Made by a program: the position numbers and the translations under genes | Notes under the pieces: model-generated | What the model was told of the DNA's origin: nothing | Seen by the model: the letters and a program-made list of their open reading frames with translations, nothing else | Database searches by the model: none | In this document: one piece after another, positions 1 to 36,145 of the stretch | Layout: the number at the start of each line of letters is the position of its first letter | Position numbering within the stretch: the first letter of the stretch is position 1 | Assembly: GCA_013822285.1 (NCBI GenBank) | Contig: PNKF01000005.1 | Span: 1-36,145, forward strand | Reading direction: 5' to 3' | From: Gemmatimonas sp. | GTDB lineage: Bacteria; Gemmatimonadota; Gemmatimonadetes; Gemmatimonadales; Gemmatimonadaceae | Length of the DNA: 36,145 nt

Positions 1-1
1 T

Positions 2-382
2 CGCGTGGCACTGTTCTTCGCGCGCGACCGTCAGCAGATGAACGTGCACGAGCTGATGGAGACGATCCTCAATCGCAGTTGGTACGCGCCGGACGCGACG
101 ACGCCGAGCCAGCAGGCGCTGCAGCGCGCGCTGCGTCGCGTGGTGCTGAACACCATGCTCGACCGCGCCGGTGATGCGCGCGCCGACGCGGATGTGCGGC
201 AGGTCGTGGCGTATCACCTCGATGCGCTCCGGCAGCGCTTGCAGGCGCAGGCGCCGACCTCGGCGATCGCGAATCAGGCCTTGAAGGAGTCGGCGCTGCG
301 CGAAATCGCGCAGTTCTTCGATGGACGGGACGATCCTGCCAAGCGCACGCGCTATCCGGTGATCGCGCTTCCGTGGCCCTGA
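2..382 (+). CDS. C-terminal fragment of a probable zinc-dependent metalloprotease (DUF5117/DUF4953-type), truncated by window start
   Basis: Open frame runs in from the window edge. The helical C-terminus (QALQRALRRVVLNTMLDRA...VRQVVAYHLDALRQRL...REIAQFFDGRDDP) resembles C-termini of this family. No catalytic motif is visible because the N-terminus is missing. Confidence 0.55.
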   Translation, partial: RVALFFARDRQQMNVHELMETILNRSWYAPDATTPSQQALQRALRRVVLNTMLDRAGDARADADVRQVVAYHLDALRQRLQAQAPTSAIANQALKESALREIAQFFDGRDDPAKRTRYPVIALPWP

Positions 383-401
383 GTCTGGTCAGCGGGCGCG
401 T

Positions 402-1007
402 TCAGCGCCCGCTGCCCATCAGGAACCGGCACGCGGCATCGCCGCGCGCCTCGCAGGCAACTTCCTCGGCCCAGCCGTCGGGGCCGAGGAGCGCCTGTGC
501 CAGCCGGCCGAAGGTGCCGGCGTAGAAGTCACAGATCGGCTCACTCGCGCGCTGTCCAGCGCAGAGTGGGCAGTGGCAGAGCGAGATCTCGACGGGATCG
601 CCCGGCGTGACCGTCAGCTGTGCGCTGCCGGCGAAGGTCCAACTGTGCTTGCTGATGGCGGCGAGCAGCACGCGCAGCGCCATTGCCCGCGGGAGCAGCG
701 GCAGCAACCACTGGGCGGGCTTCGGGATGCGGTGGGCGAGCAGGTAGTCGCCGGTGCGTCGGCCGGATTCCGCCATCACATCGCGGGCAAAGGGCAAGCC
801 ATAGGTCTCGTGTACGGCACGGACTAACGCATTGGCTTTCGTCTCCTCGACCATCTCCTGGGGAAGGTCGAGCAAACCGTACGATGTGCTGCGCGTCAGC
901 AGGCGCGTCGCGATGTCAGGCCCCAGGCGGTCGCGGAGCGTCAGCGCCGTCTGGATGATGACGTTCGGACCGATGCGGCCCGTCGTGAGCGCCGCCGTCG
1001 ACTTCAC
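402..1007 (-). CDS. bchJ: BchJ-like V4R-domain protein (annotated bacteriochlorophyll 4-vinyl/8-vinyl reductase family)
   Basis: GRIGPNVIIQTALTLRDRLG N-terminus, IPKPAQWLLPLLPRAMALRVLLAAISKHSWTFAGS core, and V4R-like C-terminus (CDFYAGTF...EEVACEARGDAACRF). GTG start overlaps the hemN stop (GTGA). Confidence 0.85.
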   Translation of the reverse strand: MKSTAALTTGRIGPNVIIQTALTLRDRLGPDIATRLLTRSTSYGLLDLPQEMVEETKANALVRAVHETYGLPFARDVMAESGRRTGDYLLAHRIPKPAQWLLPLLPRAMALRVLLAAISKHSWTFAGSAQLTVTPGDPVEISLCHCPLCAGQRASEPICDFYAGTFGRLAQALLGPDGWAEEVACEARGDAACRFLMGSGR

Positions 1008-2347
1008 AGGGTCCGACTGAACACGCGATCGGACGTACGAGGGGGCAGGTACGCGTCGAAGGGCAAGCAGAGATTGCGCAGGAAGTAGCGGCCGAGTTCC
1101 GTGACGATGATGCGGTCCGGGCGCACGGTGACGAGGCCGTCGCTTGCCGTCGCCGCGACCGCCTCGAGGGCGGGGGCCAATTCAATCGGCACACTGTCGA
1201 GCGGCAGTTCGAGATTGCACAGCAACTGCTTGATGAGCCCACCGCGCAGTCGGTCATCATCGCTGAGCACATGGCCGCGCACGAGCGGCAACGCGCCGGC
1301 CTGCACCCGCTCACGCCAATCATCGAGGGTGGCGGCGTTCTGCGCGAAGACCCCATTCACTTCAGAGATGGAGCTCATGCCGATGCCCAATAGATGCGGG
1401 CCGGTCTCCGTGGTGTAGCCCATGAAGTTCCGGTGGAGGCGGCCTTCACGCTGCGCGATGGCGAGTGGATCGTTCGGGCGCGCAAAGTGGTCGAAGCCGA
1501 TCCACACATAGCCGGCATCCGTGAAGCGATCGACGATATGCCGGAACAACGCGACGCGGTCGACGCTGCCGGGCAGTGCGGCGAGTGGAATCGCCCGCTG
1601 ATGCGCGCGTTGCGCGGGCAGGTGCGCGTAGCCGAACGACGCGATGCGGTCCGGGTCGAGGGCCAGCACTTCGTCGATCGTCGCGTCCACGCTGTCGCGG
1701 GTCTGGTGGGGCAGGCCGTAGATCAGGTCGAGATTGATCTGCGCGAAGCCGGCACGTCGCGCGTCATCCACCACTTGGCGGACCATCGAGACGGGCTGGA
1801 TGCGGCCGATGCTGCGCTGCACGCGTTCATCGAGGTCCTGCACACCGAAGCTGACGCGCGAAAAGCCGAGGCTGCGCAGGTGTTGGAGCTGCCCATCGGT
1901 CACGACGCGGGGATCGCACTCGACAGACAGCTCAGCGCCCGGCTGGAACGTGAACGCATCCGTGAGCAAGCGCAGCGCGCGCTCGGTCTGTGCCGCCGTC
2001 AGCAGGTTCGGCGTGCCACCGCCCCAGTGCATCTGGTGTACGGGGCGGCCCCAACCGAGGGCGTCGGTGAGCAGGGCCATCTCGTGGGCGAAGTCATCGA
2101 GGTACGCGTCGACTTTGTCGCGACGCTGCGTGGGGATGGCATTACAGCCGCAGTACAGGCAGCGCGTCGCGCAGAACGGGAAATGGGCGTAGAGCGCAAA
2201 GGGGTCGCCGCTCGGCACGGTACGCAACGCGTCGATCCATCGGTCGGCGGGAAACCCCGCGGTCCAGGCGGGCACCGGTGGATAGCTGGTGTACCGCGGA
2301 CCGGGGACGTCGTACTGATGGATGAGCGGTTCGGCAATCGTGACCAT
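1004..2347 (-). CDS. hemN: Oxygen-independent coproporphyrinogen III oxidase (radical SAM, HemN family)
   Basis: YTSYPP, YAHFPFCATRCLYCGC (CxxxCxxC radical SAM cluster), HWGGGTPN, SFGVQDLDERVQ, NLDLIYGLPHQT, HRNFMGYTT. Confidence 0.95.
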   Translation of the reverse strand: MVTIAEPLIHQYDVPGPRYTSYPPVPAWTAGFPADRWIDALRTVPSGDPFALYAHFPFCATRCLYCGCNAIPTQRRDKVDAYLDDFAHEMALLTDALGWGRPVHQMHWGGGTPNLLTAAQTERALRLLTDAFTFQPGAELSVECDPRVVTDGQLQHLRSLGFSRVSFGVQDLDERVQRSIGRIQPVSMVRQVVDDARRAGFAQINLDLIYGLPHQTRDSVDATIDEVLALDPDRIASFGYAHLPAQRAHQRAIPLAALPGSVDRVALFRHIVDRFTDAGYVWIGFDHFARPNDPLAIAQREGRLHRNFMGYTTETGPHLLGIGMSSISEVNGVFAQNAATLDDWRERVQAGALPLVRGHVLSDDDRLRGGLIKQLLCNLELPLDSVPIELAPALEAVAATASDGLVTVRPDRIIVTELGRYFLRNLCLPFDAYLPPRTSDRVFSRTL

Positions 2348-2523
2348 GGGGTTCGGCTGGGGTACGCCCGAACTTCGTCAGGCGCTCCGGAGCCAACAAT
2401 GCGGAGAACCCCCCAAACCCCGTAGGGTAATTGCCGGGGGTGGGTCCGATACTTCCCGTTCGGTGCGTACTGGAGCACGGCTGGTCCAGCGTCCAGCTTT
2501 GAGGCACTCACGCCCTGCCGTCC

Positions 2524-3060
2524 ATGCCTCGTCCAGTCCTGATCCTCTTCGCGCATCCTGCGTACGAGAAGTCACGTGTGCACCTGTCGCTCGCGGCCGC
2601 CGTGCGCGACTTGCCCGCTGTGACCTTCCATGATCTCTACGAGGAGTATCCTGACCTCGACATCGACGTGCGACGCGAGCAGGAACTGCTGCGTGCGCAT
2701 GAGGTCGTGGTGTTTCAGCATCCCTTCTACTGGTACTCCGTGCCGCCCATCCTCAAGCAGTGGATGGATCTGGTGCTGGAGCATGGCTGGGCCTACGGTG
2801 CGACCGGGCGCGCGCTCGAAGGGAAGACGCTGCAGGTCGCGATGACGGCGGGTGGCCGCGACCAAGCGTATGGACCGGAGGGCTTCAACCGCCTCACGTT
2901 CCGCGAGTTCCTTGCGCCGGTTGAGGCGACGGCGCGGCTGTGTCGCATGCCCTTCGCTGAACCCTGGGTGGTCGCGGGGACGCATGTCATCACGCCGCAG
3001 GGCGTGGCCGACGCGACGGCGTCGTACGCGGCGCTGATTCGCCGGCTCGGGGAGGGCTGA
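2524..3060 (+). CDS. NAD(P)H oxidoreductase, KefF/KefG-like flavodoxin-fold ancillary protein
   Basis: ILFAHPAYEKSRVH, FQHPFYWYSVPPILKQWMDLVLEHGWAYG, and TAGG. Directly followed by a KefC-like antiporter (3-nt gap). Confidence 0.9.
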   Translation: MPRPVLILFAHPAYEKSRVHLSLAAAVRDLPAVTFHDLYEEYPDLDIDVRREQELLRAHEVVVFQHPFYWYSVPPILKQWMDLVLEHGWAYGATGRALEGKTLQVAMTAGGRDQAYGPEGFNRLTFREFLAPVEATARLCRMPFAEPWVVAGTHVITPQGVADATASYAALIRRLGEG

Positions 3061-3063
3061 CGC

Positions 3064-4956
3064 ATGCAAGGCTTCTTGCTGTCGGCGACCGTGTACCTTG
3101 CCGCGGCGGTGATCGCCGTGCCGATCGCCAAGCGATTCGGCCTCGGCTCCGTGCTCGGCTACTTGCTCGCCGGTGTGGTGATTGGCCCGTCCGTGTTGGG
3201 ATTTGTCGGAGCCGAAGGTCAGGATGTGATGCACGCCGCGGAGTTCGGCGTCGTGATGATGCTGTTCGTGATTGGTCTCGAGCTCGAGCCGGCGCTCCTC
3301 TGGCGACTGCGAGGCGCGCTGCTCGGCTTGGGCGCTGCGCAGGTGGCCGCGACGACGCTCGCCGTCACCGGCGCCATGGTGGCCTTCGGACTGCGCTGGC
3401 AGGAGGGGCTGGCGACGGGGGCGATCGTGGCGTTGTCGTCGACGGCCATCGTGCTGCAGTCGCTGCAGGAGAAGGGCTGGATGAAGAGTGACGCCGGCGA
3501 GAAGTCCTTCGCGGTGCTGCTGTTCCAGGATCTCGCGGTCATCCCCATCCTCGCACTGTTGCCGCTCTTGGCGACGCAGGCGGTGGCGACGACTGGGGAT
3601 GCGCATGGTGCGGGTGCGTGGGCCGAGCATCTCCCGGGGTGGCAGCGCGCGGGCGTCACGATTGCGGCGGTGGCGGCGATCATCGGGGTGGGCCGACTGT
3701 TGGTGCCGCCGGCGTTTCGGAGCATCGCGAAGGCGCGGTTGCGGGAAACCTTCACGGCCGCCGCCTTGCTGTTGGTGATCGGCATTGCCGTGCTCATGCA
3801 GCTGGTGGGATTGTCGCCGGCGCTGGGCACATTCCTCGGTGGCGTGGTGCTCGCGACGAGTGAGTTCCGTCACGAGCTCGAGAGTGACATCGAGCCGTTC
3901 AAGGGCCTGCTGCTCGGTGTGTTCTTCATGGCCGTGGGCGCGAGCATCGATTTCGCGTTGGTTGGCGAGCGGTTGGGACTGGTGCTTGGCGCCGTGGCCG
4001 GATTGATCGTGCTGAAGTTCGCGGTGCTCTGGGGCATCGGACGCGTGGCGGGCATGGCGCGTGATCAGCACCTGCTCTTTGCGCTCGCGCTGGCGCAGGG
4101 CGGTGAGTTCGGCTTCGTGCTCGTGTCGTTCGCGACGCAGAATGGCGTGCTGGGGGCATCGGTGACGGGCGTGCTGGTCGCGGCGATCGCGCTGTCGATG
4201 GCCATGACGCCGCTGCTGCTCCTGTTCTGGGAGCGCGTGATCGCACCTCGGGCGCAGGCGGCGGCCAGTCCGGAGCGCGAGATGGACCGCCCGGAATCCG
4301 AGCATTCGGTGCTCATCGTCGGCTTCGGCGACTTCGGCAGCTCCGTGGGGCGGCTGTTGGGAGCCGCGGGCGTCGAGTGCACGGTGTTGGACCTGGACGC
4401 TGACCGCGTCGATGTCCTGCGTCGCATGGGGCTTCGCGTGTACTTCGGCGATGCGTCGCGTGAGGAGCTGCTGCGCAGCGCGGGCATCGAGAAGGCGCGG
4501 ATCGTCATCCTCTGCGTCGGCGACGCCGCCGTGAACCTCGCCCTCGCGCAGCGCATCGCGCACGCCTTTCCGCATGTGCGCATCTTTGCGCGCGCCGCGG
4601 GACGTCTCTCGGCGTATGAGCTCTACGAGGCCGGCGTCGAGCACGTGTTCCGCGAGTCCGTCGATGCCGCGATGCGCCTCGGCGCGGACGCCCTGCGCGT
4701 CCTTGGCTGGCGGGCGCACGCGAGCTGGCGACTGGCGCAGACATTCCGCAAGCGTGATGATGCGAACACCAAGCGGCTCGCTGGCATCTTCCGCGACAGT
4801 GAAGCGCATCTATCCGAGGCGCGGGCGGCCATCCGGGATCTGGAGCGGCAGTTGCGCGAGGACCGGTCGGTCCCGGCGTCACAAGATGATGCCGCATGGG
4901 ACGCGGAGAGCCTTCGGCGCGAGTTCGGGGCGGGCGGCGGCCCTCGGCCGGAGTAG
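3064..4956 (+). CDS. Monovalent cation:proton antiporter-2 (CPA2) / KefC-KefB-like K+ efflux protein with RCK (TrkA-N) domain
   Basis: Multi-TM Na+/H+ exchanger region (GSVLGYLLAGVVIGPSVLG, FLLGLELEP-like FVIGLELEP, ALSSTAIVLQ) plus Rossmann RCK domain (SVLIVGFGDFGSSVGRLL...DLDADRVDVLRRMGLRVYFGDAS). Confidence 0.93.
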   Translation: MQGFLLSATVYLAAAVIAVPIAKRFGLGSVLGYLLAGVVIGPSVLGFVGAEGQDVMHAAEFGVVMMLFVIGLELEPALLWRLRGALLGLGAAQVAATTLAVTGAMVAFGLRWQEGLATGAIVALSSTAIVLQSLQEKGWMKSDAGEKSFAVLLFQDLAVIPILALLPLLATQAVATTGDAHGAGAWAEHLPGWQRAGVTIAAVAAIIGVGRLLVPPAFRSIAKARLRETFTAAALLLVIGIAVLMQLVGLSPALGTFLGGVVLATSEFRHELESDIEPFKGLLLGVFFMAVGASIDFALVGERLGLVLGAVAGLIVLKFAVLWGIGRVAGMARDQHLLFALALAQGGEFGFVLVSFATQNGVLGASVTGVLVAAIALSMAMTPLLLLFWERVIAPRAQAAASPEREMDRPESEHSVLIVGFGDFGSSVGRLLGAAGVECTVLDLDADRVDVLRRMGLRVYFGDASREELLRSAGIEKARIVILCVGDAAVNLALAQRIAHAFPHVRIFARAAGRLSAYELYEAGVEHVFRESVDAAMRLGADALRVLGWRAHASWRLAQTFRKRDDANTKRLAGIFRDSEAHLSEARAAIRDLERQLREDRSVPASQDDAAWDAESLRREFGAGGGPRPE

Positions 4957-4990
4957 TTCCCTCGGAGCAGGCTCTAGTGCAGTTTGCAGT

Positions 4991-6556
4991 ATGCCCAATG
5001 CCGATCCTGCGGTCATCGCTGCGCCCAAGCGCCTTGCGGCCGTCGCGGCGACAGGCTTGCTCGATTCTCCCGCAAGTCCCGCATTGAATCGCCTCACGCG
5101 GCTGACGACGCAGTTGCTTGGCGTGCCGTCGTCCGTCGTCACGCTGATCGATCGCAATCGGCAGGTCTTCGCGGGATCAAGCGACGACGAGGACGGGGTC
5201 ATTCGCAAACGAGAGACTCCGCTCGACTACTCGTTCTGCCAGCACGTCGTGGCGCAGGCTGCTCCGCTGGTGGTCACCAATGCGCGGCAGCACCCCTTGG
5301 TGCACGACAACCTCGGGCTGCTTGAAGACGGCGTCATGGCGTACGCCGGTATGCCGTTGATCGACTCAGGCGGACAGGCGCTCGGCTCGTTCTGCGCGTT
5401 CGACACCAAGCCGCATGAATGGTCGGAGCGCGACCTGCAGATCCTACAGGACCTCGCACAGGCGGCGATGACCGAGATCGAGCTGCGCTTTGCGGGCCGC
5501 CTGCTGGAGGAGCAGGGCGAACAGCTGCGGGCATTGCTTGACAACACCGATGAGCTCGTGGCGCGTTTCGGCTTGGACGGCGCTCTGACCTACGCGAATG
5601 CGGCGTGGCGGCGTCTGCTGGGCGATCCGCCGCCGGTGCCGATCGCTGGGTATCTGCAGTCGAAGCTCACGGGCGTCGGGCGCGAGGTCTTCGAGACCGC
5701 GTGGACCGATGCGCAGGTCGGTGAGCCGAGCGAGGACATCGAGCTGGGATTCGTGCTTCCGAATGGCGATTCGGCGCTGGTGTCGTTGCGTCTCGTACCT
5801 GTGCTGACGCAGGGAGTGGCGCGTGGCATCCGTGTGTACGGCCATGACGTAACCGAGCTGCGGCGCGCGGAACAGGCGAAGGACCAGGTCATCAGTCTGG
5901 TGAGCCACGAGCTGCGCACGCCGATCGGCGCGGTGCAGGGTGCCATGCAGTTGCTTGAGAAGCTGCTGCCGCAGCCCGTGCCCCCGAAGGTCAGCGAGCT
6001 CGTCGCGCTGGCGAAGCGCAACGCGGACCGGCTCTTGGCCTTGGTGACGGACCTGCTGGATCTGGATCGCCTCGAGGCGGGATCCGCGCCGTTCGAGATG
6101 GCCGCTCATCCCATGTCTGCCGTGTTTGCCACGGCGCGCGACGCCACGGCGCCGCTGGCCGAGCGCAAAGGCATCGTACTGGAGTTCGGTCCTGATGCGG
6201 CCGTCGTGTATGGTGACGAGAAGTGGCTGGTGCATGTCGTCATCAACCTGGTCGGCAACGCCCTCAAGTTCACGCCCGAGGGCGGACGGGTGCGGGCGTA
6301 CTGCTTGGCAGACGAGGGACAGGTGCAAGTGCGCGTGACGGATAACGGACGCGGGATTCCGCCCGAGGAGGCGGGGCGTATTTTCGAGCGCTTCGCGCAG
6401 GTGCAGCGCGCGGATGCGACCGAGAAGGGCGGCAGCGGTCTTGGCCTGGCCATCGCGAAAGCCATCGTCCTGCAGCACGGCGGCCGCATTTGGGTCGAGA
6501 GCGAGGTCGGCAAGGGCACGACCTTCGCCTTCACGGTACCGAGCGCGCCGCGTTGA
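4991..6556 (+). CDS. GAF- and PAS-containing sensor histidine kinase
   Basis: GAF domain (LNRLTRLTTQLLGVPSSVVTLIDRNRQVFAG...FCQHVV), PAS-like region, H-box SHELRTPIGAVQG, N-box NLVGNALKFTPEGG, G-boxes DNGRGIP and GGSGLGLAIAKAIV. Start moved to ATG 4991; the track ORF extends spuriously into the antiporter gene. Confidence 0.9.
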   Translation: MPNADPAVIAAPKRLAAVAATGLLDSPASPALNRLTRLTTQLLGVPSSVVTLIDRNRQVFAGSSDDEDGVIRKRETPLDYSFCQHVVAQAAPLVVTNARQHPLVHDNLGLLEDGVMAYAGMPLIDSGGQALGSFCAFDTKPHEWSERDLQILQDLAQAAMTEIELRFAGRLLEEQGEQLRALLDNTDELVARFGLDGALTYANAAWRRLLGDPPPVPIAGYLQSKLTGVGREVFETAWTDAQVGEPSEDIELGFVLPNGDSALVSLRLVPVLTQGVARGIRVYGHDVTELRRAEQAKDQVISLVSHELRTPIGAVQGAMQLLEKLLPQPVPPKVSELVALAKRNADRLLALVTDLLDLDRLEAGSAPFEMAAHPMSAVFATARDATAPLAERKGIVLEFGPDAAVVYGDEKWLVHVVINLVGNALKFTPEGGRVRAYCLADEGQVQVRVTDNGRGIPPEEAGRIFERFAQVQRADATEKGGSGLGLAIAKAIVLQHGGRIWVESEVGKGTTFAFTVPSAPR

Positions 6557-6588
6557 TCGCCGCGACGCTGTCCTGACGGATGGAGACA

Positions 6589-6623
6589 ACGAAGGGCCGA
6601 CCCGCGCTGGGTCGGCCCTTCGT
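6589..6623. terminator. Strong perfect hairpin between convergent genes; probable bidirectional terminator
   Basis: acgaagggccgaccc-gcgct-gggtcggcccttcgt: perfect 15-bp inverted repeat with 5-nt loop, between the histidine kinase (+) and DUF481 gene (-). Confidence 0.85.
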
Positions 6624-6642
6624 GCAGTGCGCAGCCTGGCGG

Positions 6643-7374
6643 TCACTCGAAGGTGATCTGCACGCCCGTGGTAAAGATGCGGTCCGTCTTCTGGAATCCC
6701 GGTTCTGGCAGATGGTCAAAGCGCACCACATACGAGACCTTCACGCCGATGCGCGCCGAGATCGGGGCCACGACCGACGACTCCGTGTTGACGCGGAAGT
6801 CCTCCGTGTCCTTGAAGTTCGGAATCGCTTCGACGGTCTGCAGGAAGTACGAAGCTTCGGAGAACAGGTGGCGGTAGGCGAACGCTGCGCGACCGGCAGG
6901 GAAGTCGTTGATGACGCCGGTCGTCGACTTCTGCTGCGTCACGCTACCACCGGCCTCGATGCGCAGCGAGTCCTTCGGGGCGCGGATGGCGCGCCACGAC
7001 AGACCGATGTTCTCTTCGAAGCGACGCTCGATACCAGCGAAGCTGTTGCGGTCGTAGGCCACGGTCGCGAAGGCGCTGAACACGTTGCCGAGCTTGTAGT
7101 CCCCACGCAGGCCGGCCTTCAGGAAATTCGTATTCACCGTCCCCTGCTGCTCGCCGTAGACGAAGTTGAACGTCTGCTCGAGGCCGAGGCGTCCGCGCGA
7201 CTGCGTGAGCTTCTGGCCGACGCTGGTCGTGGTGACCTGCGAATTACCGGCAGCCTGCACGTAGCCGAAGTCGGCCGTGATCTTGGTGACGACGGGCGTG
7301 GCCTCCTGCGCAGAGGCAGTGGCCGCGAGGAGCAGCAGCGCCAGCGGCGCCAGCAGTTGCGGACGGGACATCAC
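6643..7374 (-). CDS. DUF481 (YdiY-like) outer-membrane beta-barrel protein
   Basis: Signal peptide (LLAPLALLLLAATASAQ), GYVQAAGNSQVTTTSVG start, alternating beta strands, C-terminal aromatic pattern typical of DUF481. Confidence 0.85.
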   Translation of the reverse strand: MMSRPQLLAPLALLLLAATASAQEATPVVTKITADFGYVQAAGNSQVTTTSVGQKLTQSRGRLGLEQTFNFVYGEQQGTVNTNFLKAGLRGDYKLGNVFSAFATVAYDRNSFAGIERRFEENIGLSWRAIRAPKDSLRIEAGGSVTQQKSTTGVINDFPAGRAAFAYRHLFSEASYFLQTVEAIPNFKDTEDFRVNTESSVVAPISARIGVKVSYVVRFDHLPEPGFQKTDRIFTTGVQITFE

Positions 7375-7455
7375 GAAGGGGGATGAGGTGAACTCCCAAT
7401 GTAATAAGATTTGTCCGCTGGCGGCGCAGGTTGCTGTCCGTTACACTCTGCACGC

Positions 7456-7899
7456 ATGGCGACGACGATCTACGATGCCTCCGTGCGTGCAACGCTGCTG
7501 CGTCGCCTCGAGGCCCTGCGGCCGGAGCAGCAGCCTCGCTGGGGCCGCATGACGGCGCCGACGATGGTCACGCATCTCCTCGAGGCATTCCGCATGCCGT
7601 CGGGCGAGCTCCGGATGCGACGCTCGTTCGTGCCGGCGCGCCCACTCGTGCGCTGGCTGATGCTGTATGTGTTGCCGTTCCCGAAGGGCGCGCCGACAGC
7701 GCCACAGCTGCTCGCCCGCACGCCCGCATCCTGGGCGACCGACATCGCGGCGCTGCGCAGCGCCATCGATGCAGCCGCGCGCCCGGCGCCTGGAGCGCCG
7801 CGCGGGGATCATCCGATCTTCGGTGACATGAGCGTCGAGGATTGGGGCGTCCTGCTCTACAAGCACGCGGACCATCACTTCCGACAGTTCGGGGTCTAG
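7456..7899 (+). CDS. DinB-like / DUF1569-type conserved protein
   Basis: RLEALRPEQQPRWGRMTAPTMVTHLLEAFRM...HPIFGDMSVEDWGVLLYKHADHHFRQFGV, with the metal-binding-like H residues of the DinB fold. Internal ATG 7456 chosen as start. Confidence 0.8.
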   Translation: MATTIYDASVRATLLRRLEALRPEQQPRWGRMTAPTMVTHLLEAFRMPSGELRMRRSFVPARPLVRWLMLYVLPFPKGAPTAPQLLARTPASWATDIAALRSAIDAAARPAPGAPRGDHPIFGDMSVEDWGVLLYKHADHHFRQFGV

Positions 7900-7918
7900 C
7901 GCGCGGCAGTCGTGTCGG

Positions 7919-7971
7919 CGCGCCCGCGACGCGCCCGCGACGCGCCACGACGCGCCACGACGCGCCCGCGA
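7919..7971. repeat. Short GC-rich tandem repeat array (10/11-bp units, about 5 copies)
   Basis: cgcgcccgcga x2, cgcgccacga x2, cgcgcccgcga, read directly in the sequence between two convergent genes. Confidence 0.9.
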
Positions 7972-7986
7972 CGTGCGCATTGCCGA

Positions 7987-10900
7987 CTACCAGCGCCAGT
8001 CGCGATACAGGTCGAGACCCAGCTGATAGATCTGCGCGAAGCTGCCGATGCGATTGCAGGGCGCAGACCCCGGCGTGAGCGAGAGCTCGGCGCTCAAACG
8101 CTCGCGCGGACTGTACTCCGCCGTCACGCCGAACCACGCGGGCAGTGACCGCGCCGCCCGGTTGTCGCCGCGGCAGACACCGCCCGAGAGTCGCAGGTAC
8201 GAGTCCGTCCCCACCTGCGTGCCCGCCGTGAGCGCGAAGGAGTTGAGCAGGCCTTCGAATGAGTTGAGCGTGAAGTCACGCGGCGAATCACCGGCCACCG
8301 TGACGACCTGCAACTCGCTCAAGAACGGCAGGCGAGCGCCCAAGGCACGCTCGGCGGCGCCGCCCAGCGACGGCACCAGCGCGGCCGTGGCCAAGCGAAC
8401 CGCCGAGGCGCTCTGGCCATCGAGGGCGAAGCTCGGCGCACCGAAGAGCAGGTACGAGATGATCTCCGTGTCACTCGCCGTAGTGCCGAGGTCGCCCGAC
8501 GAGAGAATGAGTCGCGGCGATTCCACGGAGCCGCTCAACCGCGCGCCGATCTTCACGTCCTCGCGCTGCGCCTGACGCACCGTGTACGACGTGTGGATGT
8601 CGAGCGTCGGTGGAATGCTCAGCGGTCCGTTCAGGCGCACGAGCCCACTGTCCACTTGGAAGGTGCGTTGCAGCAAGCCGAGGTCGAGCCGGAAGGTGCC
8701 GCGCGTCGCGAAGATCTCGCCGCGCACATCGGGTTCGTCCAAGGTGCCCGTGGCCGCGACTTCGCCGGTGAGTTGCACGTTCGCTTCGGGAGAACGCAAG
8801 CGGACCTCGTTGCCGAGTCGCAGCCGCAGGCCCTCGAGGCGCGGCGCGAACTGCGACGAGGTCTCATCCGTCGCGAGATCCTCCTGCAGGACCAGCGCGC
8901 GCCGCCGCTGTCGGCCGATGAACAGGTTGGCCTGCGGGACGGTGACGTCACCGCCGAGCGCCAGCGAGTCGAGGGGGCCACGCAGGCGCAGCTGCCAGCT
9001 GACATCCGCTTCTGCGGTGCGCGGATCGTCGATGATGCGAAGATTCCGTGCGACGGTGCGCAGGTCTGCGGTCCAGCCCGCGTCGGTGCGCACGATGGCA
9101 CCCTCGATGGAGGCCGTGTCTTGCTCGGCGCGTTCATCGTTGAGCCGTGCGCGTTGGATCAGCACGCTGTCTGGCGCCAGCGAGACGTCCATGAGCAGGT
9201 CGCGGAAGCCTGTGCCGAGCGCGGGCACCACGAAGGCGCCATCACGGACGAGCAGGATGCCACGCGGCTCGATGTTGCGCCACGTGCCGGTCACCTGCAC
9301 ATCGGCCTCGAGACCGCCCTGCAGTTCGCGGATGCCGGTGGTCAGCGCCTCGAATCCCGCCAGCGGGGTGTTGCTTGCCGTGAGCCTGACGTACAGCGGA
9401 CGCTCCAGCAGGCGTTCGTCCAGCGCCATCGCCTCCAACGAGAGGTCGATCGGCAGCTCCGCGGTCAGCGCGATGGCATCGCGCTGCAGCATGCGTGTGT
9501 CGAGCTGCACATCGGCGCGGCGGTCGGCGTAGCGCGCCGTCAGGCGTAGCTCCGGCGCCTCGCGCGCGTCGACACGCGTCGAATCCAGCTGCAGGCGTAG
9601 GGCCATCGTCGGTGCCGCAAGCGTGCCGCCAAGCTCGGCATCGGCCGTGAGCAAACCGTCGATACGCGGCGGAATCGCGCCAGTGAAGCGCGCGTGCTGC
9701 AGGGGGACGCGCAGCGCTTGTCCACGCACCGTGAGCGGGCCCGCGGAGTCGAGGCGAGCGGAGAGCGCGAGCCGCGCGCCGTCACGGCTCAGCAGCAGCA
9801 GCGAATCCACCTCGAGGCGGTCGGGACCGCGGAACACGCGCGTCGGTCGCGCGAGACGCCAATCGGCGTCGCGGCTATTCGCGGTCAAGGAATCGAGCTT
9901 GATCTCGAGGCTATCGCCCATGTAGTGCAGGTCCGCGCGACCCTGCGCGAACAGCGTGTCGAGCGCGACCATCCGGAACGAGGCATCGACCCACTGCGGA
10001 TCGCGCACGGTGGCTTCGGCGCTCAGGCGGTGAATGGCCGATGTGCCGGCGACCGCATCAACTAGGTCGAAGGTCGCGAGGCCCCGCGTGGCACGCGGTA
10101 CGCCGTCGAGGAGGAGTTCGCCTTCCATGCGACCGATGCCGAAGCTGCCGGCCCGCAGCGAGTCGCCGCGCAGCGTCGCGCGCACCGCCATGGTGTCGAG
10201 CGAGCCGATCGCGAGGCCCTCAATGAGCAGGCGGCCACCCAGCGAGTCCGCCCAGGCCGTCGCGAGCGAATCACCGAGCAGCGCCGACAGCGCTGGGACG
10301 GAGTCGAGCGTGGCCGAGAAGCGCAGCGTGTCGCGCAGTTGCGGATCGCGTGCGAGACGTCCGCGGGCACCGATGCGTCCGGCATCGAGCGCGATGCGCA
10401 GCGTGTCGACGCGAATGCCGCCGGGCTCCAGTGCGAGACGCCCCGTGCCCTCGCGCAGCGCGAAGTCCAAGAGGCGCGAGGTCGTATCGAGCTGGAACAC
10501 AATCGGGCCGCTCGGTTCAGCCCATCCGCCGTCGATGCCAAGCGTGAAGTCGCCCGAGATCCGGTGAGAGGGCAGCGACTGGTCTACGAGCAGCCGGCTG
10601 GCATCGAGATCGTCGAGACGGAGTCGTCCCAGTGCCACGAGCCGCGCGGTGTCCATGGACGTGGCGCCCACGAAGCTCATGCGGGCGCCTTCGCCTTCGA
10701 GCGCGAGATCCAATGCCACGGAGTCACCACGCGCGGAAGTGCGCAGGTTGCCCTGCAATACGCCGCGCATCGGCATGCCAACGACGGCCTGCCCGAGTGC
10801 GGCGAGGGAGACTGCCTCGAGGCGAAGGTCGGCTTCGAGCCAGGTGCGTGTCGTGTCCTCGGCAATACGGCCAGCGCCGAGCACGCGCGATGCGGGGAGT

Positions 10901-12321
10901 CCGCCATCGAGGTGTTCGAGCTCGAGGTCCCGGAAGCGCAAGTCGTCGATCGGACCTTCGAGTGTAACCACGCCGCGCAGGAAACCGCGCAGCGAGTCGG
11001 CGATATCCGTGACGGCGCCGGCCGTGCGCACGTCCAGCGAATCGATGTGGACGGTGAGCGGTCGCAGGATGGTCTGCACGGCCTCGAGATCCAAACGACC
11101 ATCGATGGTGAACCGCGACCGCGCGCCACCGATGCGGCGGTCGTCGAACTCCAGCGTCGAGGCGGCGAGTGCGAAGTCGTGCAACGGACCACCGGGCCCG
11201 CGGACACGGCCGCGGAGCTGGCCGTCCCAGGGCGGCGGAGGTGTGGAGTCGCCGAACAGCTCTCGCAGCAACGTGAAGTCCAGCGGCGCCGCGGTGACGT
11301 CGAGGTCTCGAATCGCCGTGGACTCGCCGACATCCGCGATCAAGCGGCCCTCGAGGCGCGAGTCGCCCGAGACCATCGTGAAGCGCTCCACGATGGCACG
11401 GTACTCGCCGTCGCCTGCGCCGTTCACGACACGGACGTTGGCAGTGGCGCGCCCCGTGGCGGGAATCAGCGGATCGAGCCAGGCCACATCGGCGAGGTCG
11501 AGGTCGGACACATCTACGCGCGCCGCGATGCGGGCGTCGCGGCTGCTGTCGGCCCAGCGCGCGACGCCGCGCAGGGCGGCGCGGGAGTTCCCGATGCGGA
11601 TATCCGGAAGCTGGGCGGCCGCAGAATCCGCGGAGAAGTCGATCGTACCATTACGCAGGGCGAGCGCGAGGGCGGGATCCTCGCTGCGCGCATCGACCGC
11701 AGCGACGCGCAGGCTGCCGCGCGGCGCGTCCGTCACGATGGTCGACGGACCAAGTGCCACCGCGAGCGCCTGCAGCTCGCGCCGGCGCGGCGGGAGCTGC
11801 GGCAGCGAGTCCGGTTGGGTGACGCGTACCCGACCGTTCTGCAGGGTCAGCGTGTCGATGCGCAGCCGCCAGGGCAGGCCGCCGGCGCTCGATCCCGTGC
11901 CGCTCGTGGAATCCGTCGCCGCGAGCGACGAGACATTCCAGCTGCCACTCGAGTCTTGCACGAGGTCGAGCGTCAGACCGTCCAGCGACACGCTCGTCAG
12001 GTGCAGCTCGCGATCCAGTAGCGGGCGGACTCCGAACGTGGCGCGCAGCGCCCCCAGCGAAGCGACCACCGCACCATCGCGGTCGCGAAGCACCAGCGAA
12101 TCGAGCCCGAGGCTACCGAGCGGCACCAGCGACAGCCCGTGCAGCTCCAGCCCGACGCCCGGCGCGAGACTCGCCGCGATGGTGGACTCGATGCGCGCGG
12201 TGGTCCACGCGCGTCCGCGCGCGCTGTGCAGTGCGAGCGTCGCCGCGATCGCCGTGCCCGCCGCGGCGAGCACGACCAGTCCCAGCGTGACGCGCAGCAG
12301 CAGGCGCAGGCGACGACGCAC
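7987..12321 (-). CDS. tamB: TamB-like translocation/assembly module protein (DUF490 C-terminal domain)
   Basis: 1444 aa, N-terminal TM anchor, very long repetitive beta structure, C-terminal DUF490-like region (EIISYLLFGAPSF...) ending DLYRDWRW. Abuts a BamA/TamA-family gene. Confidence 0.9.
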   Translation of the reverse strand: MRRRLRLLLRVTLGLVVLAAAGTAIAATLALHSARGRAWTTARIESTIAASLAPGVGLELHGLSLVPLGSLGLDSLVLRDRDGAVVASLGALRATFGVRPLLDRELHLTSVSLDGLTLDLVQDSSGSWNVSSLAATDSTSGTGSSAGGLPWRLRIDTLTLQNGRVRVTQPDSLPQLPPRRRELQALAVALGPSTIVTDAPRGSLRVAAVDARSEDPALALALRNGTIDFSADSAAAQLPDIRIGNSRAALRGVARWADSSRDARIAARVDVSDLDLADVAWLDPLIPATGRATANVRVVNGAGDGEYRAIVERFTMVSGDSRLEGRLIADVGESTAIRDLDVTAAPLDFTLLRELFGDSTPPPPWDGQLRGRVRGPGGPLHDFALAASTLEFDDRRIGGARSRFTIDGRLDLEAVQTILRPLTVHIDSLDVRTAGAVTDIADSLRGFLRGVVTLEGPIDDLRFRDLELEHLDGGLPASRVLGAGRIAEDTTRTWLEADLRLEAVSLAALGQAVVGMPMRGVLQGNLRTSARGDSVALDLALEGEGARMSFVGATSMDTARLVALGRLRLDDLDASRLLVDQSLPSHRISGDFTLGIDGGWAEPSGPIVFQLDTTSRLLDFALREGTGRLALEPGGIRVDTLRIALDAGRIGARGRLARDPQLRDTLRFSATLDSVPALSALLGDSLATAWADSLGGRLLIEGLAIGSLDTMAVRATLRGDSLRAGSFGIGRMEGELLLDGVPRATRGLATFDLVDAVAGTSAIHRLSAEATVRDPQWVDASFRMVALDTLFAQGRADLHYMGDSLEIKLDSLTANSRDADWRLARPTRVFRGPDRLEVDSLLLLSRDGARLALSARLDSAGPLTVRGQALRVPLQHARFTGAIPPRIDGLLTADAELGGTLAAPTMALRLQLDSTRVDAREAPELRLTARYADRRADVQLDTRMLQRDAIALTAELPIDLSLEAMALDERLLERPLYVRLTASNTPLAGFEALTTGIRELQGGLEADVQVTGTWRNIEPRGILLVRDGAFVVPALGTGFRDLLMDVSLAPDSVLIQRARLNDERAEQDTASIEGAIVRTDAGWTADLRTVARNLRIIDDPRTAEADVSWQLRLRGPLDSLALGGDVTVPQANLFIGRQRRRALVLQEDLATDETSSQFAPRLEGLRLRLGNEVRLRSPEANVQLTGEVAATGTLDEPDVRGEIFATRGTFRLDLGLLQRTFQVDSGLVRLNGPLSIPPTLDIHTSYTVRQAQREDVKIGARLSGSVESPRLILSSGDLGTTASDTEIISYLLFGAPSFALDGQSASAVRLATAALVPSLGGAAERALGARLPFLSELQVVTVAGDSPRDFTLNSFEGLLNSFALTAGTQVGTDSYLRLSGGVCRGDNRAARSLPAWFGVTAEYSPRERLSAELSLTPGSAPCNRIGSFAQIYQLGLDLYRDWRW

Positions 12322-14529
12322 CTAGAACGCCTCGCCGATGCTGAAGTGAAACGTCAGGCGCGGCAGCAGCCCGCGCGGCGGCAGCGGTCGGAACGAAGCC
12401 GGGCAGGGCACAGGGCCGAGCGCCGTGGCCGCCGCGTCGTCCAGCGGCTCGGTCGATCCCGGCGACACGCAGATCGCGCGACCGAGCGTCGTCGCGCTCG
12501 CGCGCTGCAGCAGGAAGGCGGGGCCCGCCTCACGTGGGTGCGGGTTGTAGCCGACGTCGACGCGGAACGGTCCCAGCGGCGTCACCAGACGCACACCCAG
12601 GCCAGGCGTGGCACGCAGTCCGGTGACCGCGTAGTTGCCCGAGTTGTTCCAGACGCGGCCGGCATCGAGGAAGATCACCCAGCGCAACAGGTCGCTGGGC
12701 CAGCCCACGCGCGACCGCAGCTCGAGATTGAGCAGCGCCGTCGCCGTACCACCGGCGGGCGCGGTGCGGTCAAAGCCCGCGGCAGGATCGGCATTGCCCA
12801 CGAGCTCGCCATTCACGCTGACCGTGTCACTGGCCGACCGCACGATGTACACGGTGGGGCCAAGTTGACCTTGGTTGTAGCCGCGCACGGAGTTCTGCCC
12901 GCCCGAGTAGAACCGTTCCTGCGGCGGCACGAAGGCTTCCAGGTTACGCCGCGTGGCGATGAAGCCCGCGGACAGTCGCGCGGCGCCGACCAGCGTGCGC
13001 GAGAGCGGGCGGTACAGCGCGTACTCCAGCTGCGTGCGATTGAAGTTCACGCGCGTGCCCGGTCGCCCGACGTTGACCGTGCCGATGCGCGACTCGACGG
13101 CCCAGCGTTCGTCATTCGCGGCGAACGCCGTGATGGCCGGCGCCGAGCGTGAGAAGGTCACGCCCGCCGCATGCATGACGCTGGGACTGTTCAGCAGGAA
13201 GCGGTCGTTGAATCGACAGAGACCGAAGGTGGCGCAGGACACCGCGGCGTCGGAGGTCGTGCGACCGGCGTCAAAGCGATACGCAAACGTCGTGTTGACG
13301 CGCGGCACCAGCGGACGGTCGAAGCTGCCGACGCCGCCGATGCTGGTTTCGCGCACGTAGCTCTGGAATTCCGTGCGTCGTTCGCTGTACAGCGTCCCCA
13401 CGGGGTGCCAGCGATCGCCGATGACGCCGCGCAGGTTCACGGTCGCGCCGACGTAGTAGTTGAGCCGCAGACTGAACGTGTCCGCGCGCACCGCCGGCGC
13501 GCAGAGGCTGGGCGCGCCGTCGAACGGTGCGCCGACGCCCAGCTTCGACAGGCGCAGGTCGAGCTGCAGGCGATGGCCGCGCCCCAGGAAGTTCTGCTCG
13601 ACGAAGCGGCTTTGGGTGCGGAAGCAGTCGATGGTGCCCCAGCCGCCGCCCACACGCAGCGCATTGTGTCGGCCCTCGACCAGGCGCACGCGCACCGGCA
13701 GCGTGTCACCGGTGGAGCGCGTCGGCAGCGTATCGATGGCCACCGTGCGATACAGGTCGTACGAGTAGAGCAGTTGTTGGCTCGCGCCGACGGCGCGGGC
13801 GCTGTACACATCGCCGGGACCGAACCGCAGCAGCTTGCGGACTTCATCCTCGCGCAAGGCCGGCTTGCCGGAATCGTTGGTCGTCATCGCCACGTCGATG
13901 GCGCCGACGCGCATCAATGGCCCGGGCGCGAACGTGAGCGTGACGCGGGCGAGCCGCGCCGCGCTGTCGACCACCACGCTGCGCGTGGGCGGTCGTGCCC
14001 GCGCATAGCCCTCGGCGCGCAGGATCTGCTGCACGGAGTCCAACGTGGCGACGAGCACCGAGTCGTCGAGCGGCGCGCCGCGCAGGGCGCGCAGCAGTCG
14101 CGGCTGGTCCACCAATCCGCGTGGCACGTTCGCGAGACGCACGGTGTCGATGACCACCGGCGGCGCTTCGCGCACGCGGAACGTCAGGTTCACGGTGCGC
14201 GTGCTGGTGCGCTTCAGCTCGGCGCGGGCGACGGTGCCGGGATAGCCGCGCATCCCGTACCAGGCGGCGATGCGTCGCTCGTCGCGGCCGAGTTCCAGCG
14301 TGTCGAGACAGGCCGTGGGGCCGACGTTCCAACCGAACCAGCGGCGCAGCCGCCCCGCGCGCTCGGTGTACAGGATCTGCGTCAGGTCGAAGCTCGTGAT
14401 CGACTCGTTGCCCTCGAACGCCAGCCGCTCCACGCGCGGCCGGAATCGCGTGCACCCGTCGCGCTGCGCCGCAGCCGGTACGGCCGCGATCGCGAGGCAG
14501 CAGAGAGCACGGAGCACGGCGCGGGTCAT
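12322..14529 (-). CDS. BamA/TamA family outer-membrane protein (POTRA + Omp85 barrel)
   Basis: Signal peptide, POTRA-like segments, GGQNSVRGYNQGQLGP (VRGY motif), LRWVIFLDAGRVWNNSG, GLGVRLVTPLGPFRVDVGYNP, C-terminal FHFSIGEAF. Confidence 0.92.
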   Translation of the reverse strand: MTRAVLRALCCLAIAAVPAAAQRDGCTRFRPRVERLAFEGNESITSFDLTQILYTERAGRLRRWFGWNVGPTACLDTLELGRDERRIAAWYGMRGYPGTVARAELKRTSTRTVNLTFRVREAPPVVIDTVRLANVPRGLVDQPRLLRALRGAPLDDSVLVATLDSVQQILRAEGYARARPPTRSVVVDSAARLARVTLTFAPGPLMRVGAIDVAMTTNDSGKPALREDEVRKLLRFGPGDVYSARAVGASQQLLYSYDLYRTVAIDTLPTRSTGDTLPVRVRLVEGRHNALRVGGGWGTIDCFRTQSRFVEQNFLGRGHRLQLDLRLSKLGVGAPFDGAPSLCAPAVRADTFSLRLNYYVGATVNLRGVIGDRWHPVGTLYSERRTEFQSYVRETSIGGVGSFDRPLVPRVNTTFAYRFDAGRTTSDAAVSCATFGLCRFNDRFLLNSPSVMHAAGVTFSRSAPAITAFAANDERWAVESRIGTVNVGRPGTRVNFNRTQLEYALYRPLSRTLVGAARLSAGFIATRRNLEAFVPPQERFYSGGQNSVRGYNQGQLGPTVYIVRSASDTVSVNGELVGNADPAAGFDRTAPAGGTATALLNLELRSRVGWPSDLLRWVIFLDAGRVWNNSGNYAVTGLRATPGLGVRLVTPLGPFRVDVGYNPHPREAGPAFLLQRASATTLGRAICVSPGSTEPLDDAAATALGPVPCPASFRPLPPRGLLPRLTFHFSIGEAF

Positions 14530-14635
14530 CAGCTCGGGTCGGAGGGCTGGATGGCGCGACCAGCCGGTCGCGCGCGATTCTATATTCTAGTACCCGTCTC
14601 CAGCAATCCTGTACCGCCGTCTCTCGGAGCCCGCT

Positions 14636-15199
14636 ATGCGCCGCCTGCTTCCCGCCGCTTTGCTCCTCGTCGCTGCCTGCGCCAAGGAGGCACCGCCGTC
14701 CGGCGATTCCGCTGCGCGCGATGCCGCCTGTTTCGGGACGCGCATCTTGTCGTACCGCGATCTCGTCGCAGAGGTCGTCATCCCGTCGGGCGAGTCCTGC
14801 GGGGCAGGAAGCTTCCAGGTCGTGTTCACGCGCGCTGCCGATACGCTGGAGACGCTCACCGAGACCCGGAACGGCACCGTGGGCTTCATCGGAACCGCCG
14901 ACGTCACGGGTGACGGGCGCGGGGAGTTCATCATTGCGACCTACACCGACGATTCGACGCGTACGGGCACGCTGTACGCGTACTCCGACAGCGGCGATGG
15001 CATCGTGCGCTTCCCGATCACCGATCTCGCGGCCGATCAACGCGACGGCTATGCCGGCATGGATCGCTTCGGCTTCGGGGGCGCCGATCAGCTCGTGCGT
15101 GCCTTCCCGCGCGGCCCGGCTGGCGACACGGCCTGGTTCGCGTACTCGCACGGCGAGTCGCGCTGGACGCCGATCGAACGGCCGTCCTGGGTGCGCTGA
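14636..15199 (+). CDS. Putative lipoprotein of unknown function
   Basis: Signal peptide with lipobox (LLPAALLLVAAC), SD-like ggag upstream of ATG. No recognised domain. Confidence 0.7.
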   Translation: MRRLLPAALLLVAACAKEAPPSGDSAARDAACFGTRILSYRDLVAEVVIPSGESCGAGSFQVVFTRAADTLETLTETRNGTVGFIGTADVTGDGRGEFIIATYTDDSTRTGTLYAYSDSGDGIVRFPITDLAADQRDGYAGMDRFGFGGADQLVRAFPRGPAGDTAWFAYSHGESRWTPIERPSWVR

Positions 15200-15245
15200 G
15201 TCCGATCGGCGCGCGCTCGGCGCTCCGCGCGCAATGAACGGCGCG

Positions 15246-17795
15246 TCAGGTCCCTCGGGGCTTGGCGCGCCGCGTCGCTTCGGCCACGAGCGGATCGTCC
15301 GGCCACGGATGTCGCGGATATCGACCCTTGAGGTCCTTCCGCACCTCGAAGTAACCGCTGCGCCAGAAGCTCGCGAGGTCCTGCGTGACCTGCACCGGTC
15401 GTCCCGCCGGCGAGAGCAGATGCATCGTGACCGGGACGCGGCCTTCCGCGAGTCGTGGCGTTTCGGTGAGTCCGAAGCACTCCTGCAGCTTCACGGCGAG
15501 CACGGGATGCGCGACGTCGGCGTAATCCACGCGAATGCGCGAGCCGCTGGGGACCTCGAGCTGCGTCGGCGCAATGCGGTCAAGCCGCTCGCGCGCGGCC
15601 CACGGCAGCGGCCCGAGCAGTGCATCGCCAAGCGCAATCGCGGCAAGATCTGACCAGCGGCGCGCGTCGCCGAGCGCCGGTGCCAGCCACTCGTCCAGCG
15701 TCGCGAGCAGGGCGGCGTCACTTACGTCCGGATATGGGGCGCCGATATGCCGATGGGCAAAGGCGAGCCGCGCGCGCAGTTGCGCATCGGCGTCGCGCCA
15801 CGGCAGGGCCGCGATGCCACGCCGGCGCAGGGCCCCGAGCAGCGCCGCCTGATAGTCCTCGGGCAGTACGTCACGCAGCGCGCGCTCCCGCAGCACGATC
15901 GCCCCCAAGCGCTCGACTTCGCGTGCTCGCACGCGCTCGCTGGCGTCGTCCCACTCGACCTCGCGCAGCGTCACCACGGCGTCGCCCACGGCGGCGCGCA
16001 GGTCCGCGTCGTCCAGCGCGGCCGCGAGCCACACGCGGCTCTCGCTGGGATCACCGTCGAGGTCGGCAATCGCGAGAAACGCCGATCGCCCCAGGGGCTG
16101 CGTGGTCGCGAGTCGCGCGCCTCGGCCATTGCGCAACAAATAGCGCGCGGCCTCTCCCGCCCGACGCTGCGCCACGCGATCGGGATACGCCAGGGCCACC
16201 AATCGCCCCAGCGCCTGCAGGTCCTCGGCGCGATCGTTCGCATCCTTGGGCAAGGCACGGCGCAACGCACGCGCCTCCTCGCGCACGCGATGCAAGCGCG
16301 CATGATCCACCGCGCCGCGATCTCCACGGCGCAGCGCATCGAGTCGCGTCGCCAGGTCCGCGTCATGCTCGGCCGCGTCGCGCCGCAGGATGTCACGCTC
16401 GGCTAGCAGCGCCGCCACTTCGCAGGCCATCGTCGCCATGCCCATCGCCGCACCGCGCAGCGCGAGATGCGCCAAGCGCGGCGCAATGCCCAACGCGGCC
16501 ATCGCACGGCCGTGCGCCGTCACGCGGCCGTCGCGATCCAGGGCGCCGAGGTCGCGGAGCAGCGTGCGTGCCTGGGCGAGCGCCCCGGAGCTGGGCGTGT
16601 CGAGCCAACGCAATGCGCTGGCATCGGCGAGGCCCGCGCAGGCGAGCTCCAAGGCCAGCGGTGCGAGATCCGTCTCGAGAATCTCCGGAACCGGACGTTC
16701 GGCGAGTGCGGCCTGCTGGCCCTCATCCCACAGGCGGATGCAATGGCCCGGCGCCGTTCGGCCCGCGCGCCCGCGCCGTTGATCGGCCGATGCGCGTGAG
16801 ACCCGGAGCGTCTCGAGTCGCGTCATGCCGCTGCGCGCATCGAAGCGCGGTACGCGGGCGAGTCCGGCGTCGATGACGACGCGCACACCATCCAAGGTGA
16901 CCGACGACTCGGCGATGGCCGTGCTCAGGATCACCCGTGGAGAAGCATCGCGCGGTCGCAGCACGCGGTCCTGGTCGTCGAGCGCGAGCGAACCGTGCAG
17001 CAGCTCGATGCGCGCGTCCAACGGCCCGTCCTCGAGCGCGGTGCGGACGCGCTGCAGCTCCGCGATGCCCGGCAGGAACACCAGCACGTCGCCCTCGTGC
17101 TCGCGCCGGGCGCTGCGCACCGCATTCGCCACCGTCGTCGCAAACGGTACGCCGTCGCGCGGCGGTCGGTACGCCGTCGTGACCGGATACTCTCGGCCTT
17201 CGCTCACGATCACCGGCGCGGGCGCCGCATCACCGAGCAGCCGCGCGACCGGCGCTGCCTCGAGCGTGGCAGACATCACGACGAGGCGCAGGTCTGGCCG
17301 CAGCACCGCACGTGATTCCAGTGCGAGGGCGAGGCCGAGGTCACTGCCGATATGCCGTTCGTGGAACTCATCGAAGAGCACGGCGGCCACTCCGTCGAGT
17401 CCGCCATCCTCCTGCACCATGCGCGTGAAGATGCCTTCCGTCACGACTTCGATGCGCGTGGCCGCGCTCACGCGAGCGTCGAGGCGCACGCGATAGCCCA
17501 CCGTCCGGCCCACGGGTTCGCCCAGCAGGCGCGCCATCTGCTCGGCGGCGGCGCGCGCCGCAAGCCGCCGTGGCTCGAGGACCAGCACGCGGCCATCGCC
17601 TCGCCAGGCGGCGTCGAGCAGGGCGAGGGGCAGGCGCGTCGTCTTGCCCGCGCCGGGCGCGGCGATCACCACGGCCACGCCGACGTCTGCCAATGCGGCC
17701 GCGACATCGGGCAGCACGGCATCGATGGGCAGCGAAGGAGCGTCGCGGAGCGGCAGGAGAGGAAACCGGAGCGGGTCGGCGGAGGTAGGAACCAC
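15246..17795 (-). CDS. hrpB: ATP-dependent helicase HrpB
   Basis: APGAGKTTRLPLALL (Walker A), LEPRRLAARAAAEQMA, DEFHERH, VVMSATLEA, STAIAESSVTLDGVRVVIDAGL, DQRRGRAGRTAPGHCIRLW. The 988-aa track ORF start is spurious (antisense to lspA); GTG 17795 proposed. Confidence 0.93.
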   Translation of the reverse strand: MVPTSADPLRFPLLPLRDAPSLPIDAVLPDVAAALADVGVAVVIAAPGAGKTTRLPLALLDAAWRGDGRVLVLEPRRLAARAAAEQMARLLGEPVGRTVGYRVRLDARVSAATRIEVVTEGIFTRMVQEDGGLDGVAAVLFDEFHERHIGSDLGLALALESRAVLRPDLRLVVMSATLEAAPVARLLGDAAPAPVIVSEGREYPVTTAYRPPRDGVPFATTVANAVRSARREHEGDVLVFLPGIAELQRVRTALEDGPLDARIELLHGSLALDDQDRVLRPRDASPRVILSTAIAESSVTLDGVRVVIDAGLARVPRFDARSGMTRLETLRVSRASADQRRGRAGRTAPGHCIRLWDEGQQAALAERPVPEILETDLAPLALELACAGLADASALRWLDTPSSGALAQARTLLRDLGALDRDGRVTAHGRAMAALGIAPRLAHLALRGAAMGMATMACEVAALLAERDILRRDAAEHDADLATRLDALRRGDRGAVDHARLHRVREEARALRRALPKDANDRAEDLQALGRLVALAYPDRVAQRRAGEAARYLLRNGRGARLATTQPLGRSAFLAIADLDGDPSESRVWLAAALDDADLRAAVGDAVVTLREVEWDDASERVRAREVERLGAIVLRERALRDVLPEDYQAALLGALRRRGIAALPWRDADAQLRARLAFAHRHIGAPYPDVSDAALLATLDEWLAPALGDARRWSDLAAIALGDALLGPLPWAARERLDRIAPTQLEVPSGSRIRVDYADVAHPVLAVKLQECFGLTETPRLAEGRVPVTMHLLSPAGRPVQVTQDLASFWRSGYFEVRKDLKGRYPRHPWPDDPLVAEATRRAKPRGT

Positions 17796-17846
17796 GAGGG
17801 GCGCCGCGTAAGTTAGGTCTTCATCCCATTCAGTGCTCCGAACTCC

Positions 17847-18392
17847 GTGACTTCCGATTTCACCGCTGTCTCCTCCGCACCGCGCACCCGGGCCTTCGCC
17901 GCCAGCTTCGGCGCCGTCTTGCTGCTCGATGTGCTCACCAAACGTTGGGCCGAGGCGTCGCTTGCGCTGCACGTGCCCGTTGAAGTGCTGGGCGGCACGC
18001 TGCGTTGGACGCTGACGTACAACACCGGTGCGGCGATGAGCCTCTCCGTGGGCGATTTCTCGCGGCCATTCTTCAGCATCGTCGCCATCGGCATGGTGGC
18101 GTACTTGCTGGTCCTGCTGCGTCAGTCGCCGGCGCAGTCGCGCGGCGTGCCGGCGGCTCTGGGCCTGCTCACGGCCGGTGCGATCGGCAACCTGATCGAT
18201 CGCCTGCGGCATGATCGCGGCGTGGTGGATTTCATCGACGTCGGCACCGCGAGCTGGCGCTTCTGGACGTTCAATGTGGCGGATATCGGCGTCAGCTGCG
18301 GCGCGGCCTTGTTGGCGCTGCTGCTGTGGCGCGAAGACGCCGCAGCGCGCAAGTTGCAGGAGTCCCCCTCACCCGAGAGTCCCGACCGATGA
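17847..18392 (+). CDS. lspA: Lipoprotein signal peptidase (signal peptidase II)
   Basis: LDVLTKRWAE, YNTGAAMSL, AGAIGNLIDRLRHDRGVVDFIDV, FNVADIGVSCG: the conserved LspA Asp motifs. Confidence 0.93.
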   Translation: MTSDFTAVSSAPRTRAFAASFGAVLLLDVLTKRWAEASLALHVPVEVLGGTLRWTLTYNTGAAMSLSVGDFSRPFFSIVAIGMVAYLLVLLRQSPAQSRGVPAALGLLTAGAIGNLIDRLRHDRGVVDFIDVGTASWRFWTFNVADIGVSCGAALLALLLWREDAAARKLQESPSPESPDR

Positions 18393-19072
18393 CGCAGCGC
18401 CGCGAGTTTATCCGCCACGCCTCTCTCTTCGCCGCCGGCACGCTGGCGGCGGCGCCGCTCGCGACCGCTGAGGCGGCCTCGTTGACGGACGGTGCGGGCG
18501 CCCCGCTCGCGCAGGGCAGCTGGGACATGTCGTGGGTCGCGCGGGTGACCGGTCGCCACAAGATGGCCTTCGACGCGCACGAGATCTCCGAGGGCGTCTG
18601 CCTGCATCAGGCGCGGTCGTTCCTGCAGGGCTACAAGGATGTCTACGGCCTCGCCGACAGCGACGTCAGCGCGGTGCTCGTCATTCGCCACGGCGCCGTG
18701 CCGATGGTGATGAACGACTCGCTCTGGGCGGATGGCTTCTTCGGCGAGGAGAACAAGCTGAAGGATCCGGAGAGCGGGGAAGTCGCCAAGCGGAATCCGT
18801 TCATCAACGTGCCGGCCGGTGCGCGCCATGCGCTGACCTGGCCCGACGGTGCGCTCGACACGCTGATCTCGCGCGGCGTGATCGTCCTCGCCTGCAATCT
18901 CGCGCTCACCAACTATGCCGGTGGCATCGCGCGTCGCCGCAACATCCCGCGGCAGGACGGACTCGCGCTGGTGATGGACAACCTGATTCCCGGCGTCTAT
19001 CGCATGCCGACGGGTGTCTTCGCGACCTGTCATGCGCAGCAGTTGGGCTGCGGCGTACTGAACGCCGTCTGA
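18389..19072 (+). CDS. Tat-signal DsrE-like family protein
   Basis: MTQRREFIRHASLFAAGTLAAAPLA Tat-type leader; DsrE-like fold (SAVLVIRHGAVPMVMND...GVIVLACNLAL). ATG overlaps the lspA stop (ATGA). Confidence 0.7.
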   Translation: MTQRREFIRHASLFAAGTLAAAPLATAEAASLTDGAGAPLAQGSWDMSWVARVTGRHKMAFDAHEISEGVCLHQARSFLQGYKDVYGLADSDVSAVLVIRHGAVPMVMNDSLWADGFFGEENKLKDPESGEVAKRNPFINVPAGARHALTWPDGALDTLISRGVIVLACNLALTNYAGGIARRRNIPRQDGLALVMDNLIPGVYRMPTGVFATCHAQQLGCGVLNAV

Positions 19073-19099
19073 GTCGCGGCACCAACCGCCGCGCACGAA

Positions 19100-20356
19100 C
19101 TATCGAGCGCGGCGATCGGCGAGCAGCGCCTCGGCGGCCCGCCGTCCACTGCGCAGGGCACCGTTGATGGACGGCGTCTCGAGATAGTCGCCGCAGCCGT
19201 AGAGCTGCGGACCGAGCCGCACCGCCGCGGCGACGGAATCCGGCGCAGGGACGGCGCGAGGGAGCGCGTAGGGCACGCGTGCGACACGCAGCAGCCGCCA
19301 GCCGCGCAGCGCATCGGCGCCGAACCATCCACTGAGTTGCGCACGCGCGTCGCGGTCGAGGATCGCGTCGTCGGCGTGGCCGCTGCCGACCACGGTCGCA
19401 GAGATCAGCGACTGCCCCGGTGGCGCATAGCTCGCGTTCACGTCGCTGGGCACGCAGACGTGATTCACCGGACCGCGGCGATCCTCGCCATTCAGCATGA
19501 GCAGCGGCTCGGCGATCGGCGATGCGGCGGCCGCGTAGTACAGCGTGACGCAGGACGACCATTGCGGCGCACGCGAACCCGGCAGCAGCACCGGCGCGTT
19601 ACGGGCATCGGTCGCCAGGATGACCGCGTCGGCGTCGAGCAGCTCGCCGGAGGCCAGCTCCACACGCGTGCCCTTCAGGCTGCGGACGCGCGCATCGACG
19701 CGCAGGCTGCCCTCGGGCAGACCGGCGGCGAGCTGCCGGGGGATCGCACCCATGCCGCCGCTCGGCAGTGTCGCATGGCCGATGGCGAACATGCCGAAGA
19801 GGAACTCGAACCAGTGCACGGGCGCGCCGAGCTGCGTGTCGAGGAAGACGCCGCCGAAGAATGGACGGAAGAAACGTTCGATGGCGCGATCGGAGAAGCC
19901 GCGGCGGTGCAGGCCGCGCGCGGCCGTCTCGTCGCCGCGCGCAATCGGATCGCCCTCGAGCGCGAGGATCGCATTTGAGCGCAGCTTGAGCATGCGCAGC
20001 GCATCGATCGGCGTGAACGCACCGGAGAACAGCGAGCGGACACCGGCGACCGGCGCGCGCCAGTGATCGGCCACGCGACCGAAACCGCCCTCGCGGCGAA
20101 TCAGCGCACCAGGCGCGAAGCGTCCGAGCTGCAGCGCCGCGAGATCGAGCTGCTGCCGCGCCTCAGGGTAGGAATCGAGCAGCACCTGGAAGCCGCGATC
20201 GAGCAGGAAACCGTCCACTTCGTCCGTGGCCACACGGCCGCCGACCTCAGCGCTCGCCTCGAGCAGCAGCGGAGCGACGCCGGCCGCCGCGAGGGTTCTC
20301 GCCGCCGCCAGGCCCGCGAGCCCGCCACCGATCACGATCACGTCATGGTTCGCCAT
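19100..20356 (-). CDS. NAD(P)/FAD-dependent oxidoreductase (flavin amine oxidase / phytoene-desaturase-like)
   Basis: DVIVIGGGLAGLAAARTLAAAGVAPLLLEAS dinucleotide fold, EVGGRVATDEVDGFLLDRGFQVLLDSYPEA, C-terminal GPQLYGCGDYLETPSINGALRSGRRAAE. Confidence 0.9.
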   Translation of the reverse strand: MANHDVIVIGGGLAGLAAARTLAAAGVAPLLLEASAEVGGRVATDEVDGFLLDRGFQVLLDSYPEARQQLDLAALQLGRFAPGALIRREGGFGRVADHWRAPVAGVRSLFSGAFTPIDALRMLKLRSNAILALEGDPIARGDETAARGLHRRGFSDRAIERFFRPFFGGVFLDTQLGAPVHWFEFLFGMFAIGHATLPSGGMGAIPRQLAAGLPEGSLRVDARVRSLKGTRVELASGELLDADAVILATDARNAPVLLPGSRAPQWSSCVTLYYAAAASPIAEPLLMLNGEDRRGPVNHVCVPSDVNASYAPPGQSLISATVVGSGHADDAILDRDARAQLSGWFGADALRGWRLLRVARVPYALPRAVPAPDSVAAAVRLGPQLYGCGDYLETPSINGALRSGRRAAEALLADRRAR

Positions 20357-20396
20357 ACTCGACCAATGCGTTGGACAAGGTGCTAGTTTCCTGCCG

Positions 20397-20993
20397 ATGT
20401 CGAAGACCTACGACCGCGAATATTACGAACAGTGGTACCACGACCCCAACCGTCGTGTGATCACGCCCGCCGCCGTGGCCCGCAAGGTGCGGATGGTGCT
20501 GGGCATCGCGGAGGCCCTGCTTGAGCGGCCGGTGCGCAGCGTGCTCGATGTGGGATGCGGCGAGGGGGCCTGGCGTGAACACCTCCGGCGCGAGCGCCCC
20601 AACCTGCGCTACACCGGCGTCGAGTCCAGCGAGTACGTGCTCGAGCGATTCGGGCGTACCCGCGACATTCGCCGCGGCAGCTTCGGCAGCCTGGCGGCGC
20701 TGACACTCGACGGGCCGTACGATGTGATCGTCGTCTGCGATGTGCTGCAGTACGTGCCGGACGACGAACTCGGCCCGGGACTCTCGGCGGTCGCCGACCT
20801 GCTCGGTGGCGTGACGTACCTCGAAGCCTACGCGAAGGAAGATTCCATCGAAGGCGATCGCGCCGGCTGGCACGAACGCAGCGCGGCGCAGTACCTCGCA
20901 GAGTTCTCGAAGGCGGGATTGGTCGGCGTCGGCATGCACTGCTATGTGGGCGAGGCGCTGCGCGAGCAGACCGCCGCCCTCGAACGGCGATAG
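20397..20993 (+). CDS. Class I SAM-dependent methyltransferase
   Basis: SVLDVGCGEGAWREHLRRERP motif I, YDVIVVCDVLQYVPDDEL post-I motif. ATG 20397 chosen inside the longer track ORF. Confidence 0.85.
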   Translation: MSKTYDREYYEQWYHDPNRRVITPAAVARKVRMVLGIAEALLERPVRSVLDVGCGEGAWREHLRRERPNLRYTGVESSEYVLERFGRTRDIRRGSFGSLAALTLDGPYDVIVVCDVLQYVPDDELGPGLSAVADLLGGVTYLEAYAKEDSIEGDRAGWHERSAAQYLAEFSKAGLVGVGMHCYVGEALREQTAALERR

Positions 20994-21004
20994 GCGACGG
21001 CCGC

Positions 21005-21652
21005 ATGCCGCAGCTGAAAGTCTGCTGCATCTCGTCGGTCGCGGAAGCGGAGCTTGCCGTCTCGCATGGCGCCGCGGCGCTCGGATTGGTGTCGGCGATG
21101 CCGAGCGGCCCCGGCGTCGTGGAAGACGCGATCATCCGCGAGGTCGCGGCCTGGGCGCGAGGCCGCGCGCGCAGCTTCTTGCTCACCTCCCGCACCGAGC
21201 CGGCCGCCATCGCCGAGCAGCTCGAGCAGCTGCAGCCCGAGACCGTGCAATTGGTCGATGCGCTGCCCGATGGTGCGCATCGCGAGCTACGGCGCCTGAT
21301 GCCATCCGTGCGCCAGGTGCAGGTGATTCACGTGCGATCCGAGGCAGACGTCGCCGAGGCGCTGCGCGTCGCACCGGACGTCGATGAGCTGCTGCTCGAC
21401 TCCGGCAATCCTGCGCTCACGGTGAAGGAGCTCGGGGGCACGGGTCGCACGCACGATTGGTCGCTGAGCGCGCGCATCGTGCGCGAGAGTCCCCTGCCGG
21501 TTTGGCTGGCGGGTGGGCTGCGCGCGGAGAACGCCGCACAGGCGATTGCGACCGTCCGGCCCCACGGCCTCGACGTATGCTCCGGCGTGCGCCGCGAGGG
21601 CAAGCTCGACCAAGTCCGGTTAGCCGCCCTGGCGGCGGTGCTACAGGCCTAG
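21005..21652 (+). CDS. Phosphoribosylanthranilate isomerase-like (TrpF family) protein, divergent, not in a trp operon
   Basis: N-terminal KVCCISS (TrpF KxCGI-like), LLLDS, KELGGTGRTHDWSL, WLAGGLRAENAAQAI, GLDVCSGVRREGKLD. Confidence 0.8.
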   Translation: MPQLKVCCISSVAEAELAVSHGAAALGLVSAMPSGPGVVEDAIIREVAAWARGRARSFLLTSRTEPAAIAEQLEQLQPETVQLVDALPDGAHRELRRLMPSVRQVQVIHVRSEADVAEALRVAPDVDELLLDSGNPALTVKELGGTGRTHDWSLSARIVRESPLPVWLAGGLRAENAAQAIATVRPHGLDVCSGVRREGKLDQVRLAALAAVLQA

Positions 21653-21677
21653 CGTCGGCGGCATCCGTGCATTAACC

Positions 21678-21701
21678 TTTCATCCGGATATACGGATGAA
21701 A
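21678..21701. promoter_or_regulatory. Perfect palindrome (candidate ArsR-family operator) overlapping the start codon of the ArsR-methyltransferase gene
   Basis: tttcatccg-gatata-cggatgaaa: perfect 9-bp inverted repeat with 6-bp AT spacer; start codon ATG is 21696-21698. Confidence 0.7.
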
Positions 21702-22634
21702 CGACCCGCCCTCTTTGACCGCCTCTCGGCCCTGGCCGACCCGATTCGCTCGCGGCTCCTGCTGCTCCTCGAGCGGCACGAGTTGACCGTGTCGGAGCTT
21801 TGCAGCGTGCTGCAACTGCCGCAGTCGACCGTCAGCCGGCATCTCAAGGTGCTGTCCGGCGCGGGCTGGCTGGTGGCGCGTGAAGATGGGACGAGCAATC
21901 GGTATCGCTTGGATCCGAAGGCGCTCGATGCGGGCACGCGGAAGCTCTGGACCGCCGTGCGTGAGGAAGCGGAAGGCCTGCCGGCCGCCGCGCGGGACGC
22001 GCAGCGCGTGAAGGGCGTACTCGCCGATCGCCACACGCGCTCGCAGCAGTTCTTCGCGAGCTCGGCGGCGCAGTGGGACAAGGTGCGGGCGGAACTCTTC
22101 GGCACGCGCACGGAGTTGTTCGCGTTGGTCGGTTTGCTCGAGCCCACGCAGGTCGTCGGGGATCTTGGCTGCGGCACGGGCCAGCTCGCCGAGGTGATGG
22201 CGCCGTTCGTGCAGCAGGTGATCGCGGTGGACGAGTCCAGTGCGATGCTCAAGGCCGCCAAGGCGCGACTCGGCGCGCTCGAGAACGTCGAGCTGCGTGC
22301 CGGGAGCATCGAGGAGCTGCCGCTGGATGCCGCGACGCTCGATGTCGCCGTGCTCAGTTTGGTGTTGCACTACGTGGCGGATCCGGTGGCCGTGCTCACG
22401 GGCATCCGTCGCGCGTTGAAGCCGAAGGGCGGCAAGCTGCTGTTGGTCGACATGCTGCCGCACGACCGCGCCGAGTATCGCCAGACGATGGGCCATGTCT
22501 GGTTGGGCTTCGAGGCGGAGCAGGTGAAGGAGTGGGGCAGCGCCGCCGGATTCAAGACGGTGCGCGTCAACGCATTGCCGCCGAGCCCCACGGCCAAAGG
22601 TCCGTCGTTATTCGTCGCTGTGCTGTCGATGTAG
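21696..22634 (+). CDS. ArsR-family HTH regulator fused to class I SAM methyltransferase domain (SahR-like)
   Basis: N-terminal wHTH ([56 protein letters not shown]) followed by MTase ([29 protein letters not shown]). Immediately precedes ahcY. Confidence 0.9.
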
Positions 22635-22726
22635 TCGAAGGTCGACCGCCGAGACGTCAGAAGTGTCGTTTCAGTGTCTCACCGCTTACATCTCACATCT
22701 CACATCTTCAGTTGAGGTCCGTTCCA

Positions 22727-24217
22727 ATGACTGCCGTCGCACCCCAGCTCCACGCATTCGACGCGTCCGCCAAGGCCGGCCGCGAACCGTTCAAGGTCAA
22801 GGACCTCTCGCTCGCCGAGTGGGGCCGCCAGGAAATCCGCCTCGCCGAGTACGAGATGCCGGGCCTGATGGCGCTGCGCGCCGAGTACAAGGGCAAGAAG
22901 CCGCTCGCCGGCGCGAAGATCATGGGCTCGCTGCACATGACCATCCAGACGGCCGTGCTCATCGAGACGCTCACCGAGCTCGGCGCCGATGTGCGCTGGG
23001 TCTCCTGCAACATCTTCTCCACGCAGGACCACGCCGCGTCGGCGGTGGTCGTCGGCAAGGACGGCAGCGTCCAGCAGCCGCGCGGCACGCCGGTCTTCGC
23101 CTGGAAGGGCGAGACGCTCGAGGAGTACTGGTGGTGCACCGAGCAGGCCCTGATGTGGCCGGACGGCTCGGGCCCGAACCTCATCCTGGATGACGGCGGC
23201 GACGCCACGATGCTCGTGCACAAGGGCACGGAGTTCGAGGCCGCGGGCAAGGTCCCGGCCTTCGACGCCGCGAACGAGCCGGAAGAGTGGGGCGTGATCC
23301 TCGAGCTGCTGCGCAAGACGCTCAAGGAAGACCCCAAGCGTTGGACGAACGTCGGCAAGGCCATCCGCGGCGTCTCCGAGGAGACGACGACGGGCGTGCA
23401 CCGCCTCTACGAGATGATGCAGGCCGGCAAGCTGCTCTTCCCGGCGATCAACGTGAACGACGCCGTGACGAAGTCGAAGTTCGACAACCTCTACGGCTGC
23501 CGTCACTCGCTCACCGACGGCATCCTCCGCGCGTCGGACGTCATGCTCGCCGGCAAGGTCGCCGTCGTCATGGGATACGGCGACGTCGGCAAGGGCTCGG
23601 CGCAGTCGCTGCGTGCGCAGGGCGCGCGCGTCGTGATCACGGAAGTCGATCCCATCTGCGCGCTGCAGGCCGCGATGGAAGGCTACCAGGTCACCACGCT
23701 GGATGAGGTCGTCAGCACCGCCGACGTGTTCATCACGGCGACCGGCAACGCCGACATCATCACGGTCGAGCACATGGCCAAGATGAAGGACAAGGCCATC
23801 GTCGGGAACATCGGCCACTTCGACAACGAGATCGACATGGCCGGTCTCAAGAACCTGAAGGGCATCAAGCGCAACCAGATCAAGCCGCAGTTCGACGAGT
23901 GGATCTTCCCGGACGGCCACTCCGTCCTCATCCTCGCCGAAGGCCGCCTGCTCAACCTCGGCTGCGCCACGGGCCACCCGTCCTTCGTGATGTCGGCCTC
24001 GTTCACCAACCAGGTGATGGCGCAGATCGAGCTGCACGTGAACAACAGCAAGTACGAGAAGAAGGTGTACACGCTGCCCAAGCACCTCGACGAGAAGGTG
24101 GCGCGACTGCACCTCGACAAGCTCGGCGTGAAGCTCACGAAGCTCACGGAGAAGCAGGCCGCGTACATCGGCGTGCCGGTGGACGGGCCGTACAAGCCGG
24201 ATCACTACCGCTACTAA
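22727..24217 (+). CDS. ahcY: Adenosylhomocysteinase (S-adenosyl-L-homocysteine hydrolase)
   Basis: [88 protein letters not shown]-terminal KPDHYRY. Start ATG 22727 with a gagg SD-like element upstream. Confidence 0.98.
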
Positions 24218-24261
24218 GAACGAGAAGCGAAGAGCGAAGGAACAGCTCAAGGAGTGAAAGC

Positions 24262-24323
24262 CGAGGGGTGAAGGTCGGAGGGCTCGAAGCGAAAGCTTTC
24301 TGCCCTCCAACCTTCACCCCTCG
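24262..24323. terminator. Long near-perfect stem-loop between convergent ahcY and beta-propeller gene; candidate bidirectional terminator
   Basis: cgaggggtgaaggtcggagggc / gccctccaaccttcacccctcg: 22-bp arms with one mismatch, 18-nt loop. Flanking sequence adds an imperfect outer stem. Confidence 0.75.
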
Positions 24324-24361
24324 TACGTCTTCCTTCGATTCTCAGCCTCGCTTTTCGCTCC

Positions 24362-25636
24362 TCAGCGCACGACGTCCACGCCGCCAGCCTGCTGTCCAAC
24401 TTCCACGCTGGCCACGCGCCGCAGCACCCGCAGGTCGATGATGTCCACCGTGCTCTTCTCCGACCCTACGCCCTCGTTGGTGATGAACGCATAGCGGTCA
24501 TCGCTGGAGATCGCCGCGCCGTGCACCACGCGCCGCGTCGTCGGGATGCGCGCCAGCTCGCGGCCGCTCTGCGTATCGAACACGCTCACGGACTGCCCGC
24601 GCTTGTTCGTCGCCACGAGGCGCCGGCCGTCCTGCGTCACCGCGAGGTTGTACACGCCGTCGCCGGCGCGAATGCGGCGCAACATGCGCCACGAGGCGAC
24701 GTCGATCTCGACGATCTCGCTGCTCTTGTTGCAGGCCACCCACACGCGCGAGCCGTCGGGGGAGGGCTGGGCCCAGGTCGGCGAGCAGCTCACGTCGCCG
24801 GGCGCCGGCGGTTCCATGCCGTGGCCGCCCATGTCGTGACCCGCGTGCGCATCGGCCCCGCGACGGGGCGGGGCACCGGGCATGCCCATCTCCTTGCCGG
24901 CGGTGAGGAAGAAGTGCCGCGCCACGTCGAAGCGCGCAGCGTCGACCTCGACGAGCATCTCATCCATCATGCACGCGGAGTAGTGGCGCGTGCCGCTCGC
25001 ATTGAGCCGCGAGCCATGCGGCATCGTGCAGGTCGGGATGCGCGCGACCTCGATCATCTCGCGCGATTCGACCACCGAGACCGACGACGTCACCATGTCA
25101 CCGTGCAGGTTGAAGTTCACCACCCACACGAAGAATCCGTCGGGGCTGACCTGCGCGGTTGCGGGAAAGGGCCCGAGCACCACGCGACCGACGGGCTCGT
25201 CGGAATCCGTGCGGAACTTCCACAGCGAGCCACCGGGCAATCCATGCGCCGTGGACACGAAGTAGTGCTGGCCGTCCGGTGCCAGCGCCACGCCGTGCGG
25301 GCCGTCGGGGTCAATCAGCGACATGCCAACCGGCGCGACCTTCTCCACGCGTGCGCCGGCAGGACCGAAGCTGATGCGCGCGATCTCATCCACCGACTCC
25401 GATACCACGATCGCGCGATACTCGCGCGTCGGCGCCTCGGGCGGCGCGGGCTCCGTCAGGATGCGCGGACGCAGCTCGGCGGTGTCCGGCGGCAATGATT
25501 CCGTGAGGATGCGTGGCCGGAGGTCGGCTTCCTCATGGCGCGGCCTACAGGCCGCTGCCGCGATCACGACCAGCGCGAACGCGGCAGCGAGCGGGGTGAG
25601 ACGGAGGCGCGGCAGCGGCGCCCGACCGTCGGTCAC
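24362..25636 (-). CDS. YVTN/YncE-like beta-propeller lipoprotein with Met/His-rich loop
   Basis: Lipobox (ALVVIAAAAC), repeated propeller blades (GVALAPDGQHYFVST, QVSPDGFFVWVVN, PSPDGSRVWVACNKS, AVTQDGRRLVATNKRGQSVSVFD). GTG start overlaps the upstream stop (GTGA). Confidence 0.85.
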   Translation of the reverse strand: MTDGRAPLPRLRLTPLAAAFALVVIAAAACRPRHEEADLRPRILTESLPPDTAELRPRILTEPAPPEAPTREYRAIVVSESVDEIARISFGPAGARVEKVAPVGMSLIDPDGPHGVALAPDGQHYFVSTAHGLPGGSLWKFRTDSDEPVGRVVLGPFPATAQVSPDGFFVWVVNFNLHGDMVTSSVSVVESREMIEVARIPTCTMPHGSRLNASGTRHYSACMMDEMLVEVDAARFDVARHFFLTAGKEMGMPGAPPRRGADAHAGHDMGGHGMEPPAPGDVSCSPTWAQPSPDGSRVWVACNKSSEIVEIDVASWRMLRRIRAGDGVYNLAVTQDGRRLVATNKRGQSVSVFDTQSGRELARIPTTRRVVHGAAISSDDRYAFITNEGVGSEKSTVDIIDLRVLRRVASVEVGQQAGGVDVVR

Positions 25637-27660
25637 GGGACGACGCTCGATTTCGGCTCGATGCGCACGATCCACAGGCCGTTGTTCATGTCGTTCACAT
25701 AGGCCAGTCCGTCGCGCACCACCACACCCCAGGTCATGGCCGTGTTGCGCGCACGTCCGTCCATGTCCGCCGTATTGAGATGGCCGATCTCGCGGCCCTG
25801 CGCGCGCAGGTCACCCTTCAGTTCGCCGGACACGTCGAACACGCGGAAGCCCGCGTTGTACGCGCCCATGTAGAGCGAGTCGCCGGCCACCCAGACATTG
25901 TGCACGCCGCCGAACTCCGGCTCATACCAGGCCACCGAGCGCGGCTTCTCGACGTCGCTCACGTCGATCACCTGCAGGCGCCCATATGCGCGGCCCGCCG
26001 CCGCATCCTTCGCGCCGCGCACGCCGCTCGACGGGAACACCTCGTCGGCGATGAACACGTAGTTGCGGTGCCGCCACGCCGTGTGCGTGCCGCGGATGAA
26101 GCCCGGGCCACCGCTGGCCTCGACGTCGCGATACAGCGCGTTGAGATCGTACTTGTACTGCGACACCATCACCGGATTGCTCGGCGTCCCACCCTTGATG
26201 CCATTGCCGACGTCGAGGATCACGAGGCCGTCGTTCCACCACGAGCCGTACAGCAAGCCGTCCTGCACGTCGATGTCGTGCAGCGTGCGGCCGGCGTCGG
26301 GTCGATTCTCCGTCTTCCACTGCGCGACTTCGCGCGGGTTGGCCGGGTCATCGATGTTGAGGACGTGCAGGGCACCCGTGCCGTCGTTCGTGAGGAACAC
26401 GTGCTGGCCGTGCCGCGGATCCTTATAGATGAAGCTCGAGTGCACGCCGGCCGTGACGCCCTGCGTGAACTCGCTGATCACCTTCGGGTGCCGCGGATCT
26501 TCGAGCGAGGCGAACACCACGCCATTGCGGCGGTCCGCCGCGCCTTCACGCGTGAAGACCAAGTACTTGCCGTCGGGCGTGGTCATCACGTCGTTCACGC
26601 GTCGCGTGTTCGCGACGATCGAATCCGTGACGACCGGCGCGGCGGGATTCGAGATGTCGATCGCATAGAGCACATCGCCGCCGCCGCCCGAGCCCAAGTA
26701 CGCCACTTGGCCGTTCGGATGCAGCCACACCTCTTCGGTGTTGAAGCGCGTGCGCGGCAGGCGCCCCACCACCGTCAGCGGGCGACGCACGCCACGCGCG
26801 GCCAACGTCACCACCGCATCGGCCGTGCGATTGCCCAGCGAGGCCGTCACCGTGTAGCTGCCTGGCTCGTAGCCGACGAAGCTGCCGTCCGCATCAAGCA
26901 TGCCCTGGCCCGGCGAGAAGCTCCACACCGGCGTCACGCCGGCGATCTCGCGGCCCTGTGCGTCGCGGGCGATGGCGCGAAAGCGCAGCACGTCGCCCGT
27001 GCGGCCGTCCGTCACCCCAGGCTCGACGCTGAGCGTCGCCACCTGCGTCGCAATCACTTGGATCTCGTGCGTGCGCTCGATCTCGCCGACCTTCGCGGTC
27101 AGGCGCGCGCGCCCAGTCGCGACCGCCGTCACGAGGCCCACTTCATTCACGGTCAACACGCGCGGGTTCGACGACGACCACTGCACGCGATCGTCGCGGC
27201 GATCGCCGCCGGCTGACATGACGTCGGCATTCAGGCGAATGCGCTGGCCGGGCACGAGACGCTCCGGGGCCGGCGTGATGACGATGCGCGCCGCCGGGCC
27301 CGGCACCATGCGGACCTCGAAGCGCTCGACCACGGGCTGCTCACCTTGGCGAATCGCCACCACCGCCGCGGGCATCACACCGGTCGAGCCCGCCGTGACC
27401 AAGCCCTGCGCGGAGAGCGAACCCTCGAAGTAGGCACCGGTCTGCGAGAAGCGGAACGTCACGCCATCGACGATGTTCCCCGCTTCGTCGCGCGCCTCGG
27501 CGCTCAATTGCAGCGTTTCGCCGGCGTTCACCACGCGACGCAGCGGCGTCACCACGACGCGCGCGATACGAGGCTTCGCGGCCGGAGTGGACGGCGCTGC
27601 CGACTGCTGCGCGGCGAGCGTGAACGGAAGGACCAACGTGGCAAGCAACAGAGCGCGCAT
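25633..27660 (-). CDS. Secreted protein with BIG2-like Ig domains and LVIVD-type beta-propeller repeats
   Basis: Signal peptide; RIARVVVTPLRRVVNAGETLQLSAEARDEAGN and QWSSSNPRVLTVNEVGLVTAVATGRARLTAKVG (Ig-like BIG2); repeated LYAIDISNPAAPVV, LHVLNIDDPANPREVAQW, LQVIDVSDVEKPRSVAWY (LVIVD). Confidence 0.87.
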   Translation of the reverse strand: MRALLLATLVLPFTLAAQQSAAPSTPAAKPRIARVVVTPLRRVVNAGETLQLSAEARDEAGNIVDGVTFRFSQTGAYFEGSLSAQGLVTAGSTGVMPAAVVAIRQGEQPVVERFEVRMVPGPAARIVITPAPERLVPGQRIRLNADVMSAGGDRRDDRVQWSSSNPRVLTVNEVGLVTAVATGRARLTAKVGEIERTHEIQVIATQVATLSVEPGVTDGRTGDVLRFRAIARDAQGREIAGVTPVWSFSPGQGMLDADGSFVGYEPGSYTVTASLGNRTADAVVTLAARGVRRPLTVVGRLPRTRFNTEEVWLHPNGQVAYLGSGGGGDVLYAIDISNPAAPVVTDSIVANTRRVNDVMTTPDGKYLVFTREGAADRRNGVVFASLEDPRHPKVISEFTQGVTAGVHSSFIYKDPRHGQHVFLTNDGTGALHVLNIDDPANPREVAQWKTENRPDAGRTLHDIDVQDGLLYGSWWNDGLVILDVGNGIKGGTPSNPVMVSQYKYDLNALYRDVEASGGPGFIRGTHTAWRHRNYVFIADEVFPSSGVRGAKDAAAGRAYGRLQVIDVSDVEKPRSVAWYEPEFGGVHNVWVAGDSLYMGAYNAGFRVFDVSGELKGDLRAQGREIGHLNTADMDGRARNTAMTWGVVVRDGLAYVNDMNNGLWIVRIEPKSSVVP

Positions 27661-27838
27661 CGGCTACCCAGGCGGAGGGAGTGGACTGCGGTCGGAACAG
27701 GCTGTGGGAATATACCGAGCAGCCGCGTACAGGTTTCCCTCGCAGCGTTGAAGAGGCCTGCCGGATGCCGGAACCCGTGGCAACAGCGCAGGATAGCTCA
27801 GGTGCAACACGGCGTTCTCTCTCCCTCCGGAGTCTCTC

Positions 27839-28039
27839 ATGTTCACGGTCAACGAAGGCACACTCGATCGCGCCCTGCGCGCCGTTGTCGGTGTTACGCT
27901 CATCACCTTGGTCTTCATCGGCCCCAAGACGCCTTGGGGCTGGCTCGGCCTCGTGCCGCTTGGCACCTCGCTCATGGGCTGGTGCCCGCTGTACACGCTG
28001 CTTGGCATCAATACCTGCGGCGTGAAGTCCGCGAAGTAG
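27839..28039 (+). CDS. DUF2892 (YgaP-like) small membrane protein
   Basis: MFTVNEGTLDRALRAVVGVTLI...WGWLGLVPLGTSLMGWCPLYTLLGINTC, typical DUF2892. SD-like ggag upstream. Confidence 0.92.
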   Translation: MFTVNEGTLDRALRAVVGVTLITLVFIGPKTPWGWLGLVPLGTSLMGWCPLYTLLGINTCGVKSAK

Positions 28040-28066
28040 CCGCTGCGGCTGCCGCGTCGGACAATG

Positions 28067-28101
28067 GTCGGGCCCGGGGGGACTCCCCGGGCCCGACTTT
28101 T
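28067..28101 (+). terminator. Intrinsic terminator downstream of DUF2892 gene
   Basis: gtcgggcccgggg-ggact-ccccgggcccgac followed by tttt: perfect 13-bp stem, 5-nt loop, short T-tract. Confidence 0.88.
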
Positions 28102-28115
28102 CATAGATTGCAGCC

Positions 28116-29330
28116 ATGCGCACACATCTTCCGCTCCTCGCCCTCCTGGTTGCTGCCCCCACACTGGCCTGCGCGCAGGCCGGCGCGACGCGTCCTGCCG
28201 ACCCACATCTCGCGGTCGCCGAGCGTGTGCTGCGCGGCACGCCGCTGATCGACGGCCACAACGATCTGCCCTGGGCGATCCGCGAGTTCGCCGCGGCGCC
28301 GCGTGATGTGGAGCGCTACGACTTGCGCAGCCGCACGGTGGGCCACACCGACATCGCGCGCCTGCGCGCCGGACGCGTCGGCGGGCAGTTCTGGTCGGTG
28401 TACATCCCGGGCGAGGATGCCACGAAGGCAATGGGCTACGCGCGCGTGCAGTTGGAGCAGATCGACATCGCGCAGCGCGTGGTCGCCAAGTATCCCGACG
28501 TGCTCGAGGCCGTCACCACGGCGCAGGGCTTTCGCGACGCCTTCTCCCGCGGCCGCATCGGCTCCGTGATGGGCATGGAAGGCGGACACGCGATCGAGAA
28601 CTCGCTCGGCGCGCTCCGCGCCTACTACGCGATGGGCGCGCGCTACATGACGCTCACGCACAACGTGCATCTCGATTGGGCCGACGCGCACGTGCCGAAT
28701 CCCCGCCACGGCGGCCTCTCCGAGTTCGGCAAGGAAGTCGTGCGCGAGATGAATCGACTCGGCATGCTCGTCGATCTCTCGCACACCTCGCCGGCGACGA
28801 TGAGCGATGCACTGGACGTCAGTGCCGCGCCGGTCATCTGGTCGCACTCGAATGCCTTCGCAGTCGCGAACCACACCCGCAACGTGCCGGACTCGATCCT
28901 GCAGCGACTGCCGCGCAACGGCGGCGTGGTGATGGTGACCTTCGTGCCGGGCTTCGTGAGCCAGGCGCAGGTGGATTGGAACCGTACGCCAGCGGCAGAA
29001 CGGCGTGGGCCCGCGCCGGGCGCGACGCTGGCGCAGGTGGCGGACCACCTCGATCACATCAAGCGCGTGGCCGGCGCCGACCACGTGGGCATCGGCGGCG
29101 ACTTCGATGGCATCGACGATGTGGTGCGCGGGCTCGAGGATGTCTCGACGTATCCGGCGCTGTTCGCCGAGCTCTCACGTCGCGGCTGGACCGAGGCGGA
29201 GCTCCGCAAACTGGCCGGCGAGAACATCCTGCGTGCGATGTCGCAAGCCGAGCGCGTCGCGGCACGGCTCCAGCGGGAGCGCGCGCCGTCGACGGCGACT
29301 ATCGAGCAGCTCGACCGGAGAGCGCCGTAG
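28116..29330 (+). CDS. Membrane dipeptidase (peptidase family M19)
   Basis: LIDGHNDLPWAIRE (HxD zinc motif), GMEGGHAIENSLGALRAYYAMGARYMTLTHN, LVDLSHTS, IWSHSNAFAVANHTRNVPD, HVGIGGDFDGI. Confidence 0.95.
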   Translation: MRTHLPLLALLVAAPTLACAQAGATRPADPHLAVAERVLRGTPLIDGHNDLPWAIREFAAAPRDVERYDLRSRTVGHTDIARLRAGRVGGQFWSVYIPGEDATKAMGYARVQLEQIDIAQRVVAKYPDVLEAVTTAQGFRDAFSRGRIGSVMGMEGGHAIENSLGALRAYYAMGARYMTLTHNVHLDWADAHVPNPRHGGLSEFGKEVVREMNRLGMLVDLSHTSPATMSDALDVSAAPVIWSHSNAFAVANHTRNVPDSILQRLPRNGGVVMVTFVPGFVSQAQVDWNRTPAAERRGPAPGATLAQVADHLDHIKRVAGADHVGIGGDFDGIDDVVRGLEDVSTYPALFAELSRRGWTEAELRKLAGENILRAMSQAERVAARLQRERAPSTATIEQLDRRAP

Positions 29331-30255
29331 CCGCGCGCTGGCGCAGCCACTGGCGCATGCCGACCAGCGACGAGAACTGCTGGGCGCCGATTTCGCGGAT
29401 GACGTCGCTGTAATGCTGCGCGCCGCTGCCGCCGATCACGAGCCCGATCTCGGGCGGCAACGCGGCGCGGAGCGCCCGCAGTTCGCCCGGGAGCTCGTCG
29501 TCGTCCGTCGGATACACCACAGAGAGTGCCAGCGCCGTGGCCTTGGCGAACTTCACGGCGCGCGCGAGCTCGTCGGCCGGCAGGTTGGGGCCGAGGTAGG
29601 CCACGCGCCAGCCGCTCGAGGCGGCCGTGGTCGCGGCGAGCATCGCACCGAGCTCGTGCATCTGCCGCGCCGGCGTACCGACGACCACCAACGGGGCGTG
29701 GGAATCAGCCACCGCCAAGTCCGACATCCACACCAGCACGCGACGGATCGTCGTCGTGGCCAGGTGTTCGTTCGCCGGACGCAGCAGGCCCTGGTGCCAG
29801 AGCGAACCGATCGTGAAGAGCAGGGGACCGATGACCTGGTCGAGGACTTCGTCGCTCGGCATGCGGAGCACGGCGGAGCGCAGCGTCTGCTCCAGGCGCT
29901 GCGCGTCAAACTCCTCGACGGCGATCAGCGCACTGGAGAGATACGACTCGATGGCCGGCTGGTCGGGACCCACGCCGACCCGCTGGCGCGACTGCCGCTC
30001 GTCGTCTTCGATGAGCTTCTGCAACTCTTGATTGGACAGCGGCACGAGCTGGCCGATCTGTCGACCGGCGCGCGAGGCACGCGCGAGCAGCGCGAGGCGC
30101 TCGATGTCGGCATCCGAATAGTGCCGTTGACCGCCCGGAGAACGCACGGGAGTGACCGCCTTGTAGCGACGTTCCCAGGCGCGGAGCACGTCCGGCGTCA
30201 GGCCGGTGCGCTGGGACACGATGCGAACGGGGTGGAGACCAGGCGTTGCGGGCAT
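29299..30255 (-). CDS. MerR-type HTH + cobalamin-binding regulator (CarH/LitR-like B12 photoreceptor family)
   Basis: MerR HTH (HPVRIVSQRTGLTPDVLRAWERRYKAVTPVRSPGGQRHYSDADIERLALL). B12 motifs: Wx9EH (WHQGLLRPANEH) and conserved His in MHELG (GTPARQMHELGAMLAA). Confidence 0.92.
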   Translation of the reverse strand: MPATPGLHPVRIVSQRTGLTPDVLRAWERRYKAVTPVRSPGGQRHYSDADIERLALLARASRAGRQIGQLVPLSNQELQKLIEDDERQSRQRVGVGPDQPAIESYLSSALIAVEEFDAQRLEQTLRSAVLRMPSDEVLDQVIGPLLFTIGSLWHQGLLRPANEHLATTTIRRVLVWMSDLAVADSHAPLVVVGTPARQMHELGAMLAATTAASSGWRVAYLGPNLPADELARAVKFAKATALALSVVYPTDDDELPGELRALRAALPPEIGLVIGGSGAQHYSDVIREIGAQQFSSLVGMRQWLRQRAATALSGRAAR

Positions 30256-30261
30256 AGTGGT

Positions 30262-30290
30262 ATTCTATGGACAGATTTCTAGTCTGTCAA
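30262..30290 (-). promoter_or_regulatory. Sigma70-type promoter with embedded inverted repeat for the CarH-like gene
   Basis: Minus strand: TTGACA (30290-30285), 17-bp spacer, TAGAAT (30267-30262), then ACCACT-ATG. Inverted repeat gacaga-tttctag-tctgtc at 30270-30288 (plus strand). Confidence 0.8.
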
Positions 30291-30405
30291 GGAAAATGTT
30301 GGCGATTCATTCGGTGTGTCCAACGAATGATGTATCCAGACCAGAACAAAAGGTTCCATCTCCGGACGAATCGCCAAACAGTTCCCAGCCCGCTGGAGCG
30401 GGGAC

Positions 30406-30834
30406 TTAGCCCGCGCGCTGCTTCTCGATGCGCGCCTGGAAGATGCCGAAGACGTACTTCCCGGCCTCCGTCTGCGTCGCGACCCACTCGGCGTTCTTGA
30501 ACGAGCGCGGGTTGATCTCGCGGATGCGGTCGAGCCACGGCCACACCTTGGCCAGCAAGAGCATGCCTTCGCCATTGCTCTCCATCGCGAGGTCGGCATT
30601 CAGGGTGCCGTGCTTGATCAAGCCGTAGACCATCTCCCAATAGGTGTTGACCTGCCGATAGGCCCGGTTGAGCGGATGGTCCATCTTGGCGATCGCGGCC
30701 ACGTCCTCGAAGGTCTTGGGCATGAACTGGCCATTGATCGCGTCGCGGGACTCCCGCATGACGGGTTCGCGACGGAGCTCGTACAGCTTGAGGACGATCT
30801 CGGCGTCGTGGTGATCGGGGGCGTTGGCGGGCAT
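30406..30834 (-). CDS. Conserved protein of unknown function (about 142 aa; possibly DUF4760-like)
   Basis: Soluble helical protein (VLKLYELRREPVMRESRDAIN...YWEMVYGLIKHGTLNADLAMESNGEGMLLLAKVWPWLDRIREINP). The long track ORF N-terminus is spurious; ATG 30834 proposed. Confidence 0.75.
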   Translation of the reverse strand: MPANAPDHHDAEIVLKLYELRREPVMRESRDAINGQFMPKTFEDVAAIAKMDHPLNRAYRQVNTYWEMVYGLIKHGTLNADLAMESNGEGMLLLAKVWPWLDRIREINPRSFKNAEWVATQTEAGKYVFGIFQARIEKQRAG

Positions 30835-30966
30835 TGGACTCGTGACGACGGGTGAGGAACTGGCCGGCGGCGGCGAAGCCGCTGGTGGAGGATTCGGGGT
30901 GCGGAGAGGTATCTTAACGCCATCGGGCCCGCAGGGGTCTGTGGTCCAACTGTTTCCCTCTTCCAT

Positions 30967-31563
30967 ATGAGAGTCATGCGTCCCATCGCCTTGATCGCCC
31001 TCGCCGTCCTCACGGCTGCGCCGCTCGCCGCCCAGCAGGCTGCCCCGGCCGCCCCGTCTGGCGCGCTCCGCGCGCCGCTGAGCACGCGCGTCGTCTTCAC
31101 CATGCCGCTGGCCCCGGCCCGCGTGCAGGGCCAGCCGGCCCCCACGCCGAAGAACGTGAGCATCGAGTACGGCCAGCCGCATGCCCGCGGTCGCAATGTG
31201 CCGACCGAGCTCAACACGGATGGCACGGTGTGGCGCACGGGCGCGAACAGCTCCACGACCCTGCGCACCGAGACGGCGCTGGTGATCGGCGGTGCGGATG
31301 TGCCCGCGGGCAACTACTCGCTCTACACGATTCGCCAGAACGGGCAGTACTTCCTCATCATCAACAACAACACCGGCCAGTGGGGCACCGAATACGATGC
31401 CACCAAGGATCTGGTGCGTGTCCCGCTGCGCTCGCGTCAGCGCAGCGAAGCGCAGGAGTCGTTGCAGATCGTGATGGTGCCGGCGGACAACCAGTCGGCC
31501 CGCGGCGTGCTCACGATCTCGTGGGGCCGCCTCGAGCTCTCGGCGGATTGGTCCGCCAAGTGA
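30967..31563 (+). CDS. DUF2911 domain-containing secreted protein
   Basis: Signal peptide; VSIEYGQPHARGRNVPTELNTDGTVWRTGANSSTTLRTETALVIGGADVPAGNYSLYTI, typical DUF2911. Confidence 0.92.
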   Translation: MRVMRPIALIALAVLTAAPLAAQQAAPAAPSGALRAPLSTRVVFTMPLAPARVQGQPAPTPKNVSIEYGQPHARGRNVPTELNTDGTVWRTGANSSTTLRTETALVIGGADVPAGNYSLYTIRQNGQYFLIINNNTGQWGTEYDATKDLVRVPLRSRQRSEAQESLQIVMVPADNQSARGVLTISWGRLELSADWSAK

Positions 31564-33110
31564 AGTCCGTCGTCGCGGCGCTCCTCGCCACCGTCTTGGT
31601 GACGGGGGGCGCCGCGGCGCAGCAGCAGGTGTTGCCGGCGACGCGCGAAGCGCTTGCCGCACGCGTCGCGCAGGGTGACTCGGCCTGGGCGCGCGAGGAT
31701 CATCCCGCCGCGCGCGCGGCCTATGATGCCGTCGTGCGCACCGACTCGAGCTTCTCGAGCCGCGCCGTGTTTCGGCTCGGGTTGCTGCACGCCTGGGAAA
31801 ATCGCTTTGACCCAGCGCTCGCGGCACTGCGGCTCTACGTGCGGCTCGAACCCTCCGATCTCGAAGGTCGCGTCGCGCTTGCCCGCACCTATGCCTGGGC
31901 CTCGCGCTACGGGACCGCGCTCGCGCAGTACGACAGCGTGCTCGCGCGCGATGCCGCGTACCGTGACGCCATCGTCGGCAAGGCGCAGACGCTGGCCTGG
32001 AGTGACCGTCTGCCAGAAGCGGAGGCGCAGCTCGAAGCATGGTTGGCCCGTCGCGCCGATGACGCCGAGGCGTGGACGCTGCTTGGGCAGTTCCGACGCT
32101 GGCGTGGCGATGCACGCGCCGCTGAGGTCGCGTTGGATCGCGCACTCGCCCTGCGTCCCGGCGACGCCTCGGCGTTGGAGCAGATGGCGTGGGTGCGCGT
32201 CGAGCGTCGCCCAGCAGTGTCCTGGTCGCTGGTGGGCGCGAAGGATTCCGAGGACAACACACTCTGGCACCGCGAGTTCGGCGTTGAAGCCGCTGCGCTC
32301 GGCAACAGTCGCGTCGGCGCCGCGTTCCGCCTGCGCGAAGCCAGCGTCACGGACCTCGATGCGGCGACCATGCCCGGTGCGCTGCTCTACATCGTGGGGC
32401 GCCCGGCGGGCCGCGGCGTGACGACACGCGCCGAGTTGGGCATGGTGCAGTTTCCGGACGGCATGACCAGCGCCCAGAGTCGCTGGCGTGGCGCGCTGCG
32501 GATGAGCGGCAGCCCGATGCGCGGCCTGCGGCTCTCTGGCGGTGGATCGCGTGAGCCCTTCGATGAGGTGCTCTCGACCGCGCGGCGAGCGATGATGTTC
32601 ACGGTCTTCGACCTCGACGCCGCCTACGCGCTCACGCCGCGCCTGCAGCTGGGGCTCGCGGGCAGCGCCGGGGTCGTCGATGGGTACGGGATCGGACTCG
32701 ACGCCTCGCGGACCACCGTGAACGGCGCCCTGCGCTTCACGCCGAAGCGCGGCACGCAGCTGTCGCTCTCGCATCGCGAAGTCTCGTGGGAGGCGCCGCA
32801 GTTCGGGGTCTTCTTCTCGCCGCAGCGCTGGGCGACGACGGAAGTCGCGGTGTCGTCGGAGCGGACCGCGGAACTTGGCGTAGTCCTCGCGGGCGACCTC
32901 GGGCTCGCCAGCCAACTCGTGGGCTTCGAGTCGTCGCCGTTGGACCACGCCATCGTGCCGCGCGCGACGATGCGCGTCGGCTATCGCCTGGCACCGGGCC
33001 GAGAGATTCTCCTCGGGCTCGTGTATGCGAACGTGGCCGGTGCCGGTGCCATCACGGCCAGCGATTATCGCTACGGCGCCGCGACCCTCGGCGGGCGCTG
33101 GACCTTCTAG
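31560..33110 (+). CDS. TPR protein with C-terminal YaiO-like outer-membrane beta-barrel
   Basis: Signal peptide, TPR units (AWEDHPAARAAYDAVVRTD, ARTYAWASRYGTALAQYDSVLARD, GDARAAEVALDRALALRPGD), then beta-strand barrel ending GAATLGGRWTF. GTG start overlaps the DUF2911 stop (GTGA). Confidence 0.85.
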   Translation: MKSVVAALLATVLVTGGAAAQQQVLPATREALAARVAQGDSAWAREDHPAARAAYDAVVRTDSSFSSRAVFRLGLLHAWENRFDPALAALRLYVRLEPSDLEGRVALARTYAWASRYGTALAQYDSVLARDAAYRDAIVGKAQTLAWSDRLPEAEAQLEAWLARRADDAEAWTLLGQFRRWRGDARAAEVALDRALALRPGDASALEQMAWVRVERRPAVSWSLVGAKDSEDNTLWHREFGVEAAALGNSRVGAAFRLREASVTDLDAATMPGALLYIVGRPAGRGVTTRAELGMVQFPDGMTSAQSRWRGALRMSGSPMRGLRLSGGGSREPFDEVLSTARRAMMFTVFDLDAAYALTPRLQLGLAGSAGVVDGYGIGLDASRTTVNGALRFTPKRGTQLSLSHREVSWEAPQFGVFFSPQRWATTEVAVSSERTAELGVVLAGDLGLASQLVGFESSPLDHAIVPRATMRVGYRLAPGREILLGLVYANVAGAGAITASDYRYGAATLGGRWTF

Positions 33111-35833
33111 TCTCTCGGGTCGGGAATCGCGCGGAAGGTCTCGCGCATCGCGGCAAACGCGGGTTTGCGCTCGGCGTACCAGCGCGGGGATTCCCAGGTC
33201 GACCAAGTCCAGGTGGGTGGCGTCGCGCCCACGGCGGGGAGCGCATCGCGGAGCACGGGCGTCGTGCCGCCGATGTCGAGCATGCGCACGGAGAACCGGA
33301 AGCCGTCCGTCGTGACATGCGCGGGATCGGTCCCGCGCACGCCGCTGAGCACCTGTCGCGATGAGGGGTCCGTCACGTGTAGCATGCCCCAGGGGATGCG
33401 CACTTCGATGATTCCGCTGGCGGAGTCGGCGAACCAATCGGCGAGAGTCGTTTCCGTCTGCCGCGCATGGCGCAGCAGGTTGCGCTCGTAGCGCTGCGCC
33501 TCGTACACGCGCCCATCGCGCCCGAAGGTCCGCCGGTTTGGCGTGACCCAGAGCGTATCGAATCGCCCATCGTCATTGCGCAGCGAGCGGAACGGCCGGT
33601 TGTACACCGACTGCACGACCGGCGGTTGACTGCCGAGAATGGGTGCGAAGCGATACAGGTTGTAGGGCGGGTCGACCAGCAGTCGCGCACGCGCTGGCCC
33701 CGCGAGGTCGAGCACGAACTCGAGCCCGGTCGCGCTCGCCCCCGCGCCCAACGGAAAACGATGGTCGCCTGCCGCAGCGTCATGTGTGTCGATACCGACG
33801 AGGATGCGCGTGCGGCTCCAGTCCACGGCGCCGACGTCGAGACGCAGGTACACGAACGCCTCGTCCTGCGTGACCCAGAGGGCGTCGATACGAGGCGCGG
33901 CGGGCACCGCCGCATTCGGCGAGGCCGCATCGGACGCGCGGCGCAACCATGGGTCGCGGCCGCTCCAGTCGTCCCGACGCCCGTCGATGACCATCGCCGA
34001 GTCGCGATGACCGGGACGCATCGCGATGAGGCCGTAGTGCTGCTCGGCGTCGAGCGTGTTCAACCACAGCCGATTCCGCTCGCTGGGCTGCTCGAAGTCG
34101 ATCACCAACCAGTTCTTCTTGAACCACTCATCGATGAGCGCGAAGATGCCGACGCCGGCCGCACCGCTCGCCGCGATGTCGCGCGTGAGGCGCGCATTGA
34201 TCGCCGCCTGGGCGCGTTCATCATGGCCGCCGTGATGCCAACCCTGCGGCTGCAGGTGTGCATTGCCACGCGAGCTTGGCACGCCGACTTCCGAGATGAC
34301 GACGGGAATCGTCCCGTGATACTCGACCAGCTCGCGCAGGTAGCCGAAGTAGTGGCTGGGCCCGTCGGGGCTCGACGCCTTGGCGTAGCCGCTGTCGAGC
34401 ACCATGAAGTCCGGATAGTACGGGTACGCGTGGAAGCTCGCGAAAAGCCCCGCCGCAAAGTGCGGCGTCGCCGACATCTTCGTCGCGTCCAGCGCGATGA
34501 CGTCGTTGTCGTATTCCTTCGACGCTTCGGGTGGGCGTTCGCGGCGGCGCCGGTGCCAGGCGGCTTCCTCCGCACGCGATGTCTCGGTGGGGTGCTGCAG
34601 GGGATCGAGCGTCGGCCAGTTCGTGTAGGCCATCGGCCGCTGCGTGTTCCACTGCGCCATCTCGTAGGCGATCATCGAGTCGGCCGCCGTCGCGAGCCAC
34701 ACATCCACCGCGTTGCCGCCCGCGATCTGCACATACCTCCCGCTGTACGCCGTCTGCCGCGGGTAGCGCCGGGCGAACGCCTGCACCGAGTACGGCTCCC
34801 ACTCCCGGCCGATGATGTAACCCAAGGTCCACGGCGAGACGTCGGCGAGGTACATGCCACCCGCGTGTCCGGGGCGATGCGGAATCGCCGCGCGACCATG
34901 CAGCAGATCCACCACCCGATGCATCTCGGCGAGGAATGCCGCGTTCCACGCGCGGTCGTCGTAGCGCTCTTCCTGCGGACCCGGCGGCAACTCCGTCCAC
35001 ACGCCGTGGAGGACCCAGATGGTCTGGTCCGGATGCGCGAGGTTCCACTGCCGCAGCGCGCGATAGAAATGCGGCGGGTGAATGGTGTAGACGCGCACCG
35101 CGTTGGCACCGAGATCGGCGAGGTCGCGGATCCACGCCTCGTAGCTGCCGTCGTCCGGCGGAAACTCCGCCGGATGTTTGCCCGGGAGCGCGGCGCCGAG
35201 GTTCACGGCCTTGATCCACATCGGACGCCAGCCGCCACGTCCGTCCGGCACCTCGAAGATGCGACGGCCGACGCGCGCGGCGATGACCGTCGTGGTCGGC
35301 CGCTGCCGCGCCGGCAGTGCCGTGCTGTCGACGGGCTCCGGGATGCGGCGGAGGTAGTCGCGCGCGGTGACGTTGCCGGGCTCCAGCGAATCGGCAAGCA
35401 CAAATGCGCGGTGCGCGCGCGTCAGCGCGCTGGCGCGGAAGCTGGCGATGCCAAGGCCCAGAGCGGCATCGACCGTGGGGCGGGGGAGCACGGCGAGCGC
35501 CGAGTCGAAGCGCGCGACGGCCAGCGGCAGGAGGTCACGGCGCAGCGCCACGTAGCCGAGTCCGGTCCAGCCGTCACCGGCCGCAGGGCAGGCCCGGACA
35601 CCGAGTCGAAACAGCGAGTCCGCGGCAGGCACGGCATTCGCTCGCCACTGCAGCCAGGCAGCCTCGATATGCGCGCCGGCTGTGGCGCTGTCGCAGCGAG
35701 CCGGAGGCGGGGCAGCTTGGGCGGAGAGCGTCGCGCGCGGCTCGAACGCCGCGACGACGAGCCAGAGGGCGAGCGACGTCCACCGCAGCCACCTCGCGCC
35801 AGACGGCGCGCGGTGCCGCGCACCGTCGCTCAC
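33107..35833 (-). CDS. TPR-containing clan GH-A-like glycoside hydrolase with C-terminal carbohydrate-binding-like region
   Basis: Signal/TM N-terminus, TPR-like repeats, TIM-barrel region with WIKAVNLGAALPGK, GANAVRVYTIHPP, YIIGREWEP (candidate acid/base Glu), PVVISEVGVPSSRG (candidate nucleophile Glu), then a beta-rich CBM9/DOMON-like tail. Confidence 0.75.
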   Translation of the reverse strand: MSDGARHRAPSGARWLRWTSLALWLVVAAFEPRATLSAQAAPPPARCDSATAGAHIEAAWLQWRANAVPAADSLFRLGVRACPAAGDGWTGLGYVALRRDLLPLAVARFDSALAVLPRPTVDAALGLGIASFRASALTRAHRAFVLADSLEPGNVTARDYLRRIPEPVDSTALPARQRPTTTVIAARVGRRIFEVPDGRGGWRPMWIKAVNLGAALPGKHPAEFPPDDGSYEAWIRDLADLGANAVRVYTIHPPHFYRALRQWNLAHPDQTIWVLHGVWTELPPGPQEERYDDRAWNAAFLAEMHRVVDLLHGRAAIPHRPGHAGGMYLADVSPWTLGYIIGREWEPYSVQAFARRYPRQTAYSGRYVQIAGGNAVDVWLATAADSMIAYEMAQWNTQRPMAYTNWPTLDPLQHPTETSRAEEAAWHRRRRERPPEASKEYDNDVIALDATKMSATPHFAAGLFASFHAYPYYPDFMVLDSGYAKASSPDGPSHYFGYLRELVEYHGTIPVVISEVGVPSSRGNAHLQPQGWHHGGHDERAQAAINARLTRDIAASGAAGVGIFALIDEWFKKNWLVIDFEQPSERNRLWLNTLDAEQHYGLIAMRPGHRDSAMVIDGRRDDWSGRDPWLRRASDAASPNAAVPAAPRIDALWVTQDEAFVYLRLDVGAVDWSRTRILVGIDTHDAAAGDHRFPLGAGASATGLEFVLDLAGPARARLLVDPPYNLYRFAPILGSQPPVVQSVYNRPFRSLRNDDGRFDTLWVTPNRRTFGRDGRVYEAQRYERNLLRHARQTETTLADWFADSASGIIEVRIPWGMLHVTDPSSRQVLSGVRGTDPAHVTTDGFRFSVRMLDIGGTTPVLRDALPAVGATPPTWTWSTWESPRWYAERKPAFAAMRETFRAIPDPRD

Positions 35834-36145
35834 CGTCCGAGCGCGACGAGCAGTTCGCCCGCGAGCGTCAGCGGGTCGAAGGGCTTGGTGAGGCAGGCCA
35901 GCGCCCCGACTTCGAGGGCGGTGTCGCGCTCGCCGCGCTGGGCGCGGGCCGTCAGGAAGACGACGGGAATCCCGGCCGTCTCGGGGTCAGACTTGAGCCG
36001 ACGGCAGGTCTCGTAGCCGTCGAGTTCTGGCATCATCGCGTCGAGGAGGATGGCATCGGGCTTCGCCTCCTTCACGCGCGCCAACAGGGCGACGCCGGAC
36101 GGCAGGACTTCGGCCTCGATGCTCGGTTCGAGCCCGAGGGCTAGC
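35830..36145 (-). CDS. Response regulator receiver domain protein, truncated by window end
   Basis: KPDAILLDAMMPELDGYETCRRLK (phospho-acceptor Asp), IPVVFLTARA, LTKPFDP. The frame is open past the TTG start given in the ORF track to the window edge. Confidence 0.93.
   Translation of the reverse strand, partial: LALGLEPSIEAEVLPSGVALLARVKEAKPDAILLDAMMPELDGYETCRRLKSDPETAGIPVVFLTARAQRGERDTALEVGALACLTKPFDPLTLAGELLVALGR

Follow-up and report, generated by a model that had tools for sequence, protein, structure and literature searches.

SahR is an ArsR-family repressor that responds to S-adenosylhomocysteine (SAH), and its published core targets are sahR, ahcY, metH, metF and metK (PMC4239095). The SahR and SamR motifs share the arrangement ATC-10 nt-GAT (PMC4239095). 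The SahR motif is already known to vary by taxon within the Proteobacteria (PMC5343134), and joint control by SahR and the SAM_alpha riboswitch has been published for hom-metXC of Oceanicaulis alexandrii (PMC4239095). The locus compared here with these systems lies in a 36,145-nt stretch of Gemmatimonas sp. DNA (the window), in which a palindrome at 21678-21701 overlaps the start of a gene for an ArsR-family protein fused to a methyltransferase domain. Comparison of related sequences makes it highly likely that this palindrome is a SahR-type autoregulatory operator of a sahR-ahcY unit, at which a dimer would repress transcription until released by SAH. The repressor very probably silences both the gene that encodes it and the neighbouring gene for SAH recycling.

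The palindrome and its conservation

The sahR-like gene (21696..22634, forward strand) encodes a predicted protein of 312 amino acids with an ArsR winged helix (residues 15-57) and a SAM-dependent methyltransferase domain (residues 156-245). The protein matched the ArsR-family domain PF01022 (2.1e-13) and, behind it, the class I methyltransferase domain PF08241, which retains the DLGCGTG nucleotide-binding motif. The gene for S-adenosylhomocysteine hydrolase, ahcY (22727..24217, forward strand; TIGR00936, 623 bits), follows 92 nt 3' of the regulator, and neither an operator of its own nor an Rfam riboswitch was found for it. Upstream, a trpF-like gene for phosphoribosylanthranilate isomerase (21005..21652, forward strand) ends 43 nt before the regulator ATG. 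Between ahcY and the next, convergent gene lies a long inverted repeat (24262-24323; 29-nt arms, 86% complementary, 4-nt loop), a possible two-way terminator or repeat element.

The palindrome, TTTCATCCG-GATATA-CGGATGAAA (21678..21701, no strand), has nine perfect pairs on each side, as the sequence-only reading had described. The exact pattern occurs once in the window, with 0 occurrences expected. This GC-rich window contains 16 inverted repeats whose 9-bp arms pair perfectly across spacers of 3-10 nt, versus about 7 in shuffled sequences; a 9-bp repeat is unremarkable by length alone, and conservation was therefore the deciding question.

Regulator orthologues of approximately 52-95% identity were present in about 55 of 98 related genomes, and 80 named loci came from a species-genome collection. 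Because the two sets partly share genomes, the 136 upstream regions analysed were de-duplicated to 113. They represent Gemmatimonadota, Acidobacteriota, Myxococcota (including Pyxidicoccus fallax), Latescibacterota and one bin labelled Cyanobacteria. Conservation upstream of orthologues, on which the operator proposal had been staked, was found throughout: ATCCG-N6-CGGAT was present with at most one mismatch in 136/136 regions and perfect in 93 of the 113 non-redundant regions, across at least four phyla. In addition, all 110 loci tested had ahcY following the regulator in the same orientation.

The invariant portion is a 16-bp core, ATCCGGATATACGGAT (ATC-N10-GAT; 21682..21697, no strand), conserved with 0-1 mismatch in all 136 regions. 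Across the 113 sites, 13 of its 16 positions carry approximately 1.4-2.0 bits of information, and positions 1-5, 8 and 13-16 carry approximately 1.75-2 bits each. The outer TTTC/GAAA flanks are only partly conserved (TTC/GAA moderately), and the last pair of the 9-bp arm is lost in near relatives through a synonymous AAA-to-AAG change (ATGAAA to ATGAAG). The description as 9+9 thus holds within the window and is slightly over-specified for the family. Judged by its conservation, from which its significance derives, the palindrome is no chance repeat.

Predicted promoter, start codon and further probable operator sites

Alignment of the orthologous sites revealed a conserved promoter, TTGACN-N17-TA(A/T)CCT, at fixed spacing with the operator just downstream; TTGAC lies 32-28 nt and TA(A/T)CCT 9-4 nt upstream of the core. 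In the window, the putative -10 box of the regulator-ahcY promoter is TAACCT (21673..21678, forward strand), while the -35 place (21650..21655, forward strand) holds a degenerate TAGCGT and is occupied by the trpF stop codon TAG (21650-21652). The -35 place is likewise degenerate in the nearest relative of the window, and reads TTGAC in most other orthologues. A mechanical scan found no consensus promoter at the window's site, and with the -35 place degenerate, read-through from trpF might therefore also supply transcription.

From the position of the -10 box and usual spacing, transcription is predicted to start in the left arm of the palindrome, at 21685 (forward strand) give or take about 2 nt. 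The predicted leader is approximately 11 nt long, and no Shine-Dalgarno sequence is visible upstream of the ATG, in agreement with the sequence-only reading. That reading also correctly placed the start codon (21696-21698) in the right arm, where it falls because the predicted leader is so short. An in-frame ATG occurs within the right arm in 72 of the 113 non-redundant orthologues (64%), but in the other 41 the palindrome persists with no such ATG in the arm. The overlap, though frequent, is therefore not the conserved feature, and arises mostly because the mRNA is nearly leaderless. The additional block at the translation start region that had been proposed was not upheld, since a DNA-bound repressor acts on transcription, the overlap follows from the leader length and so many palindromes lack the ATG.

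As a target definition, exact ATCCG-N6-CGGAT proved too common (up to 25 matches per genome), and the stricter ATCCGGAT-N4-GGAT was therefore used. This pattern occurs once in the window's own 2.5-Mb genome, at the 21678-21701 palindrome, and 1-6 times per genome in 26 related genomes, with 0 matches to a reversed control pattern. A two-mismatch match on contig 118 of the own genome, located across the 3' terminus of a gene for a UvrD-like helicase, was dropped, and several single matches within coding sequences of relatives were regarded as chance.

The check for the motif at methionine-cycle genes that the sequence-only reading had suggested came out positive in relatives, where related sites were found at both metF and metH. 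A second exact site, ATCCGGATGAACGGAT, precedes metF in 15 of 16 genus-mates, with metH following metF, and fills the spacer between a -35 element TTGCCA and a -10 element (TAGAAT, TAGGAT or TAGGTT). Directly 3' of the metF operator lies a SAM-II riboswitch (SAM_alpha, RF00521), which scored 39.6-44.9 bits at the six loci that were scanned. The genus-mate metF-metH loci with a SahR-type operator just 5' of SAM-II are L078-L088, L099, L157 and L171. Three genomes from other genera (G031, G046 and G058) carry the operator directly at metH. Neither metF nor metH was matched in the window's own assembly, which is 72% complete, and the assignment of these targets therefore rests on the relatives. 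RF00521 matched in 95 of 99 related genomes, where the riboswitches (loci L142-L171) precede metH, metF and other genes; no SAM-II riboswitch was found in the window.

Many sites have the extended form ATCC-N4-ATCCGGAT-N4-GGAT, with the outer tetramer within the -10 box. In the window, a tentative, imperfect half-site of this kind, AACC (ATCC in many relatives), lies inside the -10 box at 21674..21677 (no strand), 8 bp upstream of the left half-site of the core. The tetramer is CC-rich at sahR, where the -10 box is to the left of the core, and GG-rich at metF, where the box is to the right. The arrangement suggests a second, overlapping dimer site; the extra half-site is absent at metF of genome G035 and is therefore not obligatory.

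The second regulator and competing explanations

Five Gemmatimonadaceae genomes (G042, G019, G032, G024 and G051; loci L319-L323) carry a second ArsR-methyltransferase, 34-37% identical to the first, just 5' of metH. An ATAAAG-like palindrome precedes it in most cases with sequence available, and the protein groups with alphaproteobacterial SahR-type proteins. In a tree of 35 proteins, which contains no deltaproteobacterial SahR and in which the long-branched Leptospira row is of unsure placement, regulators of the ahcY/ATCCG type and those of the ATAAAG type formed separate groups (support 98/95 and 100/99). The recognition region differs consistently between them, with one 11-residue sequence in the ATCCG type versus GQSQPR(I/V)SRHL in the ATAAAG type. 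It is conceivable, though on balance somewhat doubtful, that Gemmatimonadaceae possess two SahR-type regulators with operator codes tied to the recognition helix (LPQST with ATCCG, GQSQPR with ATAAAG), one serving ahcY and the other metF-metH; that where the second is missing the ATCCG regulator takes over metF-metH on top of SAM-II; and that the extra half-site in the -10 box reflects two overlapping dimer sites. A single metF-metH promoter would then read SAH through a protein and SAM through an RNA.

Three other explanations of the palindrome were weighed. Palindromes are used by many regulators, and the site might be the operator of a different, unlinked one, e.g. a global sulfur or methionine regulator; this is very improbable, given that the site accompanies the adjacent ArsR-methyltransferase gene across phyla and that recognition helix and operator (ATCCG versus ATAAAG) differ together between the two related regulator clades. 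Slightly less credible still is control of regulator translation by a leader RNA hairpin sequestering the start codon, also put forward in the sequence-only reading. The 24-nt stem-loop has a folding energy of -12.8 kcal/mol (z -4.4 relative to shuffled sequences), and in a transcript begun further upstream, e.g. by trpF read-through, it would enclose the ATG. However, the hairpin cannot form in a transcript from the predicted start at 21685, since that start lies within the left arm, and the fold of such a transcript is poorer than that of every one of 200 shuffles. Furthermore, the palindrome is retained in the 41 orthologues whose ATG lies outside it, and the operator copy at metF, lying in the spacer between -35 and -10, is absent from that promoter's transcript. 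The hairpin proposal was accordingly not upheld, a role at the DNA level being much better supported.

Least probable of all is that the regulator is an ArsR repressor sensing metals or arsenic and lies beside ahcY by coincidence. Automatic family models do label it a metalloregulator ArsR/SmtB protein, but its linkage to ahcY at every locus tested, the additional metF and metH targets and a methyltransferase domain with an intact DLGCGTG motif all argue otherwise. The earlier proposal of an operator autoregulating the regulator-ahcY unit is instead supported by conservation, gene order and the metF and metH sites. Under this SahR-type model, a regulator dimer bound to ATCCG-N6-CGGAT would cover the transcription start and the margin of the -10 box, blocking sahR-ahcY transcription. 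Rising SAH, the presumed effector, would probably bind the methyltransferase-like domain and release the repressor, upon which AhcY would be made and SAH removed. The same protein in relatives very likely has metF-metH or metH under its control as well.

Comparison with SahR, SamR and SAM-II

The system would add Gemmatimonadota, Acidobacteriota, Myxococcota and Latescibacterota to the groups in which the methyl cycle is under transcriptional control that responds to SAH. The literature searched on SahR yielded no description of an ATCCG half-site, and literature searched mostly outside subscription papers yielded no paper that connects SAM-II riboswitches to Gemmatimonadota or SahR to Acidobacteria. 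The natural pair of paralogues would offer a clean test of how ArsR recognition helices choose DNA.

Regulators with the ArsR and methyltransferase domains adjoin metF, metH or ahcY in rhizobia, sphingomonads and Leptospira. On plasmids of rhizobia and sphingomonads, such relatives of 31-36% identity lie ahead of metF, and in Leptospira the relative lies ahead of ahcY. The relatives scanned (Novosphingobium, S. meliloti and Leptospira) contain PF08241 in the same two-domain layout as the window protein. Palindromes upstream of the rhizobial, sphingomonad and Leptospira relatives, ACATAAAGATATCTTTATGT and GGATATCAAGATATCTTGATATCC, share the dyad spacing but use other half-sites.

As in SahR of Desulfovibrio and other Proteobacteria (PMC4239095), the regulator belongs to the ArsR family, has itself, ahcY, metF and metH as apparent targets, adjoins ahcY or metF and is paired with a palindromic operator of the form ATC-10 nt-GAT. 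The window core, ATC-CGGATATACG-GAT at 21682-21697, agrees with SahR in dyad geometry (consensus over 113 sites), and the core regulon is matched by sahR-ahcY in all 110 loci and by metF-metH and metH operators in relatives. In contrast to SahR, the half-site is ATCCG rather than ATAAAG (alphaproteobacteria) or ATCAAG (Leptospira), the operator lies on the predicted transcription start and often on the start codon, and the hosts are outside the Proteobacteria. At 31-36% identity to the proteobacterial SahR relatives, the regulator falls in a separate, well-supported clade, with Desulfovibrio SahR entering the comparison by its description. SamR of Xanthomonadales, a distant SahR relative of approximately 30% identity, likewise has methionine-gene targets and a 24-bp palindrome with ATC-10 nt-GAT (PMC4239095). 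It differs in being reported beside metH genes, with a regulon without ahcY and SAM as the proposed effector (PMC4239095). SAM-II (SAM_alpha, RF00521) likewise controls methionine genes and differs as an RNA element, and metF-metH would provide a simple case for combining SAH sensing by a protein with SAM sensing by an RNA at one promoter.
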